Source of the DNA: an uncultured Arenicella sp.
GTDB taxonomy: Bacteria; Pseudomonadota; Gammaproteobacteria; Arenicellales; Arenicellaceae
DNA length: 64,000 bases
Direction: 5' to 3'
NCBI GenBank assembly: GCA_937974565.1
Contig: CALJWL010000035.1
Coordinates: forward strand, 1-64,000
Both the position numbers and the translations under genes were made by a program. Below, in pieces: positions 1 to 64,000 of this stretch (positions are counted from its first letter, which is position 1; every line of letters begins with the position of its first letter). The notes under the pieces are model-generated. The model did no database searches, had not been told where the DNA came from, and worked only from the letters and a program-made list of their open reading frames with translations.

Positions 1-73
1 ATCTATGAAGTTAGATTTCTTTGAATAACGCATAATCAAAGGCATGAAATAACTTTCCCGCTATAGTGAGGAA

Positions 74-135
74 ATATCATCTTATGGATCACATATATCA
101 TCTTATGGGTCACAAATATCAACTTATGCCTCATC
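74..135. repeat. Three 20-bp direct repeats with 21-bp period
   Basis: Three near-identical units begin at 74, 95 and 116. Each reads ATATCATCTTATGG followed by ATCACA or GTCACA; the third is the most degenerate (ATATCAACTTATGCC). The exact 21-bp period is two helical turns, which places every unit on the same face of the DNA. They lie just downstream of nrdJb and probably upstream of a gene beyond the left edge. Candidate regulator-binding array; the binding protein is unknown. Confidence 0.6.
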
Positions 136-172
136 CAACAGAGCTAAAGCCTAAGTATACACTTTGATATTC

Positions 173-889
173 TTAACCACACTTACTATCACCGCAATTC
201 AAACAAGTCATACACCCATCCATAAGAACCAAAGCTTTAGTTGAGCATTTAGCACAAACACTCGCCGTCTCTGGAAAGTCACCTGTATTCGCTTCTGCTG
301 AGCTGCTACTCTGAGCGGCATCAATCTCGGCGCGTTTCTTAGCCAGGAACTCCTTCTGGTGGTCGTCCAAGTTATCTATTTTGATCATGCCAATCATTTG
401 CATGTGGCGCTCTATGCAGTGGCCAATTTCAGCCACGATAGAAGGCATAAAGATGCCGCCGGGTTTGAAGTAACCGCCTTTGGGGTCAAACACCGCTTTA
501 AGTTCTTCAACCATAAACGTGGTGTCACCTCCTTTTCGAAACACGGCGGAGATCAACCGTGTTAGCGCTACAACCCATTGGAAGTTATCCATGTTTTTTG
601 AGTTGATGAACACTTCAAACGGGCGGCGAGCCTCGTGTTCTGTGCCTTCATTTAGGATGATGTCATTGATGGTGATGTACATCGCGTGTTCAGTAACCGG
701 GGTTTTTACCTTGTAGGTAGAACCCACCAACATGTCTGGGCGCTGCACCGATTCGTGCATTCGTACGACTTCGGCTTTTTTCATTTCTTGCTCGCTTTCT
801 TCCGGCGTAGCAACACGCATAGGTTCTTGTTCAACTTCATCAGTTTTTACTTTGAAGCCTGTAATTTTTCGTTCAATTTTTTTAACCAT
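173..889 (-). CDS. nrdJb: Class II ribonucleotide reductase subunit NrdJb (C-terminal part)
   Basis: Carries the C-terminal part of adenosylcobalamin-dependent ribonucleotide reductase, which works with NrdJa to reduce ribonucleotides. The middle of the protein (roughly residues 55-180) is a TSCPD-type domain (ITINDIILNEGTEHEARRPF; GGIFMPSIVAEIGHCIERHM). The end is Cys-rich with CAKC, CMTC, LNCG and a terminal KCG; this tail is the part that in class II enzymes passes reducing equivalents to the active site. The start is set at the ATG giving MVKKIERK, which follows the ribosome site GGAGGAAC; an in-frame TTG five codons upstream lies within that site and is rejected. In Pseudomonas-type split enzymes this gene directly follows nrdJa, but here nrdJa is about 7.7 kb away. 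The length (238 aa) fits the family. Confidence 0.9.
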   Translation of the reverse strand: MVKKIERKITGFKVKTDEVEQEPMRVATPEESEQEMKKAEVVRMHESVQRPDMLVGSTYKVKTPVTEHAMYITINDIILNEGTEHEARRPFEVFINSKNMDNFQWVVALTRLISAVFRKGGDTTFMVEELKAVFDPKGGYFKPGGIFMPSIVAEIGHCIERHMQMIGMIKIDNLDDHQKEFLAKKRAEIDAAQSSSSAEANTGDFPETASVCAKCSTKALVLMDGCMTCLNCGDSKCG

Positions 890-1097
890 ATTAGGTTCCT
901 CCAAGGACTAAACTGCTTGGTTGAGGTGGCAGTTCAGTCTGTATTTTTCTTTTTCTAAGCTCACTGGCTGAGTATTGATACTTAACAAGAAAGGCTAATG
1001 CATTGATGATGGCAATGCGGTGCTGATCGACCTTCAATCACATTTAGCAAATGTGCCCTTAAAAGCTCTCAGCAGAAACTGAAATTTGGGACAATTC

Positions 1098-1144
1098 ACA
1101 CAACATATGGCGAAGAAACGGAATCCTAACACAATATGTTGTGT
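1098..1144 (-). promoter_or_regulatory. Tandem NrdR boxes upstream of nrdJb
   Basis: Two 16-bp sites start at 1098 and 1129, 31 bp apart. ACACAATATGTTGTGT (1129-1144) matches the NrdR consensus acaCwAtATaTwGtgt at 15 of 16 positions; ACACAACATATGGCGA (1098-1113) matches at 12 of 16. Tandem boxes spaced 31-32 bp are the known signature of the repressor NrdR, which controls ribonucleotide reductase genes. The pair sits 209 bp upstream of the nrdJb start. A TTGACA hexamer for the leftward strand lies at 1160-1165, but no good -10 at standard spacing was found. Confidence 0.8.
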
Positions 1145-1149
1145 TTTTG

Positions 1150-1190
1150 TTTGACTATTTGTCAAAATAAACTTAAGATTTAAAATCTTA
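1150..1190 (+). promoter_or_regulatory. Promoter and two palindromic operators of the HTH gene
   Basis: A rightward sigma-70 promoter reads TTGACT (1151-1156), a 17-bp spacer, and TAAGAT (1174-1179). Each hexamer is embedded in a perfect inverted repeat: TTTGAC-N5-GTCAAA (1150-1166) over the -35, and TAAGATTT-A-AAATCTTA (1174-1190) over the -10. This layout is expected for an autoregulated repressor, the likely binder being the HTH protein encoded at 1258. The rest of the 890-1257 gap, apart from the NrdR boxes, shows nothing recognisable. Confidence 0.6.
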
Positions 1191-1257
1191 GCAAATTTGG
1201 TCGAACTTTATTTAAAAGCGATTCAAAATCGTTCAACATTAGCCCTTGTCGTTTAGA

Positions 1258-1533
1258 ATGAAGATAGGCTCCACTTTAAAAAAATTGCGCCACAAGAGAT
1301 CGCTTACGCTAGAGGATGTCTCTGTTTCTAGCGGTTTGTCTATTTCATACATTAGCTGCCTTGAAAGGGATAAGCGTAATATCAACTTTACCGCGCTCGG
1401 TAAGATTTCAAAGGCCCTTGCCATCCCTATACCCGTCATCATTTTTTTGTCCGCTTCGGAAGAAGACTTTGGCCAAAGTGACAAAACACTGATCTCTCTT
1501 CAAGCTACTTTAGCAGCTTATATTTTGGGGTAA
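1258..1533 (+). CDS. Small XRE-family HTH transcriptional regulator
   Basis: A 91-residue protein that is almost entirely one helix-turn-helix domain (STLKKLRHKRSLTLEDVSVS, SGLSISYISCLERDKRNINF). It has no ligand-binding or oligomerisation domain beyond a short C-terminal tail. The start is set at the ATG (MKIGSTLKK); a TTG four codons upstream gives a longer version, and neither start has a clear ribosome site. It converges with the giant oxidoreductase fusion gene and diverges from nrdJb. Palindromes over its own promoter suggest autoregulation. Its targets are unknown; the fusion gene and nrdJb are the nearest candidates. Confidence 0.75.
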   Translation: MKIGSTLKKLRHKRSLTLEDVSVSSGLSISYISCLERDKRNINFTALGKISKALAIPIPVIIFLSASEEDFGQSDKTLISLQATLAAYILG

Positions 1534-1549
1534 GCCCCAAAATATAAGC
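1516..1549. terminator. Perfect 15-bp hairpin at the convergent gene ends
   Basis: GCTTATATTTTGGGG (1516-1530) and its exact complement (1535-1549) flank a 4-nt loop. The TAA stop of the HTH gene is the first three loop bases, so the left arm is coding (AYILG). It lies between convergent genes, where a two-way terminator is expected, but no T-run follows on either strand. It may therefore be a transcript-end stabiliser rather than a classic intrinsic terminator. Confidence 0.65.
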
Positions 1550-1562
1550 CATTTGGTCTACC

Positions 1563-4500
1563 TCACAGGCAAACCAAATTTTCGATATCAGAATCTTGCT
1601 CAACATTCGCTTCATTTTTTTCTATCTTCTTTGGCAATAAGATCACGCGTTTATAATTGCCATGACTTCGGTCAAACTCACAATGCACCTCTGAATGGTC
1701 TTTTTTCTCCATCACTTCAACTAAACAAAAGCCATCACCATGTTTAATGAAATCTGTAGATACATTACATCTATAACCATCACAAGGGTTACTCAAATTA
1801 GAGAATGAAAAACTCTCATTTGCAGCTAAATCCCATGGCCTGGAGTTTGCAAATGTATAAGGGGCATAGAATGCAGAACTGATAATAATATTAATTTCGG
1901 CAGCCGTTTTCATCTGGGTATCCTTAATCACCGCTTTTGATACACAAGAGAGATGCTCATCCCCACATAAGAAAACAATGTTATTAATTTTATTCTCAGC
2001 AATAAATACCAACAAACGATTAAGTGTTTCAGGGTAGCCAGTCCAACCATCTGACTTGATAGAAGCGGCCGATGTCTTACCTTCTACAGCCACTGCATGT
2101 CTGGGCAGAAAGGTAGAAGGAGACAGAATGAAGACGGGCTTATTTAGTTCTTTATTTTTAATCAGCCATTCGGTCAAATGTTGATATTGCTCATCTGCAA
2201 TTAGTTTAGCTGTCTCAATATTTGCGGCTGTTCGAGGGGTTCGTTCAGTTCGCGTATCCAGCGTAAAAAATGCATAACCATTATGCTTAGATGTATACCA
2301 AAGCCGCCCTTCATTAGAAAGCTGAGACACATTTTGATAGCGCATAAATGATGCTACGCCGATACGCATATTTTGGTCATTTTCTACGTCACCAGGGATC
2401 GGTTCCCAATCTGTCTCAATTTCATGATCGTCTAGCATTGTGTGCGCAGGCAAGCGCCTTCGTACAGACCGAACGTACTGGTTACCGTACAGTACTTCAT
2501 AAGGTTTGGTATAACGTTCAAAGAGATCATTCTCTGCAAAAAGTCCAGTCGATGGGTCTGCGTAAATTTGATCCCCAACTAATGTCATAAATTGAGGTCG
2601 TTGATTTGAAGCCTGAGTATCTAGGCGTTTGCTCAAACGTCGATATGAATCGTCAGCCATATAACCATCAATAACCCAAGACGGGTACTGACAACTACCG
2701 TGTATAAAACACAAATTAGAGTCTCTCTTAACGTATTTTTCGGGCACAGACTCGATTAAGCCTGCCCTTATATCATCGGCTTGAGATTCTATATAGCTCT
2801 TTAACTCTCTAGCTATAGTTGCTTTGAGTTCTGATGATAATGAAGATTCGGCCATCGAGACAATGTCATTAATCTCCGGTGTTGCTTGAGATCGAATACT
2901 GATATCACTCAACATTAATATCAACATACCCGTTGTATTTGGTTCCCACAGTGCCGAACTCAATGAGAGGTTACAGATGCCATGTTCATCAAAGGCAATC
3001 GATTTAATGAACGGGCTTACAAACATGCCATTGCCATTTTGATATTGAACTCCTCCTATTGATGTTGAATTAATAAGGGGCACAACGAGTATGTAATCTG
3101 GCTTAGGGTTAAAAGGGTCTCTGCCGCAGAGAATGGGCAAACAGTCAATGTTTGTCTTATTCTTCCAATGTCCAATAATTGGGCCTAATGAAGGCAACGC
3201 CAGTTGGCATTCAAAAACTGGGAAGGGTGGGCTGGATACGCTGTCTATTTGTTTTTGAAGGAACGCTTCAACACGCTCATACACCTTAACCGAATTTTTC
3301 CCTATCCATAGATCTTGGTGACCTATGCCTTCGAAGATTTCAACTTCGGTGGGGTATTGTGAGCTACGTAATAGGCGCTCAGTTCGTTTAGCAGAAGAAA
3401 CATCAAAGAGCGCATTGTCTTCTCCGTGAATATGCAATATTGGAAAACGTAAACAGTTTTGTATTTTTTGGGGAGACGTAAAGTCATTACGACCATTATC
3501 GTCCGTCACGCTTCCTGCTTTGGCAAAGTGTATGGTTTTGCCTAAAGTCTCCATATTAAAATCACCAAAAAAATCGTCCAAATGGCACAAAACATTATCC
3601 GACACTTGGCTCACTGAAAATAGTTGGTTAAATAACGCATCGACCCTATGGAGAGTTTTCGTATATGGCGCTACCTTCCAAGGTGTTAGCGGATTTTTTC
3701 GAATAAACTCCTTGTTTTTATAAGGCAATACCGCCAACAATCGGTCAAGCAAGGAATCGCTCACATTGGACTTTTTATCCGTATTGTATTGGTATTGATC
3801 CATCGGTAATACGCGCCAGTATAGATCAAACAAATAAGATCGAAACTGACTGCCAGGACTCGCAAACATAGACAGCCCAGCCTGAGTTGTTATGAGGCGG
3901 TTTATCTTGTCCGGCAACGCTTGCCTTTTATCACTGTGCCGATATGCATCAGCTTGATTGTTATCCGCCAAAAGAGCGATGATCATCGTTGTTGCCCCCA
4001 TACAGTGAGCCACAACGTTGCAACGCTGGCCTCCTGTCGCTTGATAGATATAATCAATGGCAACAGGCATATCTTCATAGGCAACGGTCTCAAAAGACCA
4101 TTGCTTACTAGCCGTCTCTAGGGCGTGACTGGTGCGTAACTCAACAATCCATATATCATGCCCTTTATGCCACATGTATTCAGCGAAACTGGGCTCTAAA
4201 GCTGGATGAGCAAATGTATTTCCGCCCGTGCTAAATCCGTGAAACAACACAAGAGGCTTACTAGCTTCGCTCTTTCCTTTGTAGCGTGTAAGCAATATTT
4301 GAACTGCTTCGTCTTGCTCGGTATACGAAACAGTCAGCGGTATTCTTTGAGGTTGCGGCAACCCGTCTAACGGAACTGGCAACGTTCCGTATGACGGCTT
4401 TTCGACATAGCTATCGGGTAGTCGAAAACTCCACAGGTGAATTGAAATAATGGCCCTGAAAAAGTACAACGCCAACGAAATAAAATCTAATGTTGAAGCA

Positions 4501-7280
4501 GACAAGTCCCGATGTTTCACTACTCTGAGTAAGGGCACGGCAATATGAGCCAGAAAGCCAACATCCAAACTCAAGACAGCCGTCTGTTTCCCCCCGCTGT
4601 ACAAACCAGGAAAGTCGGTTAACGTCATATCCATTAATTGACGCAAAGGGTTTGAAGCACGTTTATAAGTAAGCACTTTACTGCCCTTTATTTGAGCGTT
4701 CTCACTGGTATCAAGAATGCTTTTTAACGGTGTATGGGGTTGCTTATAGGCCGCTTTACCCAACACTAACTCATAGTCTAAGGATCGTGCCTCACCGGCA
4801 TGAGAAGCCAGTTTAATTGCGTTCGTTATTCCTTGGCAAATAATACTTAACGTGTTTTTTTTAGCGTCTTGAGAGTCAGCGCTAACGCCTTTGTCTTCTT
4901 TAAGTGCCTGCCATGTATCACGTAAACCTCGATTCAATACCCATGCATAGAGCGCCCTTGCTGTTCTTCCAAACGAACTTGAACGTCTTAGTTGCATCAC
5001 ACTCAATCGTCCTGACAACGGGATTGTTGCGTCCGCCGTTTTCTCCAACGCCAATTCCAATCGATTTCCACGTAGCCCACTTTGCTTTATACGTTTCCAT
5101 TCATGCGGTTGATAAATTCGCAACTCACTCTTCACTCCGGTATCGAGACATTCCTTAGCCACAAGTAAATCCGCGCTCTTCATCTTTGCCAACTCCATCA
5201 CATCCTTATTTTCGAACGATAAAGTTATCTCAAATATCCACGGCCTAGGTTTATCATTGAACGATTTCAGCCAGACCTCGCCAACGGTTCGTTCAATGAT
5301 TTGAATTTCTGTAGGAACATGATCTTCTTCTAGTGCTTCTTTAGCCGTCATCCCGTACAAAGGGTAAGCTTTATCTAATATCGGTCGATTACCTACACTT
5401 ACACTGTTTTCATACTCGCTGCCTCTTGTTAACCCCCAATCTTGACGCACGCCTTCAATAGCCCGCAAGGCAAGCACTGCAATCGTTAGTGCCGGGTTAA
5501 CACCTAACGCGCTTGGGATAATTGCACCATCCAAGACAAGTAGGCCTGGATGAGTTTCATGGCTTTGACCCTTGCCATCAAAAACGCGCCCACGATGATC
5601 AACAACACCGTCCTTACTATTTGCCCCCATCGCACACCCGCCCAATGGGTGAACGGTAAGCACGGGACCCTTCTCGTTGTTGGTTAAAAAAATCATCGAC
5701 TTAGGTAGGTATTGCCACAAAGATGAAATGTTGCCTTCAAGATTGCTGCCTTTGGTTAGCGTCTCTAACTTATTTAATTGTTTAGAAAAAATACGTTTAT
5801 TTCGAACTTCAGGCCATTTTGTGTTTAACGTGCCATCACTATACAAATCGTCTTTATCTGCATTTAATTGTAATTTTCCGTCGGCATTGTCATCCCCCAT
5901 CACAGCATAAACCACGGTTCTATCAATCTGATCATCGTCGACAGCAAAATGATCTTTTAAGGGTACGCCATTCCTTTGGAAACTTTTATCTCGAGTCACA
6001 AGCCGGGACATTGAATTGGTTGTGGTTACCAACTCCTCGAATATAAACTTCAACGACGCTGGAATACCAAGCTCTTCGATGAGTAGAGGCTCTTGATTTT
6101 CATCACACATCGCTTCAATAACGGTCGTGCAGGTTGGACCTATCTCACGCGTATTGGCAGGCTTAGAATTACGTGCTACTGCATTTACTACCGTTTCTTC
6201 ATTGCTGCTGGTCCCAGTAGCAAGCATATCCCCATTAGCCGAGTAATTTTCACCCAATCGATCGGAAAATTTCAGTGATTCGCTTTGAGACCGCATCAGT
6301 ATTTCAGTTGAACCGTAAGTACCCGCTGAGATAATCAGGTTTTTAACTTTTAAGACGGTCGGTTCTTTTTGACGCCTTCTAAGCCGTTTTTCTGTATGAG
6401 TCACATACACCAACCATCCATTTTCATGTTTCTCAAATTTATGTACGGTCGCGCCAGTAAAAACATGTGCCCCCTTTTTTACGGCCGTCACTAGTAAGTT
6501 AGTATCCAGTGACTCTTTCGCTTGGTAGTTACACCCTGATGCACAATCACCGCAAAAATTACAGGCTTTTAAGCTGATACCTGCGTCATTTTTTTTATCC
6601 TCCATCGATACTGTTATGGCGGCATCTCGGAACTTTACTTCTTGTTTATTTTTCTCAGCCAAGTCTCTCATCACCTGATATTTAAGAGGTGGCTTTTTAA
6701 AATGTCGCTTAATCGTATTGAGGCCTTCTTGGTCTGCTGCGCCTAGCATGATTTTAGCTCGTTCATAGTAGTCGGTTAAATCTTGCTTGAATTCATCAGG
6801 CCAACCCTTTGAAAAGACCTCACGCCTAGGCACTTCCATAACACCCGCATTAATAAGCGAACCTCCCCCTAAACCGCTACCCAATACAGCGGACACGTCT
6901 TCACCAATACGAACATCAAAGAGCGCTTCTTTCTCACCATGCGCTTCCTGATCACTGGGGCCGGAAAAACGCACAGCCGTGGGCATATCGGTCATCGATG
7001 CTGGAAACATGCCGGGTAAATATTCACGGCCACGCTCAAGCACGCATACTGACTGCGGCTGTCCATTTAACTCGTAACCAGCCAGTTCTGCCGCAGCGAT
7101 TGCGCCACCATAACCACTGCCGACAATCAAAGTGTCATAATGATATTCAAGCGCATTGTTCGAAACTGAGGTGTACTCATAGAGCAATTCCTCAAATCCT
7201 CGAGATAACCACCTGGAAGATGAGTTAGTACAGTTTATGGGATACCTTGATCTGAAATTTTTATCTAAAGGTTTATTCAT
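1563..7280 (-). CDS. Giant fusion: GMC oxidoreductase + alpha/beta hydrolase + PhoD-like metallophosphoesterase
   Basis: A single 1905-residue reading frame with three catalytic modules. Residues ~45-630 form a GMC flavoprotein of the cholesterol-oxidase type: the FAD-binding VGSGYGG at 53-59, a Cys cluster at 240, 243, 246 and 250, the catalytic-region HPLGGC with His544, and a C-terminal NPALTIAVLALRA. Residues ~1010-1370 form an alpha/beta hydrolase (VLFHGFSTGG; nucleophile elbow AHCMG with Cys1093 where Ser is usual; late acid in HGED; catalytic His in GIGHQD). Residues ~1520-1860 form a PhoD-like metallophosphoesterase with GDQIYAD (Asp1570), LDDHE (His1619) and CGDEH (Asp1774, His1776). 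No secretion signal was seen. Oxidation of a sterol-like or other hydrophobic alcohol, then ester or acyl cleavage and phosphoester hydrolysis, is an inference from the domains; the substrate is unknown. It lies between the two nrdJ halves. Confidence 0.88.
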   Translation of the reverse strand: MNKPLDKNFRSRYPINCTNSSSRWLSRGFEELLYEYTSVSNNALEYHYDTLIVGSGYGGAIAAAELAGYELNGQPQSVCVLERGREYLPGMFPASMTDMPTAVRFSGPSDQEAHGEKEALFDVRIGEDVSAVLGSGLGGGSLINAGVMEVPRREVFSKGWPDEFKQDLTDYYERAKIMLGAADQEGLNTIKRHFKKPPLKYQVMRDLAEKNKQEVKFRDAAITVSMEDKKNDAGISLKACNFCGDCASGCNYQAKESLDTNLLVTAVKKGAHVFTGATVHKFEKHENGWLVYVTHTEKRLRRRQKEPTVLKVKNLIISAGTYGSTEILMRSQSESLKFSDRLGENYSANGDMLATGTSSNEETVVNAVARNSKPANTREIGPTCTTVIEAMCDENQEPLLIEELGIPASLKFIFEELVTTTNSMSRLVTRDKSFQRNGVPLKDHFAVDDDQIDRTVVYAVMGDDNADGKLQLNADKDDLYSDGTLNTKWPEVRNKRIFSKQLNKLETLTKGSNLEGNISSLWQYLPKSMIFLTNNEKGPVLTVHPLGGCAMGANSKDGVVDHRGRVFDGKGQSHETHPGLLVLDGAIIPSALGVNPALTIAVLALRAIEGVRQDWGLTRGSEYENSVSVGNRPILDKAYPLYGMTAKEALEEDHVPTEIQIIERTVGEVWLKSFNDKPRPWIFEITLSFENKDVMELAKMKSADLLVAKECLDTGVKSELRIYQPHEWKRIKQSGLRGNRLELALEKTADATIPLSGRLSVMQLRRSSSFGRTARALYAWVLNRGLRDTWQALKEDKGVSADSQDAKKNTLSIICQGITNAIKLASHAGEARSLDYELVLGKAAYKQPHTPLKSILDTSENAQIKGSKVLTYKRASNPLRQLMDMTLTDFPGLYSGGKQTAVLSLDVGFLAHIAVPLLRVVKHRDLSASTLDFISLALYFFRAIISIHLWSFRLPDSYVEKPSYGTLPVPLDGLPQPQRIPLTVSYTEQDEAVQILLTRYKGKSEASKPLVLFHGFSTGGNTFAHPALEPSFAEYMWHKGHDIWIVELRTSHALETASKQWSFETVAYEDMPVAIDYIYQATGGQRCNVVAHCMGATTMIIALLADNNQADAYRHSDKRQALPDKINRLITTQAGLSMFASPGSQFRSYLFDLYWRVLPMDQYQYNTDKKSNVSDSLLDRLLAVLPYKNKEFIRKNPLTPWKVAPYTKTLHRVDALFNQLFSVSQVSDNVLCHLDDFFGDFNMETLGKTIHFAKAGSVTDDNGRNDFTSPQKIQNCLRFPILHIHGEDNALFDVSSAKRTERLLRSSQYPTEVEIFEGIGHQDLWIGKNSVKVYERVEAFLQKQIDSVSSPPFPVFECQLALPSLGPIIGHWKNKTNIDCLPILCGRDPFNPKPDYILVVPLINSTSIGGVQYQNGNGMFVSPFIKSIAFDEHGICNLSLSSALWEPNTTGMLILMLSDISIRSQATPEINDIVSMAESSLSSELKATIARELKSYIESQADDIRAGLIESVPEKYVKRDSNLCFIHGSCQYPSWVIDGYMADDSYRRLSKRLDTQASNQRPQFMTLVGDQIYADPSTGLFAENDLFERYTKPYEVLYGNQYVRSVRRRLPAHTMLDDHEIETDWEPIPGDVENDQNMRIGVASFMRYQNVSQLSNEGRLWYTSKHNGYAFFTLDTRTERTPRTAANIETAKLIADEQYQHLTEWLIKNKELNKPVFILSPSTFLPRHAVAVEGKTSAASIKSDGWTGYPETLNRLLVFIAENKINNIVFLCGDEHLSCVSKAVIKDTQMKTAAEINIIISSAFYAPYTFANSRPWDLAANESFSFSNLSNPCDGYRCNVSTDFIKHGDGFCLVEVMEKKDHSEVHCEFDRSHGNYKRVILLPKKIEKNEANVEQDSDIENLVCL

Positions 7281-7742
7281 GGGAACTTAATTTTGTTAGA
7301 GGCCACAAAGAGGGGGTGACCAGAGTTTATGAGGCACGGGGAAAGCAACTAAAACCAAGCATAAGTGACCCTAATGCGATGATAATCATCAGCTTTAACG
7401 CTCTATGCATATTGAAAATAATGGTGAAACACCACTTGAGGCAAGCATTGAAAGACCAACGAATTCAGTGAAAATCACACATTAATTCAACAAATGACCA
7501 GCATGTGTGAGCTAAATAAAGATGGCCGTATCAACAGGTACTCAGCATGGGAAAATCTCCGCATTAAGTGGCTCAGCATGATACTGATAGGAAGTCACTT
7601 AATGAGCGTAATTATATCAAACCACTGTTGTTTTAAACAGCTATTTTTACCACCTAAACGTCCTTTAATTGTTGTCAGGGTATTGGGTAATTAAACTTAC
7701 AAACAAAAATAATTTCGCATGACCTAAATCTGACAACGCCCC
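7281..7742. other. Intergenic region upstream of the fusion gene
   Basis: No coding region with a start signal or recognisable domain was found in these 462 bases. They should hold the leftward promoter of the giant fusion gene. An inverted pair GTTGTCAG (7672-7679) and CTGACAAC (7731-7738) is 51 bp apart, just downstream of the membrane-protein stop codon. No T-run follows the second arm, so it is not an obvious terminator. Confidence 0.5.
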
Positions 7743-8387
7743 CTAATTACGCGACTTAGATTCGATCACTAGGCCAATAAAAGGCAAACCTAAATACGTA
7801 GATAGTGTCATGATAGATAATTCATTAACCGTCTCAGGCAATATTAGAAATGACGACAATTGTATTAAAACCAACAGAGCCGCAAAAGAAACGAGGTATG
7901 ACTTAAGCATCCCAGAGCCAGATTGCTTCATAATCAAATAGCTAATTGAAGCGACCACCAAACCCAACTCGAGAGCCAACGCTATTAAAGGGTAATTCCA
8001 CAAACCAAGCCCAACCTTAGTACCCTCAACAAGTTGTAAATCAGGCCTATGAACAACGAGGTCAAAGAACCAATGAGATACAACAACCAATGCTATAAAA
8101 AAGCATTCTCTGTGGCTTAGGTTAAATTTCGATGAAGTTCTGACCAGGCCGTAAGCAATCAAAGCCCAAAATGCAGCCGCTAACAAGCTGTGCGTATAAG
8201 GCATGTAAAAAAGATCCAAAGGGTTCGACAACAAACTAGGATCAATTCTCACTTGCTCAACTCCTGTAACGATAAATATCGCCCAAAGAATATCAACAAA
8301 TTGTGCGGCCACAATGAGTAACCAAAACGGAATCCTAGGCGATAGCGCCTTGGTTAAAATTGCAGCGCAGTAATGGCCTACAAACAT
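7743..8387 (-). CDS. Multi-spanning membrane protein with conserved His/Asp motifs (metal-dependent hydrolase-like)
   Basis: A 214-residue protein with about six hydrophobic segments. Polar motifs sit within or beside membrane helices: FVGHYCA (His5), QFVDILW (Asp32), YTHSLL (His66) and SHWFFDLVVHRPD (His105, Asp109, His113, Asp116). The spacing recalls membrane-bound proteins annotated as YdjM/DUF457-like metal-dependent hydrolases, but the assignment is by motif resemblance only and the activity is unproven. It is transcribed in the same direction as the giant fusion gene, 462 bp upstream of it, and both lie inside the DNA separating the nrdJ halves, so they may form one functional module. 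Confidence 0.7.
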   Translation of the reverse strand: MFVGHYCAAILTKALSPRIPFWLLIVAAQFVDILWAIFIVTGVEQVRIDPSLLSNPLDLFYMPYTHSLLAAAFWALIAYGLVRTSSKFNLSHRECFFIALVVVSHWFFDLVVHRPDLQLVEGTKVGLGLWNYPLIALALELGLVVASISYLIMKQSGSGMLKSYLVSFAALLVLIQLSSFLILPETVNELSIMTLSTYLGLPFIGLVIESKSRN

Positions 8388-8471
8388 ACTCGATCACCCT
8401 AAATGAGCGTGGTTTACGAAAGTAAAAAAACAAATCAGCATTTCATTACGTCCACACATAATGAAAATGAT

Positions 8472-8507
8472 AATGGGTGACTGCAACAGAAAAAACAGTC
8501 ACCCATT
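8472..8507 (-). terminator. Hairpin downstream of nrdJa
   Basis: A perfect 12-bp stem, AATGGGTGACTG and CAGTCACCCATT, encloses a 12-nt loop. It lies about 85 bp beyond the nrdJa stop codon. The leftward transcript continues into a moderately T-rich stretch. It probably ends or stabilises the nrdJa message, so nrdJb would need its own promoter. Confidence 0.6.
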
Positions 8508-8590
8508 TCTAAGGGCCTACGGTGCCATTTTGTGAGGGCCGTTTTTTTTATCAGGCTAGACGGAGAATAATGGAAAATGAACCGACCAAA

Positions 8591-10786
8591 TTAAAACTTC
8601 CCGTAATAGCCTTCTTTCAAAGCATCGAAGAGATTTGCCGCCGTATGCGTCTCACCGTCGTACTCCACTTCTTCGTTGCCTTTTAGCTCCATTGTGCTGC
8701 CGTCTTCTAAGGTGAATTGGTAAATGGTGTTTTCCAAGTCGTCTTCTTTCACCAGAACGCCTTGAAATGCTTCTGGGTTAAAGCGAAATGTGGTGCATCC
8801 TTTTAAGCCTTTATCATACGCGTACATATAAATGTCTTTAAAATCTTCGTACGGGTAGTCTGTTGGCACGTTGGCGGTTTTCGAAATACTAGAGTCCACC
8901 CATTTTTGTGCTGCGGCTTGAATATCCACGTGTTGCTTTGGTGTGATGGAGTCCGAGGTTACAAAGTTTTCGGGCAACTGTTCTTCTGGATTTTCCGAAT
9001 ACGGCATGGCGTTGGCATTAACCACTTCGCGGTAAGCCAACAGCTCATACGAGAACACATCGACTTTTTCTTTGGTCTTACGACCTTCGCGAATGACGTT
9101 GCGCGAATAGTGGTGCGCAAAACTTGGTTCAATACCGTTGCTGGCATTATTCGCCATTGAAAGTGAAATGGTGCCAGTAGGTGCAATAGAACTGTGGTGT
9201 GAAAAACGCGCGCCAACTTTAGATAACTCTTCAATTAACTCTGGGTCGATTTCACCAATTTGCTGCATATAACGGCTGTATTTTGCGTGCAATTCAGCTC
9301 CCGATACAGAGTCGCCAATGGCGTAGCCGTCTTGCGCCATTTCTGGTCGCAGACTCAACATTTCTTCGTTAACCGTGAAGATTTCTTGCATGATGGGCGC
9401 GGCCCCCTTTTCTTTCGCCAGCGCTAATGCTTGATTCCAACCCGACATGGCCATTTCACGAGCAATGCTCTCAGTGAACTCAATTGAAGGTTCATCGCCG
9501 TAGGTCATGCCCAACATCGTAACGGTTGAACCTAGGCCTAAAAAGCCCATTCCATGGCGGCGTTTACGTTCAATTTCAGCACGTTGGCCGCCTAACGGCA
9601 ACCCATTGATTTCAACCACATTATCAAGCATGCGTGTAAACACACCTACAACTTCACGGTATTTATCCCAATCAAAACGGGCCTCTTCTGAAAATGGGTC
9701 AAGCACAAACTTGGTGAGATTAACCGAACCCAACAGACAACTGCCGTATGGTGGCAAAGGTTGTTCGCCGCACGGATTAGTAGCACGAATGTTTTCTACA
9801 AACCAATTGTTGTTCTTGTTGTTAACTTCGTCGATCAGGATAAAGCCTGGCTCGGCGAAATCGTAGGTTGAAGTCATGATCATGTTCCACAATCGATTCG
9901 CAGGGATCGTTTTGTAGACTTTACAGGCGGTTAACCCTTGATCGTTTTTCACATAGCCGTTGTCCGCAGGGTAACGTCGCCACATGATTTCAGATGAAGT
10001 GTAAACGTCAATGCCGTCTTCTTTCGCTTCTTTTTCGGTAATGGGGAACGACAACGACCAATCCGTGTCATTTTTAACCGCCTCAATAAACTCGGAGGTG
10101 ATTAATAACGACAGATTGAACTGGCGCAATCGACCGTCTTCGCGTTTGGCACGAATAAATTCTTCTACGTCAGGATGGCTGACATCAAACGTGGCCATTT
10201 GCGCACCGCGCCGCCCACCCGCCGATGAAACCGTAAAACACATTTTGTCGAAGATATCCATAAACGACAATGGGCCTGATGTGTAAGCACCCGCCCCTGA
10301 AACATACGCGCCTTTAGGTCGTAACGTTGAAAATTCATACCCTATACCGCAGCCCGCTTTTAGTGTCATACCGGCTTCGTGATTCTTATTTAGGATGTCG
10401 TCCATTGAGTCTGTGATGGTGCCAGACACCGTACAGTTAATGGTTGACGTGGCTGGCTTGTAAGCTTGCGCGCCAGCATTGGAAATAATGCGGCCCGCGG
10501 GTAAAGCGCCATTTTCCAACGCCCAGACAAAGCGCTCATACCAATGCTCGCGCAACTCGTCGGTTACTTCCACACCAGAAAGCGCTGAGGCAACGCGCTC
10601 AAGTGTGTCTTGAGTGGTAACGTCAACTTCTTTTCCTGCTTTGTCTTTTAAGCGGTATTTTTTGTCCCAGATGTCTTCTGAAGTAGATTGAAGCCCCATT
10701 TGCTTCAACTTTTTCTCCCCGCCTTTGCTCGTAGCAACGGATAGTGTTTGAGTAACGACGTTGAGTTCTTCAACAGGTTTGCCCAT
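8591..10786 (-). CDS. nrdJa: Class II (adenosylcobalamin-dependent) ribonucleotide reductase catalytic subunit NrdJa
   Basis: Catalytic part of the coenzyme-B12-dependent ribonucleotide reductase, which makes deoxyribonucleotides with or without oxygen. The motif NPCGE at 337-341 carries the predicted thiyl-radical Cys339; Cys118 (INCTVSG) and Cys350 (YGSCLLG) are the predicted redox pair, and the 11-residue spacing of Cys339 and Cys350 is as in the Lactobacillus enzyme. PTGTISLSM is the conserved substrate-site loop. The protein is 731 aa and ends at EGYYGKF without the Cys-rich C-terminal tail, which is encoded separately in nrdJb. The start follows GAGGAACCTAACC, closely matching the ribosome site of nrdJb. 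Tandem NrdR-like boxes lie 567 bp upstream. Confidence 0.95.
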   Translation of the reverse strand: MGKPVEELNVVTQTLSVATSKGGEKKLKQMGLQSTSEDIWDKKYRLKDKAGKEVDVTTQDTLERVASALSGVEVTDELREHWYERFVWALENGALPAGRIISNAGAQAYKPATSTINCTVSGTITDSMDDILNKNHEAGMTLKAGCGIGYEFSTLRPKGAYVSGAGAYTSGPLSFMDIFDKMCFTVSSAGGRRGAQMATFDVSHPDVEEFIRAKREDGRLRQFNLSLLITSEFIEAVKNDTDWSLSFPITEKEAKEDGIDVYTSSEIMWRRYPADNGYVKNDQGLTACKVYKTIPANRLWNMIMTSTYDFAEPGFILIDEVNNKNNNWFVENIRATNPCGEQPLPPYGSCLLGSVNLTKFVLDPFSEEARFDWDKYREVVGVFTRMLDNVVEINGLPLGGQRAEIERKRRHGMGFLGLGSTVTMLGMTYGDEPSIEFTESIAREMAMSGWNQALALAKEKGAAPIMQEIFTVNEEMLSLRPEMAQDGYAIGDSVSGAELHAKYSRYMQQIGEIDPELIEELSKVGARFSHHSSIAPTGTISLSMANNASNGIEPSFAHHYSRNVIREGRKTKEKVDVFSYELLAYREVVNANAMPYSENPEEQLPENFVTSDSITPKQHVDIQAAAQKWVDSSISKTANVPTDYPYEDFKDIYMYAYDKGLKGCTTFRFNPEAFQGVLVKEDDLENTIYQFTLEDGSTMELKGNEEVEYDGETHTAANLFDALKEGYYGKF

Positions 10787-11631
10787 GGTTAGGTTCCTCG
10801 ACTTTGGAATGTTTGTGGTAGTTGTTATTTACCCACACCCTGCGTGTATCTCTTCTTTTGCAGAGGCGAAAGTAGTTTTGTGTTCCATTTATTACCAGCC
10901 GGGAACAGGCTGGTGAGGTGTTAATAACTATTACGTAAATTAAGTCAATGACTTAAATGGCTTAGATGACTAAGTAACACTTAAAACATCACACGTAAGT
11001 GTTGCTCACTCTCATTGCTGACCTTCTAGTCAGACTTGGCTTGTTCACGCACGGTTTAACACACACGTTCTACTGACGTGCATAAATTATGCGTACTTTC
11101 TTTAAACAACCCAATGTGCTTTTAATCCAGCACTCTTTTTAAATTAATGCACAGCTAACGCAATCAAATACCAAAGCGATTAAAGCAACCACTATTTACC
11201 AGAAGCGACCCAAAGGCCACATACAATATCAAAAAAGTGGCACTGCCTTCCACACACCATCCAGTTTAAGAAGGATGTATGGCAAAACGCTTGTTTTTGC
11301 TTGCTTTTTACTTTTCATTATCGTCACCTTCATCAACAGACCACCTCAAAAAACACTATATGTAGTGGTTTACCTGCGAACGAACCCAAAGATAATGGGT
11401 ATGACGAAAAATCGCAAGAACTTTGTTGAGTTTCGATTGAAGAATTTTAACGCACGAAAATATGGCCCTGTAAGCGCTTAAAATGTGTCGTATATACAGC
11501 CTTACGAGCAAGCGCTTTTTGCAACGGATAAGATGAACAGAGCATAAATGCTAATTTCGTTGCGAAATGATATGATCACGTCTGACTAATAGATACCCAA
11601 TCCAACCCACAATTAGTCAACAAATCTATAA
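10787..11631. other. Long divergent intergenic region between nrdJa and the SPOR-domain gene
   Basis: About 845 bases with no convincing gene. The NrdR boxes at 11353-11400 imply that the leftward nrdJa message carries a leader of roughly 550 nt. Within that leader, ACCAGCC and GGCTGGT (near 10896-10916) can form a hairpin. No B12 box (GCCACTG on the message strand) or other riboswitch core was found. The remaining sequence is AT-rich and unremarkable. Confidence 0.6.
11353..11400 (-). promoter_or_regulatory. Tandem NrdR boxes upstream of nrdJa
   Basis: ACACTATATGTAGTGG (11353-11368) matches the NrdR consensus at 14 of 16 positions. A weaker partner, CCCAAAGATAATGGGT (11385-11400, 10 of 16), starts exactly 32 bp away, the spacing seen at known NrdR-controlled promoters. 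On the leftward strand the strong box contains TATAGT (11355-11360), a good -10, so bound repressor would cover the promoter. The boxes also lie 232 bp before the rightward SPOR-domain gene, but nrdJa is the expected target. Confidence 0.75.
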
Positions 11632-13356
11632 ATGTATGCAGACGTATCGAAGCTACAATTTTTGAGTAGAACTAAAATGGGTTTTAAAATGACTGAACAT
11701 CAAGCAGAGCGTCATAACACGACAAGCGGACCAGCGAGCGCCATTCTGCTTACGTGGGGTGGCAAGGGCGGCAACATCAACAACTATGCCCGAACGATTA
11801 TTTTCGCCACATGGGCGGCTCTTTTTTTAACGTCAGCCAGTCTGCTTACAACGCAACCCGCTGCCGCGCAAACCGACTTTGACATAAACGCAGAGTCAGC
11901 AGACCTTAAATCGGAGTTTCAGAAAGAGTTAGACAAATGGATGCTCAGAGCATACGAGGGTGACCGAGATGCTCAATTTAAAGTCGGCGTGTTGTTTGCC
12001 AATGACCAATTCGGGCCGCCTGACAATGAACAAGCCTCGTATTGGTATACTCAGGCAGCCAGGCAAGGTCATGTCCTTGCTCAGTACAACCTAGGTCATC
12101 AATACCTAACAGGAACGGGCGTTAAGCGCGATGAAAATTCGGCCATGCACTGGTGGCTAAAGGCCGCCGCTCAACAGCACCCCTTAGCTCAATTTAATGT
12201 GGGTCGAGCGTACTATTTGGGTATTGGCTTACAAAAAGACCTACAACAAGCGAAGCTTTGGTTTGAACGCGCCTCACAAAATAACGAACCCAAATCCACT
12301 GAAATTTTGAAACAGCTCGGCTGGTGGGACCAAGAGTCTATTGCTAAGGTAACTCAGCCTTCTCAAACAGAACAACAAAGTGGCTCCGCATTGCTTGAAA
12401 AAACAGAAGAAAAGCAACCGACCAGTCAAAATGTGGATGAGGTAGCTACGACTCTGCCTTTGGATACCCTAAAATCTGATGCCGCGCTAAACTTAAAGAA
12501 CGCGGATACGGCTCAAGAGACTGAGCAAACGTCTGGACAACAACCGAACTCAGCACTGAACAGCCCCATAGCAATTTTCACTAACCCGTCTGTGCGCAGT
12601 GTCTTAATTACTATTTTGGATAATGCTGACGGCTTGGAACTGGTGAGTGAGGACACGCCATGGTCAGTGGTTAATAGCCGTGCCGGCTTTCCTGTCTGGG
12701 TGAGTAAAAATTTTATTCGTAGCGATGGCCAATACGGCACCATTACTGGTAGCTCAGTGAATGCACGTTCCGTGCCTTTAGTTACCACTGGCAGTGTGGT
12801 TGGCCGGCTCAATAAAGGTGAGCGTGTTGAAATGTTAGATGAACGAGGCGATTGGTACCGCGTGATGTCACCCAAACGTTTTAGGGGATGGGTGAAAACC
12901 GACGATTTGAGAGCCTCATTAGGTAAGCCCATTGGGACTACTGAGGCGTATGCTCGCGAAGAAACAAAGCCAGAAAACAACGGGCAGAATGCATTAGATG
13001 CGTTCGCTCACAAGCTGGATAATAACGAATGGTTGTTTGATCAAGAAAAAACACATTACGCCTTGCAGTTAGCCAGCTTTAGTAACCCTGAGTCAACCAG
13101 ACGTTTTGTGGAATCGTTACCATTTAAAGATTCGGCCGATTTACGCCTCTTTACTACCCGTTCAAGTGAGGGTGTCATATGGACGTATATTCTTTATGGT
13201 AATTATTCAGACGATAATGCCGCAAAAAATGCCAGGCTAGAACTAAAACAAAAGCGCGCTTGGGTGCGACGATTTGGCGTATTACAACAAAAACGCTGCA
13301 TCGCATGGAAAAAAGAGTTGCCCGCACCAAAAGAATTGAATCAGTTTTGCATTTAA
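11632..13356 (+). CDS. Envelope protein with Sel1 repeats, SH3 domain and SPOR domain
   Basis: A 574-residue exported protein. A hydrophobic segment near residues 53-78, ending AAAQ, looks like a signal peptide. Three Sel1-like repeats follow at about 105-215 (e.g. AQYNLGHQYLTGTGVKRDEN), then a Ser/Thr/Gln-rich linker, an SH3b-like domain at about 363-430 (NARSVPLVTTGSVVGRLNKG) and a C-terminal SPOR-like domain at about 490-560 (YALQLASF). SPOR domains bind denuded septal peptidoglycan and SH3b domains often bind cell wall, so a periplasmic cell-wall or division role is inferred. The N-terminus is uncertain: ATGs at 11677 and 11689 are alternatives and none has a clear ribosome site. Confidence 0.8.
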   Translation: MYADVSKLQFLSRTKMGFKMTEHQAERHNTTSGPASAILLTWGGKGGNINNYARTIIFATWAALFLTSASLLTTQPAAAQTDFDINAESADLKSEFQKELDKWMLRAYEGDRDAQFKVGVLFANDQFGPPDNEQASYWYTQAARQGHVLAQYNLGHQYLTGTGVKRDENSAMHWWLKAAAQQHPLAQFNVGRAYYLGIGLQKDLQQAKLWFERASQNNEPKSTEILKQLGWWDQESIAKVTQPSQTEQQSGSALLEKTEEKQPTSQNVDEVATTLPLDTLKSDAALNLKNADTAQETEQTSGQQPNSALNSPIAIFTNPSVRSVLITILDNADGLELVSEDTPWSVVNSRAGFPVWVSKNFIRSDGQYGTITGSSVNARSVPLVTTGSVVGRLNKGERVEMLDERGDWYRVMSPKRFRGWVKTDDLRASLGKPIGTTEAYAREETKPENNGQNALDAFAHKLDNNEWLFDQEKTHYALQLASFSNPESTRRFVESLPFKDSADLRLFTTRSSEGVIWTYILYGNYSDDNAAKNARLELKQKRAWVRRFGVLQQKRCIAWKKELPAPKELNQFCI

Positions 13357-13436
13357 TATCGCAGCGTCAATACAACTGAATAGTATGAACGTTAACCCAT
13401 GAAAACTTACAATGGACACACTCCATTAACAACAAT

Positions 13437-13922
13437 ATGAGTAAAAAGGAACGCGTAATTTCTCCTTTTCATGGCCGCCATGATCACAGCCATTGCCAGA
13501 ACCAAGCCATGGAAGCAGCAGCGGCTGAATGCAAACGCCAAGGCCTACGACTTACGACCATTCGTCAACAAGTTTTGGAGATTATTTGGATGTCTCACAA
13601 CCCCATCGGTGCTTACGATGTGTTGCAAAAATTGCAAGAAGCGGGTCATAAACCTTCCCCGCCGACGGCTTACAGAGCGTTGGATTTTTTAGTTGCCGCA
13701 AAACTAGTACACCGTGTGGAGTCGTTAAACGCCTACATTGGTTGCCCTTCGCCAGGGGCGCATCACGAATGTCAATTTTATATTTGCACGCAATGCGGGC
13801 ACATCGCGGAGCTTAATAGCTCGGCCGTGACCGAGGCTTTGAGAATGGACGCAGAAGAATTGGGGTTTAAGCGCGTACAGCCGGTGATTGAAGTACACGG
13901 AGTGTGTACTAGCTGCCAGTAA
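13437..13922 (+). CDS. zur: Fur-family zinc uptake regulator Zur
   Basis: Zinc-responsive repressor of the Fur family, normally controlling zinc-import genes. The winged-helix domain spans about residues 25-95 (LRLTTIRQQVLEIIW; PTAYRALDFLVAAKLVHRVE). The metal-binding half has two CxxC pairs, CTQC and CTSC, that form the structural zinc site, together with HHEC and the His/Glu residues around it. The Cys, Ser and Pro around YIGCPSPGAHHECQF are typical of Zur rather than Fur. At 161 aa the length is normal. It follows the SPOR-domain gene by 80 bp. No zinc transporter genes are adjacent. Confidence 0.88.
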   Translation: MSKKERVISPFHGRHDHSHCQNQAMEAAAAECKRQGLRLTTIRQQVLEIIWMSHNPIGAYDVLQKLQEAGHKPSPPTAYRALDFLVAAKLVHRVESLNAYIGCPSPGAHHECQFYICTQCGHIAELNSSAVTEALRMDAEELGFKRVQPVIEVHGVCTSCQ

Positions 13923-14018
13923 GGGCGATGAGCCAACAAGGCCTTCAAGTTTGATAAGGCGCAGGGGTTCAGTTGTCTTTTTTAATCGTATTTACTTTAG
14001 ACAAATACTTGACGTGCC

Positions 14019-14423
14019 CTAATCAGGCGCACCTTGGGAGATGGGCGGGTGAAAAATCACCTGCACCACCGTGCTTTCTGGGTCATAACAGTAGAAACTT
14101 CTTGCACCATCACGGTGCGTTCTAGGCTGCGATGCCATTTTGACTTGATTCTCGACCAGGTATGCATACCAATCATCCACGACATTAATGTCATCCACAA
14201 TGATGCCAGTATGCGCTAATGTTTGGGCCGCACCACCGGTGTTTTCAACCACGTGCAGCGCAAGGTTGTCCGCGCCACTGCAAAGATAAACGTTGTCGGA
14301 ATCCGGGCGCCATTCAACTTCGAAGCCCAGTAAATCTACGTAAAACGACTCAACCAATGGCAAGTCGATCACATTAAGAGCAACATGGCGCATGCCAGCG
14401 TGTTTGGGGCGAGGTAAACTCAT
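14019..14423 (-). CDS. VOC-superfamily (glyoxalase-fold) protein
   Basis: A 134-residue protein of the vicinal oxygen chelate fold. The first beta-alpha-beta unit begins MRHVALNVIDLPLVESFYVD and the second THTGIIVDD-like segment lies near residue 75. Candidate metal ligands are His13, His57 near NLALHVVE, and the Glu in DPESTVVQV near the C-terminus. The substrate cannot be read from sequence; lactoylglutathione lyase, dioxygenase and resistance-protein relatives share this fold. It is transcribed with the OsmC gene, 52 bp downstream of it. Confidence 0.75.
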   Translation of the reverse strand: MSLPRPKHAGMRHVALNVIDLPLVESFYVDLLGFEVEWRPDSDNVYLCSGADNLALHVVENTGGAAQTLAHTGIIVDDINVVDDWYAYLVENQVKMASQPRTHRDGARSFYCYDPESTVVQVIFHPPISQGAPD

Positions 14424-14475
14424 TTCTTAAATTCTCTAATGTCTTTTTAACAGTGTTAAAGTTTAAATTCGGCGA

Positions 14476-14889
14476 TTAATCCATGATCTCAAACGAGTGA
14501 GTTATATCAGCGGTTTTGCCAAGCATTATAGACGCAGAGCAGTATTTTTCGGCAGACAACTCAACTGCTTTACCAACCGCTTTCTCGGTCAATTTTGCAC
14601 CTGATACTTTAAAGTGTAGATGAATCTTGGTGAAGACTTTGGGTTCGGTTTCAGCGCGTTCGGCTTCAATTTCCGCCACACAATCACTGACATCAAGGCG
14701 GCGTTTCCGCAAGATATGCACCACATCAAAAGAAGCACATCCCCCCATGCCAATCAACAATGTCTCCATTGGTCGCGCACCGTTGTTTTCTCCCCCGAAG
14801 TCAGGCGGCCCATCCATTGATATCTCGTGACCCGTACCCGACACACCTTTAAAGTGTACGTTTTTCTGAAGTTCGACTGTGACTTTCAT
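14476..14889 (-). CDS. OsmC-family redox protein
   Basis: A 137-residue OsmC/Ohr-superfamily protein. Both signature cysteines are present: GMGGCASFDV in the first half and EKYCSAS in the second, which form the peroxidatic/resolving pair in this family. The pattern ARPMETLLIGMGGC is closer to the YhfA-like OsmC group than to Ohr. The likely role is thiol-dependent peroxide detoxification in the cytoplasm. It precedes the VOC gene on the same strand. Confidence 0.85.
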   Translation of the reverse strand: MKVTVELQKNVHFKGVSGTGHEISMDGPPDFGGENNGARPMETLLIGMGGCASFDVVHILRKRRLDVSDCVAEIEAERAETEPKVFTKIHLHFKVSGAKLTEKAVGKAVELSAEKYCSASIMLGKTADITHSFEIMD

Positions 14890-14973
14890 ACCAGCACCTG
14901 TGTTGCAATAGAATGAGTAAATTATATATAGCGAATATTAACGCCAGAGACGTTCAACTGCGATTAACCTGCA

Positions 14974-15783
14974 TTAAGAAAACAATTTACTGAGCTTTTC
15001 TCCGGGGTCATCAGCACGCATAAAGGCTTCGCCTACTAAAAACGTATTAACCCGATGTTGGCGCATTAACTGAACATCACTTGCCGTGTGTATGCCGCTC
15101 TCAGTGACCACGATGGTCTCGTCAGGGATGCTGCTCAACAGATCGATGGTGGTGTGCAAGGAAGTTTCGAAATTACGCAAATTACGGTTATTGATGCCAA
15201 TCATGGGCATTGCCAATTGCAAACCGCGTTCCAGTTCGACTTCATTATGCACTTCCACTAAAACATCCATACCAAGCTCTTGCGCGCGGCCAGCCAAATC
15301 TTGCATCAAACCGTCTTCCAACGCAGCCACGATCAATAAAATGCAGTCCGCACCCATGGCCCTGGCTTCAAATACTTGGTAATCGTTAAGCATGAAATCT
15401 TTGCGCAACATTGGCAGCGTGCATGCTTGGCGAGCTTGAGAGAAATGCTCGGCATGGCCTTTAAAAAATTCATTGTCGGTTAACACCGACAGACAGCTGG
15501 CACCGTGTTGTTGATAGCTTTTCGCTATCCGTGCCGGATGAAAATCAGTCCGAATAATACCTTTACTGGGACTGGCTTTTTTCACCTCGGCAATCACGGC
15601 TGAACGCTCAGCTTTCAGCGAGGCTCGCAAAGCGTCTACAAACCCTCGAGCGGATTCAGTGTCCCCTGCTTTGGCACTGATATCGGCTAAGGTAAATCGG
15701 CGTTTATTAAACGCCACTTCTTCCGCTTTATGTGCCATGATTTTATCCAGCACATCAGAACCTGTCTTCATTACCGCATGCAT
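14974..15783 (-). CDS. trpC: Indole-3-glycerol-phosphate synthase TrpC
   Basis: Converts carboxyphenylaminodeoxyribulose phosphate to indole-3-glycerol phosphate in tryptophan synthesis. It is a TIM barrel of 269 aa with the family signatures [13 protein letters not shown] (catalytic Lys and Glu), [16 protein letters not shown] and [14 protein letters not shown]. The start chosen is the ATG one nucleotide after the trpD stop (TAACATG), indicating translational coupling. A longer frame extends upstream into trpD but adds no family sequence. It is the monofunctional form, not fused to trpF. Confidence 0.96.
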
Positions 15784-15784
15784 G

Positions 15785-16813
15785 TTACGAGACCTCACTG
15801 GTGGCGTTAGTAGCGTTAACGTATGCCTGCTTCGCCGCCAGTGCAGCGCCCGAATCAATGGACTTCGCCGCACTGGCCACACCGTCCATCAATGACCGCG
15901 TTATACCGGCCACGTAAATGGCGGCTCCGGCGTTCAATAAGACAATATCACGCGCCGGCCCGTGATTACCGGCCAACACAGCATCAATCAACATCAATGA
16001 CTCAGAGGGGGTTGAGACTACTATTTTGCTGATATCGGTAGTCTTTAAACCAAATTGTTCGGGCGTGACTTTGTACGTATTAATCACCCCTTCTTTTAGC
16101 TCACTGATTGTGGTGGGTGCGCCGATACTGATTTCGTCCATGCCGTCATCAGAATGCACCACCAGCGTGTGTTCACTGCCAAGTTTACGAAAGACATTTG
16201 CCAATGTTTCGGTCAACTCTAAGGCAAACACGCCAACAACTTGTCGCTTAACCCTGGCTGGATTAGTTAGCGGCCCAAGCACATTAAAAACAGTGCGGGC
16301 AGCCATCTCTTTACGTGGCCCTATTGCGTGTTTCATTGCGCTGTGATGCATAGGCGCAAACATAAAGCCAACACCGGCCTGCTCTATAACATGGGCTACT
16401 TGCTCACTGGCCAACGCTAAATTAGCGCCCGCTTGCTCTAGTAAATCGGCACTACCCGATTTACTAGACACCGAGCGATTACCGTGTTTTGCTACCTTGG
16501 CGCCAGCGCCAGCCGCCACAAACGATGCCGCGGTCGACACATTAAACGTGCTGGTGCCATCGCCCCCGGTACCAACAATGTCAATCAGAGGCTCGGCCGT
16601 CACTAGCACACGACTGGCCAATGAAATCATGACTTGTGCCGCGGCGGTAATTTCATCAACGGTCTCTCCCTTCATGCGCAAAGCAATGAGCAAACCGCCT
16701 ATTTGTGCGTCGGTGCATTCACCAGTCATAATCTGCTGCATTACGGCTTGCATCTCAGCATGGCTTAAATCATTGCGATCTAATAGTCGCGCAATGGCGT
16801 GTTGAATCTTCAT
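15785..16813 (-). CDS. trpD: Anthranilate phosphoribosyltransferase TrpD
   Basis: Transfers phosphoribosyl from PRPP to anthranilate. The 342-residue sequence holds the glycine-rich PRPP loop [17 protein letters not shown] near residue 80, [18 protein letters not shown] and [16 protein letters not shown]. It is the stand-alone form; the glutamine amidotransferase is the separate trpG upstream, 24 bp away. It is the third gene of the trpEGDC operon. Confidence 0.96.
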
Positions 16814-16837
16814 TCTTACTTAGCCTCTCTCATTGAC

Positions 16838-17422
16838 TTAAGAAGGTGATCTATCCAAGTTTGTGTTTAAAAAATTTTGCAGCAACGCATGACCGTGTTC
16901 GGTCAAAATTGACTCTGGGTGAAATTGCACGCCCTCTACGGCCAGTTCTTTGTGCCTTAAGCCCATAATTTCGCCATCTTCTGTCCATGCGGTGATCTCT
17001 AAACAATCAGGCAAGGAATCACGTTCGACCACCAAAGAATGATAACGCGTAACCGTAAACGGATTTTCTAAACCACTAAACACGCCGGAATCCGTGTGTT
17101 CAATTTTTGACGTCTTGCCGTGCATAATTTCTTTGGCACCAATGACGTTACCCCCAAAGGCTTGGCCAATACTTTGATGACCTAAGCAAACCCCCATCAA
17201 AGGCAATTTACCTTTAAAGTGTTCTATTACCGCCAACGAGATACCGGCCTCATTGGGCGTACACGGCCCAGGGGACACCATGATGCGGTCCGGTGCTAAG
17301 GCTTCAATTTCTTTAATGGTGATTTCGTCATTCCGAAAAGTTTTTACTTGTTCGCCTAACTCCCCCAAGTACTGCACCAAGTTATATGTAAAGGAGTCGT
17401 AATTATCAATCATGATTAACAT
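16838..17422 (-). CDS. trpG: Anthranilate synthase glutamine amidotransferase subunit TrpG
   Basis: Supplies ammonia from glutamine to TrpE. Class I amidotransferase of 194 aa: [20 protein letters not shown] at the N-terminus, nucleophile Cys in [15 protein letters not shown], and the His-Glu pair in [10 protein letters not shown]. The first ATG overlaps the end of trpE and is preceded by CAGGAGC; a second ATG three codons on is also possible. The overlap implies coupled, equimolar expression of the two subunits. Confidence 0.95.
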
Positions 17423-19089
17423 TGCTCTGCTCCTGTATTACTGTGTTGCTTGTTCTTTGAGTCAGTGTTCGGTTTAGTTTGCGAGTTAGCGCTGGACTGA
17501 CTGCTCTGCGTTGATTGAGCATTAAAGCCAAAACCAGTGGTGGCCAGCTCGACCGCTTTGACCATAGCACGCGCCTTATTAATGGTTTCTTTCCATTCAT
17601 ATCTTGGCACCGAGTCGGCCACAATGCCGGCGCCAGCTTGCGTGGATAATACGCCATCTTTAATCACTGCTGTGCGAATGGCAATGGCCGTATCCATATT
17701 ACCATTCCAGCCCAGATAGCCCACCGCCCCGCTGTAAACACCACGCTTTATTGGCTCAAGCTCATGAATAATTTCCATGGCACGAATCTTCGGAGCCCCA
17801 CTCACGGTGCCCGCTGGGAATGTGGCTTTTAACACGTCAATGGCATCCAAACCTTGATTAACACGACCTTCCACGTTCGACACAATGTGCATCACGTGAG
17901 AGTAGCGTTCAATGATCATCTTATCCGTGAGTTCGACCGAACCCGTATCCGCGATTCGACCTACGTCATTGCGCCCTAAGTCGATCAGCATTAAATGTTC
18001 AGCTAACTCTTTATCGTCATTGAGTAACTCACGCTCCAAAGCCATATCTTGTTCCGGAGTTAAGCCACGCTTGCGCGTGCCCGCGATTGGTCGCACCGTA
18101 ACCGTCCCCTCTTCCATCCGCACTAAAATCTCTGGGGAAGAGCCTACCACCTGAAAATCGCCCAGATTTAAAAAGTACATATAGGGCGACGGATTAATTG
18201 TTCGCAAGGCACGATATAGATCGATTGGCGCAGCATCAAATTTGGTTGACAATCGCTGGGAAAGCACAACCTGCATAATATCGCCCGCACGAATGTATTC
18301 TCGACAGCGCTCTACGGCGGCCTCAAAGTCGGCTTTCTGAAAGTGAAAGTGATAATCGTCTTCGCCCACAACGGTCTTATTATCAACCGACTTTGGCGCG
18401 GCAAAACGGCGGCCCAAACCGTTAACACAACGATCTAGCTGGGTTTGTGCATCATCGTAAGCATTGGGGTTATCAAGGCTTGCAATCGTGACAATAAAAA
18501 TGCGCCCAGCAAGGTTATCAAACACCAACACATTAAACGACTCCATGAGAAGAATGTCGGGGGCGCCTATGTCATCATGTTTATGCTCTAGGTCCAGCTT
18601 CTTTTCAATATAAGCGATGGTTTCGTAACCAAAATACCCAACCAAACCGCCGACCATGTCAGGCAGGCCATCGTAGTTGTATACTTTGTATTGTGCTTGC
18701 AGCTCTCTAACGTCATCCAGGGCATTATTAACTTGCTTCCGTGAGACAATTTCGCCATCTTCTTCAATAACGCGCTGATTGCCAAAATACTTGATCACCT
18801 TCCGACAGTTCAAACCGATAATCGAATACCGCCCCCACTTATCTCCCCCTTGAACGGACTCAAATAAGTACGTATAAGGGCGATCAGCGAGTTTTAAGTA
18901 AGTACTCACCGGGGTATCAAGGTCGGCAAGCGTTTCACGCACCATCGGAATGTGCGTAAACCCCTGATCTTTTAATGAAGCGGAACAAGCGTCAAAGTCG
19001 GCTTGATTATTAAGCTGAGTTATCAACGCAGATGAAAAATCAGATGGTACAAAGTCGGGTGATGGCACTGAATGATGGTTTGATGACAT
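17416..19089 (-). CDS. trpE: Anthranilate synthase component I TrpE
   Basis: Makes anthranilate from chorismate, the first committed step to tryptophan. The 557-aa protein has the chorismate-binding core ([45 protein letters not shown]) and, near the N-terminus, [18 protein letters not shown], where the ES is part of the tryptophan feedback site. The last ~40 residues form a low-complexity Gln/Ser/Asn tail that is not part of the catalytic fold. It is the first gene of trpEGDC, and its stop lies inside trpG. Confidence 0.96.
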
Positions 19090-19408
19090 AGCAATATGTT
19101 TTTACTGTGATTAGTGGTTAACCGATTGCATTTCAAACGCATTAAAATGGTTAACTGACTCTAAGACTTAATATTCAAGAACGAGTTGTGTATTTAATTC
19201 GTTAAACTTTTATTGAAAGCTGATTCATTAAAGTTAAACACACAGCCAGGGAATCACTGGCTTCGCCAGCGTCGCCAACAAGTTGAATTTTTTAGTCTTA
19301 AGTAATATTGCATTAGATAGAAGAGGGTTTAGGCCTCGGTCACTGTATGATTGCTGAGCTTATAGGCTAGGTCAAGGAAATGTTTGTTATTGAGCTATAA
19401 AACATCGC
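19090..19408. other. trpE-rpe intergenic region with two overlapping hairpins
   Basis: A gap of 319 bases. Two alternative hairpins share one arm: AGCCAG/CTGGCT (19244-19262) and CTGGC/GCCAG (19257-19269), so only one can form at a time. No leader peptide with consecutive Trp codons was found on the leftward strand, so a classic trp attenuator is not supported. In Pseudomonas-type gene orders gph lies between rpe and trpE; no trace of a gph frame was found here. Confidence 0.5.
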
Positions 19409-20083
19409 CTACGCGGTGGAACTCGCTATATTTGCACGCATTTCGCTGATCACATGGGAATAATCACTTTGATTGAATATGGCCGACCCCGCCACAAAAG
19501 TATCCGCCCCCAACGCCGCAAGTTCGCCAATATTGTTTGCTTTAACGCCTCCGTCTATTTCTAAGCGGATGTCTCGCCCACTGGCATCGATGATCTTTCG
19601 CGCCTCAACGATTTTATCTTTGATATAGGGAATAAACGATTGTCCACCAAACCCTGGGTTGACTGACATCAGCAAAATCATATCCACTTTATCAATCGCC
19701 CACTCCAACATTGTTAAAGGGGTCGCAGGGTTGAATACCAAACCGGCCTTGCAGCCCTCATCTTTAATCAACTGCAAACTGCGGTCAACATGACGACTTG
19801 CCTCAGGGTGGAAAGTAATTACAGTGGCACCCGCTTTAGCAAAGTCAGGAATGATGCGATCAACCGGTTCCACCATCAAATGCACGTCTATTGGTGCGGT
19901 TACACCGTGATCGCGCAAGGCTTGGCAAACCATAGGGCCAATAGTGAGGTTTGGCACGTAATGGTTGTCCATCACATCAAAATGAACCCAGTCTGCCCCA
20001 GCGGCAATAACATCATCAACCTCGTCACCCAGTTTGGCAAAATTGGCTGAAAGGATTGATGGAGCAATAATGTAGTCAGTCAT
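19409..20083 (-). CDS. rpe: Ribulose-phosphate 3-epimerase Rpe
   Basis: Interconverts ribulose-5-phosphate and xylulose-5-phosphate in the pentose phosphate pathway. TIM barrel of 224 aa with [19 protein letters not shown], the metal-binding [34 protein letters not shown] and [11 protein letters not shown]. The start is the ATG giving MTDYIIAPS; a TTG 12 codons upstream would add unrelated residues. It is on the same strand as the trp operon 320 bp downstream, and could be cotranscribed with it. Confidence 0.95.
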
Positions 20084-20162
20084 GATGTCATGCGCCAAGG
20101 AAGTCTGTAATGAGCGCAATTATACTCACAATTTTTGTGGGCGCCTAAATTACTTCTCAAAC

Positions 20163-22553
20163 CTACCTGCCAAACAGCCCGTCCAACAGTCTGTTTTTGA
20201 CTTCGTCTTTTAATTTGTCTTTTTCCGATTGCTTTTTTTGTTCTGGCGTTTCAGTGTTGGAGGAGGACTCTGAGTTAGCAACCTTATCCGACTGTTCGCG
20301 TAATGGACGTTCCTGCCCGGGTTGCTCGCTGATGCTCTCGGCGGGCTTCTCTTTACCTTTGTTCAGTTTTTTATCGATTGTATTACTCAAAAAACCTCTG
20401 AGTACGTCTTTAGTTGACAGATCCTCACCGCCTTCGATGCCTAATTTTTCCTGCAACAACTCGCCTTTTTTACGCTTAACTTCTTTTGCAAACAAAGCCT
20501 TATAAATGCGTTTAAAATCAATCGAATAATTGGGTTCCGTAAGGCTGCCAGTAAAGCGGATGGGGATCGGTATGCCAGCCAACTTATCGATGGCTTCACC
20601 GCCTTGGCCATTGGTTGAAGCAACCAGCTTTACCTCGACTAAGTAGTCTAATACTTGTTTTTCGATGTCAATCGTACCCTCACCGCCCACTCTAAATAAG
20701 GGCGCTTTCATGGAAAAATCGTCGTTAGTAATCACGTTGTTTTTTACGTTAAACGTGCCCAACAATTCGGCAAACCGCGTTTCATCGCCTGACTTTGCTT
20801 TGCCACTGCCTTCATTTTCACTCGGCTCTCGACCTTTGAATGACTGATATTGTGCGTAGGCGCTGTCAATCATGCCTTTAATATCCACCCCTTGAATCGC
20901 GCCATTTTTAGCCTGTAATTTAATGACCCCATTGTTAGTTTGCACGCCACCGGTTTCAGTGACCACCAAATCAACCAAAAGGCTGCCAATACCCGATAGC
21001 TGATCGGTCACTTCAGCCGCGTTGAGCAATTTTCCTAATTGAACTAAATCGACCTCATTCTTGATCTTAAGCTGCGAAGTGCCTTGCTGCTCACTAAACG
21101 CAATTTGCCCGGCTAACGAGCCATCGTACAGTGACGCGGTGGGTGTAATGGTGACATTGCCCGGCGTCGAGCGTACTTGAACATCAATATTATTAAGTTC
21201 AACGCCACCAGAGATTAATTGTTGTGCTTTAAATTGGCCATTAGCTTGCATCAATTGAAACGCCGCCATCGGCACGGCTAAAGCCTCACCACCACTGACT
21301 TCTTCTTCCTCACCTTCAACAGTGGGAGGTAGATAACGATCAACATTAAGCCGGTCCAAATTAAGGTTAAAATGCACAACTGGGTTATCAAAATTTCTTA
21401 CTGATGCCGAGCCCTTTAGCTCACTGTCGTCCAAGCTAAATACCAGGTTTTTAACTTCGACTTTTTCAAGGTCGCCACTAAATTGCGCTGTCAAGGCAAC
21501 ATTCTTCAAAACATCAGCGTCTGTGGTTTGATAGTCAACATCAAATTCTTTCAATAGTCTAGCGGCATTAAACGCGGGAACTGACAAGGCACCCGATGCA
21601 CTTGGTGCATCAATGAAATTGCGCGCCTTTAAGTCTGTCAACTGGCCCTGAAATGAGCCTACCTTAATGTCCAAACGCGGCATGTTAGCTTGTTGTGTAT
21701 CAATGTCGGCGCTTACATTGGGGGCCGAGATGGTTACATCCGCAGGTCCTTTTACGCCTAAATTCATACCTTGAATCTCCAATTGAGCCGAATTCGCAAA
21801 GGTTAATGCCTCTAAGGTAAAATCAGCATTAAGTTCACCTTGCAAGAATTGACCGCGCAAGTCAGCCATTGTTACTAATAAGGTATCGGTGTTGATTTGT
21901 GCTTTGCCATCAATCAAAAAATCCAACGCCTCTGCACTATCAGAGTTTTTCAAAACGCCAGAAGCTTGCAAGCTTGCCAAAGAATCACCAATCAAGTTAC
22001 CCGTGGTCACGCTCAGATTTGAAATTTCGGTCACTGCTCCAGAGGTACGATCGTCGATCACTAAGTGACCACCGCTTAATTCCAAACCTTGGATCACCAA
22101 GGCAACGGCAACGCCCGCACTTTCCTCTTGCCCGTCACTCTCGATGTTTTCATCACCGGTTAGACCGGCAAAACTGTCTACCCCATTTTTCAGAGTGACT
22201 AAACGCAGCTTTGGTTCTTTGAGAACCACGGTGTCGATATGCACTTGTTTGCTGAGTAACGGCACGAATTTAACCCTCAATTGGGCGGTATCAACCATCA
22301 CCATATCGCCACCAATTTGAGCCGGTTGAGAGAATGTCAGGCCTTCAGTGCGTATGCCTAACCACGGAAAGACTGATACGGAGAGTTTGCCATCTAAACT
22401 GAGGTCTCGCCCTGTTTTATCTTTAACCAGTGCGGTGATTTCCTCACGATAATCATTCGGGTCAAACACCATCGGCACAATAATAATGGCCGCAATGACC
22501 AGTACAGTCAATGTAACCACAAAACCCAAAAGCCATTTAATAAGACGAAACAT
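20163..22553 (-). CDS. asmA: AsmA-family envelope protein
   Basis: A 796-residue protein anchored by an N-terminal membrane helix (residues ~7-29, LLGFVVTLTVLVIAAIIIVP) with a long periplasmic part. The start of the AsmA domain is clear (FDPNDYREEITALVKDKTGR; GKLSVSVFPWLGIRTEGLTF), as is the C-terminal AsmA region near residues 530-680 (NGVIKLQAKNGAIQGVDIKG). AsmA-like proteins are long beta-groove proteins linked to phospholipid transport and outer-membrane integrity. The last ~90 residues are a highly charged Lys/Glu/Ser tail. It is single in its direction, with rpe just downstream. Confidence 0.88.
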   Translation of the reverse strand: MFRLIKWLLGFVVTLTVLVIAAIIIVPMVFDPNDYREEITALVKDKTGRDLSLDGKLSVSVFPWLGIRTEGLTFSQPAQIGGDMVMVDTAQLRVKFVPLLSKQVHIDTVVLKEPKLRLVTLKNGVDSFAGLTGDENIESDGQEESAGVAVALVIQGLELSGGHLVIDDRTSGAVTEISNLSVTTGNLIGDSLASLQASGVLKNSDSAEALDFLIDGKAQINTDTLLVTMADLRGQFLQGELNADFTLEALTFANSAQLEIQGMNLGVKGPADVTISAPNVSADIDTQQANMPRLDIKVGSFQGQLTDLKARNFIDAPSASGALSVPAFNAARLLKEFDVDYQTTDADVLKNVALTAQFSGDLEKVEVKNLVFSLDDSELKGSASVRNFDNPVVHFNLNLDRLNVDRYLPPTVEGEEEEVSGGEALAVPMAAFQLMQANGQFKAQQLISGGVELNNIDVQVRSTPGNVTITPTASLYDGSLAGQIAFSEQQGTSQLKIKNEVDLVQLGKLLNAAEVTDQLSGIGSLLVDLVVTETGGVQTNNGVIKLQAKNGAIQGVDIKGMIDSAYAQYQSFKGREPSENEGSGKAKSGDETRFAELLGTFNVKNNVITNDDFSMKAPLFRVGGEGTIDIEKQVLDYLVEVKLVASTNGQGGEAIDKLAGIPIPIRFTGSLTEPNYSIDFKRIYKALFAKEVKRKKGELLQEKLGIEGGEDLSTKDVLRGFLSNTIDKKLNKGKEKPAESISEQPGQERPLREQSDKVANSESSSNTETPEQKKQSEKDKLKDEVKNRLLDGLFGR

Positions 22554-22937
22554 ACATTAAACCTGTTTTGTATAAAGGGGAACGGCTTTCCTTCATGCTA
22601 AGACTTGTCGCGTGATGAGGTGCCGTGAACGTATTACCGCAATAATAGCAATTATGAATAGTTTACTACTGACAGATGAATAGAAAATTAACCAGCGTGA
22701 GTTATTGCGTTATAAATTGTGAATTCATCTGGATTATTAATCATAAACGCGGCCGCTTAAACAACCACGAATTATCGAAGGGCATCAGAGTAATGCTTGA
22801 TCATAGCCGACATATCAAACTCGATATTTCTCGGTGCCTCTTTATTTTAAACCGTCAGTACAGTAATCTAAGACGGCTCACACTCAATTTCGTTTTAAAA
22901 TGGCTTTGCCACTCTTAATAATCAGCCTTAATGCTTA
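22554..22937. other. Divergent promoter region between asmA and the glucosylglycerate operon
   Basis: A stretch of 384 AT-rich bases between divergent genes. It should hold both promoters, but no hexamer pair stands out clearly. A possible 80-codon frame at 22676-22918 has no recognisable domain and is treated as chance. Confidence 0.5.
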
Positions 22938-23873
22938 ATGTCTGACCAACCTTCACTCGCCTCAAACTCACACGCTCAGGTTATCGAGGCGATAAAAGCC
23001 CATCGCTTACCATCTAACTTTTTAACCACTGTCGAACAGTTTTATTGGCCTCTTGCGCAATCCCTAAAGCAGAACATCAATAAAACAAAACCAACCTTGA
23101 TAGGCGTTCAAGGTTCTCAAGGTAGTGGTAAAAGTACGTGCGCCTCGTTTTTAAAACTGCTGCTCGAGTCTGAATATCAATTAAACGTGCTGGTCGCCTC
23201 TATCGATGACTTTTATTTAACTCGGGCCGCACGCCAACAATTGGCAAAAGAATGCCACCCATTATTTATAACTAGGGGGGTGCCCGCCACTCACGATGTA
23301 AACATGATGAATGCCATGTTTAATCATGTAGTCACTGGTGAACCGTTTTCAACAGCGTCACCATTACAAGTACCGGTATTTGATAAGTCCGTGGACGATC
23401 GAGCCTCACAAACCCATTGGCAAAAAATAGAAAACGCCGTTGATGTGGTTATATTGGAAGGCTGGTGCGTGGGCATAAGCGCGCAGGATAGCGCGGCTTT
23501 AACAACACCGATTAACGAGTTAGAGAGAGTTGAAGATAGTAATGGGGTTTGGCGCGGCGCGGTCAATCGAGCGCTGGGTAATGAATACAACGATTTGTTT
23601 GCTCGTTTAGACATTCTTGTCACTCTGCAAGCCCCCAGTTTTAAATGCGTATTAGGCTGGCGTCAATTGCAAGAAGAGAAAATGATTGCCAAATTGAAAA
23701 GTGAAGGAAAAAGCATGGAAAAAGCGCAGACAAAAGAACAAATTAAACGCTTTATTTCTCATTACCAAAGACTCACTGAACATGCGCTCGCAACCATGCC
23801 TGAACAAGCTGATTATGTGCTTTGGTTGGATGAAAACCACCAGTTTACTAAGCTTGAGACGGTGCAAAAATGA
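22938..23873 (+). CDS. D-glycerate 3-kinase (GLYK/phosphoribulokinase-like)
   Basis: Predicted to phosphorylate D-glycerate to 3-phosphoglycerate with ATP. The P-loop GVQGSQGSGKST lies near residues 55-66, followed by SIDDFYLTRAARQQLA, RGVPATHDVNMM, VPVFDKSVDDR and LEGWCVGI, the pattern of the plant/yeast-type glycerate kinase rather than GlxK or GarK. It is first in a four-gene cluster for glucosylglycerate, where it would recycle the glycerate released by the phosphorylase back to the 3-phosphoglycerate used by the synthase. Its stop overlaps the next gene (ATGA), so translation is coupled. Confidence 0.85.
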   Translation: MSDQPSLASNSHAQVIEAIKAHRLPSNFLTTVEQFYWPLAQSLKQNINKTKPTLIGVQGSQGSGKSTCASFLKLLLESEYQLNVLVASIDDFYLTRAARQQLAKECHPLFITRGVPATHDVNMMNAMFNHVVTGEPFSTASPLQVPVFDKSVDDRASQTHWQKIENAVDVVILEGWCVGISAQDSAALTTPINELERVEDSNGVWRGAVNRALGNEYNDLFARLDILVTLQAPSFKCVLGWRQLQEEKMIAKLKSEGKSMEKAQTKEQIKRFISHYQRLTEHALATMPEQADYVLWLDENHQFTKLETVQK

Positions 23874-24682
23874 GGTGTCGATACCTTATTTCCACAGATC
23901 TGGACGGAACCTTAATTGATCATCACAATTATTCGTTTGACGCCGCTTTGCCAGCGTTAGCGCGCTGCAAAAAATTAAACATACCGATCATACTCAACAC
24001 CAGTAAAACGCACGCTGAAGCCGAGCAACTGCAAAAACGAATCGGTATTACAGGGCCAATGATTGTTGAAAACGGCAGCGCCTTGATACTAAACCCTTCA
24101 GAATCTAAGTTGTTTGGCGCGAAAAGAAAAACCATTCTTAGTTTTATTGCTCATATACGAACTGCCCACCAATGGCAATTCACCGGCTTTAATGATTGGT
24201 CTATTGACGAGATCGCTGGCATAACTGGGCTCAGCTTGGAAGACGCAACTCAAGCCAGCTCAAAACAATTTTCCGAGCCTTTTATTTGGCAAGACTCAGA
24301 CCGAGCGCTGCAAACATTTACCCAACTCGCTGAACAGCAACACTTGACCGTATTAAAAGGTGGGCGTTTCTATCACTTACAAGGCACAACGGATAAGAGC
24401 AAACCCTTGGCATGGTTACAACAAAACCCAGAGGCGGTTTTCAACATAAACGGCATTGAAAATGAACGCTCGGTTCTGCCGAATGAAACACGCCTTATTG
24501 CCTTAGGTGACAACCATAACGATATCGCGATGTTAAATGCAGCCGACATTGCGGTTTGCGTTAAGTCACCGGTCGCAGATTACCCGAAGCTCTCTACCGT
24601 GAAACCCGTTATACGCACCACCAGTTTGGGGCCAGTGGGGTGGAATGAGGCAATACAATCCATTCTAGATGGCAATCAATAA
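23870..24682 (+). CDS. gpgP: Glucosyl-3-phosphoglycerate phosphatase (MPGP-type HAD hydrolase)
   Basis: HAD-superfamily phosphatase of 270 aa. The nucleophile motif STDLDGTLIDHH lies at the N-terminus, NTSKTHAEA gives the second motif, and GDNHNDIAMLNAAD the acidic metal site. The cap and overall pattern (GITGPMIVENGSALI; FTGFNDWSIDEIAGITGLSLEDA) are those of mannosyl-3-phosphoglycerate phosphatase and its relatives. Because a glucosyl-3-phosphoglycerate synthase is encoded next door, dephosphorylation of glucosyl-3-phosphoglycerate to glucosylglycerate is the likely reaction. The start overlaps the kinase stop codon by 4 nt. Confidence 0.85.
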   Translation: MRCRYLISTDLDGTLIDHHNYSFDAALPALARCKKLNIPIILNTSKTHAEAEQLQKRIGITGPMIVENGSALILNPSESKLFGAKRKTILSFIAHIRTAHQWQFTGFNDWSIDEIAGITGLSLEDATQASSKQFSEPFIWQDSDRALQTFTQLAEQQHLTVLKGGRFYHLQGTTDKSKPLAWLQQNPEAVFNINGIENERSVLPNETRLIALGDNHNDIAMLNAADIAVCVKSPVADYPKLSTVKPVIRTTSLGPVGWNEAIQSILDGNQ

Positions 24683-24741
24683 GCTTGCGGCTAAACCTTA
24701 AAACCACCGAAAAACAACTCTAACTGACTGAAAACACTATC

Positions 24742-25962
24742 ATGGCTGATTTTTATCAAAATGGCATTATCACAACCCTGCACAACCTCAATCAGCGCAG
24801 CTTGGATGACCTTGAGTCCGAACTCAGAAGTTTCCAAAAAAAGCGGCCAATGGCATTGGTTTTACCCTCTCTTTATTCAGAACTCGAAGGCGATGCTCTG
24901 CCGAGAATAGTGCAAGAACTCAGCCAAGTCGATTATCTTGATGACATTGTTATTGGCCTAGATCGCGCCACTGAAAACGAGTATCGTAACTCCCTTAACT
25001 TTTTCAAACCGTTAAATCAAAGTTTTAAGTTGTTGTGGAACGATGGGCCTAGACTGCAAAAGATTGATCAAAAACTTAAGCAGAAAAACCTATCACCAAA
25101 AGAGTTAGGCAAAGGCCGTAATGTTTGGTTTTGCTTTGGTTATGTGCTAGCTGCAGATCGCGCTGAATCGGTGGCTTTACACGACTGCGATATCGTGACT
25201 TACGATCGCAGCCTTGTGGCGCGCTTGCTCTACCCAGTGGCCAACCCCAACTTTAACTACAAATTTTGCAAAGGCTTTTACGCTCGTGTTGCTGATGGAA
25301 AAATGAACGGCCGCGTTACACGCCTGCTCGTGACTCCTTTAGTAAGGGCACTCAAAAAAGTGTATGGGCAGAATGATTATCTTGATTACATCGACAGCTT
25401 TCGCTACCCATTGGCCGGTGAGTTCTCTTTTCGCACCGATGTGATTAATGATCTGCGTATTCCCAGCGACTGGGGGTTAGAGATTGGCGTACTATCTGAG
25501 CTTAATCGAAATTACGCCAATAACCGCATCTGCCAAGCCGACATAGCCGACAGTTACGACCATAAGCACCAAGACTTGTCACCCGAAGATACCGCTCAAG
25601 GTCTATCAAAAATGTCGATTGATATTTGCAAAGCCCTGTTCCGAAAACTGGCGACTAATGGCGTGGTGTTTAACTCCGAAACTTTCCGCGCAATCAAAGC
25701 CACTTACTTTAGAATCGCGCTCGATTTTGTCGAGACTTACTACAACGATGCGAAGATGAACGGCTTGACCTTAGACGTACACTCGGAAGAAGCGGCGATT
25801 GAAATGTTTGCCGAAAACGTCTTAATCGCAGGACAAGACTTTTTAGAAAACCCAATGGAAACGCCATTCATTCCTAGTTGGAATCGGGTAATCAGCGCGC
25901 TGCCTGATATTCAAGACGAGCTGATCGCCGCAGTCGATGCCGATATGCAAGAGTATTCTTAG
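24742..25962 (+). CDS. gpgS: Glucosyl-3-phosphoglycerate synthase (GT81-like)
   Basis: Predicted glycosyltransferase joining glucose from an NDP-glucose to 3-phosphoglycerate. The 406-aa protein shows the GT-A nucleotide-sugar pattern: FQKKRPMALVLPSLYSELEG near the N-terminus, GKGRNVWFCFGYVLA, the metal-binding DxD in LHDCDIVTYDRS near residues 147-157, and FRYPLAGEFSFR, typical of bacterial GpgS. It lies between the phosphatase and the phosphorylase on the same strand with short gaps (59 and 35 bp), so it belongs to the same operon. The product is an osmoprotectant precursor. Confidence 0.88.
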   Translation: MADFYQNGIITTLHNLNQRSLDDLESELRSFQKKRPMALVLPSLYSELEGDALPRIVQELSQVDYLDDIVIGLDRATENEYRNSLNFFKPLNQSFKLLWNDGPRLQKIDQKLKQKNLSPKELGKGRNVWFCFGYVLAADRAESVALHDCDIVTYDRSLVARLLYPVANPNFNYKFCKGFYARVADGKMNGRVTRLLVTPLVRALKKVYGQNDYLDYIDSFRYPLAGEFSFRTDVINDLRIPSDWGLEIGVLSELNRNYANNRICQADIADSYDHKHQDLSPEDTAQGLSKMSIDICKALFRKLATNGVVFNSETFRAIKATYFRIALDFVETYYNDAKMNGLTLDVHSEEAAIEMFAENVLIAGQDFLENPMETPFIPSWNRVISALPDIQDELIAAVDADMQEYS

Positions 25963-25997
25963 AGCCGTTACCATTTTAATAGCCAACCTTTCAATCT

Positions 25998-27752
25998 ATG
26001 CAAGCAACTAAACACACACTCACCAGCATTGAAGAGCATTTAAGTCGCATCTACCCAGATTTAGATACCGCAGAATTAGCCAAGCAAACGCTGGAAACAA
26101 TGGGATTAAAGGCTGACTCACTAACCGAACCTTTGCACCAAAACAAATGGGACCAACAAGACGTTTGGGTGATCACTTACGGTGACAGTGTTATCAGCAA
26201 TGACACATCCCCTCTGAAGACACTGAAAAAATTCGCAGATGAACACCTTAAAGACGTCATCACAGGCATACACATCTTGCCTTTTTTTCCTTATTCGTCT
26301 GACGATGGTTTCTCTGTCATCAACTACGCACAAGTCAATGACAGCCTTGGCGATTGGAATGACATCGCCGACATCGGAGAAAGCTACGACCTGATGGCCG
26401 ACTTAGTAATCAACCATTGCTCACAACGCAGCCAATGGTTTGAGAATTTTAAGCAAGGCAAGAACCCCGGCAAGGACTATTTTATACAAGCGTCACCGGA
26501 CGATGAACTAAATAAAGTAGTCCGGCCCAGAACATCGCCTTTATTACGCGAAACACAAACGCTGGGCGGTAAAAAACACGTATGGTGTACGTTTAGCCAC
26601 GACCAGATCGATTTAAATTTCGCCAACCCCGCAGTGCTGTTGGAAATGGTTCGTATTATTCGCGCTTATCTAGAGCAAGGCGTGCGAATATTCCGCTTGG
26701 ATGCCGTGGCATTTTTATGGAAAAAAATAGGCACCGACTGCATGCACCTGCCACAAACTCACGAAGTGGTAAGGCTACTCAGGTCGCTCATTGAAGCGCA
26801 CACCGCAAACGCCATTGTAATCACGGAAACCAACGTTCCCAATCACGAGAACATATCCTACTTCGGTAATGCCAACGAAGCTCATGCCGTGTATAACTTT
26901 TCTCTGCCACCATTATTGTTGAACGCCTTTGTTAGCGGTACCAGCGAGCATTTGAAGCGCTGGCAAATGAGCATGCCTCCGGCGCAAACCGGTACCTTTT
27001 ATTTTAACTTTATTGCCAGTCACGATGGCATTGGTTTACGACCGGCAAAAGATCTACTCGATCAAAATGAAATTGACGAACTAGTGAACACCATGCAAAG
27101 TTTTGGGGCACGCGTATCGTGGCGCTCGGTTGAAGGAGGGCGCCAAGAACCCTACGAAATTAACATTGCACTTTATGACGCTCTGCAAGGCACTAACCAA
27201 GGGCCAGACCGTTGGCAACAGTCACGTTTTCTGTGCGCGCACGCTATTATGTTGGCATTGGAGGGAGTGCCGGGCATCTACATACACAGCATGTTGGCGA
27301 CACAGAACGATTACGACCGAGTCGCATTGACCAACCACAATCGCAGCATCAATCGATCAAAGTGGCAATACAACGAACTGGTAGATAAACTTAACGACCC
27401 GAGCAGCCATCATGCCCAAGTATTATCAGGCCTAAAACGGTTGCTGAGAATTCGATGCGCGCAGCCTGCTTTTCACCCCAATGCCATTCAATACACACTG
27501 CACTTAGGTAACAAGGTGTTTGCTTTTTGGCGACAGAGTTTAAAGCGTGATCAGAGTATATTTTGCATCTTCAACGTCACCAACAACAACGTCTCAGTTC
27601 CACTGAGTTCAGTCAATTTGATCAACTTAGATACTTGGACCGACCTCAACAGTGGTGACCAATACCTAGCAACGGATGATGAGATTGAGCTGGAGCCTTG
27701 CGGTTTCGTTTGGCTTACGAATAAAACTTTCTCGGAAGGCTCTGGGCATTAA
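25998..27752 (+). CDS. GH13_18 sucrose-phosphorylase-like enzyme, probable glucosylglycerate phosphorylase
   Basis: A 584-residue alpha-amylase-family enzyme. The catalytic residues can be placed: nucleophile Asp235 in FRLDAVAF, acid/base Glu277 in ITETNVPN and transition-state Asp343 in ASHDGIG. HILPFFPYSSDDGFSVINYA and LMADLVINHCSQRSQWF are typical of subfamily 18, which splits sucrose, glucosylglycerol, sucrose-6-phosphate or glucosylglycerate with phosphate. The neighbouring synthase, phosphatase and glycerate kinase make glucosylglycerate the likeliest substrate, giving glucose-1-phosphate and glycerate. That specificity is inferred from context, not from the active site. Confidence 0.85.
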   Translation: MQATKHTLTSIEEHLSRIYPDLDTAELAKQTLETMGLKADSLTEPLHQNKWDQQDVWVITYGDSVISNDTSPLKTLKKFADEHLKDVITGIHILPFFPYSSDDGFSVINYAQVNDSLGDWNDIADIGESYDLMADLVINHCSQRSQWFENFKQGKNPGKDYFIQASPDDELNKVVRPRTSPLLRETQTLGGKKHVWCTFSHDQIDLNFANPAVLLEMVRIIRAYLEQGVRIFRLDAVAFLWKKIGTDCMHLPQTHEVVRLLRSLIEAHTANAIVITETNVPNHENISYFGNANEAHAVYNFSLPPLLLNAFVSGTSEHLKRWQMSMPPAQTGTFYFNFIASHDGIGLRPAKDLLDQNEIDELVNTMQSFGARVSWRSVEGGRQEPYEINIALYDALQGTNQGPDRWQQSRFLCAHAIMLALEGVPGIYIHSMLATQNDYDRVALTNHNRSINRSKWQYNELVDKLNDPSSHHAQVLSGLKRLLRIRCAQPAFHPNAIQYTLHLGNKVFAFWRQSLKRDQSIFCIFNVTNNNVSVPLSSVNLINLDTWTDLNSGDQYLATDDEIELEPCGFVWLTNKTFSEGSGH

Positions 27753-27767
27753 AAACGCGCCTTCAAC

Positions 27768-28781
27768 TTAAATTGCATCACGCTTAGTATCCGTCACCAA
27801 CCCGGCCACCATCGCCTGATAAGCCTGCTCTAATATCTCAGAGCCCGAACCAGGAATGTGCGCATTTTGACTAATGTGCCGACGAAATAAGCGTGAACTA
27901 GGCTCACCATGATATAAGCCTACGATATGGCGCGACATGTGATTTAACCGCACGCCAACGCCCACATTACGTTGAACGTAGTCGACGTAATCACGCAGCA
28001 CCTTATCTCGAGTGCGAGGTTGATTATCATCTTGATAAAGTTCGGCGTCTACGCGGGCCATAATATATGGGTTTGAATACGCTTCGCGCCCCATCATCAC
28101 ACCGTCAACGTGAGCAAGATGCCCATGGCACGCTTCAATCGTATTAATGCCCCCGTTAATGATGATCTCCAACTCAGGGAACGCGCGCTTAAGCTCATAG
28201 ACTAATTCGTAATCAAGCGGTGGAACATCACGGTTTTCTTTGGGGCTTAAGCCTTTTAACCAAGCTTTTCGTGCATGCACTAAAAAGGTTTTGCACCCCG
28301 CGTTTGCCGACAGTTCAACCAAATTCCACAACGCCGTTCTGGGTTCCTGGTCATCCACGCCAATACGGCATTTCACCGTCACCGGAATGTCCACCGCGCC
28401 TTGCATTTGTTTTACGTTTTCAGCGACCAACTCAGGGGTTTGCATCAAACACGCACCAAAACGACCAGACTGCACTCGGTCGCTAGGGCACCCGACATTG
28501 ATATTAACCTCATCGTACCCCCACTGCTGCACTAGTTCAGCACATTGGGTCATCGCATCGGGGTCAGAACCACCTAACTGCAAGGCAACAGGATGTTCAA
28601 TTTCATCGAAATCAAGAAACTTAGGCCGATCACCAAATATCAATGCCCCTGTTGTAATCATTTCGGTATAAAGCACCGCGTGTTTTGAAATCAGACGCGC
28701 AAGATAACGCTCGTGTCGGTCCGTACAATCAAGCATCGGCGCAACACAAAAAGTACGATTTATGGAGTGGTGTTGAATCAT
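27768..28781 (-). CDS. dusA: tRNA-dihydrouridine(20/20a) synthase DusA
   Basis: FMN-dependent enzyme reducing uridine in the D-loop of tRNA. At 337 aa it has the DusA pattern: FCVAPMLDCTDRHERYLARL at the N-terminus, LQLGGSDPDAMTQCA, NVGCPSDRVQSGRFGACLM with the catalytic Cys, VKCRIGVDD, FLVHARKAWLKGLSPKENR and INGGINTIE. The DusA-specific YLARLISKHAVLYTEMITTGA separates it from DusB and DusC. It is transcribed alone and converges with the phosphorylase gene only 15 bp away. Confidence 0.95.
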   Translation of the reverse strand: MIQHHSINRTFCVAPMLDCTDRHERYLARLISKHAVLYTEMITTGALIFGDRPKFLDFDEIEHPVALQLGGSDPDAMTQCAELVQQWGYDEVNINVGCPSDRVQSGRFGACLMQTPELVAENVKQMQGAVDIPVTVKCRIGVDDQEPRTALWNLVELSANAGCKTFLVHARKAWLKGLSPKENRDVPPLDYELVYELKRAFPELEIIINGGINTIEACHGHLAHVDGVMMGREAYSNPYIMARVDAELYQDDNQPRTRDKVLRDYVDYVQRNVGVGVRLNHMSRHIVGLYHGEPSSRLFRRHISQNAHIPGSGSEILEQAYQAMVAGLVTDTKRDAI

Positions 28782-28874
28782 GAGCGCGATCTTAGCAAGT
28801 TACATAAAAAAGTTCATGGTAAAAACCCGTAAACGGTGAGTGCAAAATTGATCGTATTTGATGCACGGTTTAGG

Positions 28875-28893
28875 TTTTTTTTTGGGGGGGGGG
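28875..28893. repeat. Adjoining homopolymer tracts T9-G10
   Basis: Nine T are followed directly by ten G in the divergent region between dusA and a lipoprotein gene. Long G-tracts are prone to slippage during replication, and also to sequencing or assembly error, so the exact length should be treated with care. Confidence 0.7.
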
Positions 28894-28997
28894 ACAGCCT
28901 TAACACTTCTTTACCCATCGGCGACTCAAGCACAGCTATGATATAGTTGGAAAACGACTCGATCATAACAAACGCCTTCCTACACACGCGGACCCTA

Positions 28998-29330
28998 ATG
29001 CAACACATCTTCCACAAACTCGCATCCATCATTATCAGCGTGATATTGATCGGCGGCTGCGCATCACATTATGGCGCGGTTACGATCATGACTGAACCGG
29101 CTGGCGTAGAAGTCATTAATGCGGAAGATGACAGCGTGCTGGGTACCACGCCACTGACCACCATTTGGAAAGACAGCAGTCGTAATCGACAGTACGTGGC
29201 ACTAAAATTACGTAAGCAAGGCTATCAGCAAGAAATATCTCATTTTTGGCTCAATATGAGACACACTTCTAAGGAATCGGCAAAAGAAGACGCCAAGATT
29301 GTTCAGGTGGCACTGAAAGAAAAACAGTAA
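28998..29330 (+). CDS. Small lipoprotein with PEGA-like domain
   Basis: A 110-residue predicted lipoprotein. The signal peptide ends in a lipobox, VILIGGC, so acylation at that Cys is expected. The mature part has a PEGA-like beta domain (TIMTEPAGVEVINAEDDSVL; LGTTPLTTIW), a fold common in surface and periplasmic proteins. The start is placed at the ATG preceding a proper signal peptide; an in-frame TTG 17 codons upstream would spoil it. No neighbour indicates a function. Confidence 0.75.
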   Translation: MQHIFHKLASIIISVILIGGCASHYGAVTIMTEPAGVEVINAEDDSVLGTTPLTTIWKDSSRNRQYVALKLRKQGYQQEISHFWLNMRHTSKESAKEDAKIVQVALKEKQ

Positions 29331-29351
29331 CGCAAACTTCTAAACTTACGC

Positions 29352-29642
<291 letters not shown>

Positions 29643-29653
29643 TTACAACAGGC

Positions 29654-30151
29654 TTAGGAACTTTGCTTGAGGCTCGCGTATTTTTCAGACAACGCCGTTT
29701 CGATGTGACTGGGCACAAAGCTTTCTATATCACCGCCGTAATACGAAATCTCCCGAACTAACGACGAGGAAATAAAATAGTTCGATTCTTGTGGTGTTAA
29801 GAATATGGTCTCCACGTTGCTGTCCATTCGGCGATTCGCCGAAGCAAGTTGAAATTCATATTCAAAATCAGACACCGCGCGCAGACCACGGATGACGAAT
29901 TTGGCGTTCTTTCTGGCCACAAAATTAACCAATAAGTCATCAAAACTCTCAACATGCACATGTGGAATGTTTTTCACCGCCTCAGCCACGAGGTCTAGCC
30001 GCTCTTGGGTACTGAAAAGTGGATTTTTTCGCGGGTTGTCCGAGACCGCGATAATTACTTCATCAAATATTTGTTCAGCGCGTTCAACCAAATCCAAATG
30101 ACCATTGGTAATGGGGTCGAACGTGCCCGGATAAATAGCGATCTTTTTCAT
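29654..30151 (-). CDS. coaD: Phosphopantetheine adenylyltransferase CoaD
   Basis: Transfers AMP to 4'-phosphopantetheine in coenzyme A synthesis. The 165-aa nucleotidyltransferase has the TxGH-type motif YPGTFDPITNGHLDLVERA at the N-terminus, VIRGLRAVSDFEYEFQLA, and the ISSSLVRE motif near the C-terminus. It is the normal hexameric bacterial form. It lies between rsmD and the YfhL-type ferredoxin on the same strand. Confidence 0.97.
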   Translation of the reverse strand: MKKIAIYPGTFDPITNGHLDLVERAEQIFDEVIIAVSDNPRKNPLFSTQERLDLVAEAVKNIPHVHVESFDDLLVNFVARKNAKFVIRGLRAVSDFEYEFQLASANRRMDSNVETIFLTPQESNYFISSSLVREISYYGGDIESFVPSHIETALSEKYASLKQSS

Positions 30152-30178
30152 ACGCGCAGTATAACCTGTCAGTCGTGT

Positions 30179-30763
30179 TTAGTAAGTATCGGAAAGTGAA
30201 TATAGACTATAGCGGCTTTGACCGGCTTTGCCTTCACGGCGCAGAGTCCAATTTGAGGAAACCTGCACCGGCGCTTGTTTTGTGGGTTGTTCTATATAAA
30301 TCAATGCATCATCGGACAACCACCCCGGCCGCGTAAGCTGATCAATGACGCTTGGCAACGGGTGATCAGCAAAAGGAGGGTCTAGAAAAACCAACTCAAA
30401 TGGTTTTTCTGGCGGCACTTTTAAAAAAGTCATGGCAGGTTGGGCCGATACAGCGTACTTTTCACGCGGTGCGTTCAGTTCATTTAAGTTATTTTCAATG
30501 ACCTTAGCAACAGGCAAAGCCAACTCAACAAATTGCACGTAATCAGCACCACGCGACAGTGCCTCTGCCCCCAACACCCCCGTGCCCGCAAACAAATCAA
30601 GGCACCGCGCACCCGGCACATCATACATTAACCAATTAAACAGCGTTTCTCGCACTCGGTCTGTGGTGGGGCGTAAACCTTGCGCGTCTAACACCTTGAG
30701 CTTGCGACCACGCCATTGTCCGGCGATGATACGAATAGAGTTTGATTTAGCACGCTTGTTCAT
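30179..30763 (-). CDS. rsmD: 16S rRNA (guanine(966)-N2)-methyltransferase RsmD
   Basis: Methylates G966 of 16S rRNA. Signature SIRIIAGQWRGRKLKVLDAQ starts the protein, followed by LRPTTDRVRETLFNWL, the SAM-binding CLDLFAGTGVLGAEALSRGA, and the catalytic LVFLDPPFA. The start is the ATG giving MNKRAKSNS; a frame 22 codons longer runs into the divergent promoter region and is rejected. It diverges from ftsY, as is usual in this bacterial group. Confidence 0.94.
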   Translation of the reverse strand: MNKRAKSNSIRIIAGQWRGRKLKVLDAQGLRPTTDRVRETLFNWLMYDVPGARCLDLFAGTGVLGAEALSRGADYVQFVELALPVAKVIENNLNELNAPREKYAVSAQPAMTFLKVPPEKPFELVFLDPPFADHPLPSVIDQLTRPGWLSDDALIYIEQPTKQAPVQVSSNWTLRREGKAGQSRYSLYSLSDTY

Positions 30764-30939
30764 TGTGATTTTGTAGCTAATCTCTACAATATGCCCTATC
30801 GAATGACTTAAATTAGCTTGCTGAAACAATATTATAACGAACTAACGATCACATAATTTCGTAAGCTCGCTGTAACATCAGAAATGCCGCCACAGCGTGG
30901 CACCAACACTGAAATTGTTTCAGGGCCGAACCATAACAT

Positions 30940-32175
30940 ATGCCATCAAATATGAGTGACAATAATACGCCGCCTGAGAATATTAACCTGCAACCAAAAA
31001 AGCGTTCTGGGTTGGCACGTTTCTTCTCTCGCAATAAACCCGCAAAAGCCGACGAGACGGCTCTTGCCTCTCCATCTGCGGCTGACGGCTCTTTATCATC
31101 GGCTGAAGGTTCTTTATCATCGGCTGAAGGTTCTCTATCATCGGCTGAAGGTTCTCTATCACCGGCTGAAGGTTCTCTATCACCGGCTGAAGGCTCTCTA
31201 TCACCGGCTGAAGGCTCTGCCCTCTCAGCCGTTGATGATTTGGCCGCTGAGAACGATACGCCACCGGTCTCGGTAGAAGAAGGCTTGGATAAAAGCCGGT
31301 CAAGTTTGCTGGGTAAAATCAGCAGTGCATTCAAAGGTTCATTTGATCTGGATGACGACCTTTTTGATGATCTTGAAGAGGCCTTAATCACCAGCGACAT
31401 TAGCGTCGACGCCAGCCTTAACTTGGTTGAGCGCTTACGAGAACGCGTAAAGAACGACAAAATTCAAGATGCCGCTGGAGTCGTGCAAGGTTTGCGTGCC
31501 GAAGTGGCCGACATGCTAAAACCGGCAGAGCAAGACTGGGCTGTTTTTAACCAACGCCCCTATGTGTTGGTGATGGTCGGGGTGAATGGCGCAGGCAAAA
31601 CCACCACCATCGCCAAAATAGCTAAACAATTTCAAGACCAAGGCAAATCGGTGATACTCGCAGCGGCAGACACATTCAGAGCGGCCGCGGTAGAGCAGTT
31701 GCAAGAATGGGGCCAACGCATGAACATACCGGTGGTGGCACAAAAGCACGGTGCTGACGCAGCGGCCGTCGCGCACGACGCGCTTAACTCCGCAATTGTT
31801 AAAGGCTCACACGTGTTAATTATTGACACAGCAGGTCGGCTGCATACGCAGTCTGACCTTATGGAACAACTGCAAAAAGTGAATCGAGTTCTTAATAACC
31901 TCGACCCATCAATGCCACACGAAGTGATGCAAATTTTAGACGCGAGTACTGGCCAAAATGCACTGTCGCAACTTGAGCATTTTCAGAAAGCCGTTGGCGT
32001 GAATAGCGTTTGCTTAACCAAACTTGATGGTTCCGCTAAAGGTGGTGTTGCGGTATCCGTAACGCAAAAGTTTAAGCTGCCCATTCGATATATTGGCGTG
32101 GGCGAAGGCTATTACGATTTACGGCCATTCGAAGCACAAGCGTTTGCAGATGCGTTGATCCCTGATTTAGCGTAA
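30940..32175 (+). CDS. ftsY: Signal recognition particle receptor FtsY
   Basis: GTPase that receives SRP-ribosome complexes at the membrane. The NG domain fills the C-terminal ~300 residues: P-loop GVNGAGKTT (214-222), ADTFRAAAVEQL, IDTAGRLHTQSDLM and TKLDGSAKGG. The N-terminal acidic A domain, normally variable, contains an almost perfect seven-residue repeat (consensus SLSSAEG or SLSPAEG) encoded by 21-bp DNA repeats. Two ATGs four codons apart (30940, 30952) are possible starts. It leads ftsY-ftsE-ftsX. The repeats should change only the length of the flexible linker. Confidence 0.95.
   Translation: MPSNMSDNNTPPENINLQPKKRSGLARFFSRNKPAKADETALASPSAADGSLSSAEGSLSSAEGSLSSAEGSLSPAEGSLSPAEGSLSPAEGSALSAVDDLAAENDTPPVSVEEGLDKSRSSLLGKISSAFKGSFDLDDDLFDDLEEALITSDISVDASLNLVERLRERVKNDKIQDAAGVVQGLRAEVADMLKPAEQDWAVFNQRPYVLVMVGVNGAGKTTTIAKIAKQFQDQGKSVILAAADTFRAAAVEQLQEWGQRMNIPVVAQKHGADAAAVAHDALNSAIVKGSHVLIIDTAGRLHTQSDLMEQLQKVNRVLNNLDPSMPHEVMQILDASTGQNALSQLEHFQKAVGVNSVCLTKLDGSAKGGVAVSVTQKFKLPIRYIGVGEGYYDLRPFEAQAFADALIPDLA
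31087..31212 (+). repeat. Six tandem 21-bp repeats inside ftsY
   Basis: Six complete 21-bp units follow one another without gaps, each coding for GSLSSAE or GSLSPAE. Units 1-3 carry TCATCG and units 4-6 carry TCACCG at the same place, which suggests two successive expansions. A partial unit follows. Because 21 is a multiple of three, gain or loss of units keeps the reading frame. Confidence 0.92.
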
Positions 32176-32222
32176 ATTAGCACTTTTAACCGGAAACCCA
32201 CTTAGCCAACTCAAAGCCCCCA

Positions 32223-32945
32223 ATGATCAAACTAAGTCAAATTAACAAGCGTTACCCCAATGGCCACGAAGCGTTGAAGGACGTTAGCTTTGATGTTGCG
32301 CAAGGGGAGATGGTATTCTTAGCTGGGCATTCGGGTGCTGGCAAAAGCACTCTATTTAAGTTGATCACTCGAATCGAGAAGCCAACGTCTGGTCAACTGT
32401 TTGTTGACCAACAGAACGTCAGCCGCATGCGCGATTCAAAAGTCGCACTGCTGAGGCGCGAGGTTGGGGTCATTTTTCAAGATCACAAATTACTGATGGA
32501 CCGTACGGTATTCGACAACGTGGCACTGCCTCTTATCGTGATTGGAATGCCACATGATGAGATAAAAAAGCGCGTGCGCGCGGCACTCAATAAAGTTGGC
32601 TTAGACGGCAAAGGCGGCCAAAAGCCCGTTACTCTGTCTGGCGGTGAACAACAACGAGTGGGGATTGCTCGCGCCGTGATAAATAGGCCAAACATTCTGC
32701 TGGCGGATGAACCTACTGGCAACTTAGATGAAACGCTGTCAGATGAGATAATCGATATTTTTGCTGACTTTAACCGCGTTGGGGTGACCGTACTAATCGC
32801 CACGCATGACCTACGCCAAGTAGAGCGGCTTGGTAAAAGAACCCTGCATTTAGAACACGGAGAACTGATTGGAGATTATCGCCACGCATCCAGCGGCTCT
32901 CAGACATCAATGAAGAACACCGACGAGGCACGCACTGATGGGTAG
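32223..32945 (+). CDS. ftsE: Cell division ATP-binding protein FtsE
   Basis: ATPase of the FtsEX complex, which activates peptidoglycan hydrolases at the septum. ABC features: Walker A GHSGAGKST near residue 36, Q-loop VIFQDHKLLMDRTVFDNVAL, signature LSGGEQQR, Walker B ILLADEPTGNLD and the switch His in IATHD. At 240 aa it carries a polar ~20-residue tail beyond the usual end. Its stop lies 8 nt inside ftsX, so the two are translationally coupled. Confidence 0.96.
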   Translation: MIKLSQINKRYPNGHEALKDVSFDVAQGEMVFLAGHSGAGKSTLFKLITRIEKPTSGQLFVDQQNVSRMRDSKVALLRREVGVIFQDHKLLMDRTVFDNVALPLIVIGMPHDEIKKRVRAALNKVGLDGKGGQKPVTLSGGEQQRVGIARAVINRPNILLADEPTGNLDETLSDEIIDIFADFNRVGVTVLIATHDLRQVERLGKRTLHLEHGELIGDYRHASSGSQTSMKNTDEARTDG

Positions 32946-33861
32946 TTATTTTGCGCGTCACGTGCAAGTTTTTTTAGCCACTTTAGGCGATATGGTAAGA
33001 ACCCCTATATCCACCATTAATACTGTGGTGATCATCGCCATCACCTTATTACTGCCCTCATTGCTTTATGTGGTGATTAAAAGCTCACAAGGCCTGAGTG
33101 ATGGTTGGCAAGGTCGGCCACAAATGTCCGTTTTTTTGCAAAAACAAGTCAGCGCCAGCGAAGCCAAACAGATTTTCCAAGAAATTCAGTTGCACCCTTC
33201 AATAGAACTCGCGGAGTTCATCACACCACAGCAAGCCATAGAAGAATTTAGGTTGCTTTCTGGCAGCGTCAGCTTAGACGAAGAGTTGGCGTTTTTAGGA
33301 ACCAACCCATTACCGCCGTCCATTGTATTAATGCCCAACAAAGCGGCCGCCAAAGCCGAATCATTGAATGAACTGAAGGAACAATTGGAAAAGTTCGAAG
33401 GCATTGACACAATCCGTTTAGACCTGGACTGGACTGAACGCTTCAATGCTATTTTAAACGTACTGACACGAATTGGACTGTTGCTGAGTGGGCTTTTAGC
33501 TATGGCCTTGGTACTCATCGTTGGCAACACCATCAAACTGCTTATACATAATCGGCGTGATGAAATAGAAATCACCAAACTAGTAGGCGGAACCAATACC
33601 TTTGTTCGCCGCCCATTCTTATACTACGGCACGCTGTTCGGCCTGTTTGGCGCTCTGGTCTCATTAGTTTTTTTATTGATCGCGGCAAATTTAGTAGAGC
33701 AGCCGTTATCAAAACTGGCATCAGTCTATCAACGACAGTCACTGTTACATGAAATACAAGCCATGGAAGTGCTATGCATTATTGCCGCAGGCGCCATGTT
33801 AGGTTGGTTGTCTGCCCGCTGGTCGGTGGCACAGCATTTATGGAAGATAAAACCCAGTTAA
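32938..33861 (+). CDS. ftsX: Cell division permease-like protein FtsX
   Basis: Membrane partner of FtsE. The 307-aa protein has four predicted membrane helices (one near residue 25-45, three after residue 175) and a large periplasmic loop between the first two (QMSVFLQKQVSASEAKQIFQ to LEKFEGIDTIRLDLDW), which in other bacteria binds the hydrolase activator. IGLLLSGLLAMALVLIVGNT and EITKLVGGTNTFVRRPFLYY are the FtsX-core segments. It is the last gene before the rpoH promoter region. Confidence 0.95.
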   Translation: MGSYFARHVQVFLATLGDMVRTPISTINTVVIIAITLLLPSLLYVVIKSSQGLSDGWQGRPQMSVFLQKQVSASEAKQIFQEIQLHPSIELAEFITPQQAIEEFRLLSGSVSLDEELAFLGTNPLPPSIVLMPNKAAAKAESLNELKEQLEKFEGIDTIRLDLDWTERFNAILNVLTRIGLLLSGLLAMALVLIVGNTIKLLIHNRRDEIEITKLVGGTNTFVRRPFLYYGTLFGLFGALVSLVFLLIAANLVEQPLSKLASVYQRQSLLHEIQAMEVLCIIAAGAMLGWLSARWSVAQHLWKIKPS

Positions 33862-34142
33862 ACGGTCTTTGTATAGCGACGAATGAGCCTAAACACAGTT
33901 AAATACAACGCGCTCAAGGCCATCAGAATTACAAATCGTTAATCGTCGAAACCAAATCGATACCTCCGGTATCTAAGCCTATAAGAACGAGCCATGCTGG
34001 CGTACTTAATGTTGGCATCAAGTCATCACTTAAGTTACGACTGTTGCATATGGCTCATCGCAAACTGGCACTTTTTAAATTGTTACTGCGTTATCCGCTC
34101 AGAAAAGCGCGAGTTTTCACTCTTTAACAGTTATAAAAACTT
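33862..34142. other. ftsX-rpoH intergenic region, upstream part
   Basis: No gene was seen. Together with the promoter and leader that follow, the gap is 443 bases. No T-tailed hairpin ends ftsX, so some readthrough into rpoH, as in many relatives with the ftsYEX-rpoH order, cannot be excluded. Confidence 0.4.
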
Positions 34143-34171
34143 TTGATTTAGACAGAAAACAAATTTATTAG
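34143..34171 (+). promoter_or_regulatory. Sigma-70 promoter of rpoH
   Basis: TTGATT (34143-34148), a 17-bp spacer, and TATTAG (34166-34171). The -10 overlaps the left arm of the CIRCE element, so transcription should start near 34178, inside the CIRCE spacer. Confidence 0.65.
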
Positions 34172-34194
34172 CACTCTCGGATATTGAGTGCTAA
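34168..34194 (+). promoter_or_regulatory. Perfect CIRCE operator (HrcA site) before rpoH
   Basis: TTAGCACTC, nine bases, GAGTGCTAA: an exact match to the CIRCE inverted repeat, the binding site of the heat-shock repressor HrcA. It overlaps the -10 and predicted start of the rpoH promoter, 110 bp before the rpoH start codon. HrcA normally represses groESL and dnaK operons; here it should also repress the gene for sigma-32. hrcA itself is not in the window. Confidence 0.92.
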
Positions 34195-34304
34195 TATAAT
34201 CCAGCAAGGTGATTGAAGACGCTTTCGGCCACCTAACAACATCGAAATTGAGACCTTTTATATTAATTGTTATTTATAAACGCCTCGAATTCAGGAGAAA
34301 TTGA

Positions 34305-35156
34305 ATGAGCAATACAGTCAACGCATTAACTTTACCTCAAGACGCTAATTTAAGTGGATTTTTGAAAGTGGCTAATAGTGCGCCTGTGTTATCAGCAGAG
34401 CACGAAGCTCAACTTTCACGCCAATACCGCGACCACGATGACGTAAACGCGGCGCGCGAGTTAGTGTTGTCACAACTACGCCACGTAATTCATGTAGCCA
34501 AAGGCTTTACGGGCTATGGCCTGCCGGTGTCCGATTTAATTCAGGAAGGCAATATTGGCCTGATGAAAGCAGTGAAAAATTTCGACCCCGACCGTGGCAT
34601 TCGTCTGGTGTCTTATGCCGTACACTGGATCAAGGCTGAGATATACGAATACGTACTTAAAAATTGGAAGATCGTCAAAGTTGCCACAACAAAGGCACAA
34701 CGTAAGCTGTTCTTCAACCTACGTAAAGCGCGTAAGTCATTAAGTACAATGACCGAACAAGAGACTCACGATCTAGCGTCTAACTTAGACGTTCCGGTTA
34801 AAACCGTGCGTGAAATGGAACTGCGCATGACATCGAGTGACGTTGCCTTCGATGGCCGCGATTCAGACGACGATGAATTCTCAACTAGCCCGTCCGCCTA
34901 TTTGCCTGACATGCGTTATAACCCTGAAGAGGTTGTGAGTAAAACTGAGACCAGCCACAATAACCGCGAAGCCTTATACGCGGCTATTGAAGGTTTGGAT
35001 AGCCGCAGTAAAAATATTCTGAAGCGTCGCTGGTTAGACGAAGACAATAAAGCCACATTACACGATCTAGCGGCTGAATATGGCGTGTCCGCCGAACGTA
35101 TTCGTCAGATCGAAAAGCGTGCAATGGAAAAAATGAGAGGGCAAATCGCCCTTTAA
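34305..35156 (+). CDS. rpoH: Heat-shock sigma factor RpoH (sigma-32)
   Basis: Directs RNA polymerase to heat-shock promoters. The 283-aa protein has region 2 (ELVLSQLRHVIHVAKGFTGY; DLIQEGNIGLMKAVKNFDP; GIRLVSYAVHWIKAEIYEYV), the RpoH box QRKLFFNLRKARK that marks sigma-32 against other sigma factors, and region 4 (RRWLDEDNKATLHDLAAEYG; SAERIRQIEKRAMEKM). The start follows the ribosome site CAGGAGAAATTG. A perfect CIRCE element sits over its promoter, indicating repression by HrcA in addition to any post-transcriptional control. Confidence 0.97.
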   Translation: MSNTVNALTLPQDANLSGFLKVANSAPVLSAEHEAQLSRQYRDHDDVNAARELVLSQLRHVIHVAKGFTGYGLPVSDLIQEGNIGLMKAVKNFDPDRGIRLVSYAVHWIKAEIYEYVLKNWKIVKVATTKAQRKLFFNLRKARKSLSTMTEQETHDLASNLDVPVKTVREMELRMTSSDVAFDGRDSDDDEFSTSPSAYLPDMRYNPEEVVSKTETSHNNREALYAAIEGLDSRSKNILKRRWLDEDNKATLHDLAAEYGVSAERIRQIEKRAMEKMRGQIAL

Positions 35157-35230
35157 AGGTCTTCCGAATAATCCGCACTCTATGAACTTATAAACAGTTA
35201 GACTGCTTACAATCTAACTACCAAAAATTA

Positions 35231-35259
35231 AGGCCCTTTCGCAAGAAAGGGCTTTTTTT
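35231..35259 (+). terminator. Intrinsic terminator of rpoH
   Basis: GCCCTTTC and GAAAGGGC enclose a GCAA loop and are followed by seven T. The rest of the gap to the glutathione reductase gene (35260-35470) shows no gene; its promoter must lie there. Confidence 0.93.
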
Positions 35260-35470
35260 ACGAGTATTTTTTAATGACGCCACTCTCACGCATGAATGTC
35301 ATATTATTAACCTTTACTTTAAATTGAGTATTATTCTCATCCGCCAGTGATGAAACATCTTTCTGGCCAATCAACATCCCTAGTCTGCGTCGAGACCTTA
35401 CAGTACGATAGCAGTGAAAAAATGAGAGCGCCACTACAAGGCGTTTCAAGAACAAATAGTTGGAGTACCC

Positions 35471-36817
35471 ATGAGTAAGTATGACTTAGTAGTTATTGGC
35501 GGCGGATCAGGCGGCGTAAGAGCAGCCCGCATCGCAGCTGGACACGGCGCGAAGGTCGCAATATGCGAGGAATATCGTTACGGCGGCACCTGCGTTATTC
35601 GCGGTTGTGTGCCCAAAAAGATGATGGTCTATGCTTCTCACTTCGCCGAAGAGTTTCACGACAGTGCCAGCTATGGTTGGTCAACCACGATCAATGGATT
35701 CGACTGGTCAACTTTAATCAAGAACAAAGACCAAGAAATAGATCGTCTTAATGGCATTTATATTAAATTATTAGAAAATGCTGGTGTTGACATTCTTCAT
35801 GGCACTGGGTCACTGGTGGACGCCAACACCGTTGCTGTAGGTAATAAAACGCTCAGCGCGGACAAAATTCTGATTGCGACAGGCGGCACGCCCTTTATGC
35901 CTGAGATACCTGGCATCGAACACGCAATAAGCTCAAACGAAGTTTTCCATCTTGATGAACAACCCAAATCAGCTATTGTTGTTGGTGGTGGTTATATCGC
36001 TGTTGAATTCGCTGGAATCTTTAATGGCATTGGCACTGACACCAGCTTGCTCTATCGTGGTAAGCAAATACTTCGCGGCTTTGACAATGATATCCGTCAA
36101 CACCTTGCACAAGAGATCACCAAAAAAGGCATAGATCTGCAACTTAATAATAATGTCGAATCCATTGCTCTAACTAACGACAAACGTAAACGCGTTACGT
36201 TTACCGATGGCCGTGAAAAAGTGGTCGACTGCGTCTTGTTTGCTACGGGCCGTAACCCAGCCACCGCCGCGCTTGCGCTGGATAAGGCCGGAATAGCCTT
36301 AGGCCGAAAAGGTGAAATCAAAGTCGACCAGTACTCACGCACAAATATTGAAAATATTTTCGCTGTTGGTGATGTCACTGACCGGATAGCACTCACGCCC
36401 GTAGCCACAATGGAAGGGCATGCTTTCGCAGACACCTTCTTTGGCAACAATGAGCGCTTAGCCGATCATGATAATGTACCGTCCGCTGTGTTTTCTCAGC
36501 CCCCCATTGGTTCGGTAGGTTTAAGTACTGAAGAAGCTCGAGATAGATTCGACAACGTAGATACCTATACATCAGAGTTTCGCATTCTGAAACACACACT
36601 GACTGAAAATACCGAACGAACCATGATGAAGCTGATTGTAGACGCCGATTCAGATAAGGTTGTTGGCGCACATATGATTGGGCCAGATGCCGCAGAAATC
36701 ATGCAAGGCATTGCGATTGCCATTAAAGCTGGCGCCACCAAGACTCACTTTAATTCCACCGTAGGCATTCACCCAAGTACCGCAGAAGAGTTTTGCACGA
36801 TGCGAACTAAAGATTAG
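35471..36817 (+). CDS. gor: Glutathione-disulfide reductase
   Basis: NADPH- and FAD-dependent reduction of oxidised glutathione. The 448-aa flavoprotein starts with the FAD loop VVIGGGSGGVRAARIAA, then the redox disulfide GGTCVIRGCVPKK (Cys41 and Cys46). The NAD(P)-binding VVGGGYIAVEFAGIFNGIG follows, then IFAVGDVTDRIALTPVA, and at the C-terminus the catalytic dyad GIHPSTAEEF. GTCVIRGCVPKK is the form seen in glutathione reductases rather than lipoamide dehydrogenase or mercuric reductase. The start is preceded by GGAGT. It is transcribed alone. Confidence 0.93.
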   Translation: MSKYDLVVIGGGSGGVRAARIAAGHGAKVAICEEYRYGGTCVIRGCVPKKMMVYASHFAEEFHDSASYGWSTTINGFDWSTLIKNKDQEIDRLNGIYIKLLENAGVDILHGTGSLVDANTVAVGNKTLSADKILIATGGTPFMPEIPGIEHAISSNEVFHLDEQPKSAIVVGGGYIAVEFAGIFNGIGTDTSLLYRGKQILRGFDNDIRQHLAQEITKKGIDLQLNNNVESIALTNDKRKRVTFTDGREKVVDCVLFATGRNPATAALALDKAGIALGRKGEIKVDQYSRTNIENIFAVGDVTDRIALTPVATMEGHAFADTFFGNNERLADHDNVPSAVFSQPPIGSVGLSTEEARDRFDNVDTYTSEFRILKHTLTENTERTMMKLIVDADSDKVVGAHMIGPDAAEIMQGIAIAIKAGATKTHFNSTVGIHPSTAEEFCTMRTKD

Positions 36818-36856
36818 AAACCAATTAACGATTCAATCCACCCCTTCCCCACAATT

Positions 36857-37090
36857 GTGAGATACAAAGAAGGCGAAATAATACCCAAAGAACAAATGGC
36901 GGTACACGCAAGTGACGATATGCTGTTACTGACCGCCGTTTTGGGTGTACTCATTGGCATCGCACTAACCGTCATTGGCCGTAAAGGCCATCAAATGTGG
37001 ATGTGGGTTTGGGGTATCGGTTTAGTGGTCTGCAGCGTGTATTTAGGCGTTTCTTTACAATTCGGCATTACGCTATTTGGCCACTTTTAA
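36857..37090 (+). CDS. Small two-helix membrane protein, unknown function
   Basis: A 77-residue frame with two hydrophobic helices (LLLTAVLGVLIGIALTVIG and WVWGIGLVVCSVYLGVSL) separated by a short basic loop (RKGHQMW). No family is recognised. The start is uncertain: GTG at 36857 or ATG at 36896, neither with a strong ribosome site. It follows gor by 39 bp and may be cotranscribed. Confidence 0.55.
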   Translation: MRYKEGEIIPKEQMAVHASDDMLLLTAVLGVLIGIALTVIGRKGHQMWMWVWGIGLVVCSVYLGVSLQFGITLFGHF

Positions 37091-37548
37091 CTGATATGTT
37101 TAGATAACATCTAAACGTTACTAGGTTGTCTGAAAAAAGCATGAGTGCCGAAAGTGGTAATTGTACTCATGACTTTTTGTTAGCCAAGTCAAGGAAAAAC
37201 GGAGACCTGAGACATAAATTAGCATTAAGGCTCGAACTCTATGGCAACGACCCAGACTCATCATCGCTGATTAAAAAAGTGGTTAATTTGCCTCCAATTT
37301 CACGTTTTCTTTACTTAACTGGGGAGATTCTTTCTTTGTGAAAGCGGTTACTAATGAGAACTTCCGTCTTTCTGTACCTCACCATCCGTAGGACCCAAGT
37401 AACCATCAGGCCCTCTATTAAAAATAGGCGTCCATAAATGCAGATAAAACAAACCAATGTTTTATCATTAGAACATCACAGAGGCCTGGGTTGGCGCTTG
37501 TTTGACACTCTATTTCAACTTTAAATAACCCTAAACACGAAAAATATT
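37091..37548. other. Intergenic region, no supported gene
   Basis: A stretch of 458 bases. A 71-codon frame (37126-37341) starts with TTG, lacks a ribosome site and has no recognisable domain, so it is not called. No repeats or clear regulatory sites were seen. Confidence 0.4.
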
Positions 37549-37926
37549 ATGATTGGATACACCACTATCGGTTCAAAAGACCTAGAAAAATCCGCGGCAT
37601 TTTACGATGAATTACTTGCTCTCGCTGGCGGTAAACAATTAATGGGATTAGACCACATCAAATTTTATGGTACTGATGAAGGCGGCGCCATGTTGGCAAT
37701 TTGCATACCTGCGGATGGCGGCGAACAGAGTTACGGCAATGGACAAATGGTTGCCATTCCTGGCGGTTCGCCAGAGGGCGCCGATGCTTTGTACAAAAAA
37801 GCAATCGAACTCGGCGCCACTTGCGAAGGCGCACCAGGTCAACGTATGCCTTTCTTCTATGGCAGCTATGTGAGAGATTTAGACGGCAATAAGTTAGCGT
37901 TTTATCATATGACTGCAATGACGTAA
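37549..37926 (+). CDS. VOC-superfamily (glyoxalase-fold) protein
   Basis: A 125-residue single-domain protein of the vicinal oxygen chelate fold, beginning IGYTTIGSKDLEKSAAFYDE and ending YVRDLDGNKLAFYHM, the usual pattern of the two beta-alpha-beta units. In place of the canonical first His ligand there is Thr (GYTTIG), so metal binding may be lost or altered. Substrate unknown. It is monocistronic, with a strong terminator 75 bp downstream. It is only distantly similar to the other VOC protein at 14019-14423. Confidence 0.78.
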   Translation: MIGYTTIGSKDLEKSAAFYDELLALAGGKQLMGLDHIKFYGTDEGGAMLAICIPADGGEQSYGNGQMVAIPGGSPEGADALYKKAIELGATCEGAPGQRMPFFYGSYVRDLDGNKLAFYHMTAMT

Positions 37927-38530
37927 GCATGAATTCCTTACAAATTATAAACAATACAGTTAAGAAACAGCCTTAAGCAAAATGTTCTAAATGAACGATT
38001 TAAACGGCCAAGCTAACCTTGGCCGTTTTTAATCATTAGAAGAAAAACACCTCTGCTCCCAGTCTTTATCACCTTTTAACTATCGCTCTTTTTACACTTG
38101 AATAACAAGTATGTGTAAGGTAAAAAGGAAATGGTCAGCGATTGACATATTGGTTATATACAGTAAATGAGGGTTTGTTTATCCACTTTAAACGAATAAC
38201 CGGATTAACTTAGAAATTGGGTAGAGGGTGAATTATGGGGAAATTAATAACCAGGCAACACTGTTTTACGAGACAGAGAAGCAAGCAAAATACATAAGTC
38301 AATTAAGGAATCACACAATCGCATGCTATTTGCGTAAGCCAAGAGCCGTCATACAAAAGACGTTAAAAAACCGCATTCGCCATGAATGTCTGCTCTCAAG
38401 CTTACTACCACACACTAAGACCGTGCGATGCCAGGGAGTTAGCGGCGCTTGAATTTAGCGATATTAGAGGGGCAATAACCTGAATGGGTTGTTGTTAATT
38501 CGCTGCAAATACATAATTTTGGGGGAAATT
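37927..38530. other. Intergenic region before the BLUF gene
   Basis: Contains the terminator at 38002-38030 and about 500 further bases. A 74-codon frame (38228-38452) has a GTG start, no ribosome site and no known domain, and is not called. The BLUF gene promoter should lie here, but none stands out. Confidence 0.4.
38002..38030 (+). terminator. Intrinsic terminator of the VOC gene
   Basis: AAACGGCCAAG and CTTGGCCGTTT form an 11-bp stem around a 5-nt loop. The right arm runs into TTTTT, giving a typical T-tailed hairpin. Confidence 0.92.
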
Positions 38531-39274
38531 ATGAAACACATATTATACGTTAGCCGTCTAAATCAAGAAGCACACGGTCCATTAGTGCCAAGGCACTTAC
38601 TGGAGATATACGAAAATGCTAAGCGCAGCAATTCGCGGCATGGCATTACGGGCATGTTAGCTTACAAAGCAGGCTACTATCTCCAAGTGATCGAAGGTTC
38701 TGACAACAGTGTGGATACCTTATTTCGTAACATACTTCGAGACAAAAGGCATACCGACATACTGGTGTTAATCGATCAAACAGCCCATGCTAAATATTTT
38801 CAAATGTGGGCTTTTGAATCCAGCTTAGACCTTAGCTGCAGTCCAGATTTTGCAAAATTTGCCGATGACCATAAAGGCGAATTATCGTCCATTGACCATC
38901 ACAAGCGTACGATTTTGTCTCAGTTTTATCAGCCTGAGCTTGGCAAAAAAAGCAGCGGTGTGTGTTTTAAAAAAACCAGACTGCAGCTAAAGCGCTGGCC
39001 AGATCTCAGCCGCACAGCACAAACACCACAAACCGTTCACCTGTGTACTAACTTACTGCACAAAACATGGCGTTATGAAGATCTTACTGAACTTTTAGAA
39101 GCCATGTCTAAAGAAGAACTCGACAGTCTATTAAAAGAGTTCAGGCAGCAACAGGTTCTAAGAGTAATCAGGTCAAACGACAACAACGATTCAGCAAAGG
39201 CGGGTTCTTTAGGCGTTGGTGTGTATCATAAATTTCGATCACTGCTAAATCGCCCATCAAAGCCTGAGACTTAG
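38531..39274 (+). CDS. BLUF-domain blue-light photoreceptor
   Basis: Flavin-binding light sensor of 247 aa. The BLUF domain (1-95) has the key residues: Tyr6 (ILYVSR), Asn34 in the NSRHGITGML helix, Gln52 (YYLQVIEG) that switches hydrogen bonding to FAD, and Met92-Trp93 (FQMWAF). The C-terminal 140 residues match no output domain that I recognise; residues ~190-225 look helical (DLTELLEAMSKEELDSLLKE) and could mediate protein contacts. The start is the ATG preceded by GGGGGAAATT, which begins exactly at the domain. No adjacent partner gene (EAL, GGDEF or MerR-like) is present. Likely role: blue-light-dependent control of behaviour or gene expression. Confidence 0.88.
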   Translation: MKHILYVSRLNQEAHGPLVPRHLLEIYENAKRSNSRHGITGMLAYKAGYYLQVIEGSDNSVDTLFRNILRDKRHTDILVLIDQTAHAKYFQMWAFESSLDLSCSPDFAKFADDHKGELSSIDHHKRTILSQFYQPELGKKSSGVCFKKTRLQLKRWPDLSRTAQTPQTVHLCTNLLHKTWRYEDLTELLEAMSKEELDSLLKEFRQQQVLRVIRSNDNNDSAKAGSLGVGVYHKFRSLLNRPSKPET

Positions 39275-39440
39275 TCAACTAAACAATTGGCCTGGTGCTT
39301 GGCACATGGGATGCGCGGACTAGAAATCGGCAGTAACGAATTTATATTGATGACATTCAAGCAACCCGTCATTGATGATCACTTCTGGGACCCATAAAGC
39401 GGTGCTTCCTATTTAGCGTATAGATAAATGGGTAAATGAA

Positions 39441-39465
39441 GTACGACCCCAGGTCGTCTTTTTAT
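39441..39465 (+). terminator. Probable terminator after the BLUF gene
   Basis: ACGACC and GGTCGT pair around a CCA loop, followed by CTTTTTATT. The stem is short (6 bp), so this is less certain than the other terminators in the window. Confidence 0.55.
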
Positions 39466-39573
39466 TGACTAATTTTCTCAAGAAAATTAATCTCCGACCA
39501 ACCCAGTGCGAACCAAAGCTCTTATTCAGTGATCTTACGTTAGGTCTGTTTTGAAATGCAATTTAACTGACAT

Positions 39574-41439
39574 TTATGGTTTCTGTGGCGCGCGCTGATG
39601 GGGCTTTATCTGAGAATCGAGACTCAACACATCACTTTCAACGTCACCAATTTCATAAAATGGCGAACTCTTCTCCACTCGCCAACGTTGCTGTTGCGCA
39701 ATTAGCTCATAGCGGTCTGTAACGGGGAAGCTGGGGGGGCGAAGATCTTCTAAACGCTGGTCAAAAATAACCTTAGTGGCGTATCGTGGCTCGGTAGCGG
39801 TAAGTGTGCCAACACTGAGACTGCCTAAAATTGTCAGTGTGCCACTGCGCTTGCCTTTAATTTGCTTAACGCCAAACCGCCCTCTTGCATACACGGACGC
39901 TTGCACGTCCAAATCACCATCAGCAATGACATCACGCCCAGCTACGATCACATTTTTTCCGGATATAAGGCCTAAAAAATCACCACCCTCAGAAGGCGGT
40001 CCGTATTTGGCGTACCGTATATGGCCTTCGATAACGATGCGCTTAGGGGAGTAAACGCTGACTATACCGCTTACAACACCGCTTACATGCAAAGCCGTTT
40101 TTGGCGCGGCCACGATGTAAGTGGATTGTGCGCCTAATAAATGGCGCTTTGGCGGGCCATGTTGTTTAACCGCTTGTTGAAATACCTCTCCATGTTTGGT
40201 AAAGCGGATGTGTGACTCCTGCTCTATAGTAATGGTGACAGACTTGTCAGCCCTACCCTCTGGCATTAGTGTACGGGCATTAGGCATGCCGATACGCTTC
40301 ACTCGCGTTTCTAAACCGCCCATAAAGACTTTTGAATTTCTGAGGCGCCCCTTCCGATTAATACTGGGGGCAGCGGTTGTGACTTTGCCATGAAAAACTG
40401 GCGTGGCCTGACGGTCTGATGCAAAGGTGATTTCGGTATTAGAGTGAAAACGGCCATTCATCTGATCGTCGTGAACCGCGGTATTATTATCCCATTGATT
40501 AACAAATTGGGCGAAGTTTGAGAACGCCAACTTTTTCAGCCTTAATGTGCTGGTTAAATGCTTGCCATCTTTCTCGGTGACCACGTCAACTTGCACACGA
40601 TCGATGCCCATATCGCTGTCGGCGTTTAATTGATGAAACTTCGCCGTATAACGTTGGCCTTGATGCTCCCACTCTACTGGCTTATCAAATTCGCTTCTGG
40701 CTCGGCTCTTGCGCAACGTATTTTGAATCATCTTCTCTAATGCTCGCTGTTGTTTAAGTGGCATTAGCCGTGAGGCGCGCGGCGCAATACCCTCTACTGC
40801 CTCAGGTGATTCGTGAAGGAGTGCGTCGCCTCTAACGTGAACATCCAAGGGGGCAACCTCTTCGAGAGATAGTCTCAACGAATGCGCTTTGACCAAAGCG
40901 ACGTCAGATTCTTGATTGGCCAAATACACGGGCCGTTGCTTATTCGTTACTACTGACGTTGCCTCGACCGGCGCCTGTTTCTGTTTAACCCGCGGCGCCA
41001 GCGTTTTAACAGCACTGACTGGCGTTAGATGAGATTCGGGAGCCACTGTAACGGCACGCGACGTTACCTCTTCGACGTCTATCGTAGTGTGATCACTTAC
41101 TTGAACTTCAACTGTTGGCGAACCCGCTGGTGCGGTTTCTCTTTGCTTTGATGTTGTTTCTGAAGTTTGTGTTGAAGGGTTACTGGGGGTACTTAGTGGT
41201 TTGCCAACATTGGGAGTCGTTATCGTTTCTTTGGCTTGTTGCTCAGCGTCTTTGAGGCCTTCGAGCAGCGTCTTCTCTAAAGACATGGTGATCACGCGAT
41301 CTTGGTTTGACGGCACAATGAGCGACTCCATTCTCCAATCACTGCACGCCATTAGTAATATGTGAAACAGCAGAGCCGCTGCCATGGCCCACGCCAAACG
41401 CATAAAACGTTGCCTTCGAACTGACACACTCTGAATCAC
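39574..41439 (-). CDS. Large membrane-anchored protein of unknown function
   Basis: A 621-residue protein. One N-terminal membrane helix (about 14-32, LAWAMAAALLFHILLMA) leaves the rest in the periplasm. Residues ~70-175 are a Thr/Ser/Pro/Val-rich linker reminiscent of TonB or other envelope-spanning proteins. Residues ~210-430 include a region like those in pilus- or curvature-related proteins. The C-terminal part (GVVSGIVSVYSPKRIVIEGH; GLISGKNVIVAGRDVIADGD; GTLTILGSLSVGTL) has short repeating strands suggestive of a beta-solenoid, as in bactofilin- or DUF4900-like domains. No enzyme motif is visible. It is monocistronic, so context gives no clue. Confidence 0.7.
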   Translation of the reverse strand: MIQSVSVRRQRFMRLAWAMAAALLFHILLMACSDWRMESLIVPSNQDRVITMSLEKTLLEGLKDAEQQAKETITTPNVGKPLSTPSNPSTQTSETTSKQRETAPAGSPTVEVQVSDHTTIDVEEVTSRAVTVAPESHLTPVSAVKTLAPRVKQKQAPVEATSVVTNKQRPVYLANQESDVALVKAHSLRLSLEEVAPLDVHVRGDALLHESPEAVEGIAPRASRLMPLKQQRALEKMIQNTLRKSRARSEFDKPVEWEHQGQRYTAKFHQLNADSDMGIDRVQVDVVTEKDGKHLTSTLRLKKLAFSNFAQFVNQWDNNTAVHDDQMNGRFHSNTEITFASDRQATPVFHGKVTTAAPSINRKGRLRNSKVFMGGLETRVKRIGMPNARTLMPEGRADKSVTITIEQESHIRFTKHGEVFQQAVKQHGPPKRHLLGAQSTYIVAAPKTALHVSGVVSGIVSVYSPKRIVIEGHIRYAKYGPPSEGGDFLGLISGKNVIVAGRDVIADGDLDVQASVYARGRFGVKQIKGKRSGTLTILGSLSVGTLTATEPRYATKVIFDQRLEDLRPPSFPVTDRYELIAQQQRWRVEKSSPFYEIGDVESDVLSLDSQIKPHQRAPQKP

Positions 41440-41778
41440 GCTTTACCCCACTGTTAGAGCCGCATAGCCTAGCTCTTAGAATTGGATTTTTGTGTTAGGC
41501 GCTCGTTTGGCAAACCGTTTTAGTGATCTTTCTTTAGCACAGCGTCAAGAGGGCTTCGCCAGCAATAATGGACACCTATTCACTTTAGAGTATCATATTG
41601 GTCAGCGAAGCTCACTAAGGAAACCTTGCAACACCGGAGTTAAGTGAATTGAATCGCAGAATGCATAAATTTGAAGTGAAAAGCACACCTAAATAGTAAG
41701 CTGTTGTGACGCTTCTCAAAAATTGAGAACTTAGGATGTCAAGCCATGGCTTTTGCAGCACTTACCAGAGGGCAAAAA
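41440..41778. other. Intergenic region with a perfect inverted repeat
   Basis: A stretch of 339 bases without a gene. TTCTCAA-AAA-TTGAGAA (41713-41729) is a perfect 7-bp inverted repeat close to the end of the CI-like gene; it has no T-run and might be an operator or a short transcript-end hairpin. The promoter of the 621-residue protein gene lies at the left side of this gap. Confidence 0.4.
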
Positions 41779-42135
41779 CTATTTATTGTGATCATTAATC
41801 AGAGAGTCCAATAGCTCTAATACCAACGCTTTCTTCATATTGTGAGGCAACAGTGAAAGCTGTTCTTTCAGTTCACTGACCGTGAGCCTTGTGTTGCTTG
41901 AGTACACTTCTCTAATTTCGCGTGTTTCATACGCCCCCGTTGCCAACCATTCAACTTCGCATTCCAGCGCTTGCGCAAGTTGCACTAACTTTGATGTGCC
42001 TTTGGCTTTGCCTGATAACAACTTGTATATCATTCCTTGCGATAAGCCCGCTCTCAGGGCTACGCCTTCTTGAGTAAGGCCTAACTCTGACATGCGTTGT
42101 TTCATTCGATCAGACATATTCATAGTTCGAATCAT
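41779..42135 (-). CDS. CI-like XRE-family repressor
   Basis: A 118-residue regulator. The HTH is complete (MKQRMSELGLTQEGVALRAG; LSQGMIYKLLSGKAKGTSKL) and followed by a ~45-residue C-terminal helix region (LTVSELKEQLSLLPHNMKKA) that could dimerise. It lacks the peptidase domain of lambda CI, so it would not be inactivated by RecA-stimulated self-cleavage. Three in-frame ATGs lie close together; MSDRMKQRM is the most probable start. It diverges from a Cro-like gene across a 72-bp operator region, the arrangement of a phage immunity switch, but no other phage genes are present. Confidence 0.8.
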   Translation of the reverse strand: MIRTMNMSDRMKQRMSELGLTQEGVALRAGLSQGMIYKLLSGKAKGTSKLVQLAQALECEVEWLATGAYETREIREVYSSNTRLTVSELKEQLSLLPHNMKKALVLELLDSLINDHNK

Positions 42136-42207
42136 ATTACCTTAGTAATAAACTAATCAAATACCAAGGTATTGACAAGCAACAACTATAGTAATAATAT
42201 TTATCTC
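42136..42207. promoter_or_regulatory. Divergent operator-promoter region of the CI/Cro-like pair
   Basis: Three palindromes have centres 22-24 bp apart: ATTAC-N4-GTAAT (42136-42149), ATACCAAGGTAT (42161-42172) and ACTATAGT (42185-42192), recalling a lambda-type three-operator switch. The rightward promoter is near-consensus: TTGACA (42172-42177), a 17-bp spacer, and TAATAT (42195-42200). The expected start of transcription (about 42207) coincides with the ATG at 42208, so the message is probably leaderless. Confidence 0.7.
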
Positions 42208-42432
42208 ATGACTATAGAAAAACTAGTCAAAAAATCTATGGATATACATGGAGGAACTCAGGCTGAATTCGCAAAAGCATGTGGTATTTCTCAAGGTCTC
42301 GTCAGTCAATTTTTAGCCGGCGCAAAAAAGCCCGGCTGGAAAACGTGCCAACAGATAGAGAAAGCCACCAAAGGCAGAGTGACAAGACATCAACTTCGAT
42401 CAGATATTTTTGGCAGCAAAGAGCGCAGTTAG
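42208..42432 (+). CDS. Cro/YdaS-like HTH regulator
   Basis: A 74-residue DNA-binding protein (MTIEKLVKKSMDIHGGTQAE, FAKACGISQGLVSQFLAGAK, KPGWKTCQQIEKATKGRVTR) of the YdaS/Cro-like type, which uses the pattern of alternating recognition and wing helices found in phage Cro proteins. The start is the ATG 8 bp after a TAATAT -10, with no ribosome site, so translation of a leaderless message is expected. A longer version starting at the TTG of the -35 hexamer is rejected. It pairs with the divergent CI-like gene. Confidence 0.78.
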   Translation: MTIEKLVKKSMDIHGGTQAEFAKACGISQGLVSQFLAGAKKPGWKTCQQIEKATKGRVTRHQLRSDIFGSKERS

Positions 42433-42735
42433 ACTAAAGCCGTTAAACAATAGCAGCTAGACAAAAAAGAGCGGTTGACGAAGTCCAATACCTGTCATCG
42501 GGTCTAGGGCCCCCGGCGATAGCATCAAAGGGGATTCTACCCTGCGCCATCAGCCTCAGCACTGTTTATTCTGCTTATTTCAAAGTACAACTCAAGTACA
42601 GATGGGCAATTGATTCATGACCATTTTTTGGCGCACCAAAAACGTTGTTATTGGTGCGTTTCAAGCTCATAAGCAAGGTTAAAACCCTAACAATAAATCG
42701 TTATTTCAGATTGTTGCCGGCTTTTAATAGTGGCT
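42433..42735. other. Intergenic region, nothing recognisable
   Basis: About 300 bases between the convergent Cro-like gene and the secreted unknown. No gene, att-like repeat or terminator with a T-run was found, so there is no sign of a prophage boundary here. Confidence 0.4.
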
Positions 42736-43278
42736 TTATTCCCTTACCGGCACCCGAGCGTTTAATTCATCGGGAATGGGCGTGTGGTTGATGGTCACTT
42801 CGTAGTAAAACTCACTAGCAACCTTTTTCTCACCACCAATCATGAAGCCTTCAAGGTGATCGGTCTCGGTAATTGGGTTAGGAACCAATAACATCGGCAA
42901 GCGACCTAAGCGATGGTGTTCAACAAGGTGTGTTACGGAATCCAGCTTACGTGGATCAAGCGTGTGAAAGCGCAGTACAAACGCATGCTCAGCAATGTTA
43001 ATCACTTTTTCTAAGGTCAGATCAACCATGGGGCCGTCATCATCGTAACGAACCCAAAACACATCACCAACCAAGTCTTTGTATTTCTTTTTCTCGGGCA
43101 AAACACTAGGCACCCATTCCGCTTCTTCCAAACCAGAAAAATCAAAAACCATTCCGTGGTCAGGTTCGCCATTAGGTTTAGTATACCTTACTATTGTTTT
43201 TGCATTAGCATTGGCTATTACGGTGGCGCTGGCAACCGCCGCGACTTTTAACAGCCGCCTACGTTTAATAGACTTCAT
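42736..43278 (-). CDS. Secreted protein of unknown function (DUF6916-like)
   Basis: A 180-residue protein. The N-terminus KSIKRRRLLKVAAVASATVI followed by ANANA is an export signal resembling a Tat signal (RRR-L-LK), although the second conserved position is not canonical. The mature part has HAFVLRFHTLDPRKLDSVTH, EHHRLGRLPMLLVPN and YYEVTINHTPIP, a pattern like DUF6916, a small beta-rich domain that often accompanies phage-tail-like or secreted proteins. No cofactor motif is visible. Divergent neighbours give no functional clue. Confidence 0.65.
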   Translation of the reverse strand: MKSIKRRRLLKVAAVASATVIANANAKTIVRYTKPNGEPDHGMVFDFSGLEEAEWVPSVLPEKKKYKDLVGDVFWVRYDDDGPMVDLTLEKVINIAEHAFVLRFHTLDPRKLDSVTHLVEHHRLGRLPMLLVPNPITETDHLEGFMIGGEKKVASEFYYEVTINHTPIPDELNARVPVRE

Positions 43279-43398
43279 GATGACCCCATCTATTCAGTTA
43301 GTACTTCTTGCACGCGCAAGTAATAACCCAGTACAGTGAACTGACAGTCTGGAATCAGAGAAACACACAAAAGCAACACCTGACTCGTTTGTCTTTTT

Positions 43399-45696
43399 CT
43401 AACGAGTCACGCCGTGAGCCAACAGCATAAAAGCGTACTCTTCGGCAAAATCTCTAAGCCGACCGTAGCGGCCTGAATTGGCAAAATGGCCTGCACCCAT
43501 GTTAATGCGCATAACCAGCAAGTTATCGTCGGTCTTTTCGGCACGCATTTTAGCGGTCCATTTGGCTGGTTCCCAGTAAGTCACGCGTGGGTCATTCAGA
43601 CCACCGGTAACGTACATCGGCGGGTAAGCTCGTTTCTCTATGTTGTCATAGGGAGAATAACTTTGCAGTAACGCATAGTCAGTAGCGCTTTCAATTGGGT
43701 TGCCCCACTCTTGCCATTCTGGTGGCGTAAGCGGCAAACTGGCATCCAACATGGTGTTTAATACGTCGACAAATGGCACACCTAGGTTCACCGAACGCCA
43801 CAAATCTGGGGCTTGCACAGTTGCCGCACCCACCAGCTCGCCGCCGGCGCTACGCCCAGAAATCGATATATTGCCTGCCGCCACGTAGTTTCGTTCGACC
43901 AGCCCCTTAGCAACATCAACAAAATCATTAAAGGTGTTAGTGCGCTTTTTAAGCTTGCCATCTAGATACCACTGGTAACTCATCATTGATCCACCACGCA
44001 CATGCGCAATGGCAAACGAGAAACCTCGGTCCAAAGCGCTCAATCTCATGGTGGAAAAATTGGGCGTAACGGTGGCGGAATAAGCACCGTAGCCATACAA
44101 CCACATGGGTTGCGAAGCGTCTTTCTTAAAGCCTTTTTTATAAACAAGTGTAACCGGTATTTCCACACCGTCACGCGCTGCCACCAGCAAACGTTCACTC
44201 TCATACTGACTGGCATCATAGCCCGACGGCACCTTCTGTACTTTTCGCGTGACTAAAGCGTGATTTTTTATCTGATAATCAAAGGTGGTTTGCGGCGTCA
44301 CCATTGACTCATAATCTACCCGAAGAAAGTCGGTTTTAAATTCAGGGTTCACCCCAATTGAGGCGCTAAACACCGTTTCTGGAAAATCAATAGACGATCG
44401 TGTCAGTCTCTGTGACTTACCCTTTGGGTACTTAATCAATTCTAATTTTTCGTACCCTTTTTCACGCGATTTAAGCGCCATAAACCCATCAAACGTTTGT
44501 AAACTTAACAGGTAATTGGCGTCATCGCCCGCTTGCAGCGTTTGCCAATGCTCAACATGCGGTTCGCTGTCAATGACCCGAGCTAAGCGAAAGTTCTTAT
44601 GCGTATCGTTGGATAGAAGATAAAAATAACCATGGGCGTGATCAATTTTTTGCTGAAAAACCGCATCACGCGACACCAGTTGAGTCAACTCACCGGATAA
44701 GTCACTGGCGATTGCATAGCTCTCTTGAGTTTCAGCTTGGCCAGAGGTCACAATAAAAAAATCGCGGCTGCTGGTTTTATAAAAGCCAAGAAAATAACCA
44801 TCATCACTTTCTCGATAAAGGGTTCTATCGTTTTCTTGTGTTTGACCAATAGTGTGAACTTTCACTTCTCGTGTGTACCAACGTTCTTTCTCTAATAAGC
44901 CATAAATCAACGATTTGCCGTCACGGCTAAACGAAACATCGCCCGCCACACCCTCCAGAACATCGTCTAAGTACTCACCCGTTCTAAGATCCTTGATCCG
45001 AACCTGATAACGCTCATCGCCGGCCGTATCGAATGAATAAACCAAATAACGATTGTCTGGACTGATCTCCCAGTCTCCTAACACGAAATAGTCATTACCC
45101 TTTGCTAACTCGGTTTCATCAAGGAACACCGACTCTTCGCCGGTGGCTAAATTTTTTCTGCTGCGCGTACGATAATCAGCCCCATCGTCAAAATACCACC
45201 GATATTCGTAGCCATTATCGATATAGGACACTGACTCCTCAGTTTCATCCGTCCGCCCCTTAAACTCTTCAAACAGAGTGTCTACCAGTTCTGTGTGCGG
45301 CTTGAGAAACGCGCTGTGATACGCATTCTCTTCAGTCAAATAATCAAGTATCGGTTGGTCGTTGACCGTTGGGTAGCCTTGATCCTTCAACCAAAAATAA
45401 GGGTCTTTCAATGTTTGCCCATGATAAATGCGCTCACTGGGTATACGCTGAGCTACGGGTTGTTTAATTGTTAATTGCTTCAATCGAGGAAACTCTGACA
45501 TACTTTTTTCTTTAACTTCTTTAGCTGTTTGATTTACTTCATTAAGACTGACCAAGGTTAGCGCAGTGGCTTTATCGGCGACGTTATACACTGCTGAGCC
45601 GTCGATGTATTGTGTGTTAACGTCATAAGCTGATTTTTGGCAAGCCGCAAGCGATAACGCACTCAGAACCGCCAAACTAACAACATCGTATTTCAT
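43399..45696 (-). CDS. ptrB: Oligopeptidase B-like S9 serine peptidase, predicted lipoprotein
   Basis: Prolyl-oligopeptidase-family peptidase cleaving short peptides after basic residues. After a beta-propeller (RIPSERIYHGQTLKDPYFWL to ~residue 470), the catalytic domain has the nucleophile in SISGRSAGGELVGA, the acid region in YVTGGLNDPRVTYWEPAKW and the catalytic His in NMGAGHFANSGRYG. The 765-aa protein starts with a lipoprotein signal (LSALSLAAC, Cys19), whereas classical PtrB is cytosolic. It should therefore be a membrane-anchored periplasmic or outer-membrane enzyme. An extra ~50 residues lie between the lipobox Cys and the propeller. Confidence 0.9.
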   Translation of the reverse strand: MKYDVVSLAVLSALSLAACQKSAYDVNTQYIDGSAVYNVADKATALTLVSLNEVNQTAKEVKEKSMSEFPRLKQLTIKQPVAQRIPSERIYHGQTLKDPYFWLKDQGYPTVNDQPILDYLTEENAYHSAFLKPHTELVDTLFEEFKGRTDETEESVSYIDNGYEYRWYFDDGADYRTRSRKNLATGEESVFLDETELAKGNDYFVLGDWEISPDNRYLVYSFDTAGDERYQVRIKDLRTGEYLDDVLEGVAGDVSFSRDGKSLIYGLLEKERWYTREVKVHTIGQTQENDRTLYRESDDGYFLGFYKTSSRDFFIVTSGQAETQESYAIASDLSGELTQLVSRDAVFQQKIDHAHGYFYLLSNDTHKNFRLARVIDSEPHVEHWQTLQAGDDANYLLSLQTFDGFMALKSREKGYEKLELIKYPKGKSQRLTRSSIDFPETVFSASIGVNPEFKTDFLRVDYESMVTPQTTFDYQIKNHALVTRKVQKVPSGYDASQYESERLLVAARDGVEIPVTLVYKKGFKKDASQPMWLYGYGAYSATVTPNFSTMRLSALDRGFSFAIAHVRGGSMMSYQWYLDGKLKKRTNTFNDFVDVAKGLVERNYVAAGNISISGRSAGGELVGAATVQAPDLWRSVNLGVPFVDVLNTMLDASLPLTPPEWQEWGNPIESATDYALLQSYSPYDNIEKRAYPPMYVTGGLNDPRVTYWEPAKWTAKMRAEKTDDNLLVMRINMGAGHFANSGRYGRLRDFAEEYAFMLLAHGVTR

Positions 45697-45893
45697 TTTT
45701 GCTCCTTAGTCTTTAGAGAGGGCCGACTGATAAATCAACTATCACCTATTAACTATCAACAACCAGGTTTACGGCTTGCATATCGTTAAGACCATACGAC
45801 CATGCGATTTAAAAGCAAATGAACATGTGATTGGGATAACACACATTCGGTCATTTAAAATGACACGAAAATATAACTGCGCCAAAACAGATT

Positions 45894-46478
45894 ATGCCAA
45901 ACAGCCAGCCGACCCGACAAAAACCCGCACTCATATTGTTTTTCACACTCGTTTTGATCGCCACAACGCACGCGGCTGAAAATTCCAAATACGTATTAAG
46001 CCATTCGCTCATCACCTCGGCGAGCCCAGAAACAATCTGGTTTCTGTGGGAAGACGTCGAAAATTGGAAACAATTCGACACTTTATTAGAATACTCGCGC
46101 CTTGAGCCTGGCCACGCATTCATCTCAGGGGCAAAAGGCGTTGTAAAAGCCGCAGGCGCACCTAAAACGAAATTTGAATTGTTTGATGTGATCGACGGCA
46201 AAGGTTTCACCGAACGTCTGTATGTGCCACTGTACCAAACCATTGACCTAAAACGTCGAATTGAAAAAATTGATGGCAATCAAACACGATTTACTCACGA
46301 AGTTCACTTCACAGGTCGCCTACGTTTTTTTATACATCTGGCCTCAGCACGCCGTTTTAAAAAAGAATTACCTCTGGTTATGAAAAAGCTAAAAGTGATT
46401 GCTGAAGCAATGGATAATCAAAGCGTTAGAAATAACACACCCCACTTTGAAAGCGTTGGTATAACAAAAGGGGGCTAA
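45894..46478 (+). CDS. Exported SRPBCC-fold protein
   Basis: A 194-residue protein with a signal peptide (PALILFFTLVLIATTHA, cleavage expected after AHA-A). The mature part is a START/polyketide-cyclase-like (SRPBCC) fold: TSASPETIWFLWEDVENWKQ at the start and a long C-terminal helix (FKKELPLVMKKLKVIAEAMD). The fold binds hydrophobic ligands; the ligand is unknown. It is divergent from the oligopeptidase gene and convergent with mutM. Confidence 0.75.
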   Translation: MPNSQPTRQKPALILFFTLVLIATTHAAENSKYVLSHSLITSASPETIWFLWEDVENWKQFDTLLEYSRLEPGHAFISGAKGVVKAAGAPKTKFELFDVIDGKGFTERLYVPLYQTIDLKRRIEKIDGNQTRFTHEVHFTGRLRFFIHLASARRFKKELPLVMKKLKVIAEAMDNQSVRNNTPHFESVGITKGG

Positions 46479-46518
46479 TAATATGTTAAGCCCTAAAGTT
46501 GCTATTTTCTTTCATTGA

Positions 46519-47334
46519 TTATTTCTGACAAACGCTGCAATAAAAAGTGTTGCGTTGACCAAGTATTGTCGATTTTATTAGGCCGCCACACCGATTGCAG
46601 GGTTCTCCAACGCGGGCATACACTTGCAATTGGTGACGAAAGTAGCCGGGTTTACCGTCAGTTTGGGTAAAGTCATTTAACGTGGTGCCACCCACTTTGA
46701 TCGCTTTAGCTAAAACAGCCTTAATTTCCATGGCTAAGTTTTGATAGCGCTGTCGGCTGACTTTACCAGCTTGTGTGGTGGGCCGTATTTTTGCCTCGAA
46801 TAAAGATTCTGACGCGTAAATATTGCCAACACCAACGACGACATGGCCATCCATAATGAAATTTTTGACGGCCATTGTCTTGCCTCGCGAACACTGAAAC
46901 AGGTAATCACCAGTAAAGTCTGCGTTTAGCGGTTCTGGGCCTAACTTAGCAAGTAACTTATGAGTTTCAAGCTCGCCTTCGATCAAAAGACAACAGCCAA
47001 ATCGGCGTGGATCATTCAGCCTAACGACAACCGCGCTACCCACTTCAATATCAATGTGATCATGCTTTTCGGGTGGTGTTTCGGCAGGCAAAACACGCAT
47101 GCTTCCGGACATTCCTAAATGCAGCAAAACTGTACCCTTGGCGGTAAACAGCAAAATGTATTTAGCGCGCCGACCTACGTTATCAATGCGTAAACCTACC
47201 AGGTTTTGCAAACTTTGAACGGGGACTGGCCAACGTAGACGATCGTTGCGCACGGTGATTTTAGAAATCACTTGCCCAGACAGGTGTGGCTCAATGCCAC
47301 GCAACGTGGTTTCTACCTCAGGTAATTCTGGCAC
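46519..47334 (-). CDS. mutM: Formamidopyrimidine-DNA glycosylase MutM
   Basis: Removes oxidised purines such as 8-oxoguanine and cleaves the abasic site. The mature N-terminus PELPEVETTLRGIEPHL is present with the catalytic Pro and Glu immediately after the initiator (GTG start). The 271-aa protein has DPRRFGC, the helix-two-turn-helix (VVGVGNIYASESLFEAKIRP) and the C-terminal zinc finger (CNRCGGLIKSTILGQRNTFY, CSVC). It is downstream of hemY. Confidence 0.97.
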   Translation of the reverse strand: MPELPEVETTLRGIEPHLSGQVISKITVRNDRLRWPVPVQSLQNLVGLRIDNVGRRAKYILLFTAKGTVLLHLGMSGSMRVLPAETPPEKHDHIDIEVGSAVVVRLNDPRRFGCCLLIEGELETHKLLAKLGPEPLNADFTGDYLFQCSRGKTMAVKNFIMDGHVVVGVGNIYASESLFEAKIRPTTQAGKVSRQRYQNLAMEIKAVLAKAIKVGGTTLNDFTQTDGKPGYFRHQLQVYARVGEPCNRCGGLIKSTILGQRNTFYCSVCQK

Positions 47335-47379
47335 AGCGTCTTATCAAAGTGTATGCGAGCTATAACCGAGCGCCGATAT

Positions 47380-48642
47380 TCACAACAGCTCGCCTTCTTT
47401 AGCCGTATTCGGGTTACTCAGCACCGGCTCTTCGCCGACAGAGGCCATATTAGGCAATGCAACGCTGGGTTCAATCGACGAAGAAATGCGCACAAGCCCA
47501 GCGCGATACAGTTGCAACGCTCGGCCACTGTCACTATTGGCTTCTAACAACTCGCCTAAAGAGGCATAGGCCCCGGGCAGTTGTTCTAATTCAATTGCTT
47601 TCTCGAAATAACGAGTGGCTAATTCAACGTTCGACTCACGTGCGGCCAATCGCCCAGCGGCCAAATTGAGTTCCGCATTTTCAGGACGCGCCATTAACCA
47701 ACCTTCCACATTGCGTCTCAGTTTAGCCGGTTTATCGGCCGCCAATTTTCCATAAAAGTTAACCAGGCTGTCATCGTGTTGATTTTTTAATGCGTTTCGA
47801 ATCAATTTCTCAGCGCCAGAGTCATTGCCTTGTTGGAGCATGTCTTGCGCATAGGTCAAAATATTATCCGCGTGTTGCTTTTGTTCTTTAGGCAACTCCT
47901 TCCAAGTACGTTGCCGATCCGATGAATTAACCAATAAAGCCCGATGCGCTTGAGTATCGATCTGTTGCAAAACCTCTTCGGGTAAAGCATCAACTTTACG
48001 CGCCAACGGCAACAGGTCATGCACCTTACTCCAATTCTGAGTAGCCTGATAATTTTGTATTCGCATGGCAACAAATTGGCTGTTTTTACGCCCTTGGTTC
48101 TCAATATCATCCAATGTGGCTTCGGCTAAATCGTGCTGGCCAGCCGTATGATGTAAGCGTGCTTTGGCCAGGCCAATGGCCAACGTTTCATCCGGCGCGG
48201 CCTTATAAGCCGCAACTAAATAATCATCCCGACGTGAAAATTGGCTTTGCTCTTGCGCGGCTTGCGCGGCAGCCAAGTAATTAACGTATGGCACAGAACT
48301 GTGATCAGTGCTTGATATCAAAGACTTCTCTGCACGGCGCCAATCGCCCTTTATCAACCACAAATAACCGTTACCTAATGATTGGCTGGCCTTGTGATGA
48401 CCGCGACGTTTACGCCAGCGCGAAAAAAATGAACCCGCTCGAAAAAAGTAGCCGACCAGAGCAAAACCTAAGTAGAGCGCCCCAACCAGAAAGAATAAGA
48501 GCAAAACAAACGCCGCAAACGACATTTCTACCAAAGTTTTACCCACATAAATTTTGACGTAGTTATCTGGGTAGATATCCACCAATTGAGTCCAACCAAA
48601 ACCGAGTGCTATTGCGATAGCAACGATGATTACCCAGCGCAT
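47380..48642 (-). CDS. hemY: Heme biosynthesis-associated membrane protein HemY
   Basis: Membrane protein of 420 aa with two N-terminal helices (MRWVIIVAIAIALGFGW and LLFFLVGALYLGFALVGYF) separated by a short loop, followed by a cytoplasmic part built of TPR-like helical pairs (e.g. LAKARLHHTAGQHDLAEATL; AYASLGELLEANSDSGRALQ). HemY of this gammaproteobacterial type helps coproporphyrinogen-to-heme steps but is not the protoporphyrinogen oxidase of the same name. It starts 2 nt after the hemX stop and is the last gene of hemCD-X-Y. Confidence 0.9.
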   Translation of the reverse strand: MRWVIIVAIAIALGFGWTQLVDIYPDNYVKIYVGKTLVEMSFAAFVLLLFFLVGALYLGFALVGYFFRAGSFFSRWRKRRGHHKASQSLGNGYLWLIKGDWRRAEKSLISSTDHSSVPYVNYLAAAQAAQEQSQFSRRDDYLVAAYKAAPDETLAIGLAKARLHHTAGQHDLAEATLDDIENQGRKNSQFVAMRIQNYQATQNWSKVHDLLPLARKVDALPEEVLQQIDTQAHRALLVNSSDRQRTWKELPKEQKQHADNILTYAQDMLQQGNDSGAEKLIRNALKNQHDDSLVNFYGKLAADKPAKLRRNVEGWLMARPENAELNLAAGRLAARESNVELATRYFEKAIELEQLPGAYASLGELLEANSDSGRALQLYRAGLVRISSSIEPSVALPNMASVGEEPVLSNPNTAKEGELL

Positions 48643-48644
48643 GA

Positions 48645-49823
48645 TTAGTTACCGCCCTGAAGACGTTGTAACTGGTCGTATGAGTCAACCACCGAGGGCA
48701 ATTCCACCCCCAGTGGCTGCCCCTTTAAACTTCGAAGCTTATCAACAACAGCGATAACGTCAGTGTCTCGTGGGTCATAATAGTCAAGCAACCACTCAAG
48801 TACCGAATCGATGCTGCGCTCATAAACTTCGGCGTTATTTTGCATCACAGCCAACTCAGCCGTACTGAGCTTCAATTGAATATTTTGATCCAGAAAGTAA
48901 CGTTGCTGAGGGGCCAGCAGTGGCTTAGGCAACTCCTCTACTTTACTGATTTTGACCGTATTTAACGTCATTGCCCATAATTTTTTTAGCTCGGAAGTGA
49001 AGCTCAAATCGTTGTCCACCTCTGGCTCAATGATATTTATTCGATCGGCCACAGGCGGCTCATTTTCAAGCGGAAGCTTCGGCACGCGTATTGCTATGGC
49101 GTTGAGTTCGGCCGTAAGTGATGTAACATCCACCAACTCAATGGCTTCAAGTTTAGTAACTTCCGAATTGATGGTTCTTCTAACAACCGAATAGCGGGGG
49201 TCTGCCAACTGTTTAAGCTGACTGTCAGCAAGCTTTAACGCGTTAATAGCGCTTTTATTATCACTCGAAAAAATCGCGCTGTTATTCGCCATCTTTAACA
49301 GTTGCGACACTTCGCCTAAGGCTAGTTTGTCAGCGCTACGCTCATTGTTCGCTGCAAGTTTTTCAAGCGTTTCTTTTAAACCTTGCTGTTCGTCAGCAAC
49401 GTCACGCAAGGCTCGCTCGCTGTTGGTGTTTACGGTCAATAAGCTGGTTTGTAATTTTTCCTCGCTGACCGCCTCTTGCTCTAAAGCACGTTGGGCACGC
49501 TGTAATTGGTTCATACGCTCGGCCAATACTTTTACGTCGCCGCCTATTTGATTGACACCCGTCAACACAGCGCTGTCGCTGTTTTTCCCAGACAACTCAC
49601 TAAGGTAAAAGTGATAACCACTAACACCTAACGCCCCTAAGGAAAAAAGCATCGCAAAAACGCCAAATGCTTTCCCCTCTCTTTTTACCACTGAGGCTGG
49701 TGGCATCGACTGTTGAGTCGTGGATGTTTGCTCTGCAGACAGTGTCTCACTATTGCCCACATTGTCCACTGCTACTGCCGTGGAATCGGTGTTATCAATT
49801 TTAGTTGTCGTTTGATCAGTCAT
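48645..49823 (-). CDS. hemX: HemX-family membrane protein
   Basis: A 392-residue protein with one membrane helix (FAMLFSLGALGVSGYHFYL, about residues 55-73) after a Thr/Asp/Glu-rich cytoplasmic start, then a long coiled coil (residues ~95-170) and the HemX domain. The start is the ATG giving MTDQTTTK; an in-frame TTG two codons upstream is rejected. The exact function of HemX is unsettled; it is linked to uroporphyrinogen metabolism by gene order. It is 280 bp downstream of the hemC-hemD fusion and 2 nt before hemY. Confidence 0.88.
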   Translation of the reverse strand: MTDQTTTKIDNTDSTAVAVDNVGNSETLSAEQTSTTQQSMPPASVVKREGKAFGVFAMLFSLGALGVSGYHFYLSELSGKNSDSAVLTGVNQIGGDVKVLAERMNQLQRAQRALEQEAVSEEKLQTSLLTVNTNSERALRDVADEQQGLKETLEKLAANNERSADKLALGEVSQLLKMANNSAIFSSDNKSAINALKLADSQLKQLADPRYSVVRRTINSEVTKLEAIELVDVTSLTAELNAIAIRVPKLPLENEPPVADRINIIEPEVDNDLSFTSELKKLWAMTLNTVKISKVEELPKPLLAPQQRYFLDQNIQLKLSTAELAVMQNNAEVYERSIDSVLEWLLDYYDPRDTDVIAVVDKLRSLKGQPLGVELPSVVDSYDQLQRLQGGN

Positions 49824-50111
49824 TCTCAACTACCATTTGCCTTTAAATTTAACTTTCACTGTTTTTCTTCGGTGAAACCACTTCACACGTAAATCTGAGC
49901 ATTAACAGACTCATCAAAATTGATTGAACGGACTCACAAAACAGCGCGTTTCGCGTTTAATGAGATAGAGCAGATGTCATCTATTTTGCAATAAAATAAA
50001 TAGTACCACAGGCGATTTTATGCAAATCGTAAACTTGTGTCAGCACCTCATGCATCAAAACTAGCGGCTCTGATTAATTATAAACGCTCGCTAGTGTGTC
50101 AGAGGCGAGAC

Positions 50112-51809
50112 CTAACACATTTTAGAGAACGCAATCATCATATGCTTATTAGACGGCGAACTGGCCACATGCAACGCACCCTGCCAGCCCAAGTCTTCGG
50201 CGGTGTGCTTAATGTTATCGCTGCCCACCACCATTTTCACTTGCTTTAACTTGTCGGCGTATTTTCCTGCGGCTTCGACTAAATTCAATAAACTTTGCGA
50301 GCTGTGTATAAACAGGCCTTCTACTCGCGCATTTTGCTCAAACACTTCTTCAACTCTGCTCACGCAATTCTCAGGTTCCTTTTGCCGGTAGCACTTAACT
50401 TCTACAACCTCAGCACCTCTGGAAACCATTTCTTGCGCTGGCCAATCAAGCCCCACTTCGCCACGCACCCATAAAATTCTCCGCCCCCGAAGGTCTTTCA
50501 TTGGCCCCACTTTTAACAAAGCACGTGCGCCGCTGCCTTTTTCTGGGAAAAGAGCATCAATTTGATGGCCGTGCAATTGTTTAGCAGTCTCCACCCCCAC
50601 GGCCATCACTCGCGCCGAATCAGAGATACCGCCTTTTTTATTGATGATGTCCATTCCCACTTCAACCGCGTTGCGCGAAGTAAATATTACGTCCGTATAA
50701 TTACTTATATCGGAGAGTATGGTAAGCACTTCATTACTAAAATTAGGCTCCACTTCTAATGTCGGGATGTGCGCTGGTTGAAAATTTAGACGCTGCAAAA
50801 TGGCCGCTGTATTGCCCAAATAACGGCTTTGACGCGTCAATATCACCACGGGTTTTTGCACCTTCTTAAGCACTGGCGGCTCTCGATACACGGATTGTAA
50901 AATATGCCCAGCACCTTGCTTTAACAACTCAATCGCCACACTTTGCCCTAATGCTTCTGCTTCTTGAATTGTCAGTTTTATCGCGCTTCCATTGGCACTA
51001 ATGATTTTAGAACCATTAATACGACCAACCAGTCCACGCATATGCAATTTACCACTGCTAACTTCAGCATAGCCAGCGATGGGCACCTGACAACCGCCTT
51101 CTAATGAGGCGTTCATGCTTCGCTCAGCCGCTAATATCACCTCACTCATCACACTGTGCAACGGCGCTAATAACGCTTTGGTTGCCTCATCATCACTGCG
51201 ACATTCTATGCCGACAATGCCCTGACCAACCGCGGGCAAGCACAATTCTGGCGTGATGTATTGTTTGATGCGTTCTTCAAAACCAAGACGCTTGAGCCCC
51301 GCAGTGGCCAGAATAATGGCGTCGTAGTCACCGCCATCCAATTTTTTAAGGCGGGTATTGACATTACCGCGCAACTCAAGGAACTCAAGTGTTGGAAAGG
51401 CGCTTTTTAATTGCGCAATACGGCGCAAGCTTGAAGTGCCAACTCTTGCCCCAGCAGGCAATGCGTATAAGTTCTGATAAGTGTTGGACACAAAGGCATC
51501 ACGAGGGTCTTCGCGATCACACACCACCGAAATTTCCAATCCTTGAGGCAAATCCACTGGCACGTCTTTCATCGAATGTACGGCGATATCAGTCTCATTA
51601 TTTAACAGAGACACTTCCAGCTCTTTTAAGAAAAGCCCTTTTCCACCCACCGCAACCAAACTGCGATCCAACAACTGATCGCCCTTAGTAGTCATGCCAA
51701 CGATAACCACGTCAAGATCAGAGTGTTCTTGCTCAAGCCGCTGCTTAACATAGTTCGCTTGCCACATGGCAAGCGGGCTATTACGAGTAGCGATGCGAAT
51801 AGAGTTCAT
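50112..51809 (-). CDS. hemC-hemD: Fused hydroxymethylbilane synthase-uroporphyrinogen III synthase (HemC-HemD)
   Basis: A single 565-aa frame combining two consecutive heme-pathway enzymes. Residues 1-~310 are Hem[52 protein letters not shown] and the dipyrromethane-cofactor Cys in [12 protein letters not shown] near residue 241. Residues ~325-565 are Hem[45 protein letters not shown] and [15 protein letters not shown]. The linker ([20 protein letters not shown]) shows no stop codon or frameshift. Fusion can pass the unstable hydroxymethylbilane directly to the cyclising enzyme. It diverges from argH. Confidence 0.94.
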
Positions 51810-51959
51810 ATTCCAGTCATTATTATTATTTTTTAGGAGACTGCCGACTTTACCATGACGTCGATTAGCCGTTTAGTATTTTTGATAAATACCCGCTGTC
51901 ACTTCTGTTTTTGTCTCTTTCTGTCCTGTAAGGGCTAACACTGATCGGCTTAAACCCGC

Positions 51960-51965
51960 TATAAT
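51960..51965 (+). promoter_or_regulatory. -10 element before argH
   Basis: A perfect TATAAT places the transcription start near 51972, about 43 nt before the GTG start chosen for argH. No good -35 is visible. It supports the shorter argH over a TTG start at 51970. Confidence 0.5.
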
Positions 51966-52014
51966 TTGATTGTCATTTTTCGCGCCTCGGGCGCTTCTAA
52001 ACATTTTCCATTAC

Positions 52015-53412
52015 GTGAACAAATCAACAGCAAAAAAACCCTGGGGTGGCCGGTTTACAGAGCCAACAAACAAACTGGTAGAAGCATTTACCGAATCCAT
52101 TAGTTTTGACTCGCGCCTATACAAACAAGATATCCAAGGTTCCATCGCACACAGTAAAATGCTGGCTAAAATTGGTGTGATCAGCGATGACGAAGCCACT
52201 TCAATTGAGCAAGGGCTTCTCAGCATTCTTGAACAAATTCGTGTTGGAGATTTCCAGTGGTCAACTGAGTTAGAAGACGTGCATATGAATATAGAGGCCC
52301 GTCTAACCGACGCCATCGGTGAAGCTGGCAAAAAACTGCACACCGGGCGCTCACGAAACGATCAAGTCGCGACCGATGTGCGCCTTTACATGCGCGAAGC
52401 GGTCGATGATATTGTTGATCTCACTCTGCAACTACAAGAAAGCCTACTCACCGTCGCCGCAAAAGAAGTCAACACTATTATGCCAGGGTTTACGCACCTG
52501 CAAGTGGCTCAACCAATCAGCCTGGCTCACCACCTACTGGCGTGGAACGAGATGTTTGAACGCGATATTGAGCGTCTACTAGACGCCAGAAAACGCATCA
52601 ATGTAATGCCTCTTGGTTCCGCCGCGCTGGCTGGCACCAGCTTTGCGCTGGACCGCGACATGACTTGTGAATTACTTGGCTTTGATCGCCCTAGTCGAAA
52701 TTCTTTAGACGCGGTATCTGATCGAGACTTTCTGATTGAGGTAAGTGCAGCGTGCAGCCTCATCATGATGCACCTATCGAGAATGTGCGAAGAGATTATT
52801 TTGTGGGCCTCTGAAAGCTATAAATTTATCGAAATCGGTGATGCATTTTGCACTGGTTCTAGCATCATGCCACAAAAGAAGAACCCAGACATCGCGGAGA
52901 TTGTTCGTGGCAAAAGCGCACGCGTGATCGGAAATTTACAAGCGTTGTTGGTATTAATGAAATCCCAACCTTTGGCTTATAACCGCGACAATCAAGAAGA
53001 CAAAGAACCCATCTTCGATACCGTAGATACGGTTGCCCGCTCACTGCAAGTGTTTTCGGCCATGGTGCCCAGCATCAGTTTCAAACGTGAAACCATGTAT
53101 CATGCCGCTCTAAAAGGGTACGCCACAGCCACTGATCTAGCGGAATACTTAGTTCGCTTACAAGTGCCTTTTCGAGATGCACACGAAATTGTTGGCAACA
53201 CCGTGCATTACGCCATTGAACAAAAAAAACCACTTGCGGAACTAAGCTTAGAAGAATTGCAATCCTTTGGGGCAATGATTCAACAAGACGTCTATGAAGT
53301 GTTAAGCTTAGAAGGGTCTGTAAAGGCCCGCAGCCACTTTGGTGGCACAGCGCCAGTGAGGGTTAAAGAAGCGATTGCTGCCGCCAACGAACGTTTGGCC
53401 AAATTGCGTTAG
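52015..53412 (+). CDS. argH: Argininosuccinate lyase ArgH
   Basis: Last step of arginine synthesis, splitting argininosuccinate to arginine and fumarate. Aspartase-superfamily protein of 465 aa starting [20 protein letters not shown], with [39 protein letters not shown] and the signature [12 protein letters not shown]. The likely start is the GTG giving MNKSTAKKP; a frame 15 codons longer begins before the predicted transcription start. It is divergent from hemC-hemD, a common gammaproteobacterial order. Confidence 0.95.
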
Positions 53413-53580
53413 CCGAAAACTGGGGTAAAAATAAACGATGTTATTAACACCGATTCGTTAAGCAAGCGCTGCCTTAAAACGAGCGTTGAAATCAAACAAG
53501 TCGACGCAACGGCACCATCAATTCAAAATACAAACTCAAACACTGTTCCACTAAAATTTGTTCCACTGAGAGTCAGCATA

Positions 53581-53739
53581 ATGAAACACTATTTCTGCAA
53601 CAAAATCCTATTGGCGAGCGTATTCGTTGGCCTGCTTCTTTCATTAGCTGGCTGTGGGCAAAAAGGCCCATTAATCGTTGAAGAACCGTCCATTGAAGAA
53701 CCGCGGCTTCAAGATGAAGAGTTAGCGCCGGTTAAATAA
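53581..53739 (+). CDS. lptM: Small lipoprotein LptM (YifL family)
   Basis: A 52-residue lipoprotein too short for most gene callers. The signal (KILLASVFVGLLLSLAGC) ends in LAGC, followed by the family hallmark GQKGPLIVEEP. In Escherichia coli LptM assists assembly of the LptD-LptE lipopolysaccharide translocon. It sits upstream of lysA, the conserved position (yifL-dapF region); dapF, usually next to these genes, is absent here. Confidence 0.9.
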   Translation: MKHYFCNKILLASVFVGLLLSLAGCGQKGPLIVEEPSIEEPRLQDEELAPVK

Positions 53740-53916
53740 ACCACGTCTAGCGCAAACCAGCGTTCGGACTGTTCACACTGACGGGCACTCAGCACTTACC
53801 TATTTTAGTCCGTGTTTAAATAATAGGTAAGCGCTGAAGATCATTGCTCTTAAGGTGTCCGCGCCCCACAACACACGAACTCGGCTTTACACTTGAGGCT
53901 CGCGAGCTAAAAACCA

Positions 53917-55176
53917 ATGTCATTTTTCCAATATCAAAACGGCGAGCTTTGCGCCGAAAAAGTCCCCCTTACTCAAATAGCCTCAGCGATCGGCACACCT
54001 TGTTATGTCTATTCAAGGGCTGCCCTTGAACAGCAATGGCACACACTCAACGATGCGTTTGGAGACTACCCACATACCATTTGCTACGCGGTCAAAGCCA
54101 ACAGTAATATTGCGGTATTGAATATTCTGGCCAAACTCGGATCTGGCTTTGATATTGTTTCAGAGGGCGAATTACGGCGTGTATTGGCGGCAGGCGGAGA
54201 TCCCGACAAAGTTGTATTTTCGGGTGTTGCCAAATCGGCTTCCGAGCTTGAATTTGCGATTAGCCAAGGGGTAAAAAGTATTAACATTGAGTCTGTGGCT
54301 GAATTGCAAAGAGTGCAAGAAGTGGCGGCCTCACTAAACACCACGGCTTCGATCGCGTTCCGAGTCAACCCTGATGTCGATCCACAGACACATCCGTACA
54401 TTTCAACGGGCATGGATAAAGCCAAATTTGGGGTGCCAATGGAAGCCGCGTTTGCCGCCTATCAACACGCTGCAAACCTACCAAATATTGAAATACACGG
54501 CATCGCCTGCCATATCGGTTCTCAAATTACGAAGACCAGCCCATTTTCAGATTCTCTGAAGATTGTATTAGGCATGGTCAAACGCCTTGCCGCTGAAGGC
54601 ATCAACATTAAACAACTCGACTTAGGCGGTGGCCTTGGCATTGACTACCAAGGCGAACAACCGCCAACGGCAAATGAATATGTGCAAACCATGTTGGACG
54701 GTGTTAAGGACGAAGGCATCGATTTACCCATCGCGATTGAACCTGGCCGTTACATTGCAGGAAACTCGGGAGTAATGCTTACCAAGGTTGAATATTTAAA
54801 GCATAACGATAGTAAGCACTTTGCGATTGTTGACGCCGGCATGAATGACCTATTGCGTCCTTCACTTTATCAAGCGTTCCACACTATTGTGCCGGTTAGC
54901 AAAAGCAGCGATCAGAGCAAGCCAACCTTGTTCGATGTGGTTGGTCCAGTGTGTGAGTCAGCCGATGTATTAGGTTACGATCGTTCATTAGCCGTGCAAG
55001 CCAATGACTTGCTCGCGGTGCTTTCAGCGGGTGCCTACAGTTTTTCAATGGCAAATAATTACAACTCGCGATTACGGCCCGCGGAGGTCATGGTCGATGG
55101 CGATACAGCGCACGTTATTCGCCAACGAGAGAGCCATGAGGACTTGTTCAAAGACGAGTCTCTTCTGCCAGAATAA
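53917..55176 (+). CDS. lysA: Diaminopimelate decarboxylase LysA
   Basis: PLP-dependent last step of lysine synthesis. The 419-aa protein shows the PLP lysine in YAVKANSNIAVL, KVVFSGVAKS, RVNPDVDPQTHPYISTGMDK, IACHIGSQI, the phosphate-binding LDLGGGLGIDY, EPGRYIAGNSG and the substrate Cys in GPVCESADVLG. Length and start are normal. The typical dapF partner does not follow; instead there is a periplasmic glutaredoxin-like gene. Confidence 0.97.
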   Translation: MSFFQYQNGELCAEKVPLTQIASAIGTPCYVYSRAALEQQWHTLNDAFGDYPHTICYAVKANSNIAVLNILAKLGSGFDIVSEGELRRVLAAGGDPDKVVFSGVAKSASELEFAISQGVKSINIESVAELQRVQEVAASLNTTASIAFRVNPDVDPQTHPYISTGMDKAKFGVPMEAAFAAYQHAANLPNIEIHGIACHIGSQITKTSPFSDSLKIVLGMVKRLAAEGINIKQLDLGGGLGIDYQGEQPPTANEYVQTMLDGVKDEGIDLPIAIEPGRYIAGNSGVMLTKVEYLKHNDSKHFAIVDAGMNDLLRPSLYQAFHTIVPVSKSSDQSKPTLFDVVGPVCESADVLGYDRSLAVQANDLLAVLSAGAYSFSMANNYNSRLRPAEVMVDGDTAHVIRQRESHEDLFKDESLLPE

Positions 55177-55222
55177 ATATTGGTAACTGGTCTTTTCACC
55201 CAAAATCAGTTATTTGTAGTGT

Positions 55223-55903
55223 ATGACAACCTTTAGCAGACCGTTTCAATTCACATTTACCGTGAGCTTGCTCGTCGTTTTCACGGCATTAACTCACGCC
55301 AATTCTGGCTCGACCACCGTTGACAAGGCTCAAGGGCAAACCATTGAACAAGCCCAAAGTGCGTTGAACGAGGCCAAAAATGCACTGGAAGCGGCGCAAA
55401 GTAGCCTCAATGCAGCACGCGAAAAGAAACAAGATAACGCGGCGCTGAAAACCCAATCTCTCAGTCAACCCAAAAACAACACCAAACTTTACAAATGGGT
55501 GGATGACAACGGCAGCATTTCATATCAAGACTCGCCGCCACCCAAAGACGTGAGAGTGCTTGATTCTGATGTATTAAAGGACTTACCCAAAGGCCAACAG
55601 ACCGTAAAAGAATTACGAAGAGCGGGCGAACCCGAGCCCGTATTAGACGGCAGCCAACCCGTCATGGTCTACACCGCCGACAACTGTAAGCCGTGTCAGT
55701 CCGTGGTGCTTTTTTTAACTCAAAAACAAGTGCCGTTCATCGAGCGCGATATTCGTAACGATCGTAAGGCTCGCCAACGTTTGTCTAATCTCTCCAAACA
55801 AATAAGCGTGCCGTCTCTGTTTATTGGCAAACGAATTATCCAAGGTCATTCTAAACCAATGATTACACGCGCACTTCAAGAAGCAGGTTATCTTAAACCT
55901 TAG
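55223..55903 (+). CDS. Exported DUF4124-glutaredoxin-like protein
   Basis: A 226-residue protein with a signal peptide (FTFTVSLLVVFTALTHA). A coiled coil (QAQSALNEAKNALEAAQSSL) is followed by a DUF4124 domain (KLYKWVDDNGSISYQDSPPP) and a glutaredoxin fold: active-site CKPC in VYTADNCKPCQSVVLFL, cis-Pro in SVPSLFIG, and a final helix (ITRALQEAGY). Both Cys of the CxxC are present, so periplasmic disulfide chemistry is plausible, but the partner is unknown. Confidence 0.8.
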   Translation: MTTFSRPFQFTFTVSLLVVFTALTHANSGSTTVDKAQGQTIEQAQSALNEAKNALEAAQSSLNAAREKKQDNAALKTQSLSQPKNNTKLYKWVDDNGSISYQDSPPPKDVRVLDSDVLKDLPKGQQTVKELRRAGEPEPVLDGSQPVMVYTADNCKPCQSVVLFLTQKQVPFIERDIRNDRKARQRLSNLSKQISVPSLFIGKRIIQGHSKPMITRALQEAGYLKP

Positions 55904-55967
55904 CTGTAATTTTAGCTGTAGAAAGCCTGCCAAAACGACCACCTCTTCTTTTCACACTTTTGTACTA

Positions 55968-56750
55968 ATGAAAATAGCATCTTGGAACGTTAACTCTCTG
56001 CGCGTGCGTGTAGAACAAGTCAGTGACTGGCTAGTCGCAAACTCGCCAGACTTGCTCTGTTTGCAAGAACTAAAAATGACCGATGAAGAGTTCCCTCTGG
56101 CACACTTTGAAAGCATGGGGTATCACTGCGCTTTCACGGGGCAAAAAACCTACAACGGCGTGGCGATCATCAGCTCTAAACCATTGAGCAATGTGGTCAC
56201 CGATATGCCCAACTTTGATGATCCCATGCGGCGTTATATCGCCGCAGACGTCACACTAGGAAGCAGCCATGAAACAATGCGCATCATCAATGTTTATTGC
56301 CCCAATGGCCAGGCGCTTGATTCGGATAAATTTGTTTACAAGCGCGAATGGTTTGCAGCGCTGCAAACAGCAATGCGAGCCGATTTAGCCGCTCAAGAGA
56401 ACACCGTGTTAGTGGGCGATTTCAACATCACTCCTGGCGATATAGATTGTCATAACCCCAAGCGATGGGCCGGCAAAATTCACTGCAGTGATATCGAGCG
56501 ATTAATGCTGCAAAAGCTAATGAGCGAAGGCTTATACGACACTTATCGCCGCTTCCATGCTGAAGGAGATACGTTTTCGTGGTGGGATTATCGTGGTGCA
56601 GGCTACCGTGCTAACGAGGGTCTGAGAATTGACCTTATTCTAAGCTCTGCCGCCCTGCTCGATAGAGCGCAAGACTGCACCATTGATGAAGCGCCAAGAA
56701 AACTAGAGCGCCCTTCGGATCATACGCCAGTGGTGGCTGTTTATCAGTAA
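55968..56750 (+). CDS. xth: Exodeoxyribonuclease III (Xth-family AP endonuclease)
   Basis: Mg-dependent nuclease cutting DNA at abasic sites. The 260-aa protein has the ExoIII motifs: MKIASWNVNSLRVRVEQV at the start, LCLQELKMTDEEFP with the metal Glu, NVYCPNGQ, VGDFNITPGDID with Asp and Asn, and the catalytic His in RPSDHTPVVAVY at the C-terminus. Start and length are typical of the ExoA/Xth group. It is convergent with rpmE, with a shared terminator between them. Confidence 0.93.
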   Translation: MKIASWNVNSLRVRVEQVSDWLVANSPDLLCLQELKMTDEEFPLAHFESMGYHCAFTGQKTYNGVAIISSKPLSNVVTDMPNFDDPMRRYIAADVTLGSSHETMRIINVYCPNGQALDSDKFVYKREWFAALQTAMRADLAAQENTVLVGDFNITPGDIDCHNPKRWAGKIHCSDIERLMLQKLMSEGLYDTYRRFHAEGDTFSWWDYRGAGYRANEGLRIDLILSSAALLDRAQDCTIDEAPRKLERPSDHTPVVAVYQ

Positions 56751-56832
56751 ATGACGACGCATCAACAACGGGCCTTATGATCAGGGTGTCGCTTTGCTCC
56801 ATCACCCTCATGAAACAAACAACACGCGCATT

Positions 56833-56860
56833 AAAAAAGGCTCCGAATGGAGCCTTTTTT
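56833..56860. terminator. Bidirectional terminator between xth and rpmE
   Basis: AAAAAAGGCTCC and GGAGCCTTTTTT form a perfect 12-bp stem around GAAT. The A-run on one side and the T-run on the other make it able to end transcription from both directions. Confidence 0.93.
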
Positions 56861-56913
56861 ATGCTGAATTTTGACTGTCCTTGAGCTTTGCCAATGACAA
56901 CGCAATAATCAGC

Positions 56914-57117
56914 TTATTTTTTGCCGTAACGAGACTTAAAGCGACCAACGCGGCCTTCTGTGTCCATTACCTTCTGTTTGCCTGTGTAAAATGGGTGGCA
57001 CTCAGAACAGATTTCAACGGTTAGGTCTTTGCCTAGGGTTGAACCTGTTTCAAATTTGTTACCGCAGGCACAAGTCACATTGATTGGGCCGTAGTTTGGG
57101 TGAATGTCTGCTTTCAT
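56914..57117 (-). CDS. rpmE: 50S ribosomal protein L31 (zinc-binding form)
   Basis: A 67-residue ribosomal protein. [20 protein letters not shown] and [20 protein letters not shown] hold a CxC and CxxC set, the zinc-binding (C+) form rather than the zinc-independent paralogue. The start is the ATG preceded by GGAGAAC; an upstream extension of 27 residues is not ribosomal. The zinc-dependent form being present alongside zur is consistent with zinc-responsive L31 exchange, but no second L31 gene is in the window. Confidence 0.95.
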
Positions 57118-57238
57118 GATGTTCTCCAATATTACGAGATCGAATTCGTGATTTCGCGCGAATTCATTACTCAGGGTGGGCGATCTTAGGCCAAACACAC
57201 ACGATGTTCAAGCACAATGCATCGATATTTGATGAATT

Positions 57239-58042
57239 TTAGTCGCTCGCGGCGCTATTCGCTAATGCCGCAAACTCACCCACCGTAAGGGTTTCAGCTC
57301 GGGCTCCAGCATCAACACCCACTAAAGCCATCTGCTCCTCAGTCAACGTGCCCTTGAGTGTGTTGCGCAACGTTTTTCTGCGTTGCGAAAACGCTTGCTT
57401 AACCAACTGCCCAAACAGTTCAGCATTCTTAACTGGGTGCGGAATCTCGGCAAAGGGCGTAAGCCTGGCAATGGCGGATTCAACCTTGGGCGGAGGGAAA
57501 AAAGCACCCGGTGGCACAGTAAACAAATACTCTATATGGTAACGCTGCTGCAACATGACCGATAAGCGCCCATAATCTCTGCCTCCGGGGCTGGCGGACA
57601 TACGCTGCACCACTTCTTTTTGCAACATCACCACCTGTGAGTGTATTTGGTCGGCGTAACCCATCAAATGAAACAATACTGGACTTGAGATATTGTAAGG
57701 TAAATTACCAATCACCTTGACAGGGTTCTGTTCACTGGCCGTGATAACACTTAGGTCGAATTTCAAAATATCCGCGCTGTGAACCCTTAAATTTTCAAGG
57801 CTTGATGTTCGAGACTGCCAATATTCAGCCAAGTCACGATCAAACTCCACTAAGTGCAGTTTGTTAGCCAACGGCAACATCAAATCCGTTAACGCACCAC
57901 GACCAGGGCCTATCTCTAACACTACTTCGTCAGCCTGAACATTCAGTGCCGCGACTATTTTATTGATAATATTAGGGTCTTGTAGAAAATTCTGCCCTAG
58001 AGACTTTCTGGGCGCGGCAAAAGGCTTGGCAAACTGATTCAT
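57239..58042 (-). CDS. rsmA: 16S rRNA (adenine(1518)/(1519)-N6)-dimethyltransferase RsmA (KsgA)
   Basis: Dimethylates two adjacent adenines near the 3' end of 16S rRNA. SAM-binding VVLEIGPGRGALTDLMLPLA follows RKSLGQNFLQDPNIINKIV, and the catalytic motif is VIGNLPYNISSPVLFHLM. The C-terminal PGAFFPPPKVESAIARL and FSQRRKTLRNTLKG complete the family pattern. The start chosen is MNQFAKPFA, 7 nt after the pdxA stop; a longer frame overlaps pdxA. Confidence 0.96.
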   Translation of the reverse strand: MNQFAKPFAAPRKSLGQNFLQDPNIINKIVAALNVQADEVVLEIGPGRGALTDLMLPLANKLHLVEFDRDLAEYWQSRTSSLENLRVHSADILKFDLSVITASEQNPVKVIGNLPYNISSPVLFHLMGYADQIHSQVVMLQKEVVQRMSASPGGRDYGRLSVMLQQRYHIEYLFTVPPGAFFPPPKVESAIARLTPFAEIPHPVKNAELFGQLVKQAFSQRRKTLRNTLKGTLTEEQMALVGVDAGARAETLTVGEFAALANSAASD

Positions 58043-58049
58043 CGTGGTC

Positions 58050-59033
58050 TCATGGTTGTGACTGCGCTGTAACCATATCACGGGCCACATTAATGGCCGT
58101 TTTCAAACTGCCGGTGTCGGCTTTGCCCGTGCCCGCTAAATCAAATGCCGTGCCATGATCAACCGACGTTCTAATGATCGGCAAACCTAAGGTGACATTC
58201 GCGGCCTCACCAAAGCCTTGTGATTTAAGCACTGGCAAACCCTGATCGTGATACATGGCAATGGCCACGTCGGCACTCTCAAGGTATTTGGGGGTAAATA
58301 ACGTATCGGCTGGCAACGGCCCGATCACGTTCAAACCGTCATTTTTTAGCTTCCGAAGAGCTGGCTCAATAACGTCGATCTCTTCACGCCCCAGGTGCCC
58401 GCCTTCACCCGCGTGTGGGTTCAAACCACACACCAACATTTTTGGCGACTCAATGCCGTACTTAGCCTTCAAATCTTTATGCACAATCGAACAAATATCC
58501 AGGATTAACGACTCGGTTATTGCCTCTGGCACTGAACGCAAGGGTAAATGCGTTGTAATTAAAGCCACTTTCAGATTTGATGTGGCCAACAACATCACGG
58601 GCAGTGGTGTTCTCGTTCGCTCAGCCAAGTATTCGGTGTGCCCAGAAAACGCCACGCCGGCCTCGTTGATAATGCCCTTATGCAATGGGCCGGTCACCAT
58701 GGCTGAAAAACGCCCTTCCAAGCAGCCATCAATGGCAACATCAAGCATGGTAAGCACGCCTTGCACATTATTCTTATTGGCTTTTCCGACCCACGATGGA
58801 CCACTAAACTCCACGTGTTCAATATTCAGAGAATTAGGCACACTCATACCCAAGGCTTCGGCACGCTCGGCCAACACGTGTTTATCGCCAATCACAACAA
58901 TATCATGCAGCTCGCAACATTGGCTTAATTGCAAAATAATATCGGGGCCGATGCCAGCTGGCTCGCCCAATGTGTAAGCTATAGGGTTCAAGGATAATGT
59001 ACGCGGCGATTCATGAATTAGTGATGGCGTCAA
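58050..59033 (-). CDS. pdxA: 4-hydroxythreonine-4-phosphate dehydrogenase PdxA
   Basis: NAD-dependent step of pyridoxal phosphate synthesis. The 327-aa protein has the metal-binding His residues in VTGPLHKGIINEAGVAFSGH and MYHDQGLPVLKSQGFGEAAN, plus YTLGEPAGIGPDIILQLSQ at the N-terminus and TSVDHGTAFDLAGTGKADTG near the end. It is cotranscribed with rsmA, the usual order; surA, often upstream, and apaGH, often downstream, are absent. It is divergent from glmU. Confidence 0.95.
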   Translation of the reverse strand: MTPSLIHESPRTLSLNPIAYTLGEPAGIGPDIILQLSQCCELHDIVVIGDKHVLAERAEALGMSVPNSLNIEHVEFSGPSWVGKANKNNVQGVLTMLDVAIDGCLEGRFSAMVTGPLHKGIINEAGVAFSGHTEYLAERTRTPLPVMLLATSNLKVALITTHLPLRSVPEAITESLILDICSIVHKDLKAKYGIESPKMLVCGLNPHAGEGGHLGREEIDVIEPALRKLKNDGLNVIGPLPADTLFTPKYLESADVAIAMYHDQGLPVLKSQGFGEAANVTLGLPIIRTSVDHGTAFDLAGTGKADTGSLKTAINVARDMVTAQSQP

Positions 59034-59151
59034 TTATAACTCGATAGATCAGCATTATCAGAAACTAATCTTAGAACAGCTCGCTTTTTCGCTATTTCCT
59101 ATTGATGGGGTTTGATAGAATCAAACTTTCATTAACGCCACCCCAGCTATC

Positions 59152-60540
59152 ATGAGTCAACCTCCATTGCATATTGTCATTTTGGCCGCCGGAAAAGGCA
59201 GCCGAATGCGTTCATCTCTGCCAAAAGTGTTGCACTGCGTTGCGGGAAAAACACTGCTGGGTCATGTCATTGATGCTTCTCTACCGCTAGCGCCAAGCAA
59301 AATTCATGTTGTGGTGGGGCATGGTAAAGAGCGAGTCATGGAAACATTTTCAGACCACCCAAATGCAAGTATGTTAAATTTTGTTGTTCAACAACAACAA
59401 CGAGGCACGGGACACGCCGTGTCACAAGCACTGCCGGGCATTCCAAACGATGCAACGGTGTTGATGCTAACGGCAGATGTGCCACTCATCAAAGCAAGCA
59501 CGTTAAAGCAATTGGTCGATTCAATGCGCTCGCACACCTTGACTGTATTAACGGCCATTGTGGATAACCCTTTTGGGCTTGGGCGCATCACTCGTGATGA
59601 CACCCATTCGGTTTCTGGAATCGTAGAAGAGAAGGATGCGACCCCTGAACAACGCAAAATCAAAGAAATAAACTCAGGTATTATTTGTGCAAGGAAAAAT
59701 CAGCTTACACATTGGCTAAAACAGATCAACGACAACAACAATCAGCAAGAGTATTACCTGACCGACGTGGTTGGTATTGCTTATAATCACGGCAGCCCAA
59801 TCACCACACTGCAACCCAACCATAATCATGAAATCAGTGGCATTAATGATCGTGTGCAATTGGCGCAAGCCGAATGCGCCTATCAGCATGCACAAACTCA
59901 AGAGTTGATGCGCTCTGGGGTCACCGTATTAGACCCAGCGCGATTAGATATTCGCGGGGATGTCTCAGTAGGCGAAGATTCAATCATTGATATTAATGTG
60001 GTTATCGAAGGCCCAACCCAGATTGGTCGCAACGTCACCGTCGGGCCTAACTGTGTGATCAGTCAATGCATTATAGCCGATGATGCCGTGATCCACGCCA
60101 ACAGTGTATTGGAGAACGCCGAAATAGACTGTGGCGCAAGCGTTGGCCCGTTTGCCAGATTAAGGCCCGGCACAAAATTAGGCAAAGACGTGAAAATTGG
60201 CAACTTCGTTGAAATTAAAAATGCTCTGTTAGACAACGGAGCTAAAGTCAACCACTTAAGCTATGTGGGTGATGCGAATGTAGGGTCCAACAGCAACATT
60301 GGCGCCGGTGTCATCACCTGTAATTACGACGGCGCCAACAAGCATAAAACAATCATTGGAGCCGACGTGTTCGTCGGCTCTGACACTCAATTAGTGGCTC
60401 CCGTCACTGTCAGTGATGGGGCCACCATCGGTGCTGGTTCTACTATTACTAGCGACGTCAATGAACGGGTTTTGGCAATCAGCCGTGGACGGCAACGAGA
60501 AATCAAGAACTGGCAACGTCCAGTCAAGAAAAAAAGGTAA
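59152..60540 (+). CDS. glmU: Bifunctional UDP-N-acetylglucosamine pyrophosphorylase / glucosamine-1-phosphate acetyltransferase GlmU
   Basis: Makes UDP-GlcNAc for peptidoglycan and lipopolysaccharide. The N-terminal uridyltransferase (VILAAGKGSRMRSSLPKVLH; QQQRGTGHAVSQAL; LTADVPL) runs to about residue 230, followed by a left-handed beta-helix acetyltransferase with hexapeptide repeats (NFVEIKNALLDNGAKVNHLS; IGAGVITCNYDGANKHKT). The 462-aa length is standard. It is 6 bp upstream of glmS, the two-gene pathway from fructose-6-phosphate. Confidence 0.96.
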   Translation: MSQPPLHIVILAAGKGSRMRSSLPKVLHCVAGKTLLGHVIDASLPLAPSKIHVVVGHGKERVMETFSDHPNASMLNFVVQQQQRGTGHAVSQALPGIPNDATVLMLTADVPLIKASTLKQLVDSMRSHTLTVLTAIVDNPFGLGRITRDDTHSVSGIVEEKDATPEQRKIKEINSGIICARKNQLTHWLKQINDNNNQQEYYLTDVVGIAYNHGSPITTLQPNHNHEISGINDRVQLAQAECAYQHAQTQELMRSGVTVLDPARLDIRGDVSVGEDSIIDINVVIEGPTQIGRNVTVGPNCVISQCIIADDAVIHANSVLENAEIDCGASVGPFARLRPGTKLGKDVKIGNFVEIKNALLDNGAKVNHLSYVGDANVGSNSNIGAGVITCNYDGANKHKTIIGADVFVGSDTQLVAPVTVSDGATIGAGSTITSDVNERVLAISRGRQREIKNWQRPVKKKR

Positions 60541-60546
60541 ACACTC

Positions 60547-62382
60547 ATGTGTGGAATTGTTGGCGCGGTAGCAAATCGCGATATAACTCCGGTTTTAATC
60601 GATGGCTTAAAACGCTTAGAATATCGCGGCTATGACTCGGCAGGGTTGGCGGTGATCGGCAGCGCGCATGAGCTTGACCTTAGGCGCAGCGTGGGCCGAG
60701 TAGCCAATCTTGAAAAAATATCCAACAACGTAAATGGCCACCTTGGCGTGGCTCATACGCGCTGGGCCACTCACGGAAAGCCGGCGGAAAATAACGCCCA
60801 CCCGCACACGTCGTCACACCAAGTCGCGGTGGTGCATAATGGGATTATTGAAAATCACCACGAATTACGAACACAACAAAAAGCGCTGGGCTTCCCATTC
60901 AGATCAGAGACCGACACCGAAGTCATTGTGCATCAAATTGATTGGCATATGCAGCAAGGCCATGACCTGCTAAACGCGGTAAAAGCAACGGTCTGTGAAC
61001 TGCATGGCGCCTATGGCTTAGGCGTGGTCTCTAAGCACGAACCCGGTGTTTTAATCGCCGCCAGAAGCGGGTCGCCTTTGCTAATCGGTTTTGGCGACAA
61101 TGAAAATTTTATTGCCTCTGATATGTCTGCCTTGATTCCAGTGTCACAAAAATACACGGTCTTAGAGGATGGCGACATTGCGAAAATCACAGTCAACTCA
61201 GTGAACATTTTCGACGCTCAAGGCAAAGAGGTCGAGCGCAAGGTCAACATCAGCACCTTAAGTGACGATGAAACTGAACTCGAAGGCTACGCGCACTTTA
61301 TGAAAAAGGAAATTCATGAGCAAACGCGGGCCATTACCGAAACACTTGAAGGCCGACTGGGATCGGACAGCGTGCTTGAACTGCCGTTTGGTGACAGCGC
61401 CAGAGAAATATTTGACCGAACTAAAGAGCTAAAGATCATCGCGTGTGGAACTTCTTACTACTCGGCATCAGTCGCACGCTATTGGTTTGAAGAGTTTGGC
61501 ATCAAGTGCGATGTGGAAATTGCCAGTGAATATCGCTACCGCAAACACGTGGTCAATGACGGCACCCTGTTTATGACTATTTCACAGTCTGGTGAAACCT
61601 TAGACACCATGGCGGCACTTGAAATGGCTAAGACGCTGGGCTACTCAAACACCTTATGCGTGTGTAACGTGCCTGAAAGCTCTTTGGTTCGCGCCAGCGA
61701 TCTGACCATTTTTACTCACGCCGGGCGTGAAATAGGCGTGGCCTCAACCAAAGCCTTTACCACCCAATTAGTGACCCTACTAATGATCGCCATCTGCTTA
61801 CGCCGCCGCATGTTAGGCGACGGCCGTGAAGTCGATACATTGGAAAAAGACGTTGTCAAAGAACTGCGCTCACTGCCACAGCAAATAGAGAATGTGTTGG
61901 ATCTGGAAGAAGACATCATTAGCATGTCCAAACATTTTGGCAATAAAGAGAACGCGCTATTTTTAGGCCGTGGCGCGCACTTTCCTATTGCGATGGAAGG
62001 CGCACTGAAGCTAAAAGAAATTTCGTATATTCACGCCGAAGCCTATGCCGCTGGCGAGCTAAAGCACGGGCCACTGGCACTGATTGATGAAGACATGCCG
62101 GTGGTCGCCGTTGCGCCTAATGACGAACTGCTGGAAAAACTGAAATCAAATTTAGAGGAAGTGCGCGCACGCGGTGGCAAACTGTTTGTCTTTGCCGACG
62201 TTGAATCAGGTTTGGAATCCGATGCAGAAACCATGGTACTCAACGTGGCACCGGTTAATAATTATATAGCGCCGATACTGTACGTTGTTCCCCTGCAACT
62301 CCTTGCCTATCACGTGGCGTTAATCAAGGGCACGGATATTGATAAACCACGCAATCTCGCAAAATCAGTTACCGTTGAGTAA
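60547..62382 (+). CDS. glmS: Glutamine-fructose-6-phosphate aminotransferase GlmS
   Basis: Converts fructose-6-phosphate and glutamine to glucosamine-6-phosphate. Cys1 of the mature amidotransferase domain is the N-terminal MCGIVGAV; HTRWATHGKPAENNAHPHTS follows. Two SIS domains bind the sugar phosphate (IACGTSYYSASVARYWFEEF; SQSGETLDTMAAL) and the C-terminal GTDIDKPRNLAKSVTVE is the conserved tail. It has 611 aa, full length. The gene lies between glmU and uvrD in one transcription direction with gaps of 6 and 17 bp. Confidence 0.97.
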   Translation: MCGIVGAVANRDITPVLIDGLKRLEYRGYDSAGLAVIGSAHELDLRRSVGRVANLEKISNNVNGHLGVAHTRWATHGKPAENNAHPHTSSHQVAVVHNGIIENHHELRTQQKALGFPFRSETDTEVIVHQIDWHMQQGHDLLNAVKATVCELHGAYGLGVVSKHEPGVLIAARSGSPLLIGFGDNENFIASDMSALIPVSQKYTVLEDGDIAKITVNSVNIFDAQGKEVERKVNISTLSDDETELEGYAHFMKKEIHEQTRAITETLEGRLGSDSVLELPFGDSAREIFDRTKELKIIACGTSYYSASVARYWFEEFGIKCDVEIASEYRYRKHVVNDGTLFMTISQSGETLDTMAALEMAKTLGYSNTLCVCNVPESSLVRASDLTIFTHAGREIGVASTKAFTTQLVTLLMIAICLRRRMLGDGREVDTLEKDVVKELRSLPQQIENVLDLEEDIISMSKHFGNKENALFLGRGAHFPIAMEGALKLKEISYIHAEAYAAGELKHGPLALIDEDMPVVAVAPNDELLEKLKSNLEEVRARGGKLFVFADVESGLESDAETMVLNVAPVNNYIAPILYVVPLQLLAYHVALIKGTDIDKPRNLAKSVTVE

Positions 62383-62399
62383 ACACGCGTTAAACCGTT

Positions 62400-64000
62400 A
62401 TGGACATCTCACACATTTTTAACGACTTAAACGACGCTCAACGCGAAGCCGTTGCCGCCACACCTGGGCCACTGCTGATTCTGGCGGGCGCAGGCAGTGG
62501 GAAAACGCGGGTTCTTACCTCACGAATCGCTTACCTAGTAGAGGGTCACAATGTGTCTCCGCTCTCGATTTTAGCGGTGACATTTACCAATAAAGCCAGT
62601 CGCGAGATGCGTGGGCGTATCGAAGATATGTTAGGACTGCCGATGGGAGGAATGTGGATAGGCACCTTCCATAGTTTGGCGCACAGATTACTCAGACAAC
62701 ATTACAAAGAGGCCAATTTACCGCAAGCGTTTCAAATTTTAGACAGCGATGATCAACTCAGAATGATCAAACGTTGCCTTAAAGAAATGGCCTTAGACGA
62801 AGCCTATTGGCCTCCCAAGCAGATTCAATGGTATATCAGTGGACACAAAGAGGAAGGCCGCAGGCCTGCCAACATTCCTCAGAGCAACGACCCACAACAA
62901 CAAACGTTACTGGCCGTTTACAGCCATTACGAAACTCTTTGTCAGCGCTTTGGTTTAATCGACTTCTCAGAGCTGCTATTACGTGCGTTTGAGTTATTGA
63001 AGAACAACGATGTGTTACGCAGCCGCTATCAAGAACGGTTCCAACACGTACTCGTTGATGAATTCCAAGACACCAACAGCATTCAATACGCGTGGTTGCG
63101 TTTGTTAGTCGCCGAATCTCACAACCTGTTCGCCGTAGGCGATGATGACCAAAGCATTTATGGTTGGCGCGGTGCAAAAGTTGAGAACATTTTGCAATTC
63201 GAACAAGATTTTCCAGAAACCAAGACCGTGCGTTTAGAGCAAAATTACCGCTCGACCACTCGCATTCTGGATGCCGCCAACGCCGTAATACAACACAATG
63301 ATACGCGGCTCGGAAAAAACCTCTGGACGGCGGGTGACGAAGGCGAACCAGTCAAACTTTACACCGCCTATGACGAGCGCGACGAAGCTCGCTTTGTTAT
63401 CGACCAAATTCAGGCTTGGGTTAACGACGGCGGCTCTCGCAGCGAAGTAGCCATTCTGTATCGCTCTAATGCGCAATCGCGCACCTTTGAAGAGCAGCTA
63501 ATGCAAGCAGGCATGCCTTATCGAGTCTACGGTGGTCTGCGCTTTTTTGAACGTGCAGAAATCAAAGACGCACTCGCTTATCTGCGCCTATGTACACGCA
63601 CCGATGATGACCCGTCGTTCGAGCGTATCGTTAACACCCCCACTCGTGGCATCGGCAACAAAACCATCGACTTGGTGCGTGAATACGCACGCGCCAATCA
63701 ACTTTCATTATGGGAGGCGACCAACCAACTGGTTGCCAGTTCTCAACTAAGTAGCCGAGCGGCCAGTGCATTAGCCACATTCACCCAACTGATTCAAGAC
63801 ATTCGTTCGCAAATAGAAGAGCAAGACTTATTCCAACAAATCGAAATCATGTTGGACTTAAGCAGGTTAATTGAACACTTTAAAAAAGAGAAAGGGGAGA
63901 AAGGCCAAGCGCGGGTTGAGAACCTACAAGAATTGGTCACCGCCGCTCGTGGCTATGAAATCGAGGAAACCGAGGATAACTTGCCTGCGATGGCCTCATT
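62400..64000 (+). CDS. uvrD: DNA helicase II UvrD, 5' part (runs off the right edge)
   Basis: Superfamily 1 3'-5' helicase for nucleotide excision and mismatch repair. The visible ~533 residues contain Q-motif NDAQREAV, Walker A LAGAGSGKTRVL, motif Ia TFTNKASREMRGRIE, motif II VLVDEFQDTNSIQYAW, motif III VGDDDQSIYGWRGAKVENI and motif IV LEQNYRSTTRILDAAN. The sequence follows UvrD (DISHIFNDLNDAQREAV; MWIGTFHSLAHRLLRQH; KGEKGQARVENLQELVTAA) rather than Rep or PcrA. The frame is open to the window end, so the C-terminal domain is missing only by truncation. Confidence 0.95.
   Translation, partial: MDISHIFNDLNDAQREAVAATPGPLLILAGAGSGKTRVLTSRIAYLVEGHNVSPLSILAVTFTNKASREMRGRIEDMLGLPMGGMWIGTFHSLAHRLLRQHYKEANLPQAFQILDSDDQLRMIKRCLKEMALDEAYWPPKQIQWYISGHKEEGRRPANIPQSNDPQQQTLLAVYSHYETLCQRFGLIDFSELLLRAFELLKNNDVLRSRYQERFQHVLVDEFQDTNSIQYAWLRLLVAESHNLFAVGDDDQSIYGWRGAKVENILQFEQDFPETKTVRLEQNYRSTTRILDAANAVIQHNDTRLGKNLWTAGDEGEPVKLYTAYDERDEARFVIDQIQAWVNDGGSRSEVAILYRSNAQSRTFEEQLMQAGMPYRVYGGLRFFERAEIKDALAYLRLCTRTDDDPSFERIVNTPTRGIGNKTIDLVREYARANQLSLWEATNQLVASSQLSSRAASALATFTQLIQDIRSQIEEQDLFQQIEIMLDLSRLIEHFKKEKGEKGQARVENLQELVTAARGYEIEETEDNLPAMAS

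Follow-up and report, generated by a model that had tools for sequence, protein, structure and literature searches.

A three-part GMC oxidoreductase, acid-lipase-like hydrolase and PhoD-like protein of an uncultured Arenicella, and its fused and split relatives

A single gene of an uncultured Arenicella sp. encodes a protein of 1905 residues (P0001) in which a GMC oxidoreductase part, an alpha/beta-hydrolase part with the modelled fold of an acid lipase and a PhoD-like phosphoesterase part follow each other, and this three-part order is widespread but patchy, the PhoD part being either fused to the other two or encoded by the following frame. The gene lies on the minus strand (7280→1563) of the stretch of 64,000 nucleotides that was analysed (contig CALJWL010000035.1), further called the window. 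The folds of the three catalytic parts are already known. As best explanation for their combination we consider a multienzyme that would act stepwise on one class of hydrophobic alcohols, esters or phosphoesters by three linked reactions, to which we assign slightly less than an even chance. The observations behind it are the domains and their modelled folds, the conserved residues, the repeated fusion or adjacency of the parts and the finding that none of the rows tested begins with a hydrophobic N-terminus.

The gene (1563..7280) starts with ATG, has no internal stop, and was recovered whole, at 100%, in the genome from which the window derives (G000:C35); the plus strand over 1563-7280, read in one frame, contains many stops. 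Pfam matches on P0001 were GMC_oxred_N (58.2 bits, residues 129-331), GMC_oxred_C (46.3 bits, 542-604), Abhydrolase_1 (35.8 bits, 1008-1325) and PhoD (74.7 bits, cut-off 27, 1546-1795), all above the curated cut-offs, which confirms the preliminary description of three catalytic-type domains encoded in one continuous, unbroken frame of 1905 codons. Interruption of the frame by a sequencing error, which was named there as a possible refutation, is ruled out by the relatives that carry all parts in one frame (41 of the best 80 out of 141, with lengths of 1711-2090 aa), and an assembly or frame error as origin of the fusion was rejected on the same ground. The fusion joint lies near residue 1345.

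A genome scan with P0001 alone as query yielded no relative, whereas an alignment of five three-part proteins, used to scan named genomes of bacteria and archaea, yielded 141, of which the best 80 were kept; where titles in this set name a group, it is Alpha-, Beta- or Gammaproteobacteria. The 80 loci comprise the 41 with all parts in one frame, 34 with PhoD as the following frame and five that are cut by a contig end. At the split loci, the start of the PhoD frame can overlap the preceding stop by four bases in 17 of 34 cases, an arrangement that is the usual sign of translational coupling and may indicate it here, and in a further 16 a PhoD start lies within 60 bases; the remaining one (L120), in which neither applies and the PhoD frame, possibly broken, lies 590 bases downstream, is included in the split count, as is L126, of which the GMC part is broken. 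Relatedness within the alignment of five (A1) is modest in that the window copy shares 36-38% identity with the other four proteins, two of which are from the same genus.

The distribution is uneven even among close relatives. Three of 17 other genomes of the genus contain three-part relatives, as one frame in G006 and G009 and as two pieces at contig ends in G007; the latter also has a two-domain form without PhoD, which at the search strength used is the only form in G004, G005 and G015. In 398 Pseudomonadota genomes that were drawn evenly and include the window's own, the hydrolase and PhoD parts together were matched at E 1e-40 in the own genome and in G215 (split) only, and six more genomes matched one part alone. 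Plasmid records gave seven matches, all from Ensifer and over 89-91% of the query. The Ensifer canadensis copy (L032, 10001-15728) is matched in three pieces with a longest frame of 1665 aa, and probably is a broken frame. Another refutation named earlier was that the same order might prove widespread and already characterised; the order is indeed widespread, be it patchily, and no description of it was found in the open-access full texts searched.

The two-domain GMC-hydrolase proteins (about 1130-1330 aa), found in Azospirillum, Leptospira, Bernardetia and genomes of the same genus, have the same first two parts as P0001 but lack the PhoD part. A quick tree of 87 rows, calculated without bootstrap and with L068, L123, L126 and L128 set aside, separates ten of them from the three-part group with a support of 100. 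Nine changes between fused and split states are needed on this tree, in which the branches that raised a long-branch warning include that of the window copy. The recurrence of fused and split forms, the support of 100 and the nine changes are what is expected for parts that work together. For the residue conservation given below, 89 relatives were counted, with only L123 (no hydrolase part) left out and L126 counted with gaps; the model alignments used 38 of the 41 fused loci (without L068, L073 and L083), and 22 of the 41 went into alignments A4 and A5.

The GMC part (residues 45-620; 5421..7148, minus strand) has both Pfam domains, the FAD motif (GSGYGG) and the catalytic His544 and Asn595, which are retained in 89 of 89 relatives, and thus belongs to the GMC superfamily. 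That it is cholesterol-oxidase-like, as described earlier, is borne out by a Foldseek comparison in which cholesterol oxidases take ranks 1-12, followed at ranks 13-21 by the glucose dehydrogenase of Burkholderia cepacia (BcGDH; 8grj/6a2u) and the fructose dehydrogenase of Gluconobacter. The VIA Z-scores listed for this part (31-34) are tied across many alcohol-oxidising GMC families, cholesterol oxidase standing level with choline oxidase and fructose dehydrogenase, and therefore do not name a substrate. Cholesterol oxidase (NF058674) is also the best NCBIfam match of P0001, yet with 160.8 bits against a cut-off of 850. The cholesterol oxidases of Streptomyces and Brevibacterium (1b4v, 1coy), which are secreted enzymes, share with P0001 the GMC fold, the FAD motif, the HPLGG histidine and the GVNP asparagine, but they consist of a lone GMC domain and have no four-cysteine loop in the aligned region.

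In P0001 this loop reads CxxCxxCxxxC (C240, C243, C246 and C250; 6531..6563, minus strand). All four cysteines are present in each of the 41 fused relatives, in 33 of the 34 split ones, in four of four cut and in nine of ten two-domain relatives, the exceptional split row being L126 with a gap in its broken frame. Four frames that adjoin PF13618 genes, and were typed as GMC-like by their motifs and place, contain a cysteine loop with which it aligns; one of these (L133) has four cysteines with the last gap one residue longer, and the other three lack the second cysteine. The Gluconobacter fructose dehydrogenase holds an Fe-S cluster, and like BcGDH it has the GMC fold and the position of the cysteine loop in common with P0001. 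In the passages available from the paper on BcGDH (PMC6719666), a 3Fe-4S cluster is described on Cys212, Cys218 and Cys222 at 12-13 Å from the FAD N5, and the spacing of these three ligands (6 and 4) equals that of C240, C246 and C250. The loop in P0001 is thus predicted to bind an Fe-S cluster, and its alignment with Fe-S-type GMC dehydrogenases makes a dehydrogenase more probable than an oxidase. A difference is that BcGDH is partnered by a hitchhiker and a cytochrome subunit, according to the same passages, whereas the genome of P0001 (97.87% complete), searched at E 0.001 for the PF13618 hitchhiker subunit, gave no match.

Between the GMC and hydrolase parts lies a middle region (residues 645-925; 4506..5348, minus strand) in which no Pfam family scores above its cut-off and for which neither Pfam nor PDB sequences gave a useful match; lectin matches (E 0.006-0.12) were taken as chance. 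The region is predicted with high confidence across most of its length, and at least a fifth of the VIA rows are confined to model residues 4-599 (residues 23-618) and 12-397 (961-1346). It runs into a hydrophobic stretch (residues 905-950; 4431..4568, minus strand) that is helical in the model, the top 19-residue mean hydropathy over residues 900-965 being 1.79, and that could possibly make contact with a membrane.

The hydrolase part (residues 960-1345; 3246..4403, minus strand) was compared by means of a predicted model of residues 950-1905 (pLDDT 83.8, pTM 0.83). Among solved structures it comes closest to lysosomal acid lipase (6v7n; Z 33.2, rmsd 3.0, 336 aligned of 369), which hydrolyses cholesteryl esters, and to gastric lipase (Z 31.9), with the first hydrolase outside the acid-lipase group at Z 25.3. 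The Abhydrolase_1 match together with the fold, found in 23 of 23 members, substantiates the earlier assignment as alpha/beta hydrolase, and the similarity to gastric and lysosomal acid lipases (1k8q, 1hlg, 6v7n; Z 31.9-33.2) extends over the whole domain. The Ser-Asp-His triad of the acid lipases is nevertheless absent. At the nucleophile position, P0001 has Cys1093 (4002..4004, minus strand) where the lipases have serine, as seen in the profile alignment, and at the canonical position of the catalytic aspartate it has Asn1289 (3414..3416, minus strand; aligned to 4rnc), which corresponds to the second Asp in the HGTDD stretch of an esterase; another difference from the lipases is that the domain is part of a larger chain. 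The catalytic histidine is found as His1321 (3318..3320, minus strand) in a GHxD motif. The earlier statement that key residues are intact in each domain therefore stands for the GMC part (GSGYGG, His544, Asn595) and for nine of ten PhoD positions, and has to be dropped for the hydrolase.

The replacements are a property of the whole family. Cysteine occupies position 1093 in 89 of 89 relatives, and asparagine position 1289 in 86 of the 88 that could be read, with serine in two and a gap in one further row; the ten two-domain relatives all have the same Cys and Asn as P0001. Histidine is present at position 1321 in 85 of 89 rows (three gaps, one Glu); in another, narrower alignment all 41 fused rows have it. 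The exchange of Ser for Cys and Asp for Asn could mean a lost or a changed activity. From the conservation we infer that Cys1093, His1321 and Asn1289 may act as a working triad; in the part of the literature on Cys-His-Asn in alpha/beta hydrolases that was accessible, N-acyltransferases turned up.

The PhoD-like part consists of an N-terminal domain (residues 1346-1512; 2745..3245, minus strand), matched by 2yeq and the place where split genes break, and a catalytic part (residues 1513-1890; 1611..2744, minus strand) recognised by Pfam, fold and residues. The match to PhoD of Bacillus subtilis (2yeq) covers 406 aligned positions with Z 30.5 (model 408-934, residues 1357-1883), and with the 74.7 bits in Pfam it upholds the assignment to the PhoD family. 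The fold including the N-terminal domain and most active-site positions are common to both proteins, the difference being that PhoD is here fused to or paired with a GMC-hydrolase. Active-site residues of P0001 are C1530, D1570, Y1573, D1617, D1618, H1619, D1624, D1774 and H1776. Compared by motif and spacing alone, nine of the ten PhoD residues given for Ramlibacter in the available text of PMC5768637 are the same, and N241 reads Thr1623. The latter position is Asp or Asn in 72 of 75 relatives, positions 1623-1624 being mostly Asp-Asn in the relatives and Thr-Asp in the window. Single active-site residues are missing in a few relatives; among the 41 fused proteins, for instance, three have Asn for Asp1774 and two Arg for His1776.

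As to cellular location, the PhoD enzymes known so far are extracytoplasmic according to the sections available from PMC4223295, where it is also described that the B. subtilis enzyme binds Fe3+ and two Ca2+ and that in one subfamily a Cys is an Fe ligand. A hydrophobic N-terminus was found in none of the 37 fused proteins tested (of 41) and in none of the 33 split PhoD starts, of which two showed an RR pattern in a loose test. By this crude measure, export of the fused and split proteins appears unlikely, and P0001 is probably cytosolic, perhaps touching the membrane. The binding of Ca2+ by known PhoD enzymes, as reported in those sections, counts against a cytosolic PhoD because this ion is scarce in the cytosol.

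In the window, the three-part gene lies between nrdJb (173-904) and nrdJa (8591-10786), which are 7.7 kb apart (173-10786 overall), whereas the matched parts of these genes are separated by 87-507 bases in all 13 other genomes of the genus that have both on one contig. Flanked by nrdJb and the three-part gene, a small HTH_3 regulator gene (1246-1533) lies on the plus strand. The gap also holds a gene for a YdjM-like membrane protein (7743..8387, minus strand; 18.6 bits, below the cut-off of 29). In G007 and G009, genes upstream of the three-part gene have products that share 32-39% identity with it; among the best 80 of 141 loci, a YdjM-like match at E 1e-5 occurs only in L067, which is G009. 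Horizontal arrival would be the simplest account of the window copy, and no clear junction was found at the insertion ends near nrdJ. Elsewhere in the window, a frame at 30940-32175 that by eye is FtsY-like contains towards its N-terminus (about 31070-31240) a run of SLSSAEG-type units that are nearly identical.

Search for the same domain order and inspection of the neighbours, as had been proposed, thus produced relatives, with PhoD fused in 41 and following in 34 of the best 80 of 141, and it is this alternation of fusion and adjacency that supports a functional link among the parts as assumed in the earlier three-step idea. The three commonest neighbour clusters in this set are regulatory. 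A hybrid histidine kinase of about 600 aa (cluster C0) occurs in 40 of the 80 loci, directly upstream on the same strand in 37 and elsewhere in the locus in three, a difference that provides a built-in check on chance; any called gene is present upstream in 75. A LuxR-type response regulator occurs in 18 and a cyclase-AAA protein in 13 of the 80. The latter is a class III cyclase-AAA ATPase of some 1340 aa with a match to TOMM system kinase/cyclase below the cut-off, and it is found beside the gene in Alphaproteobacteria (L031, L039 and the 13 loci). The curated cut-offs of the best families for the kinase (NahK/ErcS, 285-297 bits, cut-off 400) and for the regulator (ErdR, 111 bits, cut-off 390) were not reached. 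Four of six scanned kinases have five hydrophobic segments and two have three. According to the available part of PMC12997753, the use of alcohol and acetate as well as the dispersal of biofilms in Pseudomonas is under the control of relatives of these regulators. The window copy has no kinase adjoining it, and the two kinase matches at E 1e-40 in its genome (34% and 29%) are on other contigs. Among the downstream genes listed, no further recurrent partner was seen by eye.

At two-domain loci, a metallophosphoesterase-like gene lies directly upstream in six of ten, recognised by Pfam Metallophos above the cut-off (L046, L037) or just below it (L033), by homology to L046 (L047, L048) or by ISDLHL and GHTH motifs only (L034); three have no adjoining phosphoesterase and one is cut by a contig end. 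Two other arrangements were observed. A stand-alone GMC gene in L051 (1420-4362) is directly followed by a patatin-like phospholipase gene, another lipase-type pairing, and on a plasmid of R. leguminosarum (L038, 288-11276) a two-domain gene has phaC, phaE and a CoA-transferase gene nearby.

In the multienzyme that we tentatively prefer, the PhoD-like part would open a phosphodiester or phosphomonoester, after which the GMC part could oxidise the resulting or a neighbouring alcohol, while an acceptor different from O2 would receive the electrons via the predicted Fe-S cluster, and the Cys-His-Asn triad of the acid-lipase-like part would act on an acyl group, which is either cleaved off or transferred via a thioester intermediate. 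We infer here where the protein resides, that it carries an Fe-S cluster and which metals it binds, as well as the three chemistries, the order in which they follow and a single shared substrate. The weakest step is the substrate class, which may be a lipid alcohol, either sterol-like or long-chain. A hopanoid, which had been suggested earlier beside a sterol, looks unlikely as substrate since the own genome has only a partial match to hopene cyclase (PF13243; 90 of 319 positions, E 2.1e-4). This match lies in a 5767-aa frame and has to be added up with neighbouring matches in that frame to exceed the cut-off, and we tentatively take it to represent another protein. Across the genus, only partial matches (67-90 of 319 positions) were found, in four of 18 genomes.

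In favour of a sterol or steroid ester as substrate are the closest folds, cholesterol oxidase and the cholesteryl ester-hydrolysing lysosomal acid lipase, and the best NCBIfam match. The acid-lipase part would then free the sterol, the GMC part oxidise its 3-OH and the PhoD part strip phosphate from a conjugate. Such catabolism we regard as unlikely, as the NCBIfam score of 161 bits is far from 850, the VIA Z-scores are tied with those of choline oxidase and fructose dehydrogenase, and the three commonest neighbour clusters are regulatory, although steroid genes may lie among the smaller ones. Alternatively, the protein could produce or break down a lipid-like signal for the adjoining kinase to sense, with the LuxR-type regulator and the alphaproteobacterial cyclase in the circuit. 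The kinase directly upstream in 37 of the best 80 loci, with the response regulator in 18 and the cyclase-AAA protein in 13, its five hydrophobic segments in four of six cases and the similarity to NahK/ErcS and ErdR agree with this, but the window copy does without an adjoining kinase, and the kinase may only report the substrate, as do the alcohol- and acetate-use regulators in the accessible text of PMC12997753; we find a signalling role rather improbable.

The cysteine nucleophile, conserved in 89 of 89 relatives, would also fit an acyltransferase that builds an ester in the manner of PHA synthase from an oxo or hydroxyl substrate supplied by the GMC part. PhaC structures are among the fold matches (Z 22.7-23.8), TIGR01838 matches weakly, and phaC and phaE are about 6 kb away in the one R. 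leguminosarum two-domain locus. This seems quite doubtful to us, because acid lipases match far better (Z 33.2), the PhaC rows are tied with many esterases, and the acid position is Asn instead of the Asp of PhaC. Finally, the parts could be loosely fused without a shared pathway, or the protein could be a partly inactive scaffold, as the altered triad residues of the hydrolase, the changed PhoD residues in a few relatives and the absence of a known pathway might suggest. In each of the three parts, however, the majority of active-site positions is retained over 75 fused or split relatives, and the frames have remained adjacent through repeated fused/split changes, so we consider it highly unlikely. 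A bolder form of the preferred multienzyme would be an undescribed lipid pathway that joins in one chain an Fe-S GMC alcohol dehydrogenase, a thioester-forming Cys-His-Asn acyltransferase or hydrolase of acid-lipase fold and a cytosolic PhoD phosphodiesterase, with the adjoining kinase sensing the lipid that is made or degraded; in this specific form we deem it unlikely.

The repeated fusion and splitting of the three parts suggests that they act jointly, in a reaction series that is absent from the literature searched. Two oddities go with it, namely an acid-lipase fold in which Cys-His-Asn is kept by relatives of two as well as three parts, and a PhoD that lacks an export signal. Sequences that are now labelled only 'alpha/beta fold hydrolase' or 'GMC oxidoreductase' would thereby gain a concrete hypothesis on their function.
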